From: an uncultured Clostridia bacterium
Lineage (GTDB): Bacteria; Bacillota; Clostridia; Christensenellales; Borkfalkiaceae
DNA: 64,000 nt
Assembly: GCA_947631195.1 (NCBI GenBank)
Contig: CANRKK010000002.1
Coordinates: 62,001-126,000, forward strand
Direction of reading: 5' to 3'
The notes below the pieces were generated by a model, which ran no database searches, was not told the origin of the DNA, and worked only from the letters and a program-made list of their open reading frames with translations. Positions 1 through 64,000 of the stretch are shown one piece after another. Each line of letters opens with the position of its first letter. The first letter of the stretch is position 1. A program made the position numbers and the translations under genes.

Positions 1-428
1 CTATGACGATTCCGCCGCCCACGCCCGTGCCGAGGGTTATAAGTATGCTGTCCTTGACACCTGCGCCCGCTCCGTATTTTGCCTCGCCGAGAGCCGCCGC
101 GTTTGCGTCGTTGCACACCTTTACGGGGAGACCGAGCTTTCCTGCGAGCAGCGCCCCGAGCGGATAATTTGTAAGCCCGAGATTTGCCGCCTTTACCACC
201 GCGCCCTCATCGGTTATGACCCCGGGGCAGCATACGCCCACGCCGTCAATCTGCGAAAAGGTAACGCCGCCGCCCGCGGCAAGTTCTTCGACCAGTCCCT
301 CTATGCAGTCCGCAAGCTCATCGCCCGCGCGGGTGGGCACGTCGCGCTCGTAAACCGCCTTGCCGTCCTTTAAAACCAAACCTTTTATAAACGTTCCGCC
401 AACGTCCAGCCCTATGATACAGCCCATT
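1..428 (-). CDS. ROK-family sugar kinase (glucokinase-like), C-terminus beyond window
   Basis: Reading leftward from the ATG at 428 gives about 142 residues of a ROK-family kinase; the rest lies off the left edge. Visible are the N-terminal phosphate-binding loop LDVGGTFIKG (residues 6-15), the substrate-region motif NDANAAALGEA, and the second glycine-rich phosphate loop LGTGVGGG just before the edge. ROK kinases phosphorylate glucose or related hexoses with ATP; some members are repressors, but no N-terminal helix-turn-helix is present, so an enzyme is favoured. GGGGAGG lies 6 bases before the ATG. The zinc-binding motif typical of the family would be off-window, so exact substrate is not assignable. 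Confidence 0.88.
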
Positions 429-442
429 TCAACCTCCCCGAT

Positions 443-464
443 AAACTATATATCTATAGTTTAT
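443..464. promoter_or_regulatory. Perfect inverted repeat, likely operator of the ROK kinase gene
   Basis: Arms TAAACTATA and TATAGTTTA (9 bp each) are separated by TATC. The repeat overlaps the -10 hexamer of the promoter read on the minus strand, so a bound repressor would block initiation. The cognate regulator is not identifiable here. Confidence 0.55.
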
Positions 465-486
465 TTATTTTTTTTGAAACTGTCAA
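459..486 (-). promoter_or_regulatory. Promoter of the ROK kinase gene
   Basis: On the minus strand TTGACA (481-486) is followed after 16 bp by TAAACT (459-464). It lies about 30 bp upstream of the kinase ATG and overlaps the palindrome at 443-464. Confidence 0.55.
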
Positions 487-539
487 CACTTTCAATGCAA
501 AAAAGGACGCCGCGCGCCCTTTTAAACCCGTACGTTTCG

Positions 540-977
540 CTATTTCGTCCCCGTGGAGCCGAACCCGCCCGAGCCGCGCTCCGTTTGGGAAAGCTCCTCC
601 GCCACGACAAATTCGGCGGTTATATACGGGGTTATGACGAGCTGCGCCACACGCTCCCCCGCCGACACCGTCTGCGGGATATCCGAGTGGTTATGCAGGG
701 ACACTTTTATCTCCCCGCGATAGTCGCAGTCTATGACCCCCACCTTGTTTGCGGGGGCCAGCCCCTTTTTCGTGGCCAGCCCGCTCCTCGCGTACACGAG
801 CCCCGCGTAGCCTACGGGCAACTCCAGAGCGATCCCCGTGGGAATTACAACCGTCCGTTGGGGGGCTATGACGACCTCCCCCTCAGTGCAGGCGTATAGA
901 TCTGCGCCCGCCGCGTATTCGCTGCCGTATGAGGGCACCACCGCCCTGTCGTTAAGTTTTTTTATATTGACCTTCAT
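540..977 (-). CDS. dut: dUTP diphosphatase
   Basis: 145 residues, the usual size for trimeric dUTPase. It hydrolyses dUTP to dUMP and pyrophosphate, keeping uracil out of DNA and supplying the thymidylate precursor. The five family motifs are visible in order: AAGADLYA, ARSGLA, GVIDCDYRGEI (with the catalytic Asp), RVAQLVI, and the C-terminal GSGGFGSTG that closes over the nucleotide. TTTGGAG lies just upstream of the ATG. It stands alone between the ROK kinase and a repeat-rich stretch; the nucleotide reductase genes further right are functionally related. Confidence 0.95.
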   Translation of the reverse strand: MKVNIKKLNDRAVVPSYGSEYAAGADLYACTEGEVVIAPQRTVVIPTGIALELPVGYAGLVYARSGLATKKGLAPANKVGVIDCDYRGEIKVSLHNHSDIPQTVSAGERVAQLVITPYITAEFVVAEELSQTERGSGGFGSTGTK

Positions 978-986
978 AAAAACTCC

Positions 987-1000
987 AAAAAACTCAACAC
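987..1000. repeat. Short dispersed motif TGTTGAGTTTTT, copy upstream of dut
   Basis: One of six intergenic copies of the same 12-mer in this window. The others are at 2470-2482, 6908-6921, 12425-12440, 14812-14826 and 54397-54409. Each is within about 50 bp upstream of a start codon, in either orientation. Function unknown. Confidence 0.5.
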
Positions 1001-1116
1001 GTATCGAGTTTTACACAAAATCTTTCTTTGTCATTCTTAAAAAGAAGTGAAGAAGCTTTCTTCTTTATCATTCTGAATGTAGCGAAGAACCTTCCTTCTT
1101 TATCATTCTAAACGAA

Positions 1117-1291
1117 GCGAAGAATCTTTCTTCTCTATCATTCTGAATGTAGCGAAGAACCTTCCTTCTTTTTTGTCATTCTGAGGCTTTAGCCGAAGAA
1201 TCTGTTGCCGCAGGCAACTAAAAATCGGATTCTTCGGTCGCTCCGCTCCCTCAGAATGACAGGGGGAGGGGTCGTTTTTACACAAAATCTT
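1117..1291. repeat. 175-bp direct repeat, copy 1 (left of the GIY-YIG gene)
   Basis: Nearly identical to 1752-1924, with two obvious differences (one substitution and one single-base indel). It is built from CATTCTGA...CGAAGAATCT modules and contains a short hairpin, TTGCCGCAGGCAA. Shorter related modules extend left to about 1010, so this is an array of a dispersed non-coding repeat family. Confidence 0.85.
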
Positions 1292-1323
1292 TCTTTGTCA
1301 TTCTTAAAGAAGTGAAGAATCTG

Positions 1324-1611
1324 TTAATTCCAGTCAATGGACAAATCTTTCCACTGCGGATTAGTTTGGTTAACAAGCTCCTCTTTTTTCTTCCTAATCA
1401 AACCCTTCAGCTCTTTTTCGCGCGCTATTGCTTGCCGTATGTCACCAAAAAACTCATAATATATCAGTTTTTTTAAATTATATCTGCTCGAAAAGCCATC
1501 AAAATATTTATTTTTGTGCTCGTATATTCGCCGTTCAAGGTTATTTGTGACGCCCACATAAATAACTGAGTTTGTATAGTTTGTTATCATATATACGTAA
1601 TAATATTTCAT
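1324..1611 (-). CDS. GIY-YIG nuclease domain protein
   Basis: 95 residues forming a single GIY-YIG nuclease domain of the small stand-alone (UPF0213/YhbQ-like) type. The start YYYVYMITN matches the first strand, VIYVGVTNNLERRIYEH provides the GVT...R segment with the catalytic Arg, and a Glu in AREKELKG sits at the metal-binding position. Such proteins are predicted to cut DNA; the biological role of the stand-alone form is unsettled. There is no clear ribosome site. It lies between two 175-bp direct repeats (1117-1291 and 1752-1924), and the codon use is more AT-rich than in neighbouring genes, suggesting it travels with the repeats. Confidence 0.85.
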   Translation of the reverse strand: MKYYYVYMITNYTNSVIYVGVTNNLERRIYEHKNKYFDGFSSRYNLKKLIYYEFFGDIRQAIAREKELKGLIRKKKEELVNQTNPQWKDLSIDWN

Positions 1612-1751
1612 CGTTTAAATTCTTTTCGAACAATAAACAGATTCTTCGGTCGCTCCGCTCCCTCAGAATGACAGGGGGGTCATTCCAAACGTATTGAAGA
1701 ATCTGCTGCACTTTCGTGTCATTTTAAACACTTCTTCATTTCTAAATGAAA

Positions 1752-1924
1752 CGAAGAATCTTTCTTCTCTATCATTCTGAATGTAGCGAAGAACCTTCCT
1801 TCATTTTTGTCATTCTGAGGCTTTAGCCGAAGAATCTGTTGCCGCAGGCAACTAAAAATCGGATTCTTCGGTCGCTCCGCTCCCTCAGAATGACAGGGGG
1901 AGGGTCGTTTTTACACAAAATCTT
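1752..1924. repeat. 173-bp direct repeat, copy 2 (right of the GIY-YIG gene)
   Basis: Matches 1117-1291. Its right end runs into nrdG: the stop codon (1911-1913) and the last few codons of nrdG are made of repeat sequence, so the repeat appears to have landed on or recombined into the 3' end of nrdG. Confidence 0.85.
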
Positions 1925-2444
1925 GTTCGTTCCAAAGGACAACGTCGTCCCTTTCAAGGGTGGGCCTGACAAGTATTATCCTCTGGTTGGACGAGCCGCG
2001 GAACAGCAGATTCAAATCCTTTAAGGCCTCCACAAACCTGCCGTCCACCAACACGTCGAGGGTGTGCAAAATGCGCATATTCGTCCGGAAATCCCCCAAT
2101 TTGCCCGTGAGAATATCCCTCTCCAAATCGTAGCCCGTAAAGCACCACAGCGATTTTTTGGGATATGCGCCGCGCAATTTTTCCATAAAAGGGGCAAGAC
2201 ATGTTGCGTTTTCCGGCTCAAACGGGTCGCCGCCCAATAGCGTAAAGCCCTTTATGTATTCGGGCTCCATGGACTTTATTATTTTGTCCTCCACCTCTAA
2301 GGTGAATGGCTCGCCGTAGCCGAAATCCCACGTTTCGGGATTGAAACAGTTTTTGCAGTGGTTGCGGCAGCCGCTGACGTACAGCGACGTGCGCACCCCC
2401 GGCCCGTTGGATATATCAAAATATTTTATCTTTGCATAGTTCAT
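1911..2444 (-). CDS. nrdG: Anaerobic ribonucleoside-triphosphate reductase activating protein (radical SAM)
   Basis: About 177 residues. It is the radical-SAM activase that uses a 4Fe-4S cluster and S-adenosylmethionine to install the glycyl radical on NrdD. The cluster motif CRNHCKNC (CxxxCxxC) follows the N-terminal segment YFDISNGPGVRTSLY, and TLLGGDPFEPEN matches the GGDP glycine motif. The ATG at 2444 is chosen over an upstream in-frame start because GGGAG lies at the right distance and homology begins there. It is downstream of nrdD on the same strand but separated by 484 bp. The last residues and stop codon are supplied by a dispersed repeat, so the C-terminus may differ from the ancestral form. 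Confidence 0.93.
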   Translation of the reverse strand: MNYAKIKYFDISNGPGVRTSLYVSGCRNHCKNCFNPETWDFGYGEPFTLEVEDKIIKSMEPEYIKGFTLLGGDPFEPENATCLAPFMEKLRGAYPKKSLWCFTGYDLERDILTGKLGDFRTNMRILHTLDVLVDGRFVEALKDLNLLFRGSSNQRIILVRPTLERDDVVLWNEQDFV

Positions 2445-2928
2445 AAAATTCTCCCGTAAATGCAGGGACGTGTTGAGTTTTTCGCCCCCGAACGGTCTAT
2501 TTAAGCCGCTTTGTGCACAAAGCGGCTTACGTTGAATATGGATTGCAATCCCTCCCATCACCCGCTACGCGGGAGCTTCCCCCCAAAGGGAAGAAGCCAC
2601 GGAAAGTTGCCATTATTTAAAAATACTTATGTTGCAAGCAGGGCTCCCCTGCCCTTACGAAGTTAGCGGTGGGTAGAAGCGAGTTATACACGCCGTCCAT
2701 AATATGCAACGGGTCAGAAACGAGCAAGACAAGGAGCGTGCAAATATTCTAAAAAATAAACGTTGCAAGCAAAACCCGTTGTAATTACGGAGTTAGCAAG
2801 TGCGCAGATACGAGCAGAACGAGGCGCCTGCGGATTTTGCGACAGGAGTTTACTAAACGGTAAATGACTGAGCAAAAACGCAAAGGCAACAATGTTATGC
2901 AACGTATATCCGCGCTTGCCGCGGGAGC
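2445..2928. repeat. Non-coding spacer between nrdD and nrdG made of degenerate repeats
   Basis: No credible gene. It holds a copy of the 12-mer motif (2470-2482), a palindrome AAGCCGCTTTGTGCACAAAGCGGCTT around 2503-2528, a fragment resembling the dispersed repeat at 10.48 kb and 44.9 kb, and two diverged copies of a unit beginning GTTGCAAGCA (about 2630-2700 and 2760-2830). Confidence 0.6.
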
Positions 2929-5055
2929 TTATAGATGCAAGACGCGCGCCTTGATTTCTTTGGTTTTTCCCACATTCCAGAAATTCTCACCCAGATATCC
3001 GCAGGTGCGGCGGGTTACGTTCATCTTGCGCTGGTCCTTGTTGTGGCAAACGGGGCACTCCCACTCGTTGTCGTCGTTGATTATTATCTCGCCGTCGAAG
3101 CCGCAGACGTGGCAATAGTCCGACTTGGTGTTGAATTCGGCGTATTGGATATTGTCGTAGATAAACTTGACCACGTCCTCCAACGCCTGCAGATTGTGGC
3201 GCATGTTGGGTATTTCAACGTACGATATCGCGCCGCCCGAGGAAATCTTCTGGAACTGGCTCTCGAACGTGAATTTGGAGAACGCGTCTATGTGCTCGCG
3301 CACGTCCACGTGGTAGCTGTTGGTGTAGTAGCCCTTGTCGGTCACGTCGGGAATGGTGCCGAAACGCTCCTTGTCTATCCTTGCAAAGCGGTAGCAAAGC
3401 GATTCCGCGGGTGTGCCGTAGAGCGCAAAGCCCAGCCCCGTCTCCTTCTTCCACTTGTCGCAGTGGTCCCTTAAGCACTGCATAACCTTTACGGCAAACT
3501 CCTGTCCCTCGGGGGTGGTGTGGGACACGCCCTTAACGAGCTTTGTCACCTCGTACAGCCCTATATATCCCAAAGATATCGATGAATATCCGCCGTGCAG
3601 GTACTTGTCTATCTTTTCGCCCGGCTGCAACCTTGCAATCGCGCCGTACTGCCAGTGCACGGGGGAAACGTCGCTGGTGACGCCCTCCAAAGCCTCGTGG
3701 CGGCACATCAGCGCCTCGAAGCAGAGCTGCAACCTCTCCTCCAAAATCTCCCAGAACTTCTTTTCGTCGCCCTTGGCAAGAATTCCGCACTGGGGCAGGT
3801 TGATGGACACTACGCCCTGGTTGAATCTGCCCTCGAACTTGTAGTTGCCGTTTTCGTCCTTCCACGGTGCGAGGAAGGAGCGGCAGCCCATGGGCGAGAA
3901 CACGTTGCCCTCGTAATTTTCGCGCATTTTCTTTGCCGAGATATAGTCGGGGTAAAGCCTCTTTGCCGAGCACTTTACCGCAAGTTTGGTGAGGTAGTCG
4001 TACTTTCCGCCCTTGAGGCAGTTGTTTTCGTCCAACACGTAGACGAGCTTGGGGAAAGCGGGGGTAATATACACGCCCTTTTCGTTTTTGATGCCCTGAT
4101 AACGCTGGTTTAAAATCTCCTCTATTATCATGGCGTTCTCTTCTATGTACTCGTCCTTGTCGTCAAGATACATAAATATCGTGACGAACGGGGACTGGCC
4201 GTTGGTGGTCATGAGGGTGTTTATCTGGTACTGTATGGTCTGCACGCCGGCCTTTAAGGCCTCCCTTATGCGCATATCCACAAACTGTTTTTTGGTCTCT
4301 TCGTCAATCTTGTCGCCGAACTTCTCCTCGCACTGCTGCATGTACTTGTCGCGGGTGCGCCTCAAATATTTGCCGAGGTGCGCGATATTAACCGACTGCC
4401 CGCCGTACTGCGACGAGGCGACGGAAGCTATTATCTGCGTGGTTATGGTGCAGGCCGTCTGGAAGGACTTGGGGCTTTCGATCATCTTGCCGTTCATCAC
4501 GGTGCCGTTTTCGAGCATATCCTTTAAATTTATAAGGCAGCAGTTGAAGATGGGCTGCAAGAAGTAGTCCGCATCGTGGAAGTGTATAGCGCCCTCGTCG
4601 TGCGCCTTGGAAATTTTTTCGGGCAGAAGGATACGGCGGGTGAGGTCCTTTGAAACTTCGCCTGCGATAAGATCGCGCTGGGTGGCCGCCGTGCGCGCGT
4701 TTTTGTTGGAGTTCTCCTCCATGACGTCCTTGTTTTTGTTGCGGATGAGGGAGAGTATGCTCTCGTCCGTGGTGTTGGCCTTTCTTATGAGGGCGCGCTC
4801 GTAGCGGTAGAGAATGTACGCCTTCATAAGCTGGAACTTCTGCAGTTCCATAAGCTGCTCCTCCACCATGTCCTGTATATCCTCAACGAGCAAACGCGAT
4901 CTGTGGCGGTTTGCAATGTTGTCCACTATGGACTCAATCTGCAAATCGGAGATCCTGTCCTCGAAGTCAACCGCCTCGTTGGCCTTTTTTATGGCCACAA
5001 CTATCTTTTGCCTGTCAAAGTCGCAAGTCGTGCCGTCGCGTTTAATAACCTTCAT
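2929..5055 (-). CDS. nrdD: Anaerobic ribonucleoside-triphosphate reductase (class III, glycyl radical)
   Basis: 708 residues. It reduces NTPs to dNTPs without oxygen. An ATP-cone regulatory domain starts MKVIKRDGT and covers about the first 90 residues, then comes the catalytic barrel. A four-cysteine zinc site near the end (CHVCG...CPVCH) precedes the glycyl-radical motif RRTCGYLG, with Gly686 as the likely radical site. The ATG at 5055 is preferred over a longer upstream reading because AGGTGAAG lies just before it and the ATP-cone begins there; the extra upstream residues look non-conserved. A strong promoter and two candidate NrdR boxes lie upstream. NrdG, its activase, is the next gene. 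Confidence 0.96.
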   Translation of the reverse strand: MKVIKRDGTTCDFDRQKIVVAIKKANEAVDFEDRISDLQIESIVDNIANRHRSRLLVEDIQDMVEEQLMELQKFQLMKAYILYRYERALIRKANTTDESILSLIRNKNKDVMEENSNKNARTAATQRDLIAGEVSKDLTRRILLPEKISKAHDEGAIHFHDADYFLQPIFNCCLINLKDMLENGTVMNGKMIESPKSFQTACTITTQIIASVASSQYGGQSVNIAHLGKYLRRTRDKYMQQCEEKFGDKIDEETKKQFVDMRIREALKAGVQTIQYQINTLMTTNGQSPFVTIFMYLDDKDEYIEENAMIIEEILNQRYQGIKNEKGVYITPAFPKLVYVLDENNCLKGGKYDYLTKLAVKCSAKRLYPDYISAKKMRENYEGNVFSPMGCRSFLAPWKDENGNYKFEGRFNQGVVSINLPQCGILAKGDEKKFWEILEERLQLCFEALMCRHEALEGVTSDVSPVHWQYGAIARLQPGEKIDKYLHGGYSSISLGYIGLYEVTKLVKGVSHTTPEGQEFAVKVMQCLRDHCDKWKKETGLGFALYGTPAESLCYRFARIDKERFGTIPDVTDKGYYTNSYHVDVREHIDAFSKFTFESQFQKISSGGAISYVEIPNMRHNLQALEDVVKFIYDNIQYAEFNTKSDYCHVCGFDGEIIINDDNEWECPVCHNKDQRKMNVTRRTCGYLGENFWNVGKTKEIKARVLHL

Positions 5056-5188
5056 ATTCTTCACCTGTATCCTTTTATTTTTCCGCAATCCGTCCTTTTT
5101 CGCGGCTGCGGAAAGCCGTCGTTTATATTGGCGGAAGGCGCGCGCCCGCTTTCTTAAACGGGACCCCCTTCCGAATGTGAACGCGTTT

Positions 5189-5217
5189 ATTTTATCACAT
5201 AGGTTTGGCCTTGTCAA
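5189..5217 (-). promoter_or_regulatory. Promoter of nrdD
   Basis: On the minus strand TTGACA (5212-5217), a 17-bp spacer, and TAAAAT (5189-5194). It is about 135 bp upstream of the nrdD ATG. Confidence 0.75.
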
Positions 5218-5225
5218 TAGTGGGC

Positions 5226-5274
5226 ACACAAGATATAGTATGAAAATTTTTAACTATCTAACAACATATTGTGA
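5226..5274. promoter_or_regulatory. Tandem candidate NrdR boxes upstream of nrdD
   Basis: Box 1 at 5226-5241 (ACACAAGATATAGTAT) matches 14 of 16 positions of the NrdR consensus ACACWATATATWGTGT. Box 2 at 5259-5274 matches about 12 of 16. They are 33 bp apart, close to three helical turns, as expected for NrdR pairs. They sit just upstream of the -35. The nrdR gene itself is not in the window. Confidence 0.6.
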
Positions 5275-5305
5275 TTGATAATTTTTCACATTCGTTTAAA
5301 AAAAT

Positions 5306-5339
5306 GGCGAAAAAGGCGCCAAAATGCCCCGTTTTCGCC
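5306..5339 (-). terminator. Rho-independent terminator after the HNH gene
   Basis: Arms GGCGAAAA and TTTTCGCC (with further internal pairing) are followed on the minus strand by ATTTTTTT. It lies downstream of the HNH gene stop at 5397. Confidence 0.65.
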
Positions 5340-5396
5340 GTGGAACATAACACTTTATAAAACATTACATTGTTTTACACACCGTGAAACCAAAAA

Positions 5397-5828
5397 TCAC
5401 TTTAAAAATTTTTTTAAATATCCCAAATCGAGCTTCCACTCCCCCACGAGGTTGCGCCGCCTGTGCTCCTCGTTGGCCCTGCCGAGTGCGCGCCTGTACT
5501 CCGCGTAGCTGCAGCCGTTCACCTTCATAAAGTGTTCGGCGGCCCTCTCCTCCCCGCCCAGAAGCGAAGTCCTGCCGATATGTATCACCTCGTGGCAGCT
5601 GCGGCACACGGCTATGACTCCGACGAGTTTTTGCACGGCGTTTTCCTCGTCGTACTCCCACTTCTCGTGCGCCTCGAGGCGGCCCGTCCGCGCGCCGCAG
5701 ATCATGCACTTCCCTCCCGCGCGCGCATACGCGTCCTTTCTTATATAGTCCCACTGCGCGGGGGACAAAATGCTCCTTAAATTGGAATACCAGCAGCCGT
5801 CGGGCACAAGTTCGAATTCGAGTTTCAT
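5397..5828 (-). CDS. HNH-type zinc-binding nuclease-like protein
   Basis: 143 residues. The core is a treble-clef HNH fold: CMICG (about residue 41), EAHEKWEYDE in place of the central His/Asn segment, then CRSCHEVIH, where two Cys and two His complete the metal and active sites. HNH domains cut DNA or RNA; this compact form is found as an unlinked protein in many Clostridia and its substrate is not known. The ATG at 5828 has GGGGAT upstream. Reading of a longer frame across this gene is an overlap artefact. No restriction or phage partner is adjacent. Confidence 0.75.
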   Translation of the reverse strand: MKLEFELVPDGCWYSNLRSILSPAQWDYIRKDAYARAGGKCMICGARTGRLEAHEKWEYDEENAVQKLVGVIAVCRSCHEVIHIGRTSLLGGEERAAEHFMKVNGCSYAEYRRALGRANEEHRRRNLVGEWKLDLGYLKKFLK

Positions 5829-5867
5829 ATCCCCATTGTATCATTTTTTAAAATATATTTCAACCCG

Positions 5868-5896
5868 TTGACAAAATTTTGCGGCCGTGATACAAT
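5868..5896 (+). promoter_or_regulatory. Promoter of the SPFH operon
   Basis: TTGACA (5868-5873), 17-bp spacer, TACAAT (5891-5896) with TG one base upstream of the -10. Confidence 0.75.
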
Positions 5897-5900
5897 ATGT

Positions 5901-5921
5901 ATGATATCAAAATGATATCAA
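5901..5921. promoter_or_regulatory. Direct repeat ATGATATCAA x2 in the SPFH operon leader
   Basis: Two exact 10-mers with an 11-bp period, directly downstream of the -10. One-turn spacing on the same face of the DNA suggests a regulator site; no candidate regulator is known. Confidence 0.35.
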
Positions 5922-5940
5922 TAATCTACGGAGGGAATTT

Positions 5941-6897
5941 ATGCAAAACATTGAAGAAAAGGAATTGAAGGGGCTGAACGGCTGGGTTATGCTGCTCGTG
6001 TGCATACTCGGCACAATTTTGGGCGTTGCGCTCATCATATTGGGGCCCATGGCGGCAATGGGATTCGACTCAAACAACTTCGACACGGACACGGTGTCCT
6101 CGCCGGGCTGGTTTGCGTTGCTTGTAATCGGCATACTGATGTGTATCGGTTTTGGATTGTGTTACGGCGGCTTTAAGGTGCTTGCCCCCAACGAGGCGCT
6201 GGTTTTGACGCTGTTCGGCAAGTATCACGGCACGTTGAAAAGGGACGGTTTCTTTTTTGTAAACCCTTTCTGCGCGGCGCAAAATCCCGCGGCGGGCGGC
6301 GTGATGAGCAAGAAGATAAGCCTCAAGGCAATGACCTTGAACAACGACAAACAAAAGGTGAACGACGAGGACGGCAACCCCATCGAAATTTCCGTAGTCG
6401 TAATATGGAAGATAGACGACGCGGCAAAGGCAGTGTTCGCCGTGCAGAACTATATGACCTTTATATCTACGCAGTGCGACTCGGCGATAAGGCAGGTGGC
6501 GCGGCAGTATCCCTACGACGTCAGCGACAGCGGCGACGAAAAGTCCCTGCGCGGCTCCTCGGTGGAAGTTGCCGAAGAACTCAAAAGGGAACTGCAGACC
6601 CGCTGCGACATGGCGGGCGTTGACATAATGGACGTCAGGATAAACAACCTTGCCTACGCGCCCGAAATTGCGGCGGCTATGCTCCAGCGCCAGCAGGCGG
6701 GGGCAATCATCGCGGCAAGGCAAAAGATTGTGGACGGCGCCGTTTCGATGGTGGACATGGCCCTCAAAAAGCTCTCCTCCGACGGGATTGTGGATTTGGA
6801 CGAGGAGCGCAAGGCGCAGATGGTTTCGAACCTGCTCGTGATTTTGTGCGGCAACCGCGATGCCCAGCCCGTGGTGAACAGCGGCTCGATATATTGA
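5941..6897 (+). CDS. SPFH/Band 7 domain membrane protein (stomatin-like)
   Basis: 318 residues. Two hydrophobic segments near residues 14-40 and 58-80 anchor it in the membrane, followed by an SPFH domain ([22 protein letters not shown] onward) and a helical, Ala/Arg/Gln-rich stretch near 240-265 typical of oligomerising SPFH proteins. Members form membrane scaffolds and recruit partners. GGAGGG lies 5 bases before the ATG, and a clear promoter precedes it. It heads a five-gene operon ending in an ATP-grasp ligase; pairing of SPFH with a small ribbon-helix-helix protein recurs in Clostridia, although the joint function is not established. Confidence 0.88.
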
Positions 6898-6925
6898 CGC
6901 GGGCGGCAAAAACTCAACATATATA

Positions 6926-7759
6926 ATGAAAAGCGCATTTGTATTCGACATAAAGTCGGGCGAGGCGACCGACAATAAATTTTTTGTGAACAGGCCCGCC
7001 CCGCAGTCAAAAAGCAAAGTAGACGGCGCGCAGGACGAAATTTTCGGCTTCAAAAAAAAGGCCGCGCCCGCGTGGATTTTAACCGTCGCGTGGGTTATAC
7101 TCGGCGTAGGCTTTGTATTGTTGGAGAACTTCACGTCGGAAGCGATAGATTCGGGGTTTTACGCCGCATACTCCCTGTTCCGTGATTTCTTTTACATAGG
7201 CATAGCCCTGTCGGTTTTGGGGGTGGGTCTGATAATATTTATGACCGTCAGGATGCGGAAAGCCGACTCCGACCCCGTGATGGCGGAGATGCTTAAAAAG
7301 GCCGACGAATTTACCTTAAAATGTTTAGAGGAGATGGGCGTGCCCGAAACGGCAAAAAAGACGGACGTGCTCATTCCCATGCAGAGGACGACCAAATCGG
7401 GAAAAATAAAGCCGTACAAGGCATATTTCAAGTATATCAACTGCGCGATGCGGGTGTACGAGGGGAACGGCAACCTGTACTTTGCCGACCCCGACGGAGT
7501 GCGCGCCCTATCCCTCGGCAGCATAACTTCGGTTACAAAGTCGGACAAGAAGGTCACCTGCCTCGGCTGGAACAAAAGCGGCGACATAAAACACGGAATA
7601 TGGCGCGGGCTTGTAAGGCAGACCTCCTCCGGGGCATACAGAATAAAGGGATACTATTCGCTTGTGTTCAACGCGGACGACGAACCGCGGGAGATTATTT
7701 TCCCCGCATACGAGAGAGATATTTTGCAAACTTTGCACGGCATAACGCTGCCCGGGTGA
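6926..7759 (+). CDS. Uncharacterised membrane protein, SPFH operon
   Basis: 277 residues, not recognised. An N-terminal soluble part of about 50 residues is followed by two transmembrane segments (about 50-68 and 90-110). A C-terminal domain of about 150 residues has many short strands ([17 protein letters not shown], then a tail with [17 protein letters not shown]), suggestive of a PH-like or GRAM-like fold; that is an inference from pattern only. The start is uncertain: no ribosome site is visible and the ATG directly follows a copy of the dispersed motif AAAAACTCAACA. Its stop is one base before the next gene, indicating translational coupling. Confidence 0.75.
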
Positions 7760-7760
7760 T

Positions 7761-7952
7761 ATGGAAAAGAACGGAAAAAAACAGATACCCTTGAGGATAT
7801 CCGAACAACTTTATAACGAGCTCGAACGCTGGGCAGAAGACGAATTCCGCTCCGTGAACGGCCAGATAGAGTATCTTTTGACCGAGTGCGTAAAATACCG
7901 CAAAAAGGGCAAAAAGGGCTTGACGGACGGCGGCGGCGGGGATAAAATATAG
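7761..7952 (+). CDS. Small Arc-like ribbon-helix-helix protein
   Basis: 63 residues. The pattern [19 protein letters not shown] then [15 protein letters not shown] is a ribbon-helix-helix fold (strand, helix, turn, helix) as in Arc-type DNA-binding proteins; [10 protein letters not shown] is the usual second helix. It is likely a dimeric DNA-binding protein, perhaps regulating this operon. The start lies one base after the upstream stop. The Lys/Gly-rich tail is not conserved-looking. Confidence 0.75.
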
Positions 7953-7965
7953 TCGGGGTGAAAGT

Positions 7966-8583
7966 ATGGCTCAACTTGACGCACGGCGGATAAAAAAACT
8001 CAAAGCGGGCGAAAAGACGGGGATTGCCGCCACCGTTTTCTGCGGAGCGGTGCTCGTCTATTTTGCGGTGGGGTTTGCGCTGGGCCGCACAAGCGGCAAC
8101 ACGGCGTTTTTGACCGTGCTGTGGGCTACCGCCCCCGCCCTGCTCGTTCTGGGCATAGCCGTTTCGGCCTATTGCAACTTAAAATTCGGCAACGAGCTGG
8201 ACAAAATTATAAAGGAGTTCGTGACGGAGACCTTTGTGGAAAACGCCGCGCTGATGCACCCCGAAAAAAATTCGCTCTCCTTTTTTATAGAGATTTTCGA
8301 GAGCGGCGCGGAGATTTCGGTAAACGGCTACAAGGAGAAGATAATTTTTGATTTTTCGGACTTCGGCAAGCTGTCCGCCGTCCGCAAGATGACCATATCC
8401 AAGGCCATAACCGACAGGCTGAACGCCACCTTTTGCCGCCTGAGCGAGCGCGGGGCAAACTATAAATCGGTGGACTACCGCGAGAAGGTCGGCTCCAAAA
8501 AAAAGGCGGGCAAACTCGTGCCCATAATAGCGGGCGGCGTTCCCGACAAAAAAGCGTACAAGTACTATCTTAAAAATAAATGA
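7966..8583 (+). CDS. Uncharacterised membrane protein, SPFH operon
   Basis: 205 residues. Two transmembrane segments near residues 20-40 and 50-70, then a cytoplasmic part with no recognisable domain. GGGGTGAAAG precedes the ATG. The C-terminus overlaps the ATP-grasp start by 4 bases (ATGA), so the two are probably co-translated. Its job can only be guessed from context: a membrane partner of the SPFH protein or of the ligase. Confidence 0.7.
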   Translation: MAQLDARRIKKLKAGEKTGIAATVFCGAVLVYFAVGFALGRTSGNTAFLTVLWATAPALLVLGIAVSAYCNLKFGNELDKIIKEFVTETFVENAALMHPEKNSLSFFIEIFESGAEISVNGYKEKIIFDFSDFGKLSAVRKMTISKAITDRLNATFCRLSERGANYKSVDYREKVGSKKKAGKLVPIIAGGVPDKKAYKYYLKNK

Positions 8584-9458
8584 AAGGTTTGATTTTAAAC
8601 AACGCATACTGCCACATCCCCTCCATGAACTATCAGGGGGAGCGGCTTGCCGCCGAGCTTAAAGAGCTCGGCGTTTATTGCGACATAAAAAACAACGACT
8701 TTTTCGGCGCGGAAATAGAGGACGGCGACATAAAATTCGCCGCCGCGGGGTATGACTTTTGCATATATCTCGACAAGGACAAGTATGTGAGCTACGCCTT
8801 GGAAAAGTGCGGGTTGAGGCTGTTCAACAGTCACAGGGCGATAGAGCTGTGCGACGACAAGGCCCTAACCTGCCTGTATCTTGCGGGCAACGGCGTCCCG
8901 ATGCCCAAAACGCTGCCCGGACTGCTGTGCTACGAGCCCTCCGCCGCCGTTTTGCCCGATACGTATGCAGTTTTGGAGAGGGAACTCGGCTATCCGATGG
9001 TTGCAAAACAGTGCTACGGGTCGCTGGGGAAATTCGTCTATAAGATAGACGACCGCGCGGAACTTGAAAAGAAGTGTGAAGAACTTAAATGCATCCCCCA
9101 CCTTTTCCAACAGTTTATTAAAGAGAGTGCGGGCAGGGATATCCGCGTGACGGTCATCGGCGGCAGGGCAGTTGCGGCGATGGAGAGAAAATCAACGACG
9201 GACTTCCGCTCCAACATAGAGCTCGGCGGCACGGGCACGCCCAAAAAAATAGACGAAAAACTGAAAACGCTCGCGGAAAAAGCGGCGAATTTGCTCGGGC
9301 TGGACTACTGCGGGATAGATATTTTATGCGGGAACGGGGGCTATCTTTTGTGCGAGGTGAACTCCAACGCCTTTTTCGGCGGAATGGAGCGCGTCACGGG
9401 CATAAACGTCGCCCGCCTCTACGCCGAACATATTGTAGCCACCATGCGGCGTATATAA
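8580..9458 (+). CDS. RimK-like ATP-grasp ligase
   Basis: 292 residues with an N-terminal pre-ATP-grasp domain (1-95) and an ATP-grasp domain. Features are GYPMVAKQCYGSLGKFV (lysine and glycine loop for ATP), FQQFIKESAGRDIRVTVIGG, and the metal-binding end GIDILCGNGGYLLCEVNSNAFF. It belongs to the RimK/LysX group, enzymes that add amino acids such as glutamate to a carboxylate on a protein, peptide or coenzyme. Substrate here is unknown. It is the last gene of the SPFH operon and overlaps the preceding gene by 4 bases; a terminator follows 14 bases after the stop. Confidence 0.88.
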   Translation: MKGLILNNAYCHIPSMNYQGERLAAELKELGVYCDIKNNDFFGAEIEDGDIKFAAAGYDFCIYLDKDKYVSYALEKCGLRLFNSHRAIELCDDKALTCLYLAGNGVPMPKTLPGLLCYEPSAAVLPDTYAVLERELGYPMVAKQCYGSLGKFVYKIDDRAELEKKCEELKCIPHLFQQFIKESAGRDIRVTVIGGRAVAAMERKSTTDFRSNIELGGTGTPKKIDEKLKTLAEKAANLLGLDYCGIDILCGNGGYLLCEVNSNAFFGGMERVTGINVARLYAEHIVATMRRI

Positions 9459-9472
9459 GCGTTATTTTTCAC

Positions 9473-9506
9473 AAAAAAGCAGACATTCGACGATGTCTGC
9501 TTTTTT
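9473..9506 (+). terminator. Rho-independent terminator after the ATP-grasp gene
   Basis: Stem GCAGACATCG-like arms flanked by A6 and T6 (AAAAAAGCAGACAT...ATGTCTGCTTTTTT). Almost the same hairpin recurs at 9751-9784 with no gene in between, and a relative ends thrC at 45005-45038. Confidence 0.8.
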
Positions 9507-10674
9507 CGTGATTTTTAGGGCTACTCGTCCTCTTTGCGCCATTTATAGGGGCGCACCATAATATAATGGCGCAAATTCACCTCGCTCAGGCGCAGGTATG
9601 CGCAAATTGTGTGCGCTAGCGCAGGGAAACCCTGCTTGCGCCGTTTATTATTTTTAAAATAATTTTTTGGGCGGAACGGGCGTTACAACCCCAATAAGCG
9701 TTAGCCATACATTCCGCTGAACGCTACAAACCGTTTGCAGCCAGGTTCACAAAAAAGCAGACATTCGGCGATGTCTGCTTTTTTCGTGAGTTGAGGAGCT
9801 TTCTCACACGGCGCAAGGACAACGCCGTGTTCGGGCACCGTGCGCGCCTTGCACTATGCGCGCACTCATCTCGCGTGGCAAAACAGCGCACTGTGCTGTT
9901 TTGAGAAATCCGCGCTCGTCCCCTCGTGGATTGGTCGAGGCAGTTTAAGGTGGTGCCGTTCCAAACAGCCAAGAGCAGCCACGGGGGGATTCTCTCGGGC
10001 TCCGCCCTCGAAATGACACGAAGTAATGTGCTTTGCAATTATTTTAAATATTTATGTTGCAAGCAGGGACGAGCGAGACATTTCATAGCACAGCACAGTG
10101 TGCTATGCGTGTCGAGCGAGATGAGTGAGCGCATTTGTCCCGCGCGAACGGCGACCGAGCCAACGGTTTTCCTTGCCGTTGGCACGAAACCCTGCGCAGC
10201 AAGACACAATTTGCAAACACTTTTGCCTCGGCGGGGTGAATGTCTGCGATTATATAATATGTGCGCCCTTATTAATCGCAGACAGAGGGGCTGGCCCCTC
10301 AAACTCACGAAAAATTTGAGTGTGCGCAACCACACGAAAATTTTTGTGAACTGTGCTAACAATATTGGGGGGGTGGGCGGGACAAAATATAAAAAGAAAA
10401 AGCAACGTGACGTTGCATCCGGGTTTCTTTATTGCGTTGGCGGTAGACTAACAATGGCGCACGTCAAACTTGAATGACAATCCCCTCAGTCACCTATCGG
10501 GGACAGCTCCCGCTTGACTCAAGGGGAGCCAAGGGGGAAAGCGGTGCCTCTCCCGCTACTAAGGGGAGCCAAGGGGGTGCGTTGCCCCATAACGTCATCC
10601 CCTTCACAAAATACAGAAGTATGCGGGCGCGAAAATTCGCGCCCGCCGCCGTATATTTTACTTGTGAACCTTTT
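9507..10674. repeat. 1.17-kb gene-free region of repeat fragments
   Basis: No credible gene on either strand. Contents include a second copy of the terminator hairpin (9751-9784), an imperfect long inverted repeat (about 9850-9905 against 10080-10135), and a 12-bp-arm hairpin TGTCTGCGATTA...TAATCGCAGACA (10241-10284). There is also a palindrome GAGGGGCTGGCCCCTC (about 10286-10301) and a dispersed repeat (about 10360-10600) that recurs at 44820-44990. It looks like accumulated repeat debris. Confidence 0.65.
10623..10646. terminator. Perfect GC palindrome downstream of glpK
   Basis: GCGGGCGCGAAAATTCGCGCCCGC; the same core recurs at 12209-12238 on the other side of glpK. It probably ends glpK transcription, though no T-run follows on the minus strand, so termination is uncertain. 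Confidence 0.5.
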
Positions 10675-12153
10675 TTACAGGCGGGATTTTTGGACCGCCT
10701 TTTCCCAACCCGCCAGAAGGGAGAGCCTTTCCCCCTCCTCCATCTTGGGCGAAAACACGCGCCGTTCCCCGCCCTTGAGCATCGCCAAAACGTCGCTTTT
10801 GCTCCATATGCCCGCGCTTATGCCCGCCAAAAAGGCCGCGCCGAGCACCGTGGATTCGCCGTGACGGGTGCGCACCACCTCCGCGCGGAGGATATCCGAC
10901 TGGAACTGCATCAAAAATTTGTTTGCGCTCGCCCCGCCGTCCACCGACAGACGGGTTATATTTATGCCCGCGTCCCTCTCCATGGCCTTTACGACGTCGT
11001 ACACCTGATAGGCTATGCCCTCCAACGAGGCGCGTATTATCTGGTTTTTGGTTGTTCCGCGGGTTATGCCCGTTATCGTGCCGCGCGCGTTTGCGTCCCA
11101 ATAGGGTGCGCCGAGTCCCGTGAACGCGGGCACGACGTACACCCCGCCGCTGTCCTTTGCGCGCATGGCGGCCCGCTCGCTTGCGGAAGCCCTCTTTATC
11201 AGCCCCACGCCGTCCCTGAGCCACTGCACAACCGCGCCGCCCACGAACACCGAACCCTCCAAAACGTAGCACGGCTTGCCGCTTGCCGTTGCGCCGAGGG
11301 TGGTCACAAGCCCGTTTTCGCTCTTTACGGGCCCGTCCCCCGTGTTCATCAACAGGAAACACCCCGTACCGTATGTATTTTTTATGTCGCCCGCCTCAAA
11401 GCAGCCCTGCCCGAACAGCGAGCCCTGCTGGTCGCCCACAACCGAGTGCACGTGCACGCCCTTAAAGGGCCCCTCGGCGATTTCGCCGAAGTCGTGCGAG
11501 GAGGGAAAAACCTGCGGCAGCATACACGGCGGAATGTCGAACAGCCGCAACAGCTCCTTATCCCACTCCAAAGTGTGAATGTTGAACAGCATCGTGCGGG
11601 CGGCGTTGGTGTAGTCCGTGGCGAAAATTTTGCCCTTCGAGAGGCGGAAAAGTAAATACGTATCCACCGTTCCGAAGCAAAGTTCGCCCCGCTCGGCGCG
11701 CTCCCTCGCCCCTTCCGCGTTGTCTAAAATCCACTTTATCTTGGTTGCCGAAAAGTAGGCGTCGGGCACCAGCCCCGTCTTGTTGTATATCCGCTCCGAA
11801 AAGCCATCGCGCACCAACTTTTTGCAGTAGTCGGCCGTGCGGCGGCACTGCCACACTATGGCGTTATACACGGGTTCGCCCGTGCGCCTGTCCCACACAA
11901 CCGTGGTTTCGCGCTGGTTGGTTATGCCCACCGCCGCTATGTCCGCAGCCGAAAGCCCCGCCCCGTCCGCGGCAAGGCTCATAACCGAGCAGACCGAGTT
12001 CCATATGTCTGCGGGCGAATGCTCCACCCAGCCGGGTTTGGGATATATTTGAGGGAATTCAAGCTGGTAGCCGCACACGCACTCCCCCTTTTGGTCGTAG
12101 ATGTGGGCGCGCGTGGAGGTCGTGCCCTGGTCAATCGCAAGTATATATTTCAT
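10675..12153 (-). CDS. glpK: Glycerol kinase
   Basis: 492 residues, standard length for FGGY-family glycerol kinase, which makes glycerol-3-phosphate from glycerol and ATP. The N-terminus MKYILAIDQGTTSTR carries the phosphate-1 loop; VGITNQRETTVVWDR and YNAIVWQCRRT are glycerol-binding segments, and the C-terminal half holds GLGAPYWD and SVDGGASANKFLMQFQ. The start at 12153 matches the family N-terminus; an upstream in-frame extension is not conserved. The promoter's expected start point is only about 3 bases before the ATG and no ribosome site is visible, so the mRNA may be leaderless. No glycerol facilitator gene is adjacent. Confidence 0.96.
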   Translation of the reverse strand: MKYILAIDQGTTSTRAHIYDQKGECVCGYQLEFPQIYPKPGWVEHSPADIWNSVCSVMSLAADGAGLSAADIAAVGITNQRETTVVWDRRTGEPVYNAIVWQCRRTADYCKKLVRDGFSERIYNKTGLVPDAYFSATKIKWILDNAEGARERAERGELCFGTVDTYLLFRLSKGKIFATDYTNAARTMLFNIHTLEWDKELLRLFDIPPCMLPQVFPSSHDFGEIAEGPFKGVHVHSVVGDQQGSLFGQGCFEAGDIKNTYGTGCFLLMNTGDGPVKSENGLVTTLGATASGKPCYVLEGSVFVGGAVVQWLRDGVGLIKRASASERAAMRAKDSGGVYVVPAFTGLGAPYWDANARGTITGITRGTTKNQIIRASLEGIAYQVYDVVKAMERDAGINITRLSVDGGASANKFLMQFQSDILRAEVVRTRHGESTVLGAAFLAGISAGIWSKSDVLAMLKGGERRVFSPKMEEGERLSLLAGWEKAVQKSRL

Positions 12154-12162
12154 AACGGAATT

Positions 12163-12191
12163 ATTATAGCACACTCCCCGTATATTTTCAA
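12163..12191 (-). promoter_or_regulatory. Promoter of glpK
   Basis: On the minus strand TTGAAA (12186-12191), 17-bp spacer, TATAAT (12163-12168), with TGC before the -10 (extended -10). The start point would be near 12156, almost at the glpK ATG. Confidence 0.7.
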
Positions 12192-12208
12192 TACCTTTTA
12201 AAAAGAAA

Positions 12209-12238
12209 GCGGCGGGCGCGAATTTTCGCGCCCGCCGC
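12209..12238 (-). terminator. Strong terminator hairpin ahead of glpK
   Basis: Twelve GC-rich base pairs (GCGGCGGGCGCG...) close on an AATTTT loop, followed on the minus strand by TTTCTTTTT. It ends the small gene at 12245-12409. Confidence 0.8.
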
Positions 12239-12244
12239 AACACC

Positions 12245-12409
12245 TTATTCTATTGAATCGTGACCGTCAATCCCGTTGTACATCTTGTGAAAGAGCGCAA
12301 CCTCGTCGGGGTCCGGGGAAACTTTCTGGAACAGCCCAGTGCACTCGTTGGCCGAGGCGCAGCCCTCCATAAGTTCCTCTATCTGTTTTTTGGATTTACG
12401 CTTGCTCAT
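12245..12409 (-). CDS. Small hypothetical protein
   Basis: 54 residues beginning MSKRKSKKQIEELMEG and ending GIDGHDSIE; not recognised. A basic N-terminus is followed by an acidic, probably helical part with two Cys. Support comes from gene-like codon use and from the strong terminator placed 6 bp beyond its stop. Against it, no ribosome site is seen. A copy of the 12-mer motif TGTTGAGTTTTT lies about 16 bases upstream of the start. Confidence 0.5.
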   Translation of the reverse strand: MSKRKSKKQIEELMEGCASANECTGLFQKVSPDPDEVALFHKMYNGIDGHDSIE

Positions 12410-12452
12410 ACCATAAGTTTGCGCAAAAACTCAACATATATCCGCAAAACGC

Positions 12453-13850
12453 TCAAATTTTACTCAAATCATAAAAGTCCCTTAAATAGGGTTCCGTGGC
12501 GCCTAACATCTCCTTAAACAGCGCGTATCCCTCGCCGACGGAGAGCTTTGAACACAGCGGCTGGTTTATAAAAGAGGCGAATATCTCCTCCAAATCCCTG
12601 TGCTTTATGCCCGAGTAGCACGTTTCGATATTCATTCCGTTGCGGTAGACGAGGTTAGTTACGGCGGGCGGAAGCCTGTTTGCAACCACGGGCTTCACCG
12701 AGTCGGCGTCGAACACGCAGTTTGTTTCGACTACCATTCCCTGCGGCATGTCGGGCATCTGGCCGCGGTTGGGCATGTTGACGTTTGAAACGAGCTTGCA
12801 GCCCCCCAGAACGGCCTGCATAAGGTAGGTGGCCTCCTCGTCGGAATGGACTACGTCGACGGGCTTTTTGCCGCTTGCCATCAGCTCGCTCTCCTCTATC
12901 TTCTTCCTTTGGTCGGCCCTGCGGTAGTCCACGCTTGTGAGGTGGTACAGCCATTCTTTGACCTGCGCGGGGTCGCGGATGTACCAGTCGTTGTTCAAGA
13001 ACTCCACAAGGTGCCTGTCTCCTGCCGCGGCAAGCACGCCGTAGCGGCGGTATAAATCGAGCTTGACCTTGTTGCCGTAGAGGAACGGGTCGCTCCCCAG
13101 GTGGTCGCATTTGTCGTGGCCGAGCTGTTCGCAGTAGCCCTTTTCGTAATACATGTCCATAAAACGGGGCAAAAGCGCCAGCAGATCCACGTCTTTATAG
13201 CGCGCCTCGGTTATCCACGTGAAGTGGTTTATGCCGCTTGCGTCTATGGTTATCTCGTGCCTGTCGGGGCGGGGAATGTTCAAAATCTCCGCGGCGACGC
13301 ACGCCAAAAGCTCCTGCGCGTGGAAAACTTCGTGGCAGCACCCGAACGCCTTGATCTGCGGGAACACGTCGTAGAGCGTTTTGGTGCATATGGACATGGG
13401 GTTTGTGAAGTTTATCACCCACGCATTGGGGCAGACCTCGGCAATCGCCCGCGCAAAGCCCTCGTATAAAGGCACCGTGCGCATAGCCCGCAAAACGCCG
13501 CCCGGCCCCACGGTGTCGCCCACCGACTGATATATGCCGTACTTTTCGGGCAGGTGCACGTCGGCCGCCATCTCGTCGAAGGTCCCCGGCAAAATGGAGC
13601 AGACGACGAAGTCCGCGCCCTGTAACGCCTCCTTTAAAGTATCGCACACCGTGTATTTCCATTTGGAGACGGTGCGCGCGTCGGCGTTTATCCTCTCGCC
13701 TATCCGTTGGTTGCGCACGGCCGCAGGTTTGTCTATGTCGTACAGCGCAATCTCGCCGCACAGGCCTTTTGTCAGCGCAAGGTCGTACATAAACACCCTC
13801 GCCCACATCTTCGATCCGCCGCCTATATAGGCAATCTTTATGTCGTTCAT
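12453..13850 (-). CDS. Glycoside hydrolase family 4 (alpha-glucosidase/alpha-galactosidase type)
   Basis: 465 residues. GH4 enzymes use NAD+ and a divalent metal to cleave glycosides by an oxidation-elimination route. Visible are the Rossmann start IAYIGGGSKMW (residues 6-16), NFTNP (147-151), the metal/type motif CCHEVF (171-176) and GINHFTW (206-212). A CHxV motif rather than CDMP or CNxP suggests non-phosphorylated alpha-glucosides or galactosides, not phospho-sugars; that assignment rests on family knowledge and is tentative. It lies 9 bp downstream of a lipoprotein gene on the same strand, probably one transcript. Confidence 0.88.
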   Translation of the reverse strand: MNDIKIAYIGGGSKMWARVFMYDLALTKGLCGEIALYDIDKPAAVRNQRIGERINADARTVSKWKYTVCDTLKEALQGADFVVCSILPGTFDEMAADVHLPEKYGIYQSVGDTVGPGGVLRAMRTVPLYEGFARAIAEVCPNAWVINFTNPMSICTKTLYDVFPQIKAFGCCHEVFHAQELLACVAAEILNIPRPDRHEITIDASGINHFTWITEARYKDVDLLALLPRFMDMYYEKGYCEQLGHDKCDHLGSDPFLYGNKVKLDLYRRYGVLAAAGDRHLVEFLNNDWYIRDPAQVKEWLYHLTSVDYRRADQRKKIEESELMASGKKPVDVVHSDEEATYLMQAVLGGCKLVSNVNMPNRGQMPDMPQGMVVETNCVFDADSVKPVVANRLPPAVTNLVYRNGMNIETCYSGIKHRDLEEIFASFINQPLCSKLSVGEGYALFKEMLGATEPYLRDFYDLSKI

Positions 13851-13859
13851 TTTATCCCC

Positions 13860-14780
13860 CTATAAATCCTGCGTTTGGCAGGAAGAAATCAAATTGCCGT
13901 CCGCACCTATTATATAGGCGTAGTCCGTTATCGTTTTGCCGTCGTCGGAATGCATGTACATCACAAAGTGCCGCTCGTTGAAGAACGTAAAAGAATGAGA
14001 ATATCCCGTAACGCCCTTGACGTAGGCCGTATCGTCAAAAAGGAACTGCGGCTCCTTTCCCAAATTCTGCGAATAGTATTTTACGTCCTTAAAGTAGAGC
14101 ACGGTGTCCCTGTCGAACGCCGCAATACAGCCGCCGTCCACCCGAAGAAGCTCCTCAGCCTCGCCCGTGTTCAAATCGTAACTTATAAATACTCCGTATG
14201 ATATGCCCGAAACGCCGGCGACGCCCGCGCCGAACAGCAAGCCCGTGGAGTGATCGTAAACGTTTACAAAGCCGTATGCCGAACCGTCGCCGCCGTCCAA
14301 CAAAAGAATATGTATAAACTCAACTCCGTCCGTCTCGTATTTTCGGGTGAGATTTTCGAGTATGGAGTAGTTTTCCTTTGCAACCTCGGTATGGCCGCGC
14401 CAGCCGTTGTCTATGCTGTTTAAAATGACGGGCAGTGCGGGTGCGGAGTATTGATAGGTTATATCCCCGTCCTCCCTGTTCCACACGTCCGGCTCGGGTT
14501 CCTCGTATGGCTCGCCCGGGATATATCCGTCCACGCCGCTTTCATTCACAAAAAACGAACTCTCGCCCGTTGCCTTGTCAACGCGGATATATCGGTTCCC
14601 CGTCGGAGCGCCGTTTAAAGAGAGATTATAATAGTAGTAATCGCCGTCTGCATTCAGGGCGTAATAATACGCGCCGCTGCGGTCGTTGGAGTTCATATCC
14701 ACGTTGCAGCCGCTGCAACCCGCCAAAAAAATTGCGGGCAATACGCACAGCGCGAGGACTGCGCGGAAAAACTTTTTCAT
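13860..14780 (-). CDS. Hypothetical lipoprotein
   Basis: 306 residues. The N-terminus has a signal peptide ending in the lipobox LAGC, so Cys22 would be lipidated and the protein anchored outside the membrane. The mature part is acidic, rich in Tyr/Asp/Gly, with many short strands and no recognised domain; the pattern (repeated YYY, DG and strand pairs) hints at a beta-propeller but this is not proven. AAGGAG lies 7 bases before the ATG. It sits immediately upstream of the GH4 gene, which may mean a role in sensing or binding sugars. Confidence 0.75.
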   Translation of the reverse strand: MKKFFRAVLALCVLPAIFLAGCSGCNVDMNSNDRSGAYYYALNADGDYYYYNLSLNGAPTGNRYIRVDKATGESSFFVNESGVDGYIPGEPYEEPEPDVWNREDGDITYQYSAPALPVILNSIDNGWRGHTEVAKENYSILENLTRKYETDGVEFIHILLLDGGDGSAYGFVNVYDHSTGLLFGAGVAGVSGISYGVFISYDLNTGEAEELLRVDGGCIAAFDRDTVLYFKDVKYYSQNLGKEPQFLFDDTAYVKGVTGYSHSFTFFNERHFVMYMHSDDGKTITDYAYIIGADGNLISSCQTQDL

Positions 14781-14830
14781 TATTCACTCCTTGATAATTC
14801 AAAATCGCGTTAAAAACTCAACACGTTCGG

Positions 14831-15001
14831 CTATTTATCCTCTTTTTTGCCCTCTTTTTCGTCCTCTCGTGCGGGGTCGGCGGGCTCGCCGTTTTCATCC
14901 TCTCCAAGCTCCGCGAGCATCTTTAAAATCTGCTCGTCCGTCAGCTCCTCGCTCGTCTTTTGGAGCTTGCCGTAGGCAAGTTTGTCGTGGTGTATCGTCA
15001 T
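14831..15001 (-). CDS. Small acidic hypothetical protein
   Basis: 56 residues from the ATG at 15001, one base after the peroxiredoxin stop, so translation is probably coupled. The sequence runs MTIHHDKLAYGKLQK, then a Glu/Asp-rich helix (ELTDEQILKMLAEL), then a charged Lys/Glu tail. Not recognised. An upstream in-frame ATG (15022) would overlap the peroxiredoxin gene and is less likely. Confidence 0.6.
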   Translation of the reverse strand: MTIHHDKLAYGKLQKTSEELTDEQILKMLAELGEDENGEPADPAREDEKEGKKEDK

Positions 15002-15002
15002 A

Positions 15003-15461
15003 CTATATCCCCAAGAGTTCAATAATTTCGGCGGCGTTGGTGTCGGGCTTGACTTTGGGCATTATGTGTGCGATTTTTCCCTCTTTGTCGATTATAAAGG
15101 TGGTGCGCACGACGCCCATCGAGGGCTTGCCGTACAGCTTTTTCTCCTGCCACACGCCGTAGTCCTTTATTGCCTTGAGTTCGGGGTCCGAAAGCAAAAC
15201 AAAGGGCAGACCGTATTTTGCGGCAAATTTTTTGTGCGACTCCGTGCCGTCCTTGGATATGCCTATCACGGCCACGTCCGCCGCCTTAAAGCGCGCATAT
15301 GCGCCCGCGAACGCGCACGCCTGACGGGTGCAGCCGGGGGTGTTGTCCTTCGGATAGAAGTACAGCACTACCGTTTTGCCCCTGAACTCCGACAGTTTAA
15401 CTTCCTCCCCCTCGCCGTTTAAAAGGCAGATTTCGGGGGCGGTATCTCCTACATTCAACAT
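15003..15461 (-). CDS. bcp: Thiol peroxidase, BCP/AhpC-TSA family
   Basis: 152 residues. Reduces hydrogen peroxide and organic hydroperoxides in the cytoplasm using thioredoxin-type donors. YFYPKDNTPGCTRQACAF holds the peroxidatic Cys (PGCT) and a second Cys five residues on, the usual resolving position in BCP. The ATG at 15461 is preferred over 15476 because GAGGAGG lies 6-7 bases before it and MLNVGDTAPEICL is the family N-terminus. Starts 11 bases after the RtcB stop and is followed directly by a small acidic gene. Confidence 0.94.
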   Translation of the reverse strand: MLNVGDTAPEICLLNGEGEEVKLSEFRGKTVVLYFYPKDNTPGCTRQACAFAGAYARFKAADVAVIGISKDGTESHKKFAAKYGLPFVLLSDPELKAIKDYGVWQEKKLYGKPSMGVVRTTFIIDKEGKIAHIMPKVKPDTNAAEIIELLGI

Positions 15462-15472
15462 AAAAAACCTCC

Positions 15473-16648
15473 TCACTCGCCCGCTTTAAAGTTATACACG
15501 GGCTTTATTATATCGATTATATCCACCGCGGGCGCAATCAGTCCCATGATTTCCGCGGCGGGCTTATAGGCAAAGGGACTTTCGTCAAGCGTGCCCTCTC
15601 CCACCGTGGAAGAATACACGCCCTTCATCGTCTCGCGGAATTCCTCCACGCCCACCAACTCCTTAACCTCGCTCCGCTTTAAAATTCTGCCTGCGCCGTG
15701 CGGGGCCGAGTAGTTCCAATCGGGGTTGCCCTTGCCAACCGCAATCAGGCAGCCGTCGCGCATGTTCATCGGGATAAGCACCCGCCTGCCCTCGTGCGCG
15801 GGAATGGCGCCCTTGCGGATTATGTTGTCCCCGTCGATAAAGTTGTGCACCGTCTCAAACGCGGAATACTTATGGACGCGCAAAAAGTCCGCGATGAGTT
15901 CGCACATCATCCTGCGGTTATAGGAGGCGTATTGCTGGCAGATCTTCAAGTCGTGCATATAGTTTGCCATGTCCGCGCCGTCAAGATAGCACAGCTCTGC
16001 GGGGATCTTTGTGCGGGGGGCGTACCTGGCGTTTACCGCGGCGATGGCTTCGGGAATTTTTTCGGGGCTGCCCTTAAGCGAGGCTATGACCTTGTCCCGC
16101 TCCTCCGCGGCGGCGTTTTTGCACCTGTCCACGGCGATCTTTTGGTAGATTTTGGCCACCTGCAGCCCCAAATTCCTCGACCCGCTGTGGATTATAAGGT
16201 ATTTGTTGTCCCTGCCGTCCCTGTCCACCTCGATAAAGTGGTTGCCGCCGCCCAAAGTGCCGAGGGAGCCGAACACCCTGTCCAAATCCCTGAGCTGCTT
16301 AAAAACGTACAGCTCCTTTACAAGGTTTTCGGCGCGGTATTCCTTGGCGTATGCGCTTCCGCAGGGTATGTTGGCCTTTATAAACCCGTCCAGCGCGGCG
16401 TAGTCTATGTCCGTCTTGCCGAGTTCGGCGCAGAGCATGCCGCAGCCCAAATCCACACCCAAAACGTTGGGGATTATCTTGTCGCCCAAGGTGGAAGTAA
16501 AGCCCACCACGCAGCCCGTGCCGCAGTGCACGTCGGGCATTATTCGCACCTGCGCGCCCTCGAACGGCGGCCGGACGATGAGCTTATAAATTTGGTTCAC
16601 CGCCTCGGGCTCTATATTTTCTGTAAATATCTTCAAATCGCAATTCAT
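15473..16648 (-). CDS. rtcB: RNA-splicing ligase RtcB family
   Basis: 391 residues. RtcB joins 2',3'-cyclic phosphate or 3'-phosphate RNA ends to 5'-OH ends using GTP and manganese. Key segments: MPDVHCGTGCVVG, GVDLGCGM, GGGNHFIEV, IHSGSRNLG, and APHGAGR containing the His that accepts GMP. Length and sequence fit the shorter bacterial type rather than the longer archaeal/eukaryotic type. The peroxiredoxin gene follows 11 bp later. No archease or RtcA is adjacent. A HAD protein and phosphoesterase at 62 kb could also act on RNA ends but are far away. Confidence 0.92.
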   Translation of the reverse strand: MNCDLKIFTENIEPEAVNQIYKLIVRPPFEGAQVRIMPDVHCGTGCVVGFTSTLGDKIIPNVLGVDLGCGMLCAELGKTDIDYAALDGFIKANIPCGSAYAKEYRAENLVKELYVFKQLRDLDRVFGSLGTLGGGNHFIEVDRDGRDNKYLIIHSGSRNLGLQVAKIYQKIAVDRCKNAAAEERDKVIASLKGSPEKIPEAIAAVNARYAPRTKIPAELCYLDGADMANYMHDLKICQQYASYNRRMMCELIADFLRVHKYSAFETVHNFIDGDNIIRKGAIPAHEGRRVLIPMNMRDGCLIAVGKGNPDWNYSAPHGAGRILKRSEVKELVGVEEFRETMKGVYSSTVGEGTLDESPFAYKPAAEIMGLIAPAVDIIDIIKPVYNFKAGE

Positions 16649-16662
16649 AAATTTATTTATAT

Positions 16663-17919
16663 TTATATATACTCTATCGGCAAAACGACTAAATTATCGG
16701 CAAGATAGAGCTTATTATCGTACAGGCAGACGATTGCCCCCGTGCCCCGCTTTTTTTCGATATCTTTGTCGAGCACGTCAAACGCAGACGCCATCGCCTT
16801 GTTGGGGTTGGCGCTCTTTTTAATCTCGATAGGATAGAGGGTGCCGTTCTCCTCGATGATGAGGTCGATCTCGCTCTCCTCCTCAACCTGTTCCCCGTTT
16901 ACTTTCGTCCGTTTTTTGTCCTTGCCGCGATAATAGAACACATTGAACGAATAGTCCCTGCCTTCGTTTGAGAAAGACTTTAATATCTCGGAAATGACAA
17001 ACGTTTCGAACATGCTACCCGCGACCGCGCTTTGTTCGAGTGCCTCTGCATTGTTCCATTTGGAAAGATAGCAGGCAAGTCCCGTATCCCTGAAATAGAG
17101 TTTGGGCGTCTTGATCGCCCTTGTCAAGTGACCGGAATAATAGGGCTGCAATATGAAGATTATGCCCGTTCTCTCCAAAACGGAGATCCAATTTTTTATC
17201 GTCGCCTGCGTGACGCCCACTTCCTGCGCGACCGAAGCATAATTGAGCATCTGCGCCGTGCGCGCCGCCACCGCCGAGAGAAAGCGCGTAAAGGCAAGCG
17301 TATCCTTGATTTCTATCTCCTCTTTGATATCCCGCTCCAGATAAGTTCTTACGTAGGAAGAATAGAAGTCCTGCCAATCCCTCTCTGTCACGTGCATTTC
17401 TGGATACATGCCGCGGTGTATCGTCTGCCAAAGATTATTGTACGGTTTCAGCTCTTTCTCCCGTTCAAAGATATACTCTTCGGACGGCACAAAATGGCGG
17501 TTAAAATGTATGCCGTTCAGCTCGCGCAGCGATAAATTTTGTAATTCCAAAATTGATATCCTGCCCGCGAGGGACTCCTGCACCTTCGACATCAGGCTCA
17601 TCTGCTGCGAACCCGTCAGATAATAGTTCTCGTACATACCGGGCTTGTCGCACTCTATTTTGATATACGGGAATATTTCCGAAGCATACTGCACCTCGTC
17701 TATAACAGACGGTTTGGGCAAATTTTTTATAAAGAGCTTCGGGTCCCCGATGGCGGTATTCAATAAAAGTTTATCGTCAAAAGTAACGTATCTGACGTTC
17801 GGATACAGCGTTTTTAAAAGCGTCGATTTGCCGACCTGCCTTGCTCCCGTAACAAGAATACACCGGCTGTTTTTTGCCCTGTGTTTGAGTACTTCCTCGA
17901 TATTTCTCCTGATATACAT
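16663..17919 (-). CDS. AAA+ ATPase with DUF4143
   Basis: 418 residues. The N-terminal ATPase has Walker A GARQVGKSTLL (about 25-35) and Walker B-like SVIDEVQYA; the C-terminal DUF4143 part contains the family signature YFRDTGLACYL and a nuclease-like strand pattern with EIDLIIEENGTLYPIEIK. This family is widespread and patchily distributed, often in accessory regions; no function is established. Its promoter lies inside the 3' end of a broken recombinase gene, so it may have arrived with that element. AGGAGCGG precedes the ATG. Confidence 0.9.
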   Translation of the reverse strand: MYIRRNIEEVLKHRAKNSRCILVTGARQVGKSTLLKTLYPNVRYVTFDDKLLLNTAIGDPKLFIKNLPKPSVIDEVQYASEIFPYIKIECDKPGMYENYYLTGSQQMSLMSKVQESLAGRISILELQNLSLRELNGIHFNRHFVPSEEYIFEREKELKPYNNLWQTIHRGMYPEMHVTERDWQDFYSSYVRTYLERDIKEEIEIKDTLAFTRFLSAVAARTAQMLNYASVAQEVGVTQATIKNWISVLERTGIIFILQPYYSGHLTRAIKTPKLYFRDTGLACYLSKWNNAEALEQSAVAGSMFETFVISEILKSFSNEGRDYSFNVFYYRGKDKKRTKVNGEQVEEESEIDLIIEENGTLYPIEIKKSANPNKAMASAFDVLDKDIEKKRGTGAIVCLYDNKLYLADNLVVLPIEYI

Positions 17920-17940
17920 AACCGCTCCTTACGACTAATC

Positions 17941-17955
17941 TATAGTACAACTATA
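17941..17955. promoter_or_regulatory. Palindrome at the start of the DUF4143 transcript
   Basis: TATAGTACAACTATA, 6-bp arms around a 3-bp centre, directly downstream of (and touching) the -10. It is placed like an operator. Confidence 0.35.
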
Positions 17956-18284
17956 TTTTAGCCGCAAGTTGTTGATTTGTCAAGACTTTTGTGCCCACTT
18001 CCCTTTCCGGCACGACCAGCGTTTCTACCAAGCTTTCAAACACGGCCCGGTCAAACGTATTACAAACCGCAATGCCCTCTAGAACTTTTCTAAACTCCGC
18101 AATACGTTTTTTTTACGTCCTTTCGGGTATTTTGCGCTTCGGCAAGTTCTACAAGCCTATCTTCTTTCCCTTTCATTTTAGCAGAAATTTCTTCATATTT
18201 CAACTGATAATCGGCCCCATCGATTAGGCTTTGTAATTTCATATCAATAAGATTGGATTTTTGTGCCTGTAATACAAAGACTTC
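17951..18284 (-). pseudogene. C-terminal remnant of a large serine recombinase, frameshifted
   Basis: Minus-strand translation gives a coiled-coil-like stretch (residues such as KYEEISAKMKGKEDRL) followed, after a one-base shift, by EFRKVLEGIAVCNTFDRAVFESLVETLVV. The second part matches the C-terminal pattern of large serine recombinases (VLEGI...FDRAVFESLVE.I.V). The shift is at a run of eight T (18107-18114 on the plus strand); seven would restore frame. A stop codon at 18285-18287 cuts off the rest, so catalytic and zinc domains are missing. It marks a former mobile element. Confidence 0.65.
17955..17983 (-). promoter_or_regulatory. Promoter of the DUF4143 ATPase gene
   Basis: On the minus strand TTGACA (17978-17983), 17-bp spacer, TAAAAT (17955-17960). 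It lies in the last codons of the recombinase remnant. Confidence 0.75.
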
Positions 18285-18296
18285 TTAATATATGCC

Positions 18297-18340
18297 AAAA
18301 CCGCAACCTTATCCGAGTTGTCGGATAAAGTTGCGGTTTT
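18297..18340 (-). terminator. Terminator of the starch-locus operon (after glgP)
   Basis: Long hairpin AAAACCGCAAC...GTTGCGGTTTT with an inner CTTATCCGA/TCGGATAA pairing. It is symmetric and could stop transcription from both sides. Confidence 0.8.
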
Positions 18341-18385
18341 GTATTCAGGTTAACGAAGCCCTGTGCGCCGCATTGGACAAGCCGT

Positions 18386-20635
18386 TTAAACTTTTAAGCC
18401 CCATATCTTGCCCGCATACTCCTTTATGGTCCTGTCGGAGGAAAAATATGCCGAAGCCGAAACGTTTTTGAGCTGTTTTAAGGCAAAGGACCTGCCGTCC
18501 TCATAGTCGGCGTTTATCCTCAAAAGGGTCTTTACATAGTCTTGCAGGTCGTAAAGCACAAAATAGTTATCGGGTGCGTGCCAGGAAGCGCCCTTGATCA
18601 GAGAGGCATACAGCTCCTTATAGCCCGCTGCGGCCGTGGGGTCAAAGGTGCCGTCTATAAGCGTTTGAACGGCATTTTTACATTCCGGACAGTCCGTTAA
18701 AACAGCACTCGGGTCGTAGCCCTCCCTTTTGAGCTTATCTATCTGTTCTATACGTGCGCCGAAGATGTAATTATTCTCCATGCCCGCCAAATCCACTATC
18801 TCGATGTTGGCCCCGTCCATGGTGCCGCAAGTTACGGCGCCGTTCATCATAAACTTCATGTTTCCCGTGCCGGAGGCCTCCAGCCCCGCCGTGGAAACTT
18901 GCAGCGATACATCCGTACCTGCCATTATTTTTTCGGCCGAGGACACGTTGTAGTTGTGGACATACACTACTTTTAAAATGTCTTTTACATCCTTGTCTCC
19001 GTTGATTTTGCCGGCTATATCGTTTATGTACTTGATTATGCTCTTTGCGCGCTTGTAGGAAGGCGCGCTCTTGCCCCCGAATATGAACACCGAGGGATGA
19101 AAATTTTTTATCTTTCCGCTTTTGATTCCTTGATAGAGCTCTACAAGGGCAAAGGCCGTCATCAGCTGGCGCTTGTACTCGTGCAGCCTTTTCACCTGCG
19201 AAAAAACCAAAAAACCGTCCGGTATGCGTATGCCTTCCGACTTTTCCAAAAAGGCGAAAAGTTCTTCCTTTTTTTTGCGTTTTACTTGCATAAACTCCCC
19301 GGCAAGACTGCTTTCGTGCCCTTTAAGCCCGCTTAAAAGGGATATATCCTCCCGCCAGCCCGTTCCTATGGCGCCGTCTATCAGGGCTGAAAGCTCTCTG
19401 TTGCACAGCATTAGCCACCTGCGCTGGGTGATGCCGTTGGTTATGTTGCAAAACTTTTGCGGGTAGTATTTAAACGCCGCGGCAAAAAGGTTGCTCTTTA
19501 AAATTTCGGTGTGCAGTTTGGCCACGCCGTTTACAGTTTTGCCCACATATACGGCCAAATTGGCCATGGAAAAGGTATCGGAAAAGTATATCGCCATTTT
19601 TGCGGCCAAATCGTCGGGGCAGCCGCGCATGCGCAATTCTTCGCGCTGTTTAAAAGATATTTTTATCAGCACGAAGTAAATGTCGGGCAGTATCTTTCTC
19701 ACAAGGGTGGCGTTCCAGCACTCCAACGCCTCGGGCAAAACGGTGTGGTTGGTGTAGGAAAAGGTATTGCGGGCAATATCGAGGGCGGCCTGAAACGCCA
19801 CTTTGTATTTTGAAGTGAGTATGCGTATAAACTCCGCTATGGCGAGCACGGGATGGGTGTCGTTTAGCTGGATTGCATTGAACTCGGCAAAGTTATAAAA
19901 GTTTTTGCCGTGCCTTTTGACATGAGTTTCTATCAGCTCGCCGATGGAAGCTGCCGAAAAGAAGTACTCCTGCCGCAATCTCAAAATTTTGCCCTCCTGC
20001 GTGTCGTCCGCGGGATAGAGATATTCGCTTATTTTTTGAGCCTCTTTGCTGCCCTCGGCCTGCCACAGCCGCAAAATATTCACCCGCTTGCCGAATACGG
20101 GCATATCGTAGGGCACCGCCGTGACGCTCATGTCGGCAAACCTTATTATGCGCTTTTTGTCCTCGCCGCGGACGCTCCACGGATCGCCGAATTGTTGCCA
20201 ATCGTCGGGCAGTTCCACCTGACGGCCGTTTATTATGGCCTGTTTAAAAAGACCGTATTTGTATCTTATTCCGTATCCCGTAAGCGGTATGCCGAGCCCC
20301 GCAGCCGAGTCCATAAAGCACGCGGCCAGCCTGCCGAGCCCGCCGTTGCCCAGAGCGGCGTCCTCTATCTCCTCAAAAACGTTGATGTCTATGCCCTTCC
20401 CCGCAAGGATATCCGCCGTCTCGCGCAATACTCCCAATGCGGCAAGATTGTTGTAGAAGCTGCGGCCGATCAAAAACTCCATGGAGAAATAACAGGCCGT
20501 TTTTACGGCGGGCTTAACCCCTCCGCTCATGCCCAAGGCCATTGCCATGGACGATATCTTATTGTAAAGTTCCTTTACGCTTTTGCCTTCCGTTTGGAGG
20601 GCGCGCAGTTTATTTAAATATTCAAGTTTATCCAT
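18386..20635 (-). CDS. glgP: Glycogen/maltodextrin phosphorylase
   Basis: 749 residues, GT35 family. Releases glucose-1-phosphate from alpha-1,4-glucans with phosphate and pyridoxal phosphate. Visible are FSMEFLIGRSFYNNL, the GNGGLGRLAACFMDS substrate loop, LNDTHP, VKRLHEYKRQ and the PLP-lysine region EASGTGNMKFMMNG. It is somewhat shorter than the usual 790-830 residues, mainly at the N-terminus, consistent with a maltodextrin-type enzyme without mammalian-type control sites. It begins 4 bp after the ABC ATPase stop and closes the starch operon; a strong terminator follows. Confidence 0.95.
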   Translation of the reverse strand: MDKLEYLNKLRALQTEGKSVKELYNKISSMAMALGMSGGVKPAVKTACYFSMEFLIGRSFYNNLAALGVLRETADILAGKGIDINVFEEIEDAALGNGGLGRLAACFMDSAAGLGIPLTGYGIRYKYGLFKQAIINGRQVELPDDWQQFGDPWSVRGEDKKRIIRFADMSVTAVPYDMPVFGKRVNILRLWQAEGSKEAQKISEYLYPADDTQEGKILRLRQEYFFSAASIGELIETHVKRHGKNFYNFAEFNAIQLNDTHPVLAIAEFIRILTSKYKVAFQAALDIARNTFSYTNHTVLPEALECWNATLVRKILPDIYFVLIKISFKQREELRMRGCPDDLAAKMAIYFSDTFSMANLAVYVGKTVNGVAKLHTEILKSNLFAAAFKYYPQKFCNITNGITQRRWLMLCNRELSALIDGAIGTGWREDISLLSGLKGHESSLAGEFMQVKRKKKEELFAFLEKSEGIRIPDGFLVFSQVKRLHEYKRQLMTAFALVELYQGIKSGKIKNFHPSVFIFGGKSAPSYKRAKSIIKYINDIAGKINGDKDVKDILKVVYVHNYNVSSAEKIMAGTDVSLQVSTAGLEASGTGNMKFMMNGAVTCGTMDGANIEIVDLAGMENNYIFGARIEQIDKLKREGYDPSAVLTDCPECKNAVQTLIDGTFDPTAAAGYKELYASLIKGASWHAPDNYFVLYDLQDYVKTLLRINADYEDGRSFALKQLKNVSASAYFSSDRTIKEYAGKIWGLKV

Positions 20636-20639
20636 TTAG

Positions 20640-22508
<1,869 letters not shown>

Positions 22509-22525
22509 ATTATCTCCTTTGCATT

Positions 22526-23386
22526 TCAGCCCTTTACCGAACCGCCCGTAACTCCTTCCACATAGTACTTCTGCAACCATATGAACAGCGCCGTGACGGG
22601 TATGGATACCACCACCGCCGCCGCGCAGAATACGGTGAAGTACTCGTTTACGCTCTCCTTATCGAGCCACTGCTTCATGCCCACCGCCACCGTGAATTTG
22701 TCGGGATCGCCCAACATTATAAACGACGAAAACATGTACTCTCCCCATGGAGCTATAAAGGCCGTGAGTATGGTATAGATTATTATAGGTTTGGCAAGGG
22801 GAAGTATTATCTTGATAAAAACGGTGTGCCTGTCGGCGCCGTCTATGCGCGCCGCCTCGTCCAGAGATTTGGGTATGGTGTCAAAAAAGCCCTTGCAGAT
22901 GTAATACTGCATAGCCGAGCCCGCCGCATATACAAGTATCAGGCCGAATATGTTTTGGGTGAGGTTTATCTCCTTTAACACAAAGTATACCGCCGTCATC
23001 GACAAAAAGCCCGGGAACATTCCCAGAATAAGCATTACGTTCATAAGGGGTTTGCGCATTTTAAAGCGCAGACGCGAAAGGGCGTAGCCCGTCATGAGTA
23101 CGATCAGGGTCTGCAAAACGGTGACGGCCAGCGCAACTATCAGAGTGTTGGCATACCACTTTAAAAACTTGGTTTTGGTGAAAAGTTTTACATAATTGTC
23201 TATAGTCCATTGCTTCGGGAAGAAGTAATTTGTGGACATGCCTGTCTCGCCCCTGAACGATTGGATTATCAGTATAAAAAACGGTACAAGCCATATAAGA
23301 CAAATCAGTGTAAGAACGATGTGTATTATGGCGAGTTTCAGCCGTTCGGAGCCCTTTTTGCTCCTTAATTTTTTGCCTTCCATCAC
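22526..23386 (-). CDS. Maltodextrin ABC transporter permease, MalG-like
   Basis: 286 residues with six predicted membrane helices. The cytoplasmic EAA loop LDEAARIDGADRHTVFIKIILP docks the ATPase. It pairs with the MalF-like permease, whose gene overlaps its start by 4 bases (ATGA). Context (amylases, binding protein, phosphorylase) points to maltose or maltodextrin import. Confidence 0.92.
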   Translation of the reverse strand: MMEGKKLRSKKGSERLKLAIIHIVLTLICLIWLVPFFILIIQSFRGETGMSTNYFFPKQWTIDNYVKLFTKTKFLKWYANTLIVALAVTVLQTLIVLMTGYALSRLRFKMRKPLMNVMLILGMFPGFLSMTAVYFVLKEINLTQNIFGLILVYAAGSAMQYYICKGFFDTIPKSLDEAARIDGADRHTVFIKIILPLAKPIIIYTILTAFIAPWGEYMFSSFIMLGDPDKFTVAVGMKQWLDKESVNEYFTVFCAAAVVVSIPVTALFIWLQKYYVEGVTGGSVKG

Positions 23387-24891
23387 ATAAGTTCCTCCTC
23401 GTTTTTGACTGATTTGGAGCGGTTGTAAAATATGAGCGAAAAGACTGCCACAACGATAAAGGTAAAGATGCCTATTACCGAAGCAAGGCCGTATTGGCTT
23501 TCGTTTACGGTGAGCTTATACAGCCACGTTATAAGCAGGTCGGTCTTGCCCGCATACTGCATTTCCAGCGACAAGGGTTCCCCGCCCGTAAGCAGGAATA
23601 TCACGTTGAAGTTGTTGAGATTGCCTATAAACTGGGTTATGAGATAGGGCGTGGTCACATGCAACATGTACGGCAAGGTTATTTTCATATAGGCCGTAAC
23701 GGGCCCCGCGCCGTCTATGCGGGCAGATTCGTACAGATCTTCGGGAATATTCATAAGTATTCCCGTGCATATAAGCATGGAAAACGGTATACCTATCCAC
23801 AAATTCACTATGATTATGGTAATTTTGGCCGCCGTGCCGTCCGTTAAAAACGGTATGGGCTTATCTATCCAGCCCCAGCTTATCATCAGGTTGTTCAAAA
23901 GGCCCTGGTCGGCCAACAACTGCGACATGAGCATCAGCGAAACAAACTGCGGTACGGCTATGGTCATAACGAGCACGGTGCGGTAGAGCTTTTTGCAGCG
24001 CACTCCCTTTTTGTTTATGAGTATGGCCACCACCATGCCCAAAATATAGTTGGTAAAGGTGGCGAAAAAGGCCCAGACCACCGTCCACAGCAGCACCTCG
24101 CGGAAGGTGTATGCAAACACCTTGCTGTTGGCCGATATGCCGCCGCCGAGTACGTTTACAAAGTTTTCGGCGCCCACCCAGCTGAACAGCTCCTTGGGCG
24201 GCATGTGCGCCTTATCGTAGTTTGTAAAGGCTATAAATATCATGAAGAATATGGGCAGAACGGTGAACACCACTATGCCGAGCATAGGTACGGACAGCAG
24301 CGTTTTGTGATAGTTGCGGTCGGTATAAGAACGCAACTCCTCCTTTGTGCCCGTAAGTTTCAGTCCGGCTTCACGCACCTTTTCACACTCGTAACAGCCC
24401 GTCACGTTGCGGTACCACATGTATATAAAGGCCACGATAATGAATATGGTCATAAGGGAATACAGCAGTATCAACAGGCTGTTGTCGTAGAATTTGTATG
24501 TAAAAATACCCAACGCGTCGTCCCACTCCTCCACGCAGGCCACTTCACCCAGACTGCCCAGCTTGGCAAGATATTTCCACCCGAAAAAAACCATATAAAG
24601 GGCAAACAACACTTCAAACAGCAAATACAGTATGCCGCGCAGATACTGTTTGAGAGCTATCAGCCCCGTGCCCATCGCAACAAAGGATATACGGGTCCTC
24701 CAGGTGCCGTTTTTGGCCGCCGAGCCTATGTTTGTAAACACCGACAAAAAAGCCATAAGGCAGCCGTACAGCTTTTTGGGCAACGCCGCAAAAAAGGAGG
24801 CTATCGAACGGGGCAACCGTTTAAAAAACGCCTTCGTGCGGTACACAAATTTTTGCGGCGCAGACATTTTTAAATATTCCAGATCAACCAT
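23383..24891 (-). CDS. Maltodextrin ABC transporter permease, MalF-like
   Basis: 502 residues, long as in enteric MalF rather than the common 300-residue permeases. Extra N-terminal hydrophobic segments and a charged loop (about 1-210) come before the permease core; the EAA loop is YESARIDGAGPVTAYMKITLP. It forms the membrane channel with the MalG-like protein. The next gene (MalG) overlaps by 4 bases, so the two are co-translated. Start has only a weak upstream ribosome site (GAGTGTCCCG), so a start a few codons inside is possible. Confidence 0.92.
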   Translation of the reverse strand: MVDLEYLKMSAPQKFVYRTKAFFKRLPRSIASFFAALPKKLYGCLMAFLSVFTNIGSAAKNGTWRTRISFVAMGTGLIALKQYLRGILYLLFEVLFALYMVFFGWKYLAKLGSLGEVACVEEWDDALGIFTYKFYDNSLLILLYSLMTIFIIVAFIYMWYRNVTGCYECEKVREAGLKLTGTKEELRSYTDRNYHKTLLSVPMLGIVVFTVLPIFFMIFIAFTNYDKAHMPPKELFSWVGAENFVNVLGGGISANSKVFAYTFREVLLWTVVWAFFATFTNYILGMVVAILINKKGVRCKKLYRTVLVMTIAVPQFVSLMLMSQLLADQGLLNNLMISWGWIDKPIPFLTDGTAAKITIIIVNLWIGIPFSMLICTGILMNIPEDLYESARIDGAGPVTAYMKITLPYMLHVTTPYLITQFIGNLNNFNVIFLLTGGEPLSLEMQYAGKTDLLITWLYKLTVNESQYGLASVIGIFTFIVVAVFSLIFYNRSKSVKNEEELM

Positions 24892-24903
24892 CGGGACACT
24901 CCG

Positions 24904-26142
24904 TTACGCGCTGATAGACGACTTTATCTGCTCCGTCATTTTGTTCAGATACTCCTGATAGGTGGTTTGGTCTATAAGTTTGTCTATTATATAACCGCCG
25001 TATGCCTTTACGGGGTTCCAGAAGTTGGAGGGCACTGAGGACTGCTCCACCGCATAACGGTTCTGTTCCGTTACGGCCGCAATCGCCGGATTTGCCTTTA
25101 CCTCGTCCATGGCGGCGGCTACCTTGTTGGAAGGACCCACGCCATGTTTTAAAAAGCGTTCCTTTTGCATTTCCTCGCCCGACAAAAAGGCGGCGAGCTT
25201 GTGCGCTTCGGCTAAATTTGCGCTGTGGGGATTTACGCCAAACAGCTTATAGCCCTTGAAGGAGCTGAGTTGCTTTGTTTCGCCGTCCACGGTTACCGTG
25301 GGAAGTTTGCACACGCCGTAGTTTTGCCCCAGCTTTTCCTTTATGGCGTCGGCGTTCCACGTGCCCGTAACCGCTACGGCGAGCGCGCCCGTGCCGAAGC
25401 CCGAAATTATTGTGTCGTTGTTGGTGCCTTTGCCTGCAAAGGCCCCGCTTGACGTGAGCATTGCCATCGCCTTGGAGGCCTTTATGCCGCCCTCGCCGTT
25501 AAAGGTGCAGTCTACCTTTTTTTCGCTGTAATCATCGTTGTATTCCACGCTGTATGTGCAACCGAAAGTAAAGAACCACCCCGCGGTGTACCACGAGTCG
25601 TCTATGGCCCAACCGATTTTTTTGTTCTTGCTCTCGCAGACGGATATAATTCCTTCCAGCGTGCTCACGTCCTCTTCGGTGAGCACGGACTTATCGTAAT
25701 ACATAAAGTAGCCGTTGTCGGCCGCATAGGGATAGCCGTACACCTTGCCGTCCAAAGTGCCCGACTCCACCGATTCCTCGGTATTGTCGCTTTTTATCTG
25801 TTCGAGATAGCTGCCGCCTATCTGGGCTACGCCGCCGCAACGGATCAGATTTATCAGCTGGTCGTTGGAATATCCATACACATCGGCGGCGGCCGAAGGG
25901 TCCTTGCTGACGTTCATGTACGCGTCGCCCTCGCCGCAAACGCCGACGGATATGTTGTATTTTTTGTCGGGATTGGCGGCCTTGAACTTTTCGGCCATCT
26001 CCAAAAGGGTAGCCTGTTGGGCTTCCGCCCCCCACACGGTGAGTTTGATAGAGTCATCCTGCCCGGAACAACCCGCAGCGGAGGCGAGCGCCGTAATTGC
26101 CAGCGCGCCGCACGCAAGTAAAGAAATGATACGTTTTTTCAT
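24904..26142 (-). CDS. Maltose/maltodextrin-binding lipoprotein, MalE-like
   Basis: 412 residues. A lipoprotein signal peptide ends ASAAGC, giving a lipidated Cys near residue 25. The rest is a type-2 solute-binding fold: LTVWGAEAQQ at the N-terminus, GYPYAADNGYFMYYD and the domain of AVAVTGTWNADAIK match maltodextrin-binding proteins. It captures maltodextrins outside the cell for the MalFG permease encoded next. GGAGG lies 7 bases before the ATG. Confidence 0.92.
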   Translation of the reverse strand: MKKRIISLLACGALAITALASAAGCSGQDDSIKLTVWGAEAQQATLLEMAEKFKAANPDKKYNISVGVCGEGDAYMNVSKDPSAAADVYGYSNDQLINLIRCGGVAQIGGSYLEQIKSDNTEESVESGTLDGKVYGYPYAADNGYFMYYDKSVLTEEDVSTLEGIISVCESKNKKIGWAIDDSWYTAGWFFTFGCTYSVEYNDDYSEKKVDCTFNGEGGIKASKAMAMLTSSGAFAGKGTNNDTIISGFGTGALAVAVTGTWNADAIKEKLGQNYGVCKLPTVTVDGETKQLSSFKGYKLFGVNPHSANLAEAHKLAAFLSGEEMQKERFLKHGVGPSNKVAAAMDEVKANPAIAAVTEQNRYAVEQSSVPSNFWNPVKAYGGYIIDKLIDQTTYQEYLNKMTEQIKSSISA

Positions 26143-26160
26143 AGGTTTATCCTCCTTGAA

Positions 26161-27858
26161 TCATTGTTTTATATTTGCCACAACGGCCATGCCGTTGTTT
26201 AACAGACGGTTTTGTTTAAAGTTTACGCCGAGCACAACTTCCCCGCAGGGTTCAAACTGCACGGACCTGCCGCTCGTGTTAAAGTAGGCGGTAAGGCCGG
26301 CGTCGCCATTTGAGCGCGCCATCTTCAACATTCCCCTCTCCGCCGAGATCTCTGCCCTGCCCCCTTCGAGTTCGGGCCTCTGTTTAAGGGCGAGTATCTC
26401 CTTTAATTTTTGTTTGAATTCGGGGTCCTGCTCCGCCGCCCAGTCAAACGTGCGGCGGCTGTCGGGGTCGCCCGCGCCGTCAAGCGCGAGTTCGGTGCCG
26501 TAAAATACGCAGGGCATACCCGGGAACATCACTTCGGCGCACAGCGCGCACAGAAGTTTGTCGGTGTTGCCGCCGACAAAACGGAACGCCCTCGGGGTGT
26601 CGTGGTCGTCCAAAAAATTGAGGGCCATTGCGTTGGCCTGTTCGGTGTTGTCCATAAGCAGGTCGTTGAGCCGCGCCGCCGCATAGACGGCCTTTATGGA
26701 GAACATTCCAAAGTAATCCATCAAAATTTTTTGTAATTTGTAATTCATAACTCCGTCAAATTGGTCCCCGCGCAGCCAATGCTCGTTCAAGTGCCAAATC
26801 TCGCCGAGAATCAGCGCCCGCGGATAAGATTGTTTTATTTCCAGCCGCAACTGCCGCCACATCACATGCGATACCTCGTCGGCAACGTCCAGCCGCAGCC
26901 CGTCAAAGCCGTATTTTAGCCAGTTAAGGGCAACATCGGCAAGATACCGCCTTGCAAGCGGGTTGCCCGTGTTCCACTTGGGCATATACGTACAGTCGGC
27001 AAAGTGGGCATAACTGCCCGCCTCCCTCTCGGGCCCGCCGACATACATAAACCAATTGAAATAGGGGGAAGCCCGTCCCCTCTGCATAACGTCCTCAAAA
27101 TAGGGGTGCGTTATGTCGCAGTGGTTTAAAGCGGCGTCTAAAATCACCTTCATTCCCGAAGCGTGCGCCAAAGACAGCAGCTTTAAAAGGGTGTTTTTGT
27201 CGCCGAACTGCGGATCTACTACGGCGTAGTCCTTTACGTTGTACTTATGGTTGCTGTCCGACAAAAATATGGGCGTCAGATAGAGGGCGTTTACTCCCAG
27301 ATCTTTTAAGTAGGGCAGTTTTGAGATTATCCCCTCGAGATCGCCGCCCGTAAAGGAATACCTTGTTATCCGGCCGTCCCAAGGGGTATTTATATATGAA
27401 TCGTCCTTTTTAAAGTCCCCGCGGGCAAACCTGTCCACAAAGATTTGGTAAAACACGGCGTGCCGCGTCCACTCCAGAACGGGCATCACGTCAACCGCGT
27501 TTATAAAGGGGAACTGGAAGAACGTATAATAAGCAAGTTCAAAATCGTAATCGGTTGTTAAACCTTCCTCGGAATAATAGTAGACGCGGCCCTTATGATA
27601 TATCTTGAATATGTATGCAAGCCGTGCGTCCGGAAGGGTAAAATCGGCGCGGTAATATGCAAAATCCACGCCGGTGGCGCACCTGTGCATAAGGCAGGAC
27701 GAGCGCCGTTTGGTAAAGTCGTATTTGTTGTTGTAAAGTATCTCCACCCTGTCGGGGATATCGCCCGCCGCCATCTTTAAAACAAGCGTAAGTTTATGGT
27801 CTGCGGTGGCGTAGGCATAGTTGCTTTCCGGCTTATGGTATACTGCGTATTTATTCAT
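26161..27858 (-). CDS. GH13 alpha-amylase family enzyme (neopullulanase/cyclomaltodextrinase type), intracellular
   Basis: 565 residues and no signal peptide. An N-terminal beta domain of about 130 residues resembles the CBM34-like domain of maltogenic amylases and neopullulanases, followed by the barrel: YLTPIF, DAALNHCD, DGLRLDVADE (nucleophile Asp), LGEIWH (acid Glu) and FLDDHDTPR (third Asp). DAALNH replaces the common DAVFNH. It would hydrolyse imported maltodextrins or pullulan-type glucans. A perfect LacI-type palindrome lies 2 bp upstream of the ATG, so translation or transcription start is likely regulated there. Confidence 0.93.
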   Translation of the reverse strand: MNKYAVYHKPESNYAYATADHKLTLVLKMAAGDIPDRVEILYNNKYDFTKRRSSCLMHRCATGVDFAYYRADFTLPDARLAYIFKIYHKGRVYYYSEEGLTTDYDFELAYYTFFQFPFINAVDVMPVLEWTRHAVFYQIFVDRFARGDFKKDDSYINTPWDGRITRYSFTGGDLEGIISKLPYLKDLGVNALYLTPIFLSDSNHKYNVKDYAVVDPQFGDKNTLLKLLSLAHASGMKVILDAALNHCDITHPYFEDVMQRGRASPYFNWFMYVGGPEREAGSYAHFADCTYMPKWNTGNPLARRYLADVALNWLKYGFDGLRLDVADEVSHVMWRQLRLEIKQSYPRALILGEIWHLNEHWLRGDQFDGVMNYKLQKILMDYFGMFSIKAVYAAARLNDLLMDNTEQANAMALNFLDDHDTPRAFRFVGGNTDKLLCALCAEVMFPGMPCVFYGTELALDGAGDPDSRRTFDWAAEQDPEFKQKLKEILALKQRPELEGGRAEISAERGMLKMARSNGDAGLTAYFNTSGRSVQFEPCGEVVLGVNFKQNRLLNNGMAVVANIKQ

Positions 27859-27859
27859 A

Positions 27860-27871
27860 TTAAACGTTTAA
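27860..27871. promoter_or_regulatory. LacI-family operator before the intracellular amylase
   Basis: TTAAACGTTTAA is a perfect 12-bp palindrome with a central CG, typical of LacI/GalR operators. Related sites lie at 39090-39103 and 39143-39156 upstream of the secreted amylase. Confidence 0.7.
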
Positions 27872-27939
27872 CCTATGCTAAAAGCGGGTACCTCCATGCG
27901 CTTTTATCAAAAAAAACGCATTCCTCTTTTGTGTGTATT

Positions 27940-28737
27940 CTACTTTACGCGCACCGTGTGTATGGTGCCCTGCACTCTTTCGATGGCCTTTGTGTAGCAG
28001 TCCATAAGCGCGTCCACGCGGGTCTGAAGGCTTGTGGGAACCAAATACATTTCTATTCCCATATTTGCGGCCGTTTGGTGTAGGGAGGCGTGCACCGTTA
28101 CCATGTTGCAGGAGGGCAGGCCGTTCAAATCGTTGCCCTCTATAAACAGTATCCGGTTACAAATGCCGACTATCTCCCTTTTTAAAGTGCGGTTATACAT
28201 GTCCACGAGCACGATTTTAAAGTTGTCTTTGCCGAACTTGTTTTCACCCTCGGCTAATACATATTCAAAGTCCTGAAATACCTGAAAAAACAGTGCGTCG
28301 TTTATCTTTGCGTCTACCGCAAGCATGGGAACGTAATTTTCCACTGCGAGTTTGCGGAACTTGTCCTCCTCCATACCGAGGCAGATAATGGCGTCGGCCG
28401 TATCCACGCGCGTGGCTTCGGGCTGGCTGCGCATTATAAGATTTAAACCCCTGCCCTCGAAGGCTTGCCCCAAAAGGCGCAAAAAATCGTAGGTTTCGGC
28501 TTTTTGATATATGGAGTGGCACTTTTCCGTTACAATGATGATATTCCCGCTCTTGCTCAACGCAAAGGACTTGGCCAACCGCGACGGACGGAAATCGTAC
28601 AGGTTTACTATTTGCAACACCTTTCGTCTTGTGGCCTCGCTGTATCTGTCCGAATGTATGCCGTTTATTATGTAGGAAACGGTGGCAACAGATACGCCGG
28701 CCATGCGCGCGATATCCTTTATGGTCATTTTTTCCAT
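27940..28737 (-). CDS. LacI-family transcriptional regulator, short form
   Basis: 265 residues against about 330 usual. The N-terminal helix-turn-helix MTIKDIARMAGVSVATVSYIIN and hinge region YDFRPSRLAKSFALSKSG are intact, so DNA binding is expected. The effector domain is abbreviated: the segment FGKDNFKIVLVDMYNRTLKR replaces the usual GHRRIAFI region, and roughly 70 residues are missing. The start could be 28728 (MTIKD). It lies between the LRR gene and the amylase/mal genes; operators of the matching type at 27860 and 39.1 kb make it the probable local regulator. Confidence 0.88.
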   Translation of the reverse strand: MEKMTIKDIARMAGVSVATVSYIINGIHSDRYSEATRRKVLQIVNLYDFRPSRLAKSFALSKSGNIIIVTEKCHSIYQKAETYDFLRLLGQAFEGRGLNLIMRSQPEATRVDTADAIICLGMEEDKFRKLAVENYVPMLAVDAKINDALFFQVFQDFEYVLAEGENKFGKDNFKIVLVDMYNRTLKREIVGICNRILFIEGNDLNGLPSCNMVTVHASLHQTAANMGIEMYLVPTSLQTRVDALMDCYTKAIERVQGTIHTVRVK

Positions 28738-28909
28738 ATCCGGTCGAGCTTTTACAGCTTAACCCTCCCCGCGCAAAAGGAGGAGGGCAAGCCGTATAAA
28801 AAATGGAGGTTGTCCGCCTTATACGGCGGTTTTTGGAGGCTGCGACCCCCGCTCTCCTCCCCGGAGAGAGGAGAGCAAGGCCGCAGTTTGAAGGAGAAAA
28901 ATGAACTGT
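28738..28909. other. Hairpin-rich spacer between the LRR gene and lacI-type gene
   Basis: Contains CTCTCCTC/GAGGAGAG (28852-28875), a CCGTATA/TATACGG pair (about 28790-28827) and a CCCTCC/GGAGGG pair near 28745-28773. Probably the transcription stop region of the LRR gene; no gene seen. Confidence 0.45.
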
Positions 28910-31900
28910 TTACTCTTTGGGAAGTTCTGACAGCTTTTTGATCTGTCCCGCCCACTTGGCCCAGCCTTCCATGTACTTATCGAACATGGAGTCGGGAACA
29001 TACACTAAGGTATCCTTGGGCAAATCGAACTTGCCTACACGACCACCGGAGCCCGCCAGAGCCTCGCTTGTGCTGTTGATTACAAGCTTTTTGAGCTTAC
29101 TCGTTTGGGGATTTACGAACAGAGGAGCCCAGTTGGCCCTTTCGGATACGATAATCTCTTCAACGCAGTCGGGTAAGAGCTCGGGTGCGGCGGTTGCCCA
29201 GTGAGGGTCGTAAACGTTGTAGTAAACCTTTTTGAAGGTGCAGCCGTCAAATACATGGTTACCGGTGCTTGTGGTAACGCTACTGCTGTCGGCCTCGATA
29301 TCCCAGATATCCAGCCTGAGTTCGGTGAGCTTGCTCAATCCCGAGAACGCATAGTTGCATATCTTGATTTTGGGATCGGCTGCCGAGCTTGTGGAGGGCA
29401 GGGTGAGTTCGGTTATGTTTTCGCAACCCATCAGAACGCCCTTGGATATGGTGGTTATCTTGTTGGTAAACGTAAACGAGGTGAAGCCCTTGCAGTTCTG
29501 GAATGCATACTCCCCTATGGTAGTCAGTTTTTCGGGCAAGGTTACGTTTGCAAGCAACGTGCAGCCGTCAAACGCGTAGCTGCCTATGGAAGTAAGGCTT
29601 TCGGGCAGTTCTATCTTGGCAAGCTTTACGCAGCCCTGGAAGGCGTTTGCGCCTATGGACGTAACGTCTGCGGGGATTGTAATGCTCTCCAGGTTGACGC
29701 AGTTTGCAAATACGCCTGCGGGTATGGTCTTTTGGGCCGTGGGCCAATCGATTTTGGTTATGCCCGAAAGGCCGGAGAGCGCATAACTGCCTATTTCGGT
29801 GAGGCCTGCGGGAAGTTGCAGGTTTGTAAGCTTGGTGCAATCGCGCAGGGCGTTATCCTTGAGCTTGGTTACATTGCCCAAACCTATTTCGGTTACGCCC
29901 GTGCCTGCGAACAGACCGCCGAGCTCGGTTACGTCGGCAGGAAGATTTACCTTGCCTGTGAGATTTTCGTTTCCGCTGAACGCGTTGGAGCTGTTTTTGA
30001 TGAGTTCGGCCGTCGGGTCGATGGTTCCCCAATCGCCCGTAAAGTCGCTGCCGGCAAAGGCTTCGGCGCCCAAAGATTTAAGGCTTGTGGGGAACTTGGT
30101 TATGGTTCCGCTGAAAGTACTTGCCTTGAACGCGTTTGCGCCTACCGATTCAAGCCCGTCGTAGAACTCCCAACCGCTATCGAACGTGCAGGCAGCAAAG
30201 GCCGAAGTTCCTATTGTCTTAACCGTCTTGGGTACGTTGTACGCGCCCGTGAGGGTAAGTTTTACAAATGCGCTGTTGCCTATATCTTCAAGCGCGGTGC
30301 AGTTCCAGGTTATGGAGTTGACGGACGTTGTGTTGCCGAACGCCTGTACGCCTATGGAGGTGAGGCCCTTGCCCATTGTAAGGGCTATTTTGCCGCCCTC
30401 GGCCGAGGTTGTAAGGGTGTTGAACGCCTTTTCGCCTATGGTCTGTACGGAATCGGGTATGGCGTAGGTTGCGCTGTCTATTTTTATGTTATAGAAAGCC
30501 TGCTTGCCTATGGTCTGCAACGTTGAAGGCAGTTTGTTGAAGTTATTGGTGTAGTATGCCGAATAGAACGCATTGTCGCCTATGGTAACAAGACCGTCGT
30601 TAAGGGTTATATTGCAGCTGCGCAAATCGCTGAACGCATTTGCGGATATGGTCTTTACGTTTGCAGGTATCACAAGCGTTTTGAGCGACGAGAAGTTTGA
30701 CATTACATATGAAGGTATCGTCTCAACGGTGTCGCCTATGGTGAGGTCGCTTATCTTACAGTTGTAGAACGGATACTTGCTCGTCGAGGACGTTGCGCCC
30801 GTGTATGTGGCGGATTTTGCATTCCAAACGAGTTTGGTTATGGCCGACGTATAGAACGCACATTCGCCAATCTCCTGCAAGGAGGCGGGAATGGTTATTG
30901 AGGCAATTTTATTTTTGCCGCCGCTTTGGTTACCAAAGGCATATCTGCCTATCTTTTGAACTCCGTTGCCCAACTCTACGGTGGTAAGGTTATCCATCCT
31001 GGTGCAGGCAAACTCGTCAATTTCCTTAACCGTATCGGAAATTACTACCGTCTTGGCATTACTATATGCAAATATACCTAAGGGCAGGCGTTCTACGCCG
31101 TCCGCAACGGTTATCTTTTCCAGCCTCTTCAGGTTGGTGTAGCTGAAACTACCGCCGTAGGCGCTGCCGTCCTTATACTTTTTGGAGCCGAATACCAGCT
31201 CGGTAACGTTGATGAGCGCGGTGGCGTCGTTGGCGGATATGGACCACTTTTCAACGTTTTCGGATACGGTTATTTTGTTGACTATTATGTTGCTGCCCGT
31301 GATGCCCGCAAAGGCGTCTTTTTCTATTACCTTTACTTCTGTGGGGATAATCACATGGTGGGTTTCCGCAACTTCCTTATCGTTTTTAACGCGGTAGGAA
31401 AGCAGCGTGCCGTTTTCGTCCACTATCCACGCCCTTGTATCGGAGGGGTCGGTGAGCTTTAAGGAGAGTTCCTTCCAGCCCTCGGCGGCCGTATATGCGG
31501 CAAGTTTGCCCTCGGGCACGTTGATGGTGGTGATTGTTTCGGGAAGGGTATCGTTGAGCGCGGGAGGGGTTTGGGCCTCTACGTTGAGTATGTTGAGCAC
31601 GGTGCCCTGGAACCTGCTGGATTCGTACGCTACCTCCGCAAACGCGCCCTCCGCTATGGTGGTTACGTCTGCGCCGATTGTAAACGACGTGTACTTTTTG
31701 GCGCCGGGTATAAATACCAGCGTATCGCCCTTCTTGTTGTATACAACGCTGTCTACGGCCTTTAAGTAGGGGTTGCCGTCAACTACGGTTATGTTGCTTA
31801 CCGAGCGCAGAACGGCCGAGCCTATGCTCTGAACCTTTTCGTTGAGCTCTATGGAGCCCGAAGTGCTGAGGTACATCACCAGCTTGCCGCTTTCGTCTAC

Positions 31901-34900
31901 AACAAGGCCCTTTGCGTCGAGTTCGTTGTCGTAAACGAACATCCAGGTGCCGTTAAAGGCGTCTTTTGCCCACTTGGTGTTGTACGCTTCCTTTGCGCCC
32001 TCGGGAATTACTACGCCGTATATGCTGGCTGTGCTGCCGAACGCGCCCTTATCGATTGTTACGCCGTCAAGCGAGTCGGCCGTGTAGGCAAGGTGTACCT
32101 TTTTGGCCATTGCGCTGTTGGCTTTGAGCTGTTTAACGGTAGTCGGGATATAAACGTCGCTTATAAGCCCCTCTATGCCGTCTATCTCGGTTATGCCCTC
32201 CTCATAGCGGATGGAATTTATCGGGCCCAAATTGGAGAAACCGCTTCTGGTTATTATTTTGATATTGCCGCCGAAAACTATGTCGGTTATCTTTTGGCAA
32301 TAGCTGAACGCCGAGGGAGCGTTGAATTCTTCGCCGAAACTCTGGCCGATTTCTATCTTGCCCGCGATATTGGTGTGCTCAAACGCATAGTTGCCTATCT
32401 TGTTGAGTTTTTGGTTGAACTGCGGGTTCCTTACGTTGTCCATATAGCAATAGCTGAACGCATAGTCGCCTATGGAAGTGAACACCGACAGATCGAGGGA
32501 TTTAACGGCGTTGCACTCGTGGAATGCGTGGTTGCCCGCCGCCAGCTCCACTCCCTCCGCAAAGGTTATTTTGCTGAGCTTTATGGCGCGCGCAAACGCG
32601 AAGTCGGGGATTTCTTTGAGCTTGGTGCTCTTTATCTCCAGGGTGGTGAGGTTCTGCAGGCCCTTTTCGGTGCTCTGCTCGGTTACTGCGGTGCCCGGAT
32701 AGGTGAACGCCGCGCCGATGGAGGTGCAGTTTTCGCCGATTATTATGGACGTGCCGCCGTATTTGATCATTGCGCGCTCGCCGAATACCTCTATATTTGA
32801 AGTATCATAGGTTACGGGCAGGCAGGCAAGGCCGTAGCGGCCGACCTTCTTCAAGCCGGGCGCAAGGAAAGTGGTTACCTTGGAAAGGCCCGTGCTGTTG
32901 GCCACGGTGTAAACCCAATCGTCGGCCAGCTCTTCAACGGAAACGCCCAAATCCACCCTTGTGAGGCCCGTGGACAGGAAGCTGCCCGTGGGGATAACTT
33001 TGAGGCCCTTGCCCTCTGCCGATTTAACGGTGAGTTCGGTTAACTTCGAGCAACCGTCAAAGGCGTGCTCTTTGAGGCCTTCCTCCTCCATCGTTTCGGG
33101 CAAAACAACCTTCATTGTGGCGCCCGAGCAGCCCGCAAAGGCGTACTCGCCTATCGATTTGAGGGCGGTGAGCTTGGAGAAATCCACGCTTGTTATGCCC
33201 GTGAGGCCGCGGAAGGCGTCTTTGCCTATCGTCTCCAACGTGGCGGGAAGTGCCACATCGCCCTTGAGCGAGGAGCCCTTAAAGGCGTTGTCGCCTATGG
33301 ATGTGAGCTTTTCGTTAAATTCAATAGCCACGAGATTGGTTTGGTTTGCGAACGCGTCCGCGCCGATGGCCGTTACGTTTTCGGGAACTTTAAGGGTGTA
33401 GTTTTCGGGCATTTCGCCTTTGTAGCTCGTGAGGGTGGTGCCCGAAACAATCAGGCCCTCCTGCGATTCGAGCCAGTTGGTATAATAGGGAGTGTCCTCT
33501 ATGGCGTGGTCGCCCATGTCCGAAACGGCGTCGATGCCCGAGATCGTCTGCAACTTGGAGCAGTCGTTAAAGGCATATGCGCCAACCGAGGTAACGCCCG
33601 CGGGAATTGTGATTGAAGTTATGTTTTTGTTGCCCTTTACAAAATATGCGGGAACTGCCTTTACGCCCGAGCCTATTTCAACCTTGCTTGCGTTGAGGAA
33701 TATGGCTTCCGTGCCCGAATATGTTGCGTTTACTGCATTGTAGTTCACCGTGGCGAGATCTGCGCAATCCGCAAAGGCGTCGGAACCGATAACGGTAACT
33801 TTTTGGGGTATGGTAACCGAGGTTATGGGCGTGCCGTAGAAGGCCTCCGCGCCGATCTCTGTGAGGTTGGCGGGCAGCTCGAGCGCACCGGTAAGCCCCG
33901 TGCCGCGGAAAGCGGCCATGCCTATGGTCTGCACGTCGGCGTCGAAAGTTACTTTTTTGAGGGCCGATACGCCGTAGAACAGGTTGGCGGGAACATTTTT
34001 AACACCCGCGCCTATTTCAACTTCGGCGAGCGAAGCGCAACCTGCGAATACGAGGCCGGCGATGGAGGTGTCCCCCACTTCGACCGCGTTGTATACAACT
34101 TTGGTGAGCGCGCTGCTCTGGAACGCGCCCGCGCCCAACGTTTTAACCGAGCCCGCGATCGTAAACTCTTTGAGGCCTACGCCGCGGAAGGCCTGCGCGC
34201 CTATGGAGGTTATAACGCCCTTGGAGGTGTAGTCGGTGAGGGACGAAAGTCCGTCGAACGCCCCCGCGGGAATTTCGGATATGCCGCTGCCCAAAACAAC
34301 CTTTTTGAGCCCCGTGAGCTTTTTGGTGAGGTTGGTGGGTATTGTTGTTACGCCGTCGCCGAAGGTGAGGGAAACTTCGCCCGAAACGCCGTCGAACGCA
34401 AGTTGGTCCACTTCGCCGTTGGCGTTGTATTCCAGCGTTTTGATGCCTGCGCCATTAAAAGCGTTGGAGCCGATCGTGAGCACGCCCGAGCCGATTTTTA
34501 CGTCGGCCAGCGCCGTACAACCCGAAAAAGCCTTGTCGTTTACGGCGGTAACGGAGTTGGGCAAGTCTATCGCTTTGAGGGCCGTGCAACCCGCAAAAGC
34601 CGAGTTGCCCACTGCCTTTAACGTTTGGGGCAAACTTACCGTTTGAAGTTTTTTGAGGTTTTCAAAGGCGTTTGCGGCTATGCCGAGGGTGTCCTCCGAT
34701 ACGGTAACGGAGACGTCGTCGCCGACATATTTAAACAGACAGCTGCCCAAATAGTTTGCGCCCGACTTTAAGCCCGCTACCCACTTGGTGCCGAAGAATG
34801 CGTTGGAGCCTATTGTCTCCACTCCCTCTGCGCCCTCTACCGATTGCAGGTTTTGGGCGTTGCGGAAGGCCTGCTGGCCTATTACCTTTATTGTAGAGGG

Positions 34901-35428
34901 AATGAATATGCTCTTTATTGCAGTGTTGCTTTGGAAGCCCGTTACGGCTATTTCGGTTACGTTTTTATCCTCGTGTCTGGAGGGGAATATTACCTCCTCC
35001 GGCAGGGTCTGGCCCAATTTGAGCTTGATTGAATAGGACCCGTCCTTTAAGGCGACAAAGTCAAAGTATGTATCGGCCGTGGCGTCCTTTATCTTCCATG
35101 CGGCATGCAACTCTGTGTTCGCGGAAACGGTGTCAGAGTCGAAGTCCCATTTTTGCGTGCAGTCGTCGTCCTTGTACCAACCGTCAAACGTGTAGCCGCC
35201 CTTGGTGGGCGCTGCAGGCTCGGTTATCTTGCCGCCCTTTTTAACCGTTTGGGAAGGAACGTCCGTGCCCCCGTTTGTATCGAACGAAACGGTATATTGC
35301 GTTTCTTCGGCGGGAGGGGGAGTTGGCGTGTTGGGATTTTGTTCGTTATTGCAGCCTGCGGCTATGCCCGCTACCGCGGATGCGCCGAAAATGCTGACTA
35401 ATAAAACCACTAATTTTTTGTTTTTCAT
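28910..35428 (-). CDS. Giant BspA-type leucine-rich repeat lipoprotein
   Basis: 2172 residues. The signal peptide ends IAAGC (Cys26 lipidated). An InlB-type B-repeat (about 45-112, FDTNGGTDVPSQ...GGYTFDGWYKDDD) is followed by dozens of BspA/LRR_5 repeats of the form IPxxVxxIGxxAFxxCxxL, with a short non-repeat interruption near residues 1210-1420. Such proteins sit on the cell surface and bind host or polysaccharide ligands. GGAGGAAAAAT precedes the ATG. It is embedded in the starch locus, so binding of starch granules or host surfaces are both reasonable but unproven. Confidence 0.93.
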   Translation of the reverse strand: MKNKKLVVLLVSIFGASAVAGIAAGCNNEQNPNTPTPPPAEETQYTVSFDTNGGTDVPSQTVKKGGKITEPAAPTKGGYTFDGWYKDDDCTQKWDFDSDTVSANTELHAAWKIKDATADTYFDFVALKDGSYSIKLKLGQTLPEEVIFPSRHEDKNVTEIAVTGFQSNTAIKSIFIPSTIKVIGQQAFRNAQNLQSVEGAEGVETIGSNAFFGTKWVAGLKSGANYLGSCLFKYVGDDVSVTVSEDTLGIAANAFENLKKLQTVSLPQTLKAVGNSAFAGCTALKAIDLPNSVTAVNDKAFSGCTALADVKIGSGVLTIGSNAFNGAGIKTLEYNANGEVDQLAFDGVSGEVSLTFGDGVTTIPTNLTKKLTGLKKVVLGSGISEIPAGAFDGLSSLTDYTSKGVITSIGAQAFRGVGLKEFTIAGSVKTLGAGAFQSSALTKVVYNAVEVGDTSIAGLVFAGCASLAEVEIGAGVKNVPANLFYGVSALKKVTFDADVQTIGMAAFRGTGLTGALELPANLTEIGAEAFYGTPITSVTIPQKVTVIGSDAFADCADLATVNYNAVNATYSGTEAIFLNASKVEIGSGVKAVPAYFVKGNKNITSITIPAGVTSVGAYAFNDCSKLQTISGIDAVSDMGDHAIEDTPYYTNWLESQEGLIVSGTTLTSYKGEMPENYTLKVPENVTAIGADAFANQTNLVAIEFNEKLTSIGDNAFKGSSLKGDVALPATLETIGKDAFRGLTGITSVDFSKLTALKSIGEYAFAGCSGATMKVVLPETMEEEGLKEHAFDGCSKLTELTVKSAEGKGLKVIPTGSFLSTGLTRVDLGVSVEELADDWVYTVANSTGLSKVTTFLAPGLKKVGRYGLACLPVTYDTSNIEVFGERAMIKYGGTSIIIGENCTSIGAAFTYPGTAVTEQSTEKGLQNLTTLEIKSTKLKEIPDFAFARAIKLSKITFAEGVELAAGNHAFHECNAVKSLDLSVFTSIGDYAFSYCYMDNVRNPQFNQKLNKIGNYAFEHTNIAGKIEIGQSFGEEFNAPSAFSYCQKITDIVFGGNIKIITRSGFSNLGPINSIRYEEGITEIDGIEGLISDVYIPTTVKQLKANSAMAKKVHLAYTADSLDGVTIDKGAFGSTASIYGVVIPEGAKEAYNTKWAKDAFNGTWMFVYDNELDAKGLVVDESGKLVMYLSTSGSIELNEKVQSIGSAVLRSVSNITVVDGNPYLKAVDSVVYNKKGDTLVFIPGAKKYTSFTIGADVTTIAEGAFAEVAYESSRFQGTVLNILNVEAQTPPALNDTLPETITTINVPEGKLAAYTAAEGWKELSLKLTDPSDTRAWIVDENGTLLSYRVKNDKEVAETHHVIIPTEVKVIEKDAFAGITGSNIIVNKITVSENVEKWSISANDATALINVTELVFGSKKYKDGSAYGGSFSYTNLKRLEKITVADGVERLPLGIFAYSNAKTVVISDTVKEIDEFACTRMDNLTTVELGNGVQKIGRYAFGNQSGGKNKIASITIPASLQEIGECAFYTSAITKLVWNAKSATYTGATSSTSKYPFYNCKISDLTIGDTVETIPSYVMSNFSSLKTLVIPANVKTISANAFSDLRSCNITLNDGLVTIGDNAFYSAYYTNNFNKLPSTLQTIGKQAFYNIKIDSATYAIPDSVQTIGEKAFNTLTTSAEGGKIALTMGKGLTSIGVQAFGNTTSVNSITWNCTALEDIGNSAFVKLTLTGAYNVPKTVKTIGTSAFAACTFDSGWEFYDGLESVGANAFKASTFSGTITKFPTSLKSLGAEAFAGSDFTGDWGTIDPTAELIKNSSNAFSGNENLTGKVNLPADVTELGGLFAGTGVTEIGLGNVTKLKDNALRDCTKLTNLQLPAGLTEIGSYALSGLSGITKIDWPTAQKTIPAGVFANCVNLESITIPADVTSIGANAFQGCVKLAKIELPESLTSIGSYAFDGCTLLANVTLPEKLTTIGEYAFQNCKGFTSFTFTNKITTISKGVLMGCENITELTLPSTSSAADPKIKICNYAFSGLSKLTELRLDIWDIEADSSSVTTSTGNHVFDGCTFKKVYYNVYDPHWATAAPELLPDCVEEIIVSERANWAPLFVNPQTSKLKKLVINSTSEALAGSGGRVGKFDLPKDTLVYVPDSMFDKYMEGWAKWAGQIKKLSELPKE

Positions 35429-35444
35429 TTATTTTTCCTCCTGA

Positions 35445-36320
35445 TTAATCCTGTGGTTCCATATATACGGTCATCCAGCCGCCTGCATCATAAAATTTGA
35501 TGTAGATTCTGAAATGCCTTGTGTCGTTTACGGCATACTTGAACATGGGTTCGCCTCTGCCGGGCGCGGTATAGTCGCCGCCGCCCGCAAGGAACGAGCC
35601 GGTGTGGTTGTTGCCGCTGGATTCAAACTGAACGCCGCGCTTGCCGTTTGCGAGTATGGGCGCTATCTGGTGTTTCCTTGACCCGCCCAAACCGACGGTG
35701 TAAACGGTTACTTCGTCGCCGTAGCTCAGTTCAAACCACTCGTTATAAAGCTGTACGGGTGCGCCGTAATCAAATTGGTAAGCCGAGCTTACGTCGGTGC
35801 CCGAAACGAACAGCGTTACTCTTTCGGTTTCGCCCGTGGCCGCACGCTTTATCGACATGTAGTGGTTGGGCAGTATTATAGTTTCATCGTCCGCAGGGAC
35901 GGGGTCCTTGGGCTGGGAGAGGTCGGCGCGCCAATCGGCGTACAGATATGTAACTCCGCTTCCCTCGGGCACGGTGGCATAATATGTAACCGTGGCGTCC
36001 TCTATGGTCCACCAGCCGTTAAAGGAATAGTCGTTGCCGTCTTTGTCCTTTCTGTTGCCAACGGCGGCGGGAAGTTCCTCACCCGCAGCCAGCGTGCAAC
36101 GGTATGCGTTGGGAACGTGTATCTGTGCGCACTCCTCATCGCTGAGTTTTTCGGCGCCGGACGGCACGGTGTAGCACACCGTCTGGCCGCCCTCTTGGTA
36201 TGTGCCGGGCACAAGATATACCGTGGACGCGTCCTGTTCTGCGCTTGCGGCAAAACTTGCCCCCGCGCCGAGACCCGCGCACACTACTCCCGTCATCAAA
36301 ATAGCTAAAAGTTTTTTCAT
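35445..36320 (-). CDS. Secreted hypothetical protein of the starch locus
   Basis: 291 residues. Signal peptide ending in ASFAASA, no lipobox. The central part YSFNGWWTIEDATVTYYATV...YLYADWRADL resembles the InlB B-repeat type seen in its neighbours, and the C-terminal part with NHTGSFLAGGGDYTAPG and YIKFYDAGGWMTVYME looks like a beta-sandwich carbohydrate-binding module. Function is not recognised; location between a secreted amylase and a surface LRR protein suggests glucan binding. AGGAGGGAC precedes the ATG. Confidence 0.75.
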   Translation of the reverse strand: MKKLLAILMTGVVCAGLGAGASFAASAEQDASTVYLVPGTYQEGGQTVCYTVPSGAEKLSDEECAQIHVPNAYRCTLAAGEELPAAVGNRKDKDGNDYSFNGWWTIEDATVTYYATVPEGSGVTYLYADWRADLSQPKDPVPADDETIILPNHYMSIKRAATGETERVTLFVSGTDVSSAYQFDYGAPVQLYNEWFELSYGDEVTVYTVGLGGSRKHQIAPILANGKRGVQFESSGNNHTGSFLAGGGDYTAPGRGEPMFKYAVNDTRHFRIYIKFYDAGGWMTVYMEPQD

Positions 36321-36332
36321 GTGAGTCCCTCC

Positions 36333-39035
36333 TTATTTCACCTTATATATAGTCATGGAAAGGGGTTGCATAGTTCTGCCCGATTCAAGCGCGGCGCCGT
36401 ACAACAACTGGGAATTTGCGGGTACGGCGTAGCCCGAGGAAGCCTGCTGCTTGGAGGCGTTTACATACACAAGTATCTCATGTTCGGCGTCCTTTACCGA
36501 ATAGCAAATAACCGTTTCTCCGCCCGAGTTGGTAAAGGTCTTGGTGTGGTTTACCACCGTGCCCCTCGCCAGCGTGGGATTTTGTTTGCGCACCTGTATC
36601 AGCTTTTTGTACACAGAAAGCATGGAGTTGTCGTCTTTTTCCTGCTCTGCTATGCCGTCCAACTTTTCGTTGAGCGCGTCCCACGTCATTTTGTAGTTGT
36701 TGAAGCCTATAGGATAGTTGCAGTTATACTTGCTGCCTTCCTTTGTCTTGCTCCATTTGAGGGGCTGACGGAGCCATCTGTCCTCGTGACCGGGGCCCTC
36801 GTTTTCGGGGTTGGGGGTTTTAACGCCGAACATGCCCAGCTCGTCGCCGCCGTAAATCCAGGTTATGCCCGGCACGGTGAGACACATGCCGGCCCAGAGT
36901 TTGGCAAGCGATTCGGAAGTATTCCACTCGTCCTGAGTGTAATTCTCGCGGTCGAGGCCGTTGCTCACCCAGTCGTGCGTGGCCTCGTTCCAGCCCGCCA
37001 TAACCCTGTCGCGTGCGCGCTGCACGTCGTGGTTGGAGGTGAAGATACCGTCGATATAGTCGGTGCGGTACAGTCTGAAGTCAAACTGCGCGGCGGCGTA
37101 TTGGTTCATGGCCTTGGAGGCGTATTGTTGTTTGGACTGCACGTTGTCGGAATTGGCTATAACGCCCAGACAGCCCGTTGTGTCGTAATACCAGTTGAAG
37201 TTGAACTGAGAATCGAGGCCTTCATACAATCCCGCTATCTTGATGGGGTCGCCGTTGAAGTTTTCCCCCACAAGGATGGCGCCGGGATAGCTGGCTTTGA
37301 GCTTGGCGTTGAACTCCATAAAGAAGTGTGCGTCCTTTTTCATATCAAAGGAATAGTCGCCTGCGGTGGAGCCGATTTCCGTGCCCTTGGAGATATCCTT
37401 TATTATCTGGTCGGAGTGATCGTAGCTCTCGTTTTCCATATATATGTGTTTAACCGCGTCCAGACGGAAACCGTCGAGGCCGAAGCTCATCCAATACAGC
37501 GCAACCTGCAAGATCGCGTCGCGGGTGGCCTGATAGTCGAAGTTGAGCTCGGGCATGGACGAGTTGAAGCTGGAATAATAGTAATATCCGTTTGAATCCT
37601 TAAACCACTGCAACTTTTCGAGGGGATCGGTTATTGTCTTGTAGTAGTCGGCGTTTTTCCAGGTATAGAAGTTGCGGTAATCTATCTCTTTATAGCTGCC
37701 GTCGGGCATTTTTACCGTCTCTTTTACGAGGTTCTGCGATTTTATAAACCAGGGATTGGACGTGGATGTGTGGTTTAATACGAAGTCGAGCAATATGCGC
37801 ATGCCGCGTTGGTGCACCTCATACACAAGCTCCCTGTAATCGTCGAGCGTGCCGAAGCGTGGATCTACCGTGAAGTAGTCCATTATGTCGTATCCGTGGT
37901 AGGAGTTGGACTGCTGGAAAGGCGTGAGCCACAATACGTCTACGCCGAGTTTTTCAAGATAGTCAAGATTTTGGATGATGCCCCTGATATCGCCCATGCC
38001 GTCGCCGTCCGAATCGGCAAAGGACGCCATGAATATCTGATAGCCTACGCTCTCCTCTTCCCAGCCCTCGGCTACGTCCTGTTTGAGATATACGCCGTTG
38101 TTGCCCTTGCTGGAAACCACGTCATAAGTTGTTACGGCCGAACCCTCTTCGAGACCGGCGTAGGGATCGAATACCACATATGAAGCAAATGTGGGCGTGC
38201 CGTTTTTAACTTCACCCTGCCTTACAAACCAATGGTAGTCCCCCTTGTCGCGGCGGGCTTCTTCAAGCACTATGTACACGTCGCCGCCGTCGTTTACCCA
38301 AAAGCCTTCCTCGTATAAACGGCTGTATTGGGAGTAAATCTGTATACCTATGCGCAACGTGTCGGAATAGGTGATGGTAAACCCTTTATTGTTGCGGGTC
38401 TCCTCATTCCAGCCGGCGTCGGTATAGGTGGCTTTAAGGTCTATGTCGTAGACTGCGCCCGATTCGTCTATCTTCATGGGATAGAACGCGCGGCCTTCGC
38501 CGTTGGTGGGGAAGTATTCCCATACCCAAAGACCCCAATCGCCGTAGATGTCAGACTCTATCTGTGAGGAGTAGCCGGGAGCCGCCGCGGTGTTGGTCGT
38601 TCCCTCCTCGCTTTCGGAGTGCGCTCCGCGTAAATAATGGATATAGAGGTGGTCTTTCTCCCCCCAATCAAGGCTCCTCTCGTACGCTTCGGCCTTGTCG
38701 CTCGAAACGGACGTGTTCCACTGGGCCTTGAGGGTGATATCTTCGGTAACTGTGTCCGAGGAGAAATCCCACTCCTTGTTGCCTTTGTACCAGCCGATAA
38801 GCGTATGGCCTTCCCATGCGTCTATCGTAGGCTGAACGGCCGTGGACCCGTTTTGTACCACCTGCGGTTCGGGAGTTCTCACGCCCGCTGCCTGTGCTTC
38901 GCTACCCACGTCAAAGGTTACCGTATGTTCTGTCGCCGCCGCGGGGCCGCCGTTATTGGACGGATTACAACCCGCAAACACGCCGAACAGCATAACAACG
39001 GCAAGCAAGACGCCAAGTATGCTTTTCTTTCTCAT
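36333..39035 (-). CDS. Secreted GH13 alpha-amylase lipoprotein
   Basis: 900 residues. A lipoprotein signal peptide (VFAGC) is followed by an InlB-type repeat (about 36-110), a beta-sandwich stretch containing WVWEYFPTNGEG, then a GH13 barrel from about 330: LWLTPFQQSNSYHGYDIMDY, LDFVLNHTS, DGFRLDAVKHIY (nucleophile Asp), LVGENF (acid Glu), FTSNHDVQR, and a C-terminal beta domain. It degrades starch at the cell surface to dextrins for the ABC transporter downstream. Two LacI-type operators lie 55-121 bp upstream. GGAGGAATATTT precedes the ATG. Confidence 0.94.
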   Translation of the reverse strand: MRKKSILGVLLAVVMLFGVFAGCNPSNNGGPAAATEHTVTFDVGSEAQAAGVRTPEPQVVQNGSTAVQPTIDAWEGHTLIGWYKGNKEWDFSSDTVTEDITLKAQWNTSVSSDKAEAYERSLDWGEKDHLYIHYLRGAHSESEEGTTNTAAAPGYSSQIESDIYGDWGLWVWEYFPTNGEGRAFYPMKIDESGAVYDIDLKATYTDAGWNEETRNNKGFTITYSDTLRIGIQIYSQYSRLYEEGFWVNDGGDVYIVLEEARRDKGDYHWFVRQGEVKNGTPTFASYVVFDPYAGLEEGSAVTTYDVVSSKGNNGVYLKQDVAEGWEEESVGYQIFMASFADSDGDGMGDIRGIIQNLDYLEKLGVDVLWLTPFQQSNSYHGYDIMDYFTVDPRFGTLDDYRELVYEVHQRGMRILLDFVLNHTSTSNPWFIKSQNLVKETVKMPDGSYKEIDYRNFYTWKNADYYKTITDPLEKLQWFKDSNGYYYYSSFNSSMPELNFDYQATRDAILQVALYWMSFGLDGFRLDAVKHIYMENESYDHSDQIIKDISKGTEIGSTAGDYSFDMKKDAHFFMEFNAKLKASYPGAILVGENFNGDPIKIAGLYEGLDSQFNFNWYYDTTGCLGVIANSDNVQSKQQYASKAMNQYAAAQFDFRLYRTDYIDGIFTSNHDVQRARDRVMAGWNEATHDWVSNGLDRENYTQDEWNTSESLAKLWAGMCLTVPGITWIYGGDELGMFGVKTPNPENEGPGHEDRWLRQPLKWSKTKEGSKYNCNYPIGFNNYKMTWDALNEKLDGIAEQEKDDNSMLSVYKKLIQVRKQNPTLARGTVVNHTKTFTNSGGETVICYSVKDAEHEILVYVNASKQQASSGYAVPANSQLLYGAALESGRTMQPLSMTIYKVK

Positions 39036-39089
39036 AAATATTCCTCCGTTTTGATTTTATAAACAGTCCCTTTGGGGAACGTTTATTCG

Positions 39090-39103
39090 GTTAACCGTTT
39101 AAC
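39090..39103. promoter_or_regulatory. LacI-family operator 1 upstream of the secreted amylase
   Basis: GTTAACCGTTTAAC, centred on CG, with 5 of 6 arm positions symmetric. Identical to the site at 39143-39156. Confidence 0.65.
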
Positions 39104-39142
39104 TAAATTTTTTTGATCGGGTTTTTTTAAAGGAAACTGCAA

Positions 39143-39156
39143 GTTAACCGTTTAAC
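39143..39156. promoter_or_regulatory. LacI-family operator 2 upstream of the secreted amylase
   Basis: Exact second copy of GTTAACCGTTTAAC, 53 bp (about five helical turns) from the first; the pair could bind a tetramer or two dimers. Confidence 0.65.
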
Positions 39157-39193
39157 ATAAACCCGATAAGCCCGTTTAGCCCGATTTTGCCCC

Positions 39194-39219
39194 TTTAAAA
39201 ACCTATACTTTTTTAAACG
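39194..39219. promoter_or_regulatory. Symmetric site L, candidate recombinase crossover/binding site
   Basis: Arms TTTAAAAA and TTTTTAAA around CCTATACT. It is an inverted copy of the site at 39300-39325 (22 of 26 positions match) and both have AT at the symmetry centre. The two flank the recombinase promoter. Confidence 0.45.
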
Positions 39220-39227
39220 TAAAACTA

Positions 39228-39256
39228 TTGACGAATTTTTCGATATGTGTTATGAT
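39228..39256 (+). promoter_or_regulatory. Promoter reading toward the serine recombinase
   Basis: TTGACG (39228-39233), 17-bp spacer, TATGAT (39251-39256). It lies between the two symmetric sites. Confidence 0.65.
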
Positions 39257-39299
39257 GTTAATAACGTAAAATTAATGTAAATTAGTAACATTGTCCCCC

Positions 39300-39325
39300 T
39301 TTTCAAAACGTATAGGTTTTGAAAA
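39300..39325. promoter_or_regulatory. Symmetric site R, candidate recombinase crossover/binding site
   Basis: Perfect arms TTTTCAAAA and TTTTGAAAA around CGTATAGG; inverted relative to site L, centres 107 bp apart. Followed by a T-rich run, so a weak terminator is an alternative reading. Confidence 0.45.
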
Positions 39326-39421
39326 ATTTTTTTATTTTTTCGAAAAATAATGGGTTGTGTTAAGTAAAATTTTAGTTTATAATGTAAATATAAAATAATG
39401 TTATACGATACGGGGAATAAA

Positions 39422-40033
39422 ATGAATTACGCTTATGCAAGAGTTTCGAGCAAAGACCAAAAACTTGAAAGGCAACTTGCCGCCTTTGAAAAATGTGGGA
39501 TAGAGTTTACCTATGTTTACTGCGATAAAAAAAGCGGCGAAGATTTTGAAAGGCAAAATTACAAGCGGCTTATAAGGAGATTGCGCGGGGGCGATCTGCT
39601 CGTTGTAAAGTCCATAGACCGCCTCGGCCGCAACTACGACTGTATACTGCAGGAGTGGAAACGAATAACGAAAGAGATAGGCGCCGACATATTTGTGCTT
39701 GACATGCCCCTTTTGGACACACGCTGCCACGAAAAAAACCTTATAGGCAAGTTGATATCGGATATAGTGTTACAGCTGTTGTCGTTTGTGGCCGAAAACG
39801 AAAAGGACAGCATACACACCCGTCAGGCCGAAGGGATCAAGGCGGCAAAACAGCGGGGCGTAAAGTTTGGGCGGCCCAGACTGGCCTGCCCCGAGAATTT
39901 CGGGCAGGTAGCCGAAGCCTATTTAAAACATGAGATAAGCCTGAACTCCGCGCTGGATAGTACCAACATGAAACTTTCTTCCTTTTACCGATATTTAAAG
40001 CAATACGAGCTTTTAAACCGCAAACAGCGATAA
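39422..40033 (+). CDS. Small serine recombinase (resolvase/invertase family)
   Basis: 203 residues from the ATG at 39422, which has GGGGA upstream. The catalytic domain starts YARVSSKDQKLERQ (the first Ser after ARVS is the nucleophile), followed by LLVVKSIDRLGRNYD, the typical SIDRLGR motif, and HTRQAEGIKAAKQRGVKFGRP, the helix leading into a C-terminal helix-turn-helix. Such enzymes resolve or invert DNA between two symmetric sites. No transposase is beside it. Two such sites lie upstream around its promoter. Confidence 0.9.
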   Translation: MNYAYARVSSKDQKLERQLAAFEKCGIEFTYVYCDKKSGEDFERQNYKRLIRRLRGGDLLVVKSIDRLGRNYDCILQEWKRITKEIGADIFVLDMPLLDTRCHEKNLIGKLISDIVLQLLSFVAENEKDSIHTRQAEGIKAAKQRGVKFGRPRLACPENFGQVAEAYLKHEISLNSALDSTNMKLSSFYRYLKQYELLNRKQR

Positions 40034-40044
40034 AACGCTTCAAC

Positions 40045-40080
40045 GCAAAACAGCCCCCGGCTCAACGGGGGCTGTTTTGC
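40045..40080 (+). terminator. Terminator after the serine recombinase
   Basis: GCAAAACAGCCCC...GGGGCTGTTTTGC hairpin. A second hairpin, GGCAGAG...CTCTGCC at 40125-40145, is followed by a T-rich run and may back it up. Confidence 0.75.
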
Positions 40081-40250
40081 GTGTCGCCGCTTTATAAAGC
40101 GGCATAATTCAGTCCATAAAAACAGGCAGAGAAAAGCTCTCTGCCCGAAAATTTTTTTATAACTTATTTGTTTGCGTTTTTAATATTGTTCGTCGATTTT
40201 GAACACAAAATGCCTCGAAAACATACAAAATGATAGTATTTCGGTGTATT

Positions 40251-41603
40251 TTACCCATCTTTGCGACGCAGCACGACCAACGTTTCGACGTGGCGGGTTT
40301 GGGGGAACATGTCGAAGGGGGTGACGGAATTTATCTTATAGCCGCCCTCCAAAATTATCTTAAGGTCCCGCGCAAGCGTCGCGGGATTGCAGGATATCAG
40401 TATTATCTTGTCCGCGCCGCAACTGCCCAGCCTTTCGCACACCTGCCGCTCCATGCCCTTTCTCGGCGGGTCGCACACGACGATTTTTTTGCCGTCCGCC
40501 GCCTTTAACACTTCGCCGAGCTTTTCCTCCACCTTGCCGCAGACGTTGAACATTTTTCCCTGCAGACCGTTGCGTATTTTCAGTTCGTCGGCGCATAGTG
40601 CGGCCTCTTTCACGATTTCCACGCCGAAAGCCCTGCCGCATTTCTTGGCGAGCATGGCCGTGAGCAGCCCCGTGCCCGAATACAGATCGACGGCCGTCGC
40701 GCCCTCGTCCGCCTCCTCCAACACGCGGTTATACAGCTTCGTGCGCACTCCGTCGTTCACCTGCACAAAAGTTTCGGCGCCCGCGCTGTAAAAAATGCCC
40801 CCTTCCTCGGCCTCAAAACGGCCTTCGCCGCGGCATATGTGCCACTCTTTTGAAAAAATCACGTTGGATGTGGAGCCGTTTACGTTCAGTAAAAAAGTGA
40901 AATCTTTAAAGCTCTTTTCGAGTTCGGATATCAAAAAAGACACGTCCACGCGCCTTGCGGCAACGAGGGCCATTATAAATTTGCCCTTTATTTCGCGCAC
41001 GGCTATCTGCCGCAGATCTCCCCTGCGGGTCTCCCCGTCGTAGCCCGTTAAACCGCATACGTCCGCGTACTTTTTTACCGCCGCGATTATATCCTTTATC
41101 CATGCGGACTGAATAAGGCAGTCGTCTGCGGGCACTATCCTGTGGCTGCGCCGCGCGTAAAAGCCCAAGACGGTGTTGCCGTCCCCGTCCAAGCCTATGG
41201 GGAGGGCGAGTTTGTTGCGGTAGCGGAAGATATTTTCGCTGGGCACGACCCCGTTGACCGCCACATATATGCCGCCCAATTTTTTCAGCGTGTTTTCAAC
41301 CAGCTCCCTTTTAAAGGCCAGCTGGGCGGAATAGTCCATGTGTTGCAGGTCGCAGCCGCCGCACTTTACAAACAGCGGACAGGGCGGCTCCGTTCTGCCC
41401 GCGGCGGGCCCTGAAATCTCCTCCGCCTTACCGTAGGCTATTTTGCCGCCGTCGGTGACCTTTAAAATTTTAAAGCGCACCCTTTCGCCAACCATGCAAA
41501 AGGGCACAAACGCCGTTGTGCCCCCGCATTTTATTATTCCTTCTCCGTTGCTGCCGAGAGCCTCGACAACTCCCTCGCACAACATATTTTTTTCAACGCT
41601 CAT
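40251..41603 (-). CDS. rlmD: 23S rRNA (uracil-5-)-methyltransferase, RumA/RlmD family
   Basis: 450 residues. Methylates uridine in 23S rRNA with SAM. An N-terminal TRAM domain (to about 60) is followed by the iron-sulfur motif CPLFVKCGGCDLQHM, SAM-binding DLYSGTGLLTAML, CDPPRKGM, and the catalytic Cys in SCNPATLARDL. Bacillus-type paralogues exist (RlmCD), so the exact uridine is not certain. Its ATG overlaps the stop of the preceding membrane protein gene (ATGA). Confidence 0.93.
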   Translation of the reverse strand: MSVEKNMLCEGVVEALGSNGEGIIKCGGTTAFVPFCMVGERVRFKILKVTDGGKIAYGKAEEISGPAAGRTEPPCPLFVKCGGCDLQHMDYSAQLAFKRELVENTLKKLGGIYVAVNGVVPSENIFRYRNKLALPIGLDGDGNTVLGFYARRSHRIVPADDCLIQSAWIKDIIAAVKKYADVCGLTGYDGETRRGDLRQIAVREIKGKFIMALVAARRVDVSFLISELEKSFKDFTFLLNVNGSTSNVIFSKEWHICRGEGRFEAEEGGIFYSAGAETFVQVNDGVRTKLYNRVLEEADEGATAVDLYSGTGLLTAMLAKKCGRAFGVEIVKEAALCADELKIRNGLQGKMFNVCGKVEEKLGEVLKAADGKKIVVCDPPRKGMERQVCERLGSCGADKIILISCNPATLARDLKIILEGGYKINSVTPFDMFPQTRHVETLVVLRRKDG

Positions 41604-42163
41604 TTTTTTATCCTGTAAATAAGCCCGTTAATCATTATCTGACACTTGAATATGAGATAGTCGTAAATAAAAAATGCAACCGTTCCAACCGTGGGAATGA
41701 GGATATATATGTAGTTTTTCACCGTAAGATAGAGGGGCGTCTGCAACAGTCCGCCGCTCAGAAAGCCGTACACCATCATAAAATATCCCGCGTACAGCAC
41801 GCCCGCGAACCATACCGCCTTTACGGCAAAGGCTATCCAGCGGTTGATATTAAAGCGGATTTGCAGCGAGTTTGCCAAGGGGTGCAGCCCGAAAAACATG
41901 ACGAAGGGCAACAGGTCCCAAAACTTGGCAGAAGCGCCCAAAACAACCGTAAGGATGCAGGTGCCGAGATAGGCCAAAAACCCGCCCGAATAGAATTGTT
42001 TGGCAAGGGGCACCATCAGCGCAAGAATGGCGATAAGATACCACAGCCCCAAAAAATATCCGCCCGCCACGACTATGCCCATCGACAGCGAGATGACCGC
42101 CACCGCGCAGGAGACGGCCGAAAGCGCAATTTCAAATGATTTTGAATTTTTGTTTTTGCCCAT
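41600..42163 (-). CDS. Hypothetical integral membrane protein
   Basis: 187 residues with about five to six hydrophobic helices and few charged loops; the N-terminus MGKNKNSKSF is basic. Not recognised. It begins 3 bp after the DnaJ-like gene and overlaps rlmD by 4 bases, so it belongs to one four-gene transcript (DUF5685, DnaJ-like, this, rlmD). Confidence 0.8.
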   Translation of the reverse strand: MGKNKNSKSFEIALSAVSCAVAVISLSMGIVVAGGYFLGLWYLIAILALMVPLAKQFYSGGFLAYLGTCILTVVLGASAKFWDLLPFVMFFGLHPLANSLQIRFNINRWIAFAVKAVWFAGVLYAGYFMMVYGFLSGGLLQTPLYLTVKNYIYILIPTVGTVAFFIYDYLIFKCQIMINGLIYRIKK

Positions 42164-42166
42164 TTT

Positions 42167-42787
42167 TTAACGGCAGCAAGCGTCGCACATACAGCTCAAG
42201 CACATATATGTGTAGCAGCAGTCTATGCAGTTTGCACAAAAGCCGCCCCCCATCTGGTCCTGCGGTCCCGCAGGATTGTTCATGTTTTGCCCTTGGTATT
42301 GCCCCTGCGCGTTTTGGTTGTTTTGTTGCGAGGTCTCGTTGATTTTGTCGTTGAGCTTGCGGTAGCTCTCCTTGTACTTGTCGTTGGAGGGGTCCAGCTG
42401 GATGGCTATCTCCAGCTGTTTTTTGCTCTCGTTCATCCAGTTCTTGCGGTAGAACACCACGCTCTGCAGATAGTGCCAGTGCGCCGTGCGCTCGTTAAAG
42501 CTGTCCAAAACATGCTGCGCGCCGTTTATGTCGCCCGCCTTCAACAGGTCTTCAACCTGCTTGAAAGTGGCCCCGCCGTCCTCGCCGCGGCTCTGGTTTA
42601 GCTCCTCCATGAGCTCGTTATAGGCCGTCTCTATTTTGGTGAGCATCTTTGCGGCGTTGTTGCCCTTTTCGCCCTCGGAAAAGCGCTCCTCGAGGTACTT
42701 TTCGCGCAGGGCGTCGTACGCCGCCTTTATTTCGTCCGCCGTCACAGGTTCTGTGAGACCCAAAATTTCAAGATTCTTTTTGTTCAT
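42167..42787 (-). CDS. J-domain-like protein with TPR-like middle and Cys-rich tail
   Basis: 206 residues. Residues 1-65 fit a J domain (LGLTEPVTADEIKAAYDALREKY) but the HPD tripeptide needed to stimulate Hsp70 is absent. A helical TPR-like part (about 75-140) follows, then a Gln/Asn-rich linker and a tail with eight cysteines (CANCIDCCYTYMCLSC). The gene overlaps the end of the DUF5685 gene by 20 bases with its ribosome site inside. The Cys-rich tail could bind metal. Role unknown; conserved pairing with DUF5685 suggests a joint function. Confidence 0.8.
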   Translation of the reverse strand: MNKKNLEILGLTEPVTADEIKAAYDALREKYLEERFSEGEKGNNAAKMLTKIETAYNELMEELNQSRGEDGGATFKQVEDLLKAGDINGAQHVLDSFNERTAHWHYLQSVVFYRKNWMNESKKQLEIAIQLDPSNDKYKESYRKLNDKINETSQQNNQNAQGQYQGQNMNNPAGPQDQMGGGFCANCIDCCYTYMCLSCMCDACCR

Positions 42788-43646
42788 CGTGAACTCCTTT
42801 TTTTCCGCACTTGCCGTAGAATATCTGCCTCGATTTAAGGGGTATGCCCCTGAGGATTATATTGTCCGTCAAATCGTGGTTAAACTTAAAGTCTATGCCG
42901 TACAGCCCCTCGCGCATGCCGGCAAAGATACTGTTAAAAACAAATTTTATTTCCTCGCCGTGCTCATTTAGCATCTTTTCGCGCTCCGGTTGCCCGAAAG
43001 CGTTTAAAAGCACGTTGTACCGTCCCTTTTTTACGTCCTTTTCAAAATCGTCCAAGGCGTCCGCCATATATATCCACTTGCCGACCGAATAGAACAGGCG
43101 GTCTGTGGCGGGGGTGGCAAATTCGCCCAGCACGTACCTTGAAAGCTCCGCCATCATCTGCGCGGTGGGCTCGCACGCCTCGTCTATAATTGCGCAGTTT
43201 TGCCGTTCCAGCGCGGCCTGCAAGTCCGTTTGCCGCTCTATTATCTCCGCTATCTTCGGGTGGAGTTTTTTTGCCTTTTTAAAGCCCCGTCTGTAAAAAT
43301 GCCTCAGAACGGCCCGCTTTTCCCCGTCCCGCTTGTCGTCGCACAGTTTATAATATGCGAGCGCGGTGTTGGCGCAGCCGAGGATTACGGTCAGACCGTC
43401 GGGCAGGGCCATCGGGCGGCGGCGTATAAAGTGCGCAACGCACCTCTGTTTTTCTATTTTTACGTCCTCGCCGCGGATATTATGAACGATGGCCGAAACA
43501 AACGCCATGTCGTAGGTTAAGGCCGTGCGCGCGCATTGCCCGCAGCCCTTGCCTATGCTCTTGCACAGTCCGCAATACATCGCCTTGTACAGCGTTTCGT
43601 CCTTTTTGAAAAGATAGGGCGTATCGGGGGAAATATAACCGAACAT
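42768..43646 (-). CDS. DUF5685 family protein
   Basis: 292 residues. The start MFGYISPDTPYLFKKDETLYKAMYCGLCKSIG with CGLC and a following CGQC is typical of DUF5685, a Clostridia-wide family of unknown function with conserved cysteines and mostly helical character. It leads the operon with the J-domain-like protein. Start lies 9 bp after the trpS stop. Confidence 0.85.
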   Translation of the reverse strand: MFGYISPDTPYLFKKDETLYKAMYCGLCKSIGKGCGQCARTALTYDMAFVSAIVHNIRGEDVKIEKQRCVAHFIRRRPMALPDGLTVILGCANTALAYYKLCDDKRDGEKRAVLRHFYRRGFKKAKKLHPKIAEIIERQTDLQAALERQNCAIIDEACEPTAQMMAELSRYVLGEFATPATDRLFYSVGKWIYMADALDDFEKDVKKGRYNVLLNAFGQPEREKMLNEHGEEIKFVFNSIFAGMREGLYGIDFKFNHDLTDNIILRGIPLKSRQIFYGKCGKKGVHDEQKES

Positions 43647-43655
43647 AACCCACCC

Positions 43656-44654
43656 TTATATTTGGTAAAAGCCTATTTTTTTATACACTTTGAACAGCGT
43701 TCTGCCCGCCGCGCGCGCGGCGCGCTCCGCCCCGTCCTGCATAACTTTGTTGAGATAGTCCTTGTCCGCAAGGATTTTTGCCTGCTCGCTCTGTATGGGC
43801 GCAAGTTTGTCGGCAACCGTCTCCCCCACGGCAAGTTTGAATTCGCCGTAGCCCCTGCCCGCAAATTCCCTTTCGGCCTCCTCTACGGTTTTGCCCGAAA
43901 ATACAGAATATATCGACAGAAGGTTGGAAACTCCCGGCTTTCTTTCGGGGTCGTATATAATCTCGGAGCCGCTGTCCGTCACGGCGCGCTTGAACTTGCG
44001 GATAACAGTATCCCTGTCGTCCGACAAAAACACCGAGCCGTTGGGATTTTCCGCCGACTTGGACATCTTTTTGGACGGCTCCTGCAAGTCGTTTATCTTT
44101 GCCCCCACCTTTAAAAACAGCCCCTCGGGCACGGTGAACGTGGGCGAATATACGTTGTTGAAACGCTGGGCTATGTCCCGCGCTATTTCAAGGTGCTGCC
44201 GCTGGTCCTCGCCGACGGGCACAAACTGCGCCTGATATAAAAGTATATCCGCAGCCATTAAAACGGGATAGTCCATAAGCCCCATATTAACGTTTTCGGC
44301 GTGGCGGGCGGACTTGTCCTTGAACTGGGTCATGCGCTCCATCTCGCCCACGTACGTGAAGGTGTTTAACACCCAGCACAGCTCGGCGTGCGCGGGGACG
44401 TGTGACTGGACATAGAGGCAGCACTTGGCGGGGTCTATCCCGCAGGCGATATACAGCGCGAGCATGGAAAGGGTCTTTTGCCTGAGTTCGGCGGGGTTTT
44501 GCCGCACCGTTATGGCGTGCATGTTGGCTATGGCAAAATAACAGTTATAGTCGTTTTGCAGTTTGAGCCAGTTGCTTATCGCGCCCGCGTAGTTGCCTAT
44601 TGTGAGATTGTTTGTGGGCTGTATAGCCGAATACAGCGTCTTTTTGTCGTCCAT
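43656..44654 (-). CDS. trpS: Tryptophanyl-tRNA synthetase
   Basis: 332 residues, class I aminoacyl-tRNA synthetase. SAIQPTNNLTIGNYAGAI carries the TIGN form of the HIGH motif; KKMSKSAENPNG is the KMSKS loop. The ATG at 44654 is chosen; a longer reading needs a TTG start and has no homology. Promoter at 44685-44713. No T-box leader is visible, as the leader is only about 24 bases. Confidence 0.95.
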   Translation of the reverse strand: MDDKKTLYSAIQPTNNLTIGNYAGAISNWLKLQNDYNCYFAIANMHAITVRQNPAELRQKTLSMLALYIACGIDPAKCCLYVQSHVPAHAELCWVLNTFTYVGEMERMTQFKDKSARHAENVNMGLMDYPVLMAADILLYQAQFVPVGEDQRQHLEIARDIAQRFNNVYSPTFTVPEGLFLKVGAKINDLQEPSKKMSKSAENPNGSVFLSDDRDTVIRKFKRAVTDSGSEIIYDPERKPGVSNLLSIYSVFSGKTVEEAEREFAGRGYGEFKLAVGETVADKLAPIQSEQAKILADKDYLNKVMQDGAERAARAAGRTLFKVYKKIGFYQI

Positions 44655-44684
44655 TATTATATAACCCAAAATTACTTCAATTTA

Positions 44685-44713
44685 ATGATAGCACAGCCGC
44701 AAAAAAAAATCAA
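44685..44713 (-). promoter_or_regulatory. Promoter of trpS
   Basis: On the minus strand TTGATT (44708-44713), 17-bp spacer, TATCAT (44685-44690) with an extended TGC. Confidence 0.65.
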
Positions 44714-44819
44714 GCGTTATGCCGCGTGTTCCCCTTGGGAAACGGCAGAACGCCATGAATTGCTCCGCAATTTTTAAAATAATTCACGGCGCAAGCAGGG
44801 TTTCCCTCTATTTTTTAAC

Positions 44820-44990
44820 ATTATTGGGGGGGTGGGCGGGACAAAAGCAACGTGACGTTGCATCCAAGTTTCTTTATTGCTATAACGGTAGACTTGCTTT
44901 TTCGCGCGTCAAACTTTAATGACAATCCCCTCAGTCACCTGTCGGTGACAGCTCCCCTTACTAAAGGGAGCCAAGGGGGGCGGCGTTCGC
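44820..44990. repeat. Dispersed repeat, copy 2 (also at about 10360-10600)
   Basis: Shared blocks in order: GGGGGGGTGGGCGGGACAAAA, AGCAACGTGACGTTGCATCC, TTTCTTTATTGC, then ATGACAATCCCCTCAGTCACCT and AGCTCCC...AAGGGAGCCAAGGGG. The copy at 10.36-10.60 kb has the same order. Contains small palindromes (CAACGTGACGTTG). The remainder of 44670-45049 holds only the trpS promoter and the thrC terminator. Confidence 0.75.
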
Positions 44991-45004
44991 GCGGAATGAC
45001 AATC

Positions 45005-45038
45005 AAAAAAACCAGACATCGCCGAATGTCCGGTTTTT
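45005..45038 (-). terminator. Terminator of thrC
   Basis: AAAAAACCAGACAT...ATGTCCGGTTTTTT hairpin, related in sequence to the ones at 9473 and 9751. Confidence 0.75.
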
Positions 45039-45049
45039 TGTGAACCACC

Positions 45050-46531
45050 TTAACCTTTTATAAACTCCAGCACCTCGGCGAACAGCTTTTTGGGGTCGCA
45101 CACCTTTGAAAACCTGACGGGCTTGTCCCTCAGGGCCAAAAGCCGCTTAGGAACGGCCATCGCGGTCGCCGCGTGCAGCCTCTTTATGCCCTTGAAGCTG
45201 TCCTTCACGTCGTTGCCCGTCACGGCGTACAGTACGTCCTGCGGGAATTTGTAGGGGTTGGCCGTGGACACGATGACCATCGGAGTTTTGTCCTTTTTGT
45301 TCTTTTCAAACCAGTCCAGCGCAACCTTCATCGCGCAGCCCGTGTGCGGGTCCATGGTGTAGCCCACGTCCTCGAACACGCCGTACATCGCCTCCACGGA
45401 GGTCTCCTCGCTTGCAAAGCCGCCGTCGAAAGTCTTTTTTATCTCCTCGAGCTCGGCCGCCGTTATCTTGTATTTCAAGTTGGTTTTAAGTTCGGCCATT
45501 CTCTGGGCCGTGAGGGCGGCGTTCCTGCCCGAAACCTCGAATAAAAGCCTTTCCAAATTGGAGGATATCAGAATATCCATCGAGGGGGACGTGGTTTTGT
45601 AAAACTCGCGGTGAATGTCGTACACGCCCGTATTTAAAAAGTCGGTGAGCACGTTGTTCAAGTTGCTGGCGCAGTGCAGCCTGCGTACGGGCAGACCCAT
45701 GCGCTTTGCGTAATAGCCCGCCAAAATGTTGCCGAAGTTGCCCGTGGGCACGGTGAAATCTATCTCCTGCCCCATCTCTATCTGCCCGCCCGAAACAAGG
45801 TCGAGGTAGGCCGAAAAATAATACGCTATCTGCGGCGCAAGCCTGCCGAAGTTTATGGAATTGGCGGAAGAGAGGACCGTGTTGAGTTTTTTCAGCTCCG
45901 CAGCGCACTCCGCGCTTGCAAAAATTTCCTTTACGGCCGTCTGGCAGTCGTCGAAGTTGCCGCGCACGGCCGCCACGCATACGTTGTCCCCCTCCTGCGT
46001 GCACATCTGCAGTTTTTGCATTTTGGAGACCCCGTCGTTCGGGTAGAACACCATCACCTTTATGCCGTCCGCGTCCTTAAAGCCCTCCAAAGCGGCCTTG
46101 CCCGTATCTCCCGACGTCGCGACGAGGATCAAAATCTGTTCCTTTATGCCGAGAATGTCCGCCCCCTTCCTCAAAAGATAGGGCAACAAGGTGAGCGCCA
46201 TGTCCTTAAAGGCGCAGGTGGGGCCGTGCCAAAGCTCCAGCATATACACGCCGTCGTCCAAACGGACGAGGGGGGCGGGGTCGCCCTCGAACTTGGCATA
46301 GGCCGCCTCGCACGCGCGCAAAAGTTCCGCCCTGTCGTATTCGGTCAAATATTTGCCTATGACGGCGGCCGCCCGCTCGGGATAGCTCATTTCAAGCATG
46401 GCCGAAAGTTCCTCCGAAGAAACCGCGGGGAACGTTTCGGGCACATACAGCCCGCCGTTTGCGGCAAGCCCCTCCACTATGGCCTGTGCGCCGCTCGCCT
46501 TTCCGCCGCCGCGCGTGCTTACAAATTTCAT
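45050..46531 (-). CDS. thrC: Threonine synthase
   Basis: 493 residues. Converts O-phosphohomoserine to threonine with PLP. FVSTRGGGKASGAQAI is the typical N-terminus, TCAFKDMAL contains the PLP lysine, TSGDTGKAALEGF and PTGNFGNILAGYYAKRMG are cofactor and phosphate-binding segments. The length fits the longer yeast/E. coli-type rather than plant-type enzyme. GAGAGG precedes the ATG. Confidence 0.96.
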   Translation of the reverse strand: MKFVSTRGGGKASGAQAIVEGLAANGGLYVPETFPAVSSEELSAMLEMSYPERAAAVIGKYLTEYDRAELLRACEAAYAKFEGDPAPLVRLDDGVYMLELWHGPTCAFKDMALTLLPYLLRKGADILGIKEQILILVATSGDTGKAALEGFKDADGIKVMVFYPNDGVSKMQKLQMCTQEGDNVCVAAVRGNFDDCQTAVKEIFASAECAAELKKLNTVLSSANSINFGRLAPQIAYYFSAYLDLVSGGQIEMGQEIDFTVPTGNFGNILAGYYAKRMGLPVRRLHCASNLNNVLTDFLNTGVYDIHREFYKTTSPSMDILISSNLERLLFEVSGRNAALTAQRMAELKTNLKYKITAAELEEIKKTFDGGFASEETSVEAMYGVFEDVGYTMDPHTGCAMKVALDWFEKNKKDKTPMVIVSTANPYKFPQDVLYAVTGNDVKDSFKGIKRLHAATAMAVPKRLLALRDKPVRFSKVCDPKKLFAEVLEFIKG

Positions 46532-46578
46532 CTATTTACCTCTCTTTATAATGCCTGTCCTTGCTGTGGGGTGAAAAA

Positions 46579-46603
46579 GGCGGCACGGAAATACCGTGCC
46601 GCC
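46579..46603 (-). terminator. Terminator after the P-loop protein gene
   Basis: GGCGGCACGG/CCGTGCCGCC hairpin with TTTTT following on the minus strand. Confidence 0.8.
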
Positions 46604-46615
46604 CCAAAAATGATT

Positions 46616-47023
46616 TTACAGATACTTTTTAACGAATTCGGGAAGGTCTGCTTCCTCGCAACTGCACGTTATGTAGATGGTTATGTTGTTTTCGCCCGCA
46701 ACCTTGTCGAGCATATAGAATATCCCCGCAAGTTCGGCAATGGGCTTGCCCGTTATCCTCGACACGCCGTCCACATAGATATATTCATGGTCGCTGTTGC
46801 ATGCCGCAACGCCCTTTACAAATCCGCAGAGCGCCTCCTCGCCGGCAACCTGATAGTCGGTGGTGTCGATAAAGCGCACGCTGCGGTGCAAATCGTACAT
46901 ACATCTCTTGTTGTCGGTGATGAATACGCTCAGCCCCTTTGCGTCTGTCGCGTTGCTGTTGGCAACGTCTATAAGATGCTTTGTCTTGCCGGTGCCTTTG
47001 GGTCCGTAAATAATTTTAATCAT
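46616..47023 (-). CDS. Small P-loop ATP-binding protein
   Basis: 135 residues from the ATG at 47023 (GGAGG 7 bases upstream). IIYGPKGTGKTKHLIDVAN is a Walker A loop at the very N-terminus; YIYVDGVSRITG may be Walker B. The short size and single domain suggest a conserved Clostridia NTPase of unknown role. A promoter and a 6-bp-arm inverted repeat lie upstream. Confidence 0.75.
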   Translation of the reverse strand: MIKIIYGPKGTGKTKHLIDVANSNATDAKGLSVFITDNKRCMYDLHRSVRFIDTTDYQVAGEEALCGFVKGVAACNSDHEYIYVDGVSRITGKPIAELAGIFYMLDKVAGENNITIYITCSCEEADLPEFVKKYL

Positions 47024-47063
47024 TGAAATCCTCCATATAAGTATTATACTTACGTCTGAGTAT

Positions 47064-47092
47064 ATTTTAACAGTTATTATAAGGAATTTCAA
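47064..47092 (-). promoter_or_regulatory. Promoter of the small P-loop gene
   Basis: On the minus strand TTGAAA (47087-47092), 17-bp spacer, TAAAAT (47064-47069). An inverted repeat TATACT...AGTATA (47045-47064) sits at the start point and may be an operator. Confidence 0.55.
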
Positions 47093-47125
47093 GGCTTTAC
47101 GCTAAAATTTTATAAATTTTCGCCG

Positions 47126-48328
47126 CTATTTTACCTCTGCGGCAAATTCCGCGATTTTTTGGAGCCCCTCCGCTATGTCGCCGAAGGAGAGCGCGTACGA
47201 AAGCCGTATCGCCTCGTCGTCGCCGAAGCACACGCCCGGGGTCACCGCCACCTGCTTTTCGGTCAGAAGAAGGTCGGCAACGTCCATGCTGCCCCCTATC
47301 TTTTTGCCCTTGTAGCTCTTGCCGAACAGCTTGTCCACGACGAGCATCACATAAAACGCGCCGTCGGGCTTGACGTAGTCCAACCCGAGCGGCTTGTAGC
47401 CGTCCAGCATTTTTAAAGTCTTTTCGCGGCGGTCGCCGAAAGCCGCAACCATCTCCTCCATCGGTCCCGTCGGCCCGTCCAGCGCGGCGATCGCGGCGTA
47501 CTGCGTCATCGTGTTGACGTTGGAGGTGGAGTGGCTCTGGAAAGAGGCTATGGCCTTTGCTATGACGGGTGCGCAGGCGAGATAGCCCAGCCTCCAGCCC
47601 GTCATCGCGTAGGACTTGGAAACGCCGTTGACGACTATCGTCAGCTCCTTCATTTCGGGCGAAACCGCGGCTATAGAATAGTGCTTTTCGCCGCCGTATA
47701 TAAGTTTTTCGTACACCTCGTCCGAGAGCACCAAAATATTGTGTTTTACGCATACGTGTGCGATTTTTTCAATCTCCTCCTGCACGTAAACGGAGCCCGT
47801 GGGGTTTGCGGGGGAGTTGAGTATAAGCATTTTCGTCTTGGGAGTTATGGCCGCTTCCAGCTGCTCAGCCGTCATCTTGTAGCCGCCCGCGCGCGTGGTC
47901 TGCACGAACACGGGCACGCCGCCGCAGCTTTTAACCACTTCGGGATAGGTCAGCCAATAGGGGGAGGGAATTATCACCTCGTCCCCCTCGTCTACGGTCG
48001 CAAAAAGCGCGTTGAATATGGAGTGCTTTGCGCCGTTGGAGACTATTATCTGCGAGGGGTCGTAGACGAGGCCGTTCTCCCTTTGGAGCTTTTTGCATAT
48101 GGCCTTTTTAAGGGCGGGCAGACCCGCGGCTGCAACGTATTTGGTGTAGCCCTTGTCCATAGCTTCCTTTGCGGCCGCTATTATGTGCGCGGGGGTGTTG
48201 AAATCGGGTTCACCCACGCCGAAGTTTATAACGCGCACGCCCGCCGCTTTAAGCTCGTTGGCCTTGGCGGAAATGGCAAGGGTCATGCTCGGCGCAATGG
48301 ACGCCACCCTGCGGGATACCTTTATCAT
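47126..48328 (-). CDS. PLP-dependent aminotransferase, class I/II (aspartate aminotransferase-like)
   Basis: 400 residues. VINFGVGEPDFNTP is the N-terminal motif, ILNSPANPTGSVY the substrate/PLP region, VVNGVSKSYAMTGWRLGY holds the PLP-binding Lys (SKSYAMTGWR). The family includes aspartate and related aminotransferases; substrate is not fixed by sequence alone. The ATG at 48328 has AAGGAG 9 bases upstream; a TTG two codons earlier is rejected. Confidence 0.93.
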   Translation of the reverse strand: MIKVSRRVASIAPSMTLAISAKANELKAAGVRVINFGVGEPDFNTPAHIIAAAKEAMDKGYTKYVAAAGLPALKKAICKKLQRENGLVYDPSQIIVSNGAKHSIFNALFATVDEGDEVIIPSPYWLTYPEVVKSCGGVPVFVQTTRAGGYKMTAEQLEAAITPKTKMLILNSPANPTGSVYVQEEIEKIAHVCVKHNILVLSDEVYEKLIYGGEKHYSIAAVSPEMKELTIVVNGVSKSYAMTGWRLGYLACAPVIAKAIASFQSHSTSNVNTMTQYAAIAALDGPTGPMEEMVAAFGDRREKTLKMLDGYKPLGLDYVKPDGAFYVMLVVDKLFGKSYKGKKIGGSMDVADLLLTEKQVAVTPGVCFGDDEAIRLSYALSFGDIAEGLQKIAEFAAEVK

Positions 48329-48362
48329 AAGCAATGCTCCTTATGGCATAATTCTGGTTTTC

Positions 48363-48391
48363 AGTATAGCATAGCCCCCGCCCTTTTGCAA
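48363..48391 (-). promoter_or_regulatory. Promoter of the aminotransferase gene
   Basis: On the minus strand TTGCAA (48386-48391), 17-bp spacer, TATACT (48363-48368) with an extended TGC. Confidence 0.65.
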
Positions 48392-48450
48392 TCGATTAAA
48401 CGCAATTTATTTTATTGCCGTATTTTGTAATGAATATAACTTTTTATGAA

Positions 48451-48489
48451 AATGCTTTACCGGGGGGCTTTTTTCCGCGGTAAAGCATT
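48451..48489 (-). terminator. Terminator of the SLOG gene
   Basis: AATGCTTTACC/GGTAAAGCATT arms (48451-48461 and 48479-48489) followed on the minus strand by TTC and a T-rich tract. Confidence 0.7.
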
Positions 48490-48516
48490 GTTTTTGCCGA
48501 TTTGCGCGCCGGACGT

Positions 48517-48990
48517 TCAATTTTCGGCGGCAAAATTTATCAGATTTTTATGTTTTTTTACGGCGTATTTATAGGCCTTGTACGCGCCGCTGTTCGTCCG
48601 CTCCTCCGCATAGAACAGCACCAAATCGCTTTGGTCTATCATCGCGCAGTTGCGGTAGTATATGGCGGTGTACCACCAATTAAACTCCTTTGTGGGACAC
48701 TCGTAACTTTCATATTCCTGTTTTTTGAACCATGCGGGCGGCTTTCGCAGCTGGTTTTCAAGCGCGAAACAAAATACCCGCTTTATCCCGAGCCGGGGCA
48801 ACTCCTCCCGCTTTTTTGTTACGATGTCATATACAAGCGAATCGAAACTGCTTCTGCCGCCGAACAGAAACGTGCGTACGCCGTCCGCTATCGCCCTGTC
48901 TATAGCTGCCTCCGTCTTTGCTTTCAGACTTTCGGTTATTTCAACTTCGAAGTGACCGAAACAGGAACATACTTTTTCATTTTCACACAT
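48517..48990 (-). CDS. SLOG-family protein (DUF1273/YpsA-like)
   Basis: 157 residues. The N-terminal CSCFGHFE stands where YpsA-like proteins have CxTGHR; FLFGGRSSFDSLVYDIV is the GGxxxxD nucleotide-binding core, and IDQSDLVLFYAEERTNSGAYKAYKYAVKKHKNLIN matches the C-terminal SLOG strand-helix with NSGT-type end. SLOG proteins bind nucleotide-derived ligands and act as sensors or processing enzymes in stress and anti-phage contexts. The ATG directly follows the U-run of a terminator hairpin that also holds its ribosome site (49002-49007), and two structured RNAs lie upstream. Expression is therefore probably controlled by that RNA. Confidence 0.85.
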   Translation of the reverse strand: MCENEKVCSCFGHFEVEITESLKAKTEAAIDRAIADGVRTFLFGGRSSFDSLVYDIVTKKREELPRLGIKRVFCFALENQLRKPPAWFKKQEYESYECPTKEFNWWYTAIYYRNCAMIDQSDLVLFYAEERTNSGAYKAYKYAVKKHKNLINFAAEN

Positions 48991-49198
48991 AATAAACGCC
49001 GCTCCTTTAAGGAACGGCGCGTAGAATACCGTTCCTTGGTTGCAACGCCATTAAAACCTCTTTATTTCCGTGAAAACAAATCAGCCCGGAACAGGTATTT
49101 CTACCTATATTCTGTGACTTGTTCCGCGAAAATAAAAATGCAAAAAGGATACTTCCCCGCTCGGGGAAGAAACAGAGGTTGATTTTTAATAGCGTTGC
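48991..49198 (-). ncRNA. Structured RNA A, leader of the SLOG gene (riboswitch-like)
   Basis: About 208 nt. The predicted 5' end (49198) forms a closing stem: 49184-49198 pairs with 49042-49056 (GCAACGC...GCGTTGC). Inside lie a TTCCCC/GGGGAA hairpin (about 49153-49168) and a long stem (49116-49134 with 49064-49082) capped by a core CACAGAATA...GGTAG.AATACCTGTT. The 3' part has GGAACGG...CCGTTCC (49011-49035) or, using the same strand, a perfect 10-bp terminator (48997-49019) followed by TTTATT. The terminator covers the AAGGAG ribosome site. TATTCT in the 3' hairpin loop can pair with AGAATA in the apical core. No Rfam family recognised. Confidence 0.7.
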
Positions 49199-49204
49199 AT
49201 TAGT

Positions 49205-49233
49205 ATTATAACACGGACATTTTAAAATATCAA
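49205..49233 (-). promoter_or_regulatory. Promoter of structured RNA A
   Basis: On the minus strand TTGATA (49228-49233), 17-bp spacer, TATAAT (49205-49210) with TG extension. The start point predicted 7 bases on is the first base of the closing stem. Confidence 0.8.
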
Positions 49234-49255
49234 CAATAAAACCCCAAAGCGGCAC

Positions 49256-49444
49256 AAAATTAAGAGCGCCGCCCCGTAAAGGAACGGCGCCCGTAGAATA
49301 CCGTTCCCTGGTTGCGACGCCAACAAACTCTTTCATTAGAGAAAACAGTTTGAAACAGGTATTACTACCGTATTCTGTGTTTTCTCTAAAAAAATATACG
49401 CCCCGCGGGGTGGAAAGAAAATTACTATATTTAATTGGCGTCGC
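49256..49444 (-). ncRNA. Structured RNA B, tandem homologue of RNA A
   Basis: About 189 nt with the same layout as RNA A but diverged sequence. The closing stem is GCGACGCCAA/TTGGCGTCGC (49435-49444 with 49314-49323). It has a CCCCGCGGGG hairpin (49401-49410), a 12-bp stem TTAGAGAAAACA/TGTTTTCTCTAA (49378-49389 with 49336-49347) and an apical core CACAGAATAC-GGTAGTAATACCTGTTTC. The 3' hairpin GGAACGG/CCGTTCC (49281-49307) competes with a terminator hairpin (49266-49290), then TCTTAATTTT. Compensating base changes between copies in the closing and long stems support the fold. Confidence 0.7.
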
Positions 49445-49450
49445 AGTAGT

Positions 49451-49479
49451 ATTATAGCACGGCGGATTGAAAATATCAA
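49451..49479 (-). promoter_or_regulatory. Promoter of structured RNA B
   Basis: On the minus strand TTGATA (49474-49479), 17-bp spacer, TATAAT (49451-49456) with TG extension. Nearly the same as the RNA A promoter. Confidence 0.8.
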
Positions 49480-49544
49480 CAATAAAAATAAAAAGGGCAA
49501 AAAAATTAACGGGAATTATATTCGAACACTTTTCTTTTTTGGTA

Positions 49545-49573
49545 TTGCAATCGTAAAACGGGTGTGCTATAAT
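49545..49573 (+). promoter_or_regulatory. Promoter of the KDPG aldolase gene
   Basis: TTGCAA (49545-49550), 17-bp spacer, TATAAT (49568-49573) with extended TGC. Divergent from the RNA promoters. Confidence 0.75.
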
Positions 49574-49615
49574 GTTTAAGGTCAAAAAATCATAAACCCT
49601 TTAAGGAGGAAAATT

Positions 49616-50230
49616 ATGGCACATGAACAGCTGATTGAACAAATCAAAAAGACCAAAATAGTACCCGTTGTGGTGCTCAATTCCATTGAAGAAACCCTGC
49701 CCAAGATGCAGGCCCTTGTCGAGGGCGGGCTGCCCTGCGCGGAGATAACCTTCCGCACTCCCTGCGCCGCCGACGCAATTAAGCTCACCGTGGAAACATA
49801 TCCCGACATGCTTGTCGGCGCGGGCACCGTTATAAACCGCGAACAGTGCGAAAAGGCCATCGCGGCGGGCTCCAAATTCATTGTGTCCCCCGGTTTTTCG
49901 GAGGAGGTTGCGGACTGCTGCGCCGAGCACGGCATGCTCTATCTGCCCGGCATAGTTACCCCCACCGAGGCTATGGCGGCAATTGCAAAGGGACTTACAA
50001 CCCTTAAATTCTTCCCCGCTTCCAACTACGGCGGACTTAAGACCATTAAGGCCATCTGCGCCGCGTTCCCCTATCTTAAGATTATGCCCACGGGCGGCAT
50101 AAACGAGAGCAACATACTTGAATATCTTGCATACGACAAGATTATCGCCTGCGGCGGCAGCTGGATGATGAGCGGCACGCCCGAGGAGATCAAGGAAAAA
50201 ACAAAGGCCGCCGTCGCCCTCGTGAAGTAA
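49616..50230 (+). CDS. eda: KDPG/KHG aldolase
   Basis: 204 residues. Cleaves 2-keto-3-deoxy-6-phosphogluconate to pyruvate and glyceraldehyde-3-phosphate (and related keto acids). GGLPCAEITFRTP carries the catalytic Glu, LVGAGTVINREQC the phosphate region, TTLKFFPASNYGG the Schiff-base Lys, and MPTGGINESNILEYL the C-terminal phosphate loop. AAGGAGG lies 7 bases before the ATG. No dehydratase or sugar-acid kinase gene is beside it, so the pathway is not settled. Confidence 0.94.
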   Translation: MAHEQLIEQIKKTKIVPVVVLNSIEETLPKMQALVEGGLPCAEITFRTPCAADAIKLTVETYPDMLVGAGTVINREQCEKAIAAGSKFIVSPGFSEEVADCCAEHGMLYLPGIVTPTEAMAAIAKGLTTLKFFPASNYGGLKTIKAICAAFPYLKIMPTGGINESNILEYLAYDKIIACGGSWMMSGTPEEIKEKTKAAVALVK

Positions 50231-50235
50231 TTGCC

Positions 50236-51060
50236 CCGCAATTTTCAATAATTGAAAAGCCAATTAAGGCTTGTCATTTCGTGCGTGAGCGAAGCGGTAA
50301 GCGAAATAATCCCCCCGTGGGCTGGTCGAGGTTGGATAGGACGCAATGCAAAAGTCGCTGCGCGACAGATTCTTCGTCGGGCTGCGCCCGACTCAGAATG
50401 ACAGGGGGGCGGGTGCCCTCGCGCAGAATGACAGGGGGGCAGGTGCCCTCGCGCAGAATGACAGGGGAAACGGCAGAACGATATGAATTGCTCCGCAATT
50501 TTCAATAATTGAAAAGCTAATTAAGGCTTGTCATTTTGAGCGTGAGCGAAGCGGTAAGCGAAATAATCCCCCCGTGGGCTGGTCGAGGTTGGATAGGACG
50601 CAATGCAAAAGTCGCTGCGCGACAGATTCTTCGTCGGGCTACGCCCGCCTCAGAATGACAGGGGGGGGCGGGTGCCCTCGCGCAGAATGACAGGGGAAAC
50701 GGCAGAACGATATGAATTGCTCCGCAATTTTCAATAATTACAACGCAAGTTAAGCTGTGTCATTTCGAACGATATGAGACCCACGCAGTGGGCGATTGAG
50801 TGAGAGAATCCCCCTGTGGCTGCTCTTGGCCATTTGGAATAGTAACCTTAAATTGCCTCGACCAATCCACGAGGGGATTACCTCGCGCTCCGCGACTCGG
50901 AATGACACGTTTCATCAGGCCGCGTACATATTAAAAAGTCGCTGCGCGACAGATTCTTCGTCGGGCTGCGCCCGCCTCAGAATGACAGGGGGGGCGGGTG
51001 CCCTCGCGCAGAATGACAGGGGGGCAGGTGCCCTCGCGCAGAATGACAGAGGCGACGCTC
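50236..51060. repeat. Tandem repeat array (units of about 257 and 229 bp plus a partial copy)
   Basis: Units start at CCGCAATTTTCAATAATTGAAAAG (50236 and 50493; a further start at 50722 is followed by different sequence, with a partial copy from about 50934). Each contains GTCGCTGCGCGACAGATTCTTCGTCGGGCTGCGCCC and a variable number of 30-bp modules (GGGTGCCCTCGCGCAGAATGACAGGGG). The first unit has one more 30-bp module than the second. CAGAATGACAGGGG is shared with the repeat family at 1.1-1.9 kb. No gene seen in 50231-51166. Confidence 0.8.
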
Positions 51061-51166
51061 GCGCAGGTTGTTAGGCGGCAAAGCCCTTACACGTTTCATC
51101 GGGCCGCGTACATATTTTAAAAAACACATAAATTGAGCCGCGCTGTTAGCGCGGCTCTCTTTTTGT

Positions 51167-52147
51167 TTATTGTTGGTTTTCTTCGTTCGGGACGTCGGTT
51201 GAGACCTCTTCGGCGGCGGGCAAGTCGTCATTCTTTTTGGGCTTGCGCTTAACCGATTCGTCCAGCGGAACCGAAAAGCCCTTGCCCAGTATCTCGTTTG
51301 CGTCGGTTATAATTGTAAACGCCGTGGGGTCCACTTTGTGCAGCCTGGTTTTAAGCAGCACGGCCTGCGCGCGGCGGCACACCGTTATTATTATAGTGCG
51401 CTCCGCGCCCGTGTAGCCCCCCTCGGCCTTATATTTTGTAAATCCGCGGTTTATGTCCTCGATTATCACCTTTGAAACGACGTCGGGATTGTCGGTTATT
51501 ATGGTTACGTATTTTGTTCTGGTGATATTTTCTATTATGCCGTCAACGACGAACGCCCTCAAAAACAGGCCCAGTATGGACAGCAGTCCCGACTCCGCTC
51601 CGAAGAAAAACGCAAGGCAGGAAACAACCAAATCGCTGACTATAACGGCGTTGCCTATGTTGAGATTGGTGTATTTTTTTACTATCAGCGCGATTATGTC
51701 GCTTCCGCCCGACGACGCGCCGCAGTGGAACATTATCGCGCAGCCGATGCCTATCAGAAGCACGGCGTACACCGCCTCCAACAGCCGCTGGTCGGTCAAA
51801 GGCCCGCCGAGCGGGAACAAGTAGCTTAAAAACCACACTTCAAAGGAGTACATCAGTGAGCAGAATATGGTTTTGAAGGTTACCCCCCTGCCCAAAAATA
51901 TAAAGCCGACAAGCAGTAAAAACACGTTGAATATCGCCAGAATGACGGGCTGGGTCAAAAAGGGCACGTGCGGGGTGATGTAGTGCGAAAGCAAAATGGA
52001 CACGCCGCTTATACCGCCCATTACAAAGCTGTTTGGCGCTTCGAACAGATATACCCCCACGGACATGCACAATATGCCCGCGTTGAGGACGGCCCAGTAG
52101 ATTACCTGCTTCATTATTTTGCTGCGTTTGTCCTGTTTGTTGTTCAT
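51167..52147 (-). CDS. YitT family membrane protein (paralogue 1)
   Basis: 326 residues. About five to six membrane helices (YitT_membrane) followed by a C-terminal DUF2179 domain with YTGAERTIIITVCRRAQAVLLKTRLHKVDPTAFTIITDANEILGKGF. DUF2179 is ligand-binding in related proteins. A Pro/Lys/Glu-rich tail follows here and is absent from the neighbouring paralogue. Function of YitT is not established. GGGGAATG precedes the ATG. Confidence 0.9.
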   Translation of the reverse strand: MNNKQDKRSKIMKQVIYWAVLNAGILCMSVGVYLFEAPNSFVMGGISGVSILLSHYITPHVPFLTQPVILAIFNVFLLLVGFIFLGRGVTFKTIFCSLMYSFEVWFLSYLFPLGGPLTDQRLLEAVYAVLLIGIGCAIMFHCGASSGGSDIIALIVKKYTNLNIGNAVIVSDLVVSCLAFFFGAESGLLSILGLFLRAFVVDGIIENITRTKYVTIITDNPDVVSKVIIEDINRGFTKYKAEGGYTGAERTIIITVCRRAQAVLLKTRLHKVDPTAFTIITDANEILGKGFSVPLDESVKRKPKKNDDLPAAEEVSTDVPNEENQQ

Positions 52148-52326
52148 TACATTCCCCTTTGGGTTGCTGTTTGCAACGTTATATTATCGCCTCCCGGCTA
52201 TGTGTTTTTTTTATTTTTTTACGACAGCCGCCCTGCGCCCCGCAGGGCAAACGCGCGCCGCGTGCGGAAAAGTAGCGCAAGCGGAATGAATGGCTAACGC
52301 GCGGGCGGGCGCAAACGACGGGGCAG

Positions 52327-53220
52327 TCACATTCTTTCGGAAAAACCTTTGCCCAGTATTTCGTTTGCGTCGGTTATTATGACGAACGCCGTGGGGTCCA
52401 CCTCGTGCAGTTTGGCCTTTAAGCGGGCTGCCTGCGAACGGCGGCACACCGTTATTATTATAGTGCGCTCCTCGCCAGTGTAGCCGCCCTCGCCCTTGTA
52501 CTTGGTGTAGCCGCGGTGGATATAGTCTATTATCACTTCAGAAACTATCTGCGGGTTTACGGTGATTATGGTTACGTATTTTGTTTTGCCGAGGTTTTCT
52601 ATTACGCCGTCTATCACGAACGATTTTGCGAATATGCCCAGCACCGAGAACAGCCCCGTGAGCGGCCCGAAAGTGAAAAACGCGAGGCAGGCTATAAGGA
52701 AGTCTGCGGCAAGCAGCGCGGGCGCGATGTTCATTTTGGAAAACTTTTTAATTATAAGGGCGATTATGTCGGTGCCGCCCGTCGAGGCGTGGCAGTTGAA
52801 CACTATCGCGTGCGCCGCGCCCGACAAAATCACCGCGTACACCAGCTCCAGAAAGGGCTCGTCGGTGAGGGGCAGTTTTATGGGGATAAGGCTGAGGAGA
52901 TACACTTCCAAAGAGTATGCTATGGAGCAATAAATTGTTAAAATAGTAAGCCCCTTGCCCAAAAATATAAGGCCCAGCACAAGCAGTATGCCGTTGAGGA
53001 TAGCCAGCAGCACGGGCTGGGTCAAAAAGGACACGTGCGGGGTGATGTATTTTGCAAGCACTATGGAAAGGCCGCCCATGCCCCCCAGCGTGAAGTGGTT
53101 AGGTTCGTTGAACAGGAACATGCTTATGGAAAGCAGCAGCACGCCCAAATTGAGCATCGCCCAATATTTGATCGTGGACACTATTTTGTTCGGTTTTTTA
53201 TCGGGAATCGTGTTTAACAT
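52327..53220 (-). CDS. YitT family membrane protein (paralogue 2)
   Basis: 297 residues; the same architecture as the gene downstream, with the strongest similarity in the C-terminal DUF2179 domain (FVIITDANEILGKGF). The two lie head to tail 179 bp apart and probably arose by duplication. It has its own promoter and GAGGAGGC ahead of the ATG. Confidence 0.9.
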   Translation of the reverse strand: MLNTIPDKKPNKIVSTIKYWAMLNLGVLLLSISMFLFNEPNHFTLGGMGGLSIVLAKYITPHVSFLTQPVLLAILNGILLVLGLIFLGKGLTILTIYCSIAYSLEVYLLSLIPIKLPLTDEPFLELVYAVILSGAAHAIVFNCHASTGGTDIIALIIKKFSKMNIAPALLAADFLIACLAFFTFGPLTGLFSVLGIFAKSFVIDGVIENLGKTKYVTIITVNPQIVSEVIIDYIHRGYTKYKGEGGYTGEERTIIITVCRRSQAARLKAKLHEVDPTAFVIITDANEILGKGFSERM

Positions 53221-53247
53221 AGGGGCCTCCTCTCAAAGCCGCCTAAT

Positions 53248-53276
53248 ATCATAACACTAACTTTTTTCACTGTCAA
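53248..53276 (-). promoter_or_regulatory. Promoter of YitT paralogue 2
   Basis: On the minus strand TTGACA (53271-53276), 17-bp spacer, TATGAT (53248-53253). Confidence 0.75.
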
Positions 53277-53410
53277 TAATTTTATGCGCATAGTGAATAA
53301 AATTTTAACGCGGCGGGCCGAGCGGTTACGGCGGCCCGCGGGCGCGCTGTTTTTATATATAGATTATAGCATTTTCGGGCGCGTTTGGCAATAGCTTTTT
53401 AAAAAACTCC

Positions 53411-53430
53411 CCGCCCGTTTTATCGGGCGG
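53411..53430 (-). terminator. Terminator overlapping the stop of the 53.4-kb membrane protein gene
   Basis: CCGCCCG/CGGGCGG stem whose loop includes the stop codon, followed on the minus strand by GGAGTTTTTT. Confidence 0.7.
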
Positions 53431-54385
53431 TTTTGCCGCGGCTTTCCTCCGCCTCAAAGCCCTCTTCCGCCAAAAGTTTGTTTAGCCGCGCAGGCAGATT
53501 TGCCGACCTTATAAACAGCGCCGCCCTGCCCAAAAGCCACGCGAAAACCAAAATTTCGGACAGCACGCAGCAGAGTATCTTGCAGTATATGTTCATTCTT
53601 TTCCACAGCGACGGGGTGCGGACTATGTCCCCCTCCAGCCTGCCGTCCGCAAATACCGCGCGGTATATATAGGAGCCGTAAACCGCGCTTTTGCACAGCA
53701 AAAGTTGGAACGCGCCCTCCTTTACCGACTTGTTTTTCGACGGATTTTTAAGCACGTACGCGTTGTGCTCCCTGCCCGCCACCGAAAGTTTGGGGGCAAC
53801 CAAAATAAAGACCGCGCACGCGGCTATAAAGACGCCCACGCAACCGCCCGTCAACGCGTTGTACGGGGCCGCGTCCCCCGCGTCCGTAAAGCCGAGGATA
53901 GCAGTCTGCGTCGTCAGAATGGCTATGAGCGCCGTGCAAAAACTTATTATCTTTATGCTGCGGTAAAAGTGCCCGCGGCTCTTGGTGCGGAATATCCCCG
54001 CGACGGCAAAGCCGAGTTCGCAAAAGGAGATAAACGCAAGCAGCACGACGTAAGTCAGCCCGTGCGCGCGAACCGTCCGCTGCGCAAAGAGCGTGGCGCA
54101 CATAAAAAATATGTACGTCACGCTGGAAATCATCATAAATACCGCAACGAGAACATTGCGCTTTTTGAACGCCGCGCCCGCCTTTACGCCGAGCAGGCAC
54201 TGCACTTTGGCAACGAGCAACGCGGACGTATATAGGGCTATTATGCATAGGGCGGGGTCGGCAAACAATCCCACAACAAATTTTCCCGCCGCGAGCGCAA
54301 ACGAAAAGCACAGCGAAATAATCGTGTTTACTATCGTTTTTTTCTCAAAGGTCAGTCCCCTGTATTCGGCAAAGAGATTGCGCAT
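53420..54385 (-). CDS. Hypothetical multi-pass membrane protein
   Basis: 321 residues with about eight hydrophobic segments and basic loops. Not recognised; the pattern of paired helices is generic. It lies 23 bp after the upstream hypothetical gene and shares its promoter. A 12-mer motif copy (54397-54409) sits between the two genes. Confidence 0.75.
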   Translation of the reverse strand: MRNLFAEYRGLTFEKKTIVNTIISLCFSFALAAGKFVVGLFADPALCIIALYTSALLVAKVQCLLGVKAGAAFKKRNVLVAVFMMISSVTYIFFMCATLFAQRTVRAHGLTYVVLLAFISFCELGFAVAGIFRTKSRGHFYRSIKIISFCTALIAILTTQTAILGFTDAGDAAPYNALTGGCVGVFIAACAVFILVAPKLSVAGREHNAYVLKNPSKNKSVKEGAFQLLLCKSAVYGSYIYRAVFADGRLEGDIVRTPSLWKRMNIYCKILCCVLSEILVFAWLLGRAALFIRSANLPARLNKLLAEEGFEAEESRGKTAR

Positions 54386-54408
54386 TTTGCGGCTCCGTGT
54401 TGAGTTTT

Positions 54409-54945
54409 TCAGATAATTTCTGCGGATAAAAGCCCGTTTGCGCGCTCGAGGAGGTTATAAAAATTTTCCTCCCCCTGCTCTATGGCGGGCTGCACCTTGG
54501 CCCTTTTGCTCTGGACCGATTTTTTGTAAATAAAGTAGTTTACGCCGCACAATACAAGGCCCGCAACCCCCATAACTATGCCGCCGATAAGCGCGGGCAC
54601 GCTGTTCGGCATCGTCATCACAAGGCTCATGCCGCCGCCGAAGAGCAGGGCCGCGGCAACGCCGAAGATATAGGCGAATACGGCCGCGCCGAAAGTGACC
54701 GAACGCTTCAGCCCCAAAAGAGTTTCAAAGGCCTCCTCCGCCTGCCGCTCGGCCTTTACCAGCTCCTGTCTGTGCCGTATCTTCCTGTCCCTTTTCAAAG
54801 AAAGCGTCAGCCCGCCCGCAGGGGTGGTCACCGAGGAAACGATTTCCCAGCCCATAGCCTCATACATGTCGGCCGCGGCGGGACCGTTTTCCGCTTTTAC
54901 GGTCTTGGTTTTGTACTCGTATGCCACAAAGTTTTTTTCTTCCAT
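54409..54945 (-). CDS. Hypothetical membrane protein
   Basis: 178 residues. A soluble N-terminal part (about 1-55) with YKTKTVKAENGPAAADMYEAMGWEIVSSV resembles the DUF4177-like fold, followed by a charged helix, two membrane helices (about 85-110 and 117-140) and a short cytoplasmic tail. Not recognised. GGAGGTATAATATT precedes the ATG. Confidence 0.75.
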   Translation of the reverse strand: MEEKNFVAYEYKTKTVKAENGPAAADMYEAMGWEIVSSVTTPAGGLTLSLKRDRKIRHRQELVKAERQAEEAFETLLGLKRSVTFGAAVFAYIFGVAAALLFGGGMSLVMTMPNSVPALIGGIVMGVAGLVLCGVNYFIYKKSVQSKRAKVQPAIEQGEENFYNLLERANGLLSAEII

Positions 54946-55016
54946 AATATTATACCTCCAAAAATTTTTCCCCGCAAGAAAGACGGCGCCAGTTGACTTT
55001 TTCGCGAGACAAGTGT

Positions 55017-55045
55017 ATCATACTATAGACGGACGGGCATTGCAA
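55017..55045 (-). promoter_or_regulatory. Promoter of the 54.9-kb membrane operon
   Basis: On the minus strand TTGCAA (55040-55045), 17-bp spacer, TATGAT (55017-55022). The divergent TetR gene starts about 75 bp away and may control it. Confidence 0.65.
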
Positions 55046-55118
55046 GCAGACGGACGGGCGGTTGGACACATCCTGAAATTTGTTCTTTAAAATAATACAC
55101 ATACGGGGGTTTTGTATC

Positions 55119-55634
55119 GTGGAATACCTGCAGGAAGATTATACAAAATACTACATAGTGCAGGCGCTGTTTAAGCTGATGGGGGAATACGAATACGAAA
55201 AAATAAACGTCACCGACATTGCAAAAAAGGCGGGCGTGGGCAGGGCAACCTTCTACCGCTATTTTAAGCGCAAAGAGGACGTGCTGGTATATTATATGGA
55301 CCGCAACAGGCAAAATTTTATTTTTTCGCAGAGATACTATCCGAGATGCCGCGAGGACTATCTGGCGCTGGTTAAAAACGTGTTTGAACTGTTCAGGGAA
55401 AATAAGGAGCCGATAAAGCTGATGCGCAGGGCGAGGCTGGAATATATCTATCTCGACTTTTTAAACAAAAATTTTGCTGACATGTTCTGCGAGGAATATC
55501 CCGAACAAAACGGCTACGCCCCCTACCTTTACGCGGGGATGCTGTTCAACGTGTCTATGGCGTGGCTGGACGGCGACTGCGCGGGCAGCGCGGACGACCT
55601 TGCCGAAGTTGTGGTAAACGCCATATATAACTGA
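55119..55634 (+). CDS. TetR-family transcriptional regulator
   Basis: About 171 residues from a GTG at 55119, with GGGGG upstream; an upstream TTG (55080) is less likely. The N-terminal helix-turn-helix is INVTDIAKKAGVGRATFYRYFKRKEDVLVYYM. The ligand domain is helical and unclassified. It is divergent from the membrane gene pair at 53.4-54.9 kb, a typical arrangement for a local repressor. Confidence 0.88.
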   Translation: MEYLQEDYTKYYIVQALFKLMGEYEYEKINVTDIAKKAGVGRATFYRYFKRKEDVLVYYMDRNRQNFIFSQRYYPRCREDYLALVKNVFELFRENKEPIKLMRRARLEYIYLDFLNKNFADMFCEEYPEQNGYAPYLYAGMLFNVSMAWLDGDCAGSADDLAEVVVNAIYN

Positions 55635-55676
55635 ACCTCGCTTTTTATTTATTTTTTATTTTGCCGTTAAAATCGC

Positions 55677-55705
55677 TTGTTTTTTTCGGAAAAGGACTAT
55701 ATAAT
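55677..55705 (+). promoter_or_regulatory. Promoter of tRNA-Gln
   Basis: TTGTTT (55677-55682), 17-bp spacer, TATAAT (55700-55705), 20 bp before the tRNA. Confidence 0.65.
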
Positions 55706-55725
55706 AATTGAGTAATAAAAAATAT

Positions 55726-55800
55726 TGGGGCGTCGCCAAGCGGTAAGGCAACGGACTCTGACTCCGTCATTCGGGTGTTCGAATCACTTCGCCCCAGCCA
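55726..55800 (+). tRNA. tRNA-Gln (anticodon CTG)
   Basis: 75 nt with encoded CCA. Acceptor stem TGGGGCG/CGCCCCA, D arm GCCAAGCGGTAAGGC, anticodon arm ACGGACTCTGACTCCGT with CTG at the anticodon, T arm with TTCGAAT loop. The layout is like other bacterial tRNA-Gln. The downstream region holds an accessory defence operon, as is common at tRNA 3' ends. Confidence 0.93.
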
Positions 55801-55803
55801 AAA

Positions 55804-55859
55804 GCGCTGTTTTTCGTTCAATTTCAGGGTGTTTTGAACGATTAACGGCGCTTTTTTTA
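55804..55859 (+). terminator. Terminator after tRNA-Gln
   Basis: AGCGC...GCGCT outer stem and CGTTCAA/TTGAACG inner stem, followed by a run of seven T. Confidence 0.75.
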
Positions 55860-56077
55860 TGCAATTTTGGCTTGTTGTGAGTGATTTTTGGGGACTTTTG
55901 GGGGACCAAATTGACCGCATATTTGCAGCTTACAACCGCCGCGCACGGCACATATCGTTTTTTACAACGAAAAAGCCGCCGACTGCTATTCGCAAACCAC
56001 CGGCTTTATCCGTATTCGGCAACTTCAATTTGCTCTATATTTGTTATGCATCCTATAAAATTTTTTTTGCCAAATAT

Positions 56078-57151
56078 TTATTTGTTGGGAATGATTAACC
56101 TCAATGTTTCTATTTCAGCTAAAGTCATATTTTCAAAACCTTCTTTAACTTTTGAGTAGACTAAAGAGCTGTACGTTGTTTGATGTATTGCCTCTTGAAT
56201 AAAAACATTTTCTATCCCCTCGTTTAAATGATTGTTTTTAATGAAGAAAACAACTCTATGATAAGTTATTTTTCCGTCCGAAAGCAACTTGCCATCTTTA
56301 GTAGTTACTGCATCCTCTATTAGTTTATTAAAAATGTCTACTGCGCGATAAGGATGCGTTTTATTGGGGTTCATAATGGCGGTGACATTTGATGTTAATT
56401 CATACTTTCCTGTGTCTGTTTTAAGCGCTAATGTCCCAATTATTTTTAATGTCGGGTCCCCGGATATTTCATCAAAGTGCCCTTCCTTGATTAACTTGAA
56501 TTTCGACAGCACACTTTCGTCAAGAACGATACCGTTTTCATAATTGTCCGCTGTTATAAGTTTCCCGTTTTTGGCATCTATGACCAAAGCGTTGTCAAGC
56601 CCGATTTTAGCAATCTCACCCAAGAATTTCATCCATTTTTCTTGTTCGCACTTACGCTTGTTCTCAATTATAGCACTCAACTCGGCATATTGAATTTTTT
56701 TGACCGAATCGTTGTATCTGTAAAATATATCTCCCGGCTTTATGTCATTTGAATAGCTTGTTGCAAATATATGTGGTTTGTTTTTAGATTCGGGTATAAA
56801 AAGGATAATGAAACGTTTATCGCCAATCTTATGCAGATAATGTTTATATTCTAAATTAGGTTGGCATGAAGTTAGTATTCGTCCTCTGGTGGATTCCGAA
56901 TCCATATTAGTTTTATAGTAATTGATTTTGGAATCGGTAAGGCCTTTTAATTCTCTGTCGGTGGGTTCAACTCCGAATAGAATATAACCTCCGCGATTAT
57001 TGGCCAATCCATTCATAGTTTTGAAAATCTCGACATCAATATTAAAATTGACCTTATATTCAACGTCGTAGGCTTCAGGAGCTATTAATCTGCCATCCTC
57101 ATCGCAACAGAAAAGGGCATCAAGTATTTCTTTGGAAAACTCTTCGTTCAT
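56078..57151 (-). CDS. Schlafen/AlbA_2-type putative DNA-binding protein of the RM island
   Basis: 357 residues from the ATG at 57151 (AAGGGAG upstream). The N-terminal region has the AlbA_2/divergent AAA pattern EYKVNF...FKTMNGLANNRGGYILFGVE followed by GLTDSKIN, seen in Schlafen-like and transcription-factor proteins. The rest has no recognised domain; a C-terminal helical part is likely. It follows the restriction subunit by 17 bp and so belongs to the type III RM operon as a third gene. Possible roles are regulation or an extra defence activity; this is inference from position. Confidence 0.8.
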   Translation of the reverse strand: MNEEFSKEILDALFCCDEDGRLIAPEAYDVEYKVNFNIDVEIFKTMNGLANNRGGYILFGVEPTDRELKGLTDSKINYYKTNMDSESTRGRILTSCQPNLEYKHYLHKIGDKRFIILFIPESKNKPHIFATSYSNDIKPGDIFYRYNDSVKKIQYAELSAIIENKRKCEQEKWMKFLGEIAKIGLDNALVIDAKNGKLITADNYENGIVLDESVLSKFKLIKEGHFDEISGDPTLKIIGTLALKTDTGKYELTSNVTAIMNPNKTHPYRAVDIFNKLIEDAVTTKDGKLLSDGKITYHRVVFFIKNNHLNEGIENVFIQEAIHQTTYSSLVYSKVKEGFENMTLAEIETLRLIIPNK

Positions 57152-57168
57152 ATACGCTCCCTTAACAG

Positions 57169-59379
57169 TTAGAACACTTCTTCGAGCGGCTGCCAATGGT
57201 CGTCTGCCATATCAATTGCGAAAACCGTATTGTTAATATACAGTCGGTTATCTTTATCGCGGACAAATCCCCAATGCAGTCCTTTCTCCTGCGCATAGTG
57301 TTTGAAAGCATTGAATTTGTTTTCAATCTGAATATCAATATTTTTGTCTTTGCCCTTACTTTCGCCGCCTTTGGTTTCAATTACCCAAACCGTTCCGTCC
57401 TTCATTTTTACGATATAGTCCGCATAAAAAAGCCATTGACGCCGTAGCGCGTCAACATAGACGATAGAAAAATACTGTTGTCCCGAATCGCCGTTTTTAT
57501 AGACCCAATCTATATCCGCCCGCGTTTCGCAATATTGCTCGAACAGCATTTCCGAAGTACTGCGGACAAGGCTTGTCGCAAAACCCGAAGTATAATCCTC
57601 ATAGGCGTTATTCAGATATTCGGTTTCATTTTTTACATTGCTATCGTACTTAAAAAAGTCTTGTTCGGGGATATGAAAAGCGATAGTTTTCGGGTGAATG
57701 GGAAGTTCCAATTGCTCTGCCAAATTTGCCGTTGCTTCACGGAAATCCTGACGGAGCTTTTTTTCGTTATTTATGACAAACGCATAAAATTCCCGCGTTT
57801 CAAGCGCAACGAGCTTTTTGTTTGCCATAAGCCCTTTACGGAAAAGCCGTTCCAAAATTGCCTTGACTTTGACCGTCTGCATCCCGATTGCCGTTTTAAT
57901 GGAATCCACGGCATGTAGCAAATAAATTCCGTGCTTATGGGTACTTACTTCCCTGTGAATGGAACGGTAGTTGTCGCTATTGGCTACTGCAACCGTCCTT
58001 ACAAACTCGCCTTCGAGGACTTGTCCGCGAATCGTATCCCCAAATATATACCCCGCGTCGGCAAGGAGCATTTTATTTTGCTTTTTATCGCTTCCGAGCT
58101 TATACTTGTCCACAAGAAAATCATATAGCTTATACAAAACGTCTCTCTCGCCCAATCCGCCGAAGTCGAGGTCGCGCATCTGCTTTTCGAGCGTAAAAGT
58201 TTTGCATTTATCTTTAAGGAAAAGACGGCGGGTTTCGTATGCCTTGTCTACGGAAGCCAAAAGTCCTGTCTTATATTTTTCGTCAAAGGTATATACATAG
58301 CAAAAATCAAGGAGGTCGTCCTCATAATGGACCGCTTCGGGCATTCTGCGTATGCGCCCGATTGTTTGAATTTCAAAGCTCTCGCTCATTCCTTCACGGA
58401 GCTTTACAAGAATTTTTGCGCGCGGGCAATCCCAGCCCGTAGATATCGCCTGTTTCATTAAGAGAAATATGGGGATTCCGTCGTTCTCCGTCAGATTTTC
58501 GGGCAAGTCGCGCTTGTCCTCGCTCATCCATTTAGATACCATGCCGTTGTCGTATGTATAACCCATGGATTCCAATTTCTTCTCCACGGCGGCAATCGTT
58601 TCGGGTTGTCCGTTCGGGAATTGTATCAAGACAAGCGGGCGAATAGTCTTGCCGAGAGCGTTATAATGACTTGCAATGTCCTTGCGTTTGCGATCTGCAA
58701 GGTCAAGCAAGCAGTCATAATCTTCATCAACGGTCATTCCCTCGGTGATACCCTCGTTTACATATAACGCTTTTGTGATAAGCCCCGCATTGATTACGTC
58801 AAGTTCGTCGATCTCAAAATATTCAAACCGCTTGTTTTCTTCTGCCGTTGCGCTTACTCGGATAATATTCTTTGCGGAAAAAGCGTCTATAACGGCTTTC
58901 GCTTTGGCGGTATTGTTAGAGTGTTCCTCGTCGATGATGACGATAAATTGCAGATTGGAACGGTACGCCTCGGCGATTCTGTCGTATAGGTTTTTACGTT
59001 CGCCTTCGCGGAGTGCCGTATTGCCCGTTTTTGTCACCAATTCCCAATTCACAAACGTCGTACTTCCTGCGGAAAAACCGCCTTGCAATGCGTCAAACAA
59101 AGTTTGTGTATGGCGGTGAGGAGCGTATTTTTGCATTTTTTTACGGCTTTGTTCTTCCAAATCGCCTTTGCCGGGGCATAGCCATATAAAGGCGGTATTG
59201 CCATCGATTTTGTCAAGATATTCTTCAACAAAGTCTATCAGGATAATCGTCTTGCCCGAACCTGTCGGGGACTTCATAACGATTGTCTGCTTGCTGTTAT
59301 CGTCGCCTACAAGGTCAATCAGCTTTAATACCGCCTTTTCTTGAAAATCAAAAAGATTTATTGCAATGCCGCCTACCAT
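57169..59379 (-). CDS. Type III restriction enzyme subunit Res
   Basis: 736 residues. Superfamily 2 helicase: Walker A SPTGSGKT, DEEH box (VIIDEEHSNN), further motifs SATAE and QTIGRIRRMPEA. The C-terminal PD-(D/E)xK endonuclease region shows ADYIVKMKDGTVWVIETKGG. It cuts DNA when two unmodified sites are met, together with Mod. Its ATG overlaps the mod stop by 7 bases, so the two are co-translated. Shorter than classical Res (about 900-970), a compact type seen in gut Bacillota. Confidence 0.92.
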   Translation of the reverse strand: MVGGIAINLFDFQEKAVLKLIDLVGDDNSKQTIVMKSPTGSGKTIILIDFVEEYLDKIDGNTAFIWLCPGKGDLEEQSRKKMQKYAPHRHTQTLFDALQGGFSAGSTTFVNWELVTKTGNTALREGERKNLYDRIAEAYRSNLQFIVIIDEEHSNNTAKAKAVIDAFSAKNIIRVSATAEENKRFEYFEIDELDVINAGLITKALYVNEGITEGMTVDEDYDCLLDLADRKRKDIASHYNALGKTIRPLVLIQFPNGQPETIAAVEKKLESMGYTYDNGMVSKWMSEDKRDLPENLTENDGIPIFLLMKQAISTGWDCPRAKILVKLREGMSESFEIQTIGRIRRMPEAVHYEDDLLDFCYVYTFDEKYKTGLLASVDKAYETRRLFLKDKCKTFTLEKQMRDLDFGGLGERDVLYKLYDFLVDKYKLGSDKKQNKMLLADAGYIFGDTIRGQVLEGEFVRTVAVANSDNYRSIHREVSTHKHGIYLLHAVDSIKTAIGMQTVKVKAILERLFRKGLMANKKLVALETREFYAFVINNEKKLRQDFREATANLAEQLELPIHPKTIAFHIPEQDFFKYDSNVKNETEYLNNAYEDYTSGFATSLVRSTSEMLFEQYCETRADIDWVYKNGDSGQQYFSIVYVDALRRQWLFYADYIVKMKDGTVWVIETKGGESKGKDKNIDIQIENKFNAFKHYAQEKGLHWGFVRDKDNRLYINNTVFAIDMADDHWQPLEEVF

Positions 59380-61181
59380 GCTTCGCCCATCTCCTTTAAT
59401 TCAAATTTGAAATAATAATCCGGTATGATATGAATTTCAACCCCGTCAAACTTTTTCGTCTGCCTTGTCGTCATCATAACGCTTTTGGAAATATACAGAG
59501 CCTTTGCATTGGGATAGTCCTGCCAATTCGCTTCCAACTCGTCCATTTCCGCATCGGTGAGTATCATGATATATTCTTTTCCGTCGATGTCAACGCCGTG
59601 TTCAAGCTGTATCATTTCCGCGATATGCCCGTTGAGCCGTTCGGAAAGTTCTTCGTCGTTCCGCGGGACAAAATCTGTACGGTAGTATTTGAGATTGGCG
59701 GGAAGCGGAGCGAATTTTCCGTGTCCGCTTATTACGTTTTTCATTCGCGGATAGGTCTTTTCGTCACAAATGGCATTTTCATTGTTGGTGCAAAGAATAA
59801 ACCGCCGCGAGCCGCCATCCTTTTGATTGAGAGCCAACACTGCATGTCCCGTCGTTCCGCTTCCTGCAAAAAAATCAAGAACGCAAATATCTTTTGACGG
59901 ATAAAGGGAAACAACTTGTTTCAAAAGATCAACCGGCTTTTTGCCGTTTGCAAATTCTACAGCGCCCTCTTTTGTTAAATTCTTTGTCCCCTGAATAAAA
60001 TTCCAATACGTGCCCTGTAAAGTCTTTTTGTAAAGTAATCCATCGCGTTCTTCCATAACGTCGGCAAGCCATGCAAAAAGTCTGAAATTTTCACCCTTAT
60101 AATACTGCTCATACATGCGCCCTTTATTTTTGCCTGTTTTGGGAATATACATAACAGAATATAAATCGCCGTTATCGCCAAGTTCACTCACCTTTTTCAT
60201 AACGCGCGGTCTTATAGAGCTTTGAGGCATTGCAGTTTGGAATATCTTTTTTGCATATTTTTTATAAATGTCTAATTCGGGAACCCCCTCGTCCTTTGCA
60301 AGCGACGAAACGGAAGAAATCTTATAATTGTTGCAACGGAATATCTTTATCTCGTTGCCGTCACCGTCTGTTGTCGAACCTATATATTCTTTATCGCCCG
60401 CATTTACCAAAACGCCGGTATATTTCCAACTGATACCTTCAGACTTATAACGCTCAATCATCGAGCCCAACTCTTCATATTCATATGCGCCGTTGAATAA
60501 TGGAAGCAGAGAATAATTTTTTGCGTAAATCAGGATATATTCGCAGTTCTTTTTAAATCGTTTATCTTCGCCTCCGCCGGAAGCGCCTGCAATATTTTTC
60601 ATGTTTACGCTTATGACGTTCAAAAAGTTGCTTTCGTCAAAAATATCGTCACAAAGTATTTTTAACTGTGCAAGCTCAATATCGCTTATTTGTATAAAGA
60701 TAACGCCTTGCTCGGAAAGTAAATTCCGTGCAATTTTTAATCGTTTCTCCATAAAGGAAAGCCATTTGGAATGTTTGAAGGAATCTTCTTCCTCAACACA
60801 TTTATCGTCATAAATAAAATCTTTATTGCCCGTATTATAGGGCGGGTCAATATAAATAAGGTCGATTTTACCCTTGTGCGTTTTCTCCAAAAGGTAGAGG
60901 CTGTGCAGGTTGTCGCCCTCCAAAAGAAAATTATAACCCTCGTCGGGCGCGGCAGTAATTTCCCGTTCTTTTACTTCCGTAAAAACGGGAATATTCGTCT
61001 TCATTTGAACGTCAACGTTTTCCTCGTGTTCCTCCCAAACAAGACCGTACTTCTTTGACACAAGCTCGTTTTCGATTTCCCCAAGCGCGATTAACATTTC
61101 GTCGTCGCTCTTGTGTTCTTCCTTGATTTTATTTAAAAATTCAAGCATTCTCTGCCGCTTCTTCTGCGATAAATTAGGCAT
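59373..61181 (-). CDS. Type III DNA methyltransferase subunit Mod
   Basis: 602 residues. Beta-class N6-adenine methyltransferase: motif IV DPPYNTG (in LIYIDPPYNTGNKDF) precedes SAM motif I DFFAGSGTTGHAV. The central region between them would hold the target recognition domain. It methylates one strand of an asymmetric site and gives Res its specificity; the site cannot be read from sequence. AGGAGG precedes the ATG. AT-richer than the surrounding genes, consistent with horizontal transfer. Confidence 0.93.
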   Translation of the reverse strand: MPNLSQKKRQRMLEFLNKIKEEHKSDDEMLIALGEIENELVSKKYGLVWEEHEENVDVQMKTNIPVFTEVKEREITAAPDEGYNFLLEGDNLHSLYLLEKTHKGKIDLIYIDPPYNTGNKDFIYDDKCVEEEDSFKHSKWLSFMEKRLKIARNLLSEQGVIFIQISDIELAQLKILCDDIFDESNFLNVISVNMKNIAGASGGGEDKRFKKNCEYILIYAKNYSLLPLFNGAYEYEELGSMIERYKSEGISWKYTGVLVNAGDKEYIGSTTDGDGNEIKIFRCNNYKISSVSSLAKDEGVPELDIYKKYAKKIFQTAMPQSSIRPRVMKKVSELGDNGDLYSVMYIPKTGKNKGRMYEQYYKGENFRLFAWLADVMEERDGLLYKKTLQGTYWNFIQGTKNLTKEGAVEFANGKKPVDLLKQVVSLYPSKDICVLDFFAGSGTTGHAVLALNQKDGGSRRFILCTNNENAICDEKTYPRMKNVISGHGKFAPLPANLKYYRTDFVPRNDEELSERLNGHIAEMIQLEHGVDIDGKEYIMILTDAEMDELEANWQDYPNAKALYISKSVMMTTRQTKKFDGVEIHIIPDYYFKFELKEMGEAW

Positions 61182-61247
61182 GTTTTCCTCCTAAACAGTG
61201 AGTTTTTGAAGTTCTCTCAAAAAAAATAAAACAATGTTCCCGAAAAT

Positions 61248-61349
61248 TCATATATACTCGTCCTCGTCGTCCATGTCCATCAGTATCATATCTTCAAGTC
61301 GGCTTTCTTCGGAGTCGTCCTCGCCGAATATCCAATCAAAAATGCCCAT
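61248..61349 (-). CDS. 33-residue acidic microprotein upstream of the RM operon
   Basis: Starts MGIFDWIFGEDDSEES and ends MDMDDEDEYI: a hydrophobic N-terminus followed by a strongly acidic stretch (about 15 Asp/Glu). GGAGG lies 5-6 bases before the ATG and a TATAAT box (61366-61371) just upstream. It is on the same strand as mod, 66 bp away, and may be the first gene of that operon. It is not recognised; an acidic, DNA-mimic-like role is only speculation. Confidence 0.5.
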   Translation of the reverse strand: MGIFDWIFGEDDSEESRLEDMILMDMDDEDEYI

Positions 61350-61454
61350 TTCAGCCTCCGCAAACATTATACAATACTGATTATGGCAAAAACTCCACCT
61401 TATATAGAATAACATTTTTCGGCGGCAAAAGCAATAGGCAAGGCTACAAAAAAA

Positions 61455-61485
61455 CGGGCGGTAAGGAAAAATTCCCTATCGCCCG
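61455..61485 (-). terminator. Terminator, minus strand
   Basis: CGGGCG...CGCCCG hairpin with additional inner pairing, followed on the minus strand by TTTTTTTG. It ends transcription coming from the 62-kb side. Confidence 0.75.
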
Positions 61486-61489
61486 AAAG

Positions 61490-61790
61490 AATATGTATGT
61501 CACAATGCTTTTTGCGTTGTGACAATCGGCTTGGGTCGCATCCGATAATTGCGTCATAGATATTATTACAGCCGCTATGCCGTCAGTCCTTACGGAATTC
61601 GTTTGGCAGATTCACCCCGCATACCGATTGGCTTATGCGGTAGCCGGCGACAAATCAGCATTGCGCCAACGCTCCGTCAGTTCCCTGACGGTCGGGTAGA
61701 TTTGGTTGGTTATCCGCACTCGCCACGTGGAGGCATCTACATAAGTGCGCAGGCTTGCTTTTTGCAAGCCTTATTTATTTAAAAGCGCGA
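61490..61790. other. Hairpin-rich gene-free stretch, possible structured RNA
   Basis: Several stems occur in 300 bp: TGTCACAATGC/GCGTTGTGACA (about 61498-61524), CCGCATA/TATGCGG, CCGTCAG/CTGACGG, GCACT/AGTGC, and GGCTTGC/GCAAGCC (about 61751-61769) followed by a T-rich stretch on the plus strand. No gene is credible. Could be an RNA or the 3' untranslated region of the HAD gene. Orientation undecided. Confidence 0.3.
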
Positions 61791-62235
61791 CGGCTTTTTT
61801 AACGTGGCTTTCTTCAAGACCGTAACCGGAGCGGGGATTTGTTTTGACTACATATTGCGTTAAATCTCCCCAGCCGAAAGCATAGTCGTCTAAAATCGCA
61901 AAGGTCTCGACGCTGTGAGCGGCTATCCATGCCCTTACCTCTTCGCCGCGCAAAATCACCCGCCCGAAGTCCTCCGTCTTGCCGGAAATCTTTAATCCGT
62001 ACCTTTCAAAAATCTCCCTGATATAATTGCCGTTTTGGTCGCACTTGCGCGGGTCGCTGTCCCAATGGTTGCGCCACGACGACGTAAGCACGATTTCCGC
62101 GCCAGTTCGGTCTATTATCTCCTTTAAAAGCGGCAGGCGCGTCTCGTCTATGTTGGACAAAACATTCCAATCGCGCACCGCGTCATAGGCGTCGGAATTG
62201 AGAACCCCGTCTATATCTAAAAACAGAACTTTTAT
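61771..62235 (-). CDS. HAD-superfamily protein with apparent AUA start
   Basis: 154 residues if translation starts at ATA (62233-62235). The first codons then give MKVLFLDIDGVLNS, the essential HAD motif I; TSSWR is the region of motif II and DDYAFGWG resembles motif IV. The fold resembles the HAD domain found in Swiss-Army-Knife RNA-repair proteins. No ATG, GTG or TTG lies between the upstream stop and motif I, but GGGAGGG sits 9 bases before the ATA. The first common start (GTG at 62178) would delete motif I. Either a rare AUA start or a start lost by mutation. Confidence 0.65.
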   Translation of the reverse strand: MKVLFLDIDGVLNSDAYDAVRDWNVLSNIDETRLPLLKEIIDRTGAEIVLTSSWRNHWDSDPRKCDQNGNYIREIFERYGLKISGKTEDFGRVILRGEEVRAWIAAHSVETFAILDDYAFGWGDLTQYVVKTNPRSGYGLEESHVKKAVALLNK

Positions 62236-62256
62236 TTTTGTGTCCCTCCCATACTC

Positions 62257-62943
62257 TCAAATTATTTTTACTATCCTACCAAACAGCGCCGTCTTTTTAT
62301 CGGTTAAATCGCCGTCGAGGTGATAGTGTCCGAAATACCAATGCCCGTAGTCCACGATATCTTCGAAGTAGGAAAGCATTTGGTTTTCGGGATAGACCCC
62401 CATATATGTGCCGTTCTCCCGCAGGGGCGGATACCACAAAGCCTTTTCGTCGCAACTGTGGGTTACGATATAGTCCACTTTGTTGCCGTGTTTTTTAAGG
62501 TTGGCTATCCCCTCGTCCAGCTCCTCGTACGAAGGTATTTCCTGCGGCCACCAGCTCTCTCCCTCTCTGCGGCGGTATTTATCGATGGACGTCCCCCCGC
62601 CAAACGTAAAAAACGTTCTGCCGTAAATAGAGTACACCTGCCCGCGCAAGAGGTGGATTATGTCGGGGCGGATCTTATGTACTTTGCCGCCTCTCCACAT
62701 TGTGACGGGATAACTTTCCAGCATATCAAAGTTTTCGTGGTTGCCGTCCACAAAAAGCACGGTGAAAGGCAGGGCGGAATATTTATCGAGATTGGAGTTC
62801 AACGTTTCCTTGTCCCACACCGCGCCGAAGTCGCCGGCTATTATCATATAGTCAGCTTTTGTAAGCTGCGGATTTTTCGCCGCAAAATCGTATAGCTTTT
62901 TAATGTTAACGTCGCAATGCGTATCGCCTGTTATGTAAATCAT
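62257..62943 (-). CDS. Calcineurin-like metallophosphoesterase
   Basis: 228 residues. All metal-site blocks are present: GDTHCD, GDFGAVWD, GNHENFD, THSC and GHYH. Substrate is unknown (nucleotide, RNA or phosphoprotein ends are all possible). AAGGAG precedes the ATG. Lies 21 bp upstream of the HAD gene on the same strand; two phosphatases together suggest nucleotide or RNA-end processing, as an inference. Confidence 0.88.
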   Translation of the reverse strand: MIYITGDTHCDVNIKKLYDFAAKNPQLTKADYMIIAGDFGAVWDKETLNSNLDKYSALPFTVLFVDGNHENFDMLESYPVTMWRGGKVHKIRPDIIHLLRGQVYSIYGRTFFTFGGGTSIDKYRRREGESWWPQEIPSYEELDEGIANLKKHGNKVDYIVTHSCDEKALWYPPLRENGTYMGVYPENQMLSYFEDIVDYGHWYFGHYHLDGDLTDKKTALFGRIVKII

Positions 62944-62953
62944 TTTATCTCCT

Positions 62954-63376
62954 TTATATATACGGTTTCATCAAAGTCTTGTCAAAAAACCCCATGGCAA
63001 TTTCTTTGATTTCCCTTATCTGATCTTCGGTCAGCCATTCGCTATATGTAGTCATAAGCAATTCAAACACGTCAAAATCATTGAATTCCAAAAAGGTTTC
63101 ATAGAGTCTTTCGGCATTTTCACTGTTTTCATCAAGCATATTAACCATTTGGGTAAATATATAACACTCATTTGGAATGTCAATTATTATGCCTTCGTCG
63201 GATAAATCATTCTCGAAAAAATTCACCATCATCATAACTTCAACAAATGATCCTTTATAGACAAAAACGTGGTCATATAATTCTTCGGCAAAATAGCGCA
63301 AATCTTCGTCGGGAACATTATCCTCCCTGTAAGCAAATTTTAACATTTCGTAAATCTCTTCTTTTTTTGTATTCAT
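62954..63376 (-). CDS. Hypothetical small protein
   Basis: 140 residues from the ATG at 63376, with AAGGAG upstream. Acidic, mostly helical (NAERLYETFLEFNDFDVFELL). Not recognised. It is flanked by an FtsK-gamma protein gene and the phosphoesterase, same strand, with short gaps (31 and 10 bp). Confidence 0.7.
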   Translation of the reverse strand: MNTKKEEIYEMLKFAYREDNVPDEDLRYFAEELYDHVFVYKGSFVEVMMMVNFFENDLSDEGIIIDIPNECYIFTQMVNMLDENSENAERLYETFLEFNDFDVFELLMTTYSEWLTEDQIREIKEIAMGFFDKTLMKPYI

Positions 63377-63407
63377 TTTATCTCCTTTCGGTAAACCGCG
63401 CAACTGA

Positions 63408-64000
63408 TTATTCAAATAGTTGCTTTTTCAGCTGCCTGTAAATATAATCCGAAGCGGTTTTAAACTCGTAGACTATCCGCTCGTACACCTGCACCATCTT
63501 TCCGTCGTGGGTGTCGCGGACGGCTTCAAGGTATGTTTCGGCCTTTTTTATCGCACCCTGCCTGCCCATGCGCCTGTCCGACTTTATTATCCGCTCCAAC
63601 CGCTCCACAACTGCTTCTTCGAAATCTTCATCGTTCCAGAGCGACCAATCGGGAGCTTCCCCGCAGGTTACGGGTGCGTTCTTTTTTTCGGCAACGCGGC
63701 TTAAAGCGTTTACAAGGTTCTGCGCGGCGTTTTTTCTATCCTGTTCGTTTGCCCGCATTTTCAGATAGCTGCCCGATACGCCGTCCCTTTCAGGCTCTTT
63801 TGTTTCCGTTTGCTTTTCGTCAAAGGGCACGCCGAAGATATTTTCGAAATCCTTTTTGTCAACGAGCACTCTCCTAGGTTTAGACCCTATCTGCGGCGAG
63901 ATAAAATCATTATCTTCCATCCAATCGATTATCTTGCAGGACATGATATATCCTATGGGGAAGCGCCTTTGAATAAGGGATACCGAAGCAATGCCGTGCT
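63408..64000 (-). CDS. Protein with FtsK gamma-type winged helix (partial, start beyond window)
   Basis: The frame is open to the right edge. It reads ...ASVSLIQRRFPIGYIMSCK, then IIDWMEDNDFISP and GSKPRRVL: the winged-helix gamma domain of FtsK/SpoIIIE-type DNA translocases, which reads oriented DNA motifs. After it comes an unusual tail of about 140 residues (VPFDEKQTETKEPERDG ... LKKQLFE), charged and helical, not part of standard FtsK. The motor domain would be off-window, so this may be FtsK with an extra tail or another gamma-domain protein of an integrated element. An internal ATG at 63944 is not the true start. Confidence 0.7.
   Translation of the reverse strand, partial: HGIASVSLIQRRFPIGYIMSCKIIDWMEDNDFISPQIGSKPRRVLVDKKDFENIFGVPFDEKQTETKEPERDGVSGSYLKMRANEQDRKNAAQNLVNALSRVAEKKNAPVTCGEAPDWSLWNDEDFEEAVVERLERIIKSDRRMGRQGAIKKAETYLEAVRDTHDGKMVQVYERIVYEFKTASDYIYRQLKKQLFE

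Follow-up and report, generated by a model that had tools for sequence, protein, structure and literature searches.

What do two structured RNAs, standing one behind the other in front of a single small protein gene, do for that gene? The question is raised by a 64-kb window, i.e. the whole stretch of DNA analysed here, for which the original prediction had described paired structured RNAs with their own promoters and switch-like terminators before a SLOG gene. This arrangement was confirmed: the minus strand carries two diverged tandem RNA units in front of one SLOG gene.

Two tandem RNA units in front of a SLOG gene

All features described in this section lie on the minus strand. Copy B, from its predicted 5' end to its terminator, occupies 49261..49444 and gives a full-length match to R1, our covariance model built from 12 units (166 bits, a score that is not independent since copy B is one of these 12 sequences). 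Copy A, at 48991..49198, forms the leader of the SLOG gene and scores 157.3 bits, which is not independent either, copy A being also among the sequences behind R1. The gene itself (48517..48990) encodes a YpsA-like SLOG protein of 157 aa, assigned from the profile matches given below. The alignment of the two copies spans about 250 columns, and both fold better than their dinucleotide shuffles (z of -7.7 for A and -6.5 for B, with 0 out of 200 shuffles as good in each case). When the genome of origin was searched by BLAST with copy A, the only strong matches were A and B, the next one having an E-value of 0.13.

Promoters of a common type, TTGATA-17-TATAAT with a TG before the -10 box, are located at 49451..49479 for copy B and at 49205..49233 for copy A, each with 11 out of 12 consensus positions. 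The number of promoter matches (3, vs. a shuffle mean of 2.3) is not above chance. A match of at least 9/12 with a spacer of exactly 17 was found, however, in all 57 units of types 1 and 2 presented below, 49 of them with TTGATA.

Read from 5' to 3', type 1 units open with the closing stem, P1, located at the predicted start. A GC hairpin follows, then a long stem whose sequence varies and which is capped by the conserved apical loop, and next the second strand of P1. Each of these elements named in the original prediction, from the closing stem and the GC hairpin to the long stem with its apical core, is present in A and B, and pairing is kept where the letters of the stems differ between the two copies. 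The 5' strand of P1 is GCGACGCCA in copy B (49436..49444; partner TGGCGTCGC at 49322-49314) and GCAACGCTA in copy A (49190..49198; partner TGGCGTTGC at 49050-49042). The GC hairpin P2 of copy A was located at 49152..49169 by folding and by a hairpin scan. The apical-loop strand reads GUAG-U-AAUACC-U-GUUUC in copy B (49352..49368) and GUAG-A-AAUACC-U-GUUCC in copy A (49088..49104), and its partner is in both cases a 3' strand, GGAAC-GGUAUU-CUAC, at 49293..49307 in B and 49021..49035 in A.

On the 3' side of P1, type 1 units carry AACCAWGGAACGGUAUUCUACGGG, CGCCGUUCC, a short loop, GGAGCGGCG and a T-rich tail. The 3' strand of copy B serves both the apical pairing and an antiterminator, in which GGAACGG (49307-49301) pairs with CCGUUCC (49287-49281); the alternative antiterminator partner in copy A is CCGUUCC at 49017-49011. 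As had been predicted, one strand has two possible partners: in both copies CGCCGTTCC can pair with GGAACGG, its other choice being GGAGCGGCG in copy A and GGGGCGGCG in copy B. The terminator hairpin covers 49264..49292 in copy B (stem of 12 bp) and 48996..49020 in copy A (stem of 11 bp). In the latter, AAAGGAG (49008-49002) in the 3' arm is the ribosome site of the SLOG gene, and the T-rich tail reaches the ATG of the ORF 48990-48517, in agreement with the original description of a ribosome site within the terminator and a T-run touching the start codon.

Covariation of the alternative helices

From 70 R1 matches, we retained 57 units after removal of 11 duplicates (overlapping loci) and 2 opposite-strand matches. 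The alignment included 53 of these 57 units, with L069, L076_3708, L065 (without 3' part) and L039 (duplicate) omitted, and a redundancy filter brought it to 50 rows. The original prediction had proposed covariation among homologues as a check, and P1, the terminator and the apical pairing are supported against shuffles. P1 is paired in 97.6% of cells and shows 107 double-change cells, against a maximum of 51 in 1000 whole-strand shuffles (50 rows). The terminator is 99.1% paired (shuffle maximum 97.1%), with 27 double-change cells (maximum 17). The apical pairing, which was absent from the original prediction, joins AAUACC of the apical loop to GGUAUU of the 3' strand and can be extended to 15 bp. 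Its core helix is 94.0% paired (shuffle maximum 86.5%) with 28 double-change cells (maximum 16) in 47 gap-free rows; for type 1 alone (39 rows), it is 94.0% paired (maximum 91.9%) with 12 double-change cells (maximum 9). Alternative platform helices conserved by covariation, as in riboswitches, are found in these units for the apical pairing and the terminator.

The helices adjoining the core vary little. Flanking GUAG/CUAC is near-invariant and does not exceed the shuffles (99.5% paired vs. a mean of 99.1%), and the lower helix GUUCC/GGAAC, for which the best of several registers was used, is weak taken alone (97.1%, shuffle maximum 97.6%, P = 0.016). In L058, a GAUUCC/GGAAUC double change preserves the lower apical helix and damages the antiterminator. 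The antiterminator of type 1, also in the best of several registers, barely varies (98.6% paired vs. a shuffle mean of 98.5%), and its support comes from the comparison of types 1 and 2 and from type 3. A pseudoknot between AGAATA and TATTCT had also been proposed; it can form in A and B, but among relatives it is paired in 55.6% of cells and complete in only 6 out of 50 rows. Ranking of APC-corrected column pairs in the 50-row alignment placed mostly P1 pairs at the top; a terminator pair came fourth, and apical pairs occupied ranks 10, 32 and 33. Several non-pairing column pairs score as high as the apical pairs, since many columns change jointly between types 1 and 2. At ranks 6 and 7 are columns 67-78 and 68-77, which correspond in copy A to GG 49049-49048 and CC 49039-49038; this covariation between the inner 3' strand of P1 and a downstream CC suggests that the strands exchange once more at this point, or else it follows indirectly from the covariation of P1.

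Type 2 has nine members (L045, L066, L067, L080, L081, L086, L088, L089, and L092). Most of them have GCGAGAG/CUCUCGC as antiterminator, vs. GGAACGG/CCGUUCC in type 1; the apical helix is UGCAC/GUGCA, UGUAC/GUACA, UACAC/GUGUA or UGUAU/AUGCA, and the terminator is longer than in type 1. This same plan written in other letters is the best evidence that the mutually exclusive pairings are likely to be selected as pairings. A core hairpin GGUA-GNRA-UACC, attractive in type 1, was rejected: in type 2, its 3' side follows the changes of the distant strand, which identifies the pairing of the apical loop with the 3' strand as the conserved one.

Genes and genomes associated with the RNA

We then investigated the distribution of these RNAs. 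BLAST with copy A against 201 genomes of the family gave a match of any kind (E≤0.1) in 68 genomes and a match with E<1e-8 in 5, including the genome of origin. With R1, matches were found in 24 out of 396 genomes of the order (8 out of 142 genera) and in 3 out of 391 genomes of the class, again including the genome of origin. A SLOG frame lies within 1 kb downstream of 26 of the 34 RNA-found units of types 1 and 2; this count takes the last unit of each array (except in L048, where three were counted), omits other upstream tandem units and leaves out 8 of the 44 R1 match places in the order. The eight units lacking such a frame are L041, L043, L058, L063, L064, L065, L067, and L069, and in L043 a broken-off start resembles that of a SLOG gene. 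In the other direction, SLOG peptide patterns were searched on named genome contigs, a method which reaches only close relatives of the CSCFGH group. Most of the 17 loci identified are on records labelled as uncultured Clostridia. The RNA is directly upstream of the SLOG gene in all 16 loci with enough upstream DNA (R1 E-values from 1.8e-30 to 2.2e-4), and the record of the 17th starts 64 bases before the gene. Contigs found from the protein and from the RNA overlap in part (e.g. L077, L040). The predicted tie to SLOG genes is borne out by both searches.

Like a riboswitch, the unit sits in the leader of the gene: in 29 out of 34 SLOG-followed units, the start codon is at most 1 base ahead of the unit's 3' boundary and at most 4 bases past it, and most SLOG-followed relatives have the ribosome site within the terminator stem. 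The SLOG genes behind the RNA fall into at least four diverged groups, with the motifs CSCFGH, CFIGHRT, CFTGHRN, and FIGHxEV. Pfam YpsA matches the window protein with an E-value of 0.0042, below the curated cut-off, and 11 of 29 SLOG relatives with E≤0.01 (best 3.2e-28), which places them in the YpsA/SLOG family; a profile of all SLOG members matches the YpsA structure 2nx2 (E = 2.2e-5). Assignment to a defence system was dropped, as PADLOC gave no defence-system match among the 29 SLOG members. According to PMC6459960, SLOG proteins bind nucleotides; this says nothing direct on what the RNA senses, for which the original prediction had suggested a nucleotide signal as a hypothesis.

Some loci deserve a separate description. 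In L048 (G301:C25), a SLOG start stands behind every one of three consecutive RNA units, but the frames behind the first and second units are truncated. Genome G025 carries four tandem units, plus one elsewhere; the contigs of its loci L038 and L039 (G025:C27 and G025:C17) stop just past the SLOG start behind RNA units, which fits near-identical repeats breaking the assembly, so copy numbers may be undercounted. Two genomes of a single genus, at L041 (7014-7342) and L063 (505-930), have the RNA without SLOG; what follows it in both is a tiny ORF of similar sequence, provided with a ribosome site. The 44-aa protein of L041 matched no Pfam family. L079 and L092 have RNA and SLOG in contigs titled Candidatus Gastranaerophilales and Candidatus Scatousia, through either binning error or transfer. 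Finally, L045 (MT835511.1, 302-24709), filed as ‘Bacteriophage sp.’, has a type 2 RNA and a SLOG gene. By eye, this record carries Era-, RecO- and pyruvate phosphate dikinase-like chromosomal genes, plus large proteins resembling those of defence islands, and it is probably a bacterial contig.

Screening the 391 class genomes with R2, the type 2 model, revealed 18 places in 15 genomes, and 14 of the 18 places hold units of a third type. Thirteen of these 14, with one unclear unit, formed a first type 3 alignment of 14 units. A helix scan of this alignment, free of any imposed structure, ranked four helices as the longest: the antiterminator, the apical pairing, the terminator and P1. R2 matches a unit in each of 40 loci taken from the R3 and R2 searches (best per locus from E = 3.4e-12 to 5e-3), and R3, the type 3 model, matches each of the seven type 2 loci submitted to it (E from 7.7e-9 to 5e-5). 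Against the window, R3 gives E-values of 0.005 for copy B and 0.26 for copy A. Given the reciprocal matches of R2 and R3, types 1, 2 and 3 can be read as one putative superfamily, types 1 and 3 being linked through type 2.

R3 matches (E≤1e-4) place type 3 in 95 out of 391 class genomes (56 out of 222 genera), often with at least six candidates per genome. In a phylum-wide sample used as a specificity check, where this class is represented at least five times, only 1 out of 219 genomes matched, the genome of origin of the window. Two type 3 matches in that genome (E = 2.1e-10 and 2.2e-4) are doubtful, as they failed the P1 test and had no promoter match. In 84 distinct rows, from an alignment with four opposite-strand matches and one cut unit among its members, the apical pairing of type 3 forms in 97.9% of cells and shows 22 double changes (shuffle mean 4.7, with none of 500 shuffles as high), P1 and the terminator taken together are 99.5% paired with 211 double-change cells, and the antiterminator is 89.6% paired (shuffle mean 87.8%) with 23 double-change cells (mean 12.7). 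After removal of 2 duplicates, 1 cut unit and 4 opposite-strand matches, 80 of the 87 R3 matches were used; 77 of these 80 entered the type 3 P1 test (58 after filtering), and 67 of the 80 have a promoter match of at least 9/12.

The genes behind type 3 are of several kinds. Among the 79 units with at least 400 nt downstream (near-identical paralogues kept in), 38 have a ribosome-site-like sequence and a start codon within 35 nt past the terminator, vs. 8 out of 276 control positions; the remaining 41 have no qualifying start codon within that distance. About 14 of the 38 genes have the look of BspA-type leucine-rich-repeat proteins by a rough pattern. Out of seven proteins submitted to Pfam, four gave matches above the cut-off (BspA-type LRR, RCC1 repeats, copper-amine-oxidase N domain, MazE-like), two had no match and one was below the cut-off only. 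Among three proteins behind SLOG-less type 1 units, two gave no Pfam match and the third matched below the cut-off. By eye, small cysteine-rich proteins recur behind type 3. Two tandem units, as in the window, were found in 9 out of 71 type 3 loci. Related RNAs being common in Clostridia before other genes, many of surface type, this looks like a broad, unstudied form of gene control in gut bacteria. It had been proposed that the RNA is a device controlling SLOG: its association with SLOG genes stands, but a role specific to SLOG is too narrow a view, since the related type 3 precedes many other genes. The interpretation of the original prediction, as a whole, is partly supported.

Proposed mechanism, alternatives and known systems

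From its sequence, each unit is likely to be a cis-acting leader RNA working as a transcription attenuator, copy A and most SLOG members acting also as a ribosome-site switch. The transcript would start at P1 or within one or two bases of it. If the apical loop is called strand 2, GGAACGGUAUUCUAC strand 3, CGCCGUUCC strand 4 and GGAGCGGCG strand 5, strand 3 would be transcribed after the apical loop and before strand 4, and would have the choice between strand 2 (apical pairing) and strand 4 (antiterminator). With 2:3 formed, strand 4 would be free for strand 5, leading to termination with the SLOG ribosome site buried (OFF). If a bound signal or factor kept strand 2 inside the folded 5' domain, strand 3 would pair with strand 4 and the gene would be ON. 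We infer in which order the strands fold, which way the switch turns and that it is set by a small molecule or by a protein. The predicted energies are -16.3 (A) and -13.4 kcal/mol (B) for the apical loop with strand 3, with no pseudoknot penalty applied, -10.9 and -11.7 kcal/mol for the antiterminator hairpin, and -16.7 and -18.4 kcal/mol for the terminator. Together with the order of synthesis, these values suggest that the default fold would be the apical pairing with the terminator (OFF), unless the apical strand is held. The 15-bp pairing with the apical loop is sterically demanding and counts against this mechanism, as do, for a cis reading, the 8 SLOG-less units out of 34 and the 41 type 3 units out of 79 without a nearby start.

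Moreover, tandem units each having their own promoter and terminator (A and B, or the four of G025) are unusual for a plain cis switch and also fit a trans-acting RNA. As an alternative, the terminated units may be trans-acting, with either the SLOG protein or other units as their target. In its SLOG-specific form, they would be stable small RNAs binding and restraining the SLOG protein, in the manner of a type III toxin–antitoxin system with a leaky terminator, and tandem copies would raise the RNA dose. Tandem RNA-terminator units ahead of one small protein gene, and the persistence of solo copies with an eroded or absent SLOG, speak for it. So do the inhibition of cell division upon YpsA overproduction in Bacillus and Staphylococcus (PMC6459960) and the precedent of AbiF/RCd22 in Clostridia, an RNA antitoxin upstream of a toxin gene whose RNA motifs can be repeated (PMC12373285). 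We nevertheless consider this form unlikely: an antitoxin needs no conserved switch with a buried ribosome site, four diverged SLOG groups stand behind type 1 RNAs, many unrelated genes stand behind the related type 3 RNAs, and none of the 29 SLOG members matches a ToxN-like or AbiF-like family.

Attenuation by a ribosome translating a short leader peptide from the 3' strand of P1 through the switch is very improbable. An ATG, TTG or GTG is present there in 35 out of 50 units, 26 of them with a ribosome-site-like sequence, but it is absent in 15, including 6 of the 8 type 2 rows. Three frames stop after two codons, and the others have lengths of 10 to 70 codons or lack a stop within the examined stretch; the frame is broken where the switch loop has gained or lost one or two bases, and the letters can be explained by pairing constraints. 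We rejected this reading because the frame is not conserved among type 1 and 2 units. In the window, a short open frame with a ribosome-site-like sequence, of a kind seen in many type 1 units and not frame-conserved, runs from the 3' strand of P1 at 49051-49007. Still less probable is a reading in which the units regulate nothing and are mobile or decaying repeats; the patchy spread (24 out of 396 genomes of the order) and the tandem arrays, some of them eroded, would fit, against which stand two-sided covariation, constant promoter spacing and constant gene position, and phage and plasmid searches with the RNA pair of the window gave no match. A phage or plasmid origin was likewise discarded: SLOG relatives were absent from the plasmids and viral contigs searched, and the sole protein match in a phage collection is MT835511.1, described above.

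The best reading remains an undescribed class of cis-acting attenuators or riboswitch-like leaders, of which the SLOG leaders would be one branch. More tentatively, this may be a large riboswitch class of Clostridia, with many copies per genome reading one common cell signal via the conserved apical loop and 5' domain, so that surface proteins, small regulators and SLOG sensors would be controlled together. Because apical loops and 3' strands are closely similar within a type, terminated copies, tandem ones above all, might set each other's switches in trans.

The original prediction had named no described family matching these RNAs, and Rfam gave none on the units scanned. Release 15 identified only a tRNA in the whole window, and nothing close to a gathering score in the twin-unit region at E≤10. 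No match on the RNA units was obtained in 20 type 1 and 2 loci at the gathering threshold, nor in 16 loci at E≤0.5 (14 of them with the type 3 units found first, before L109-L175). Our literature search found no description of the RNA, the supplementary tables of large motif screens (e.g. PMC8040213) being outside this search, and the accessible parts of PMC8040213, PMC12373285, PMC11109978, PMC8632094, and PMC6459960 do not mention it. Present in about a quarter of the sampled class genomes (95/391), with a switch supported by covariation and no Rfam match, it would rank among the more widespread unassigned regulatory RNAs of gut bacteria. The signal could be approached directly through the set of genes behind the leader, and the branch with SLOG ties a leader RNA to a family proposed to sense nucleotide signals.

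Three kinds of known systems can be compared with these units. They resemble type III toxin–antitoxin and AbiF/RCd22 loci in having a structured RNA, a terminator and then a small protein gene. As to a repeated RNA upstream of the intervening terminator, the present units are in tandem in some loci and in single copy in others. However, our units are about 180-225 nt long with their own promoters, vs. tens of bases for the known type III motifs. By its sequence, the protein belongs to the YpsA SLOG family and would not have the toxin fold of ToxN/AbiQ/CptN; it is neither an endoribonuclease nor AbiF, and related RNAs precede unrelated genes. T-box, EutV/ANTAR, and LicT-type systems rely on alternative pairing between an antiterminator and a terminator, a feature shared by the present units. 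These have no Rfam T-box match, and the competing strand in A and B is an apical loop about 45-55 nt upstream in place of the tRNA or short protein-bound hairpin of these systems. Transcription-attenuating riboswitches combine a conserved folded leader domain with mutually exclusive antiterminator and terminator helices, and some of them hide the ribosome site. The units described here likewise have a folded domain and exclusive antiterminator and terminator helices directly before a gene; no Rfam aptamer matched the units scanned, and the units can be called riboswitch-like by their helices and position. They also differ from these riboswitches in that tandem units each have their own promoter, and in that the predicted 5' end itself builds the closing stem.
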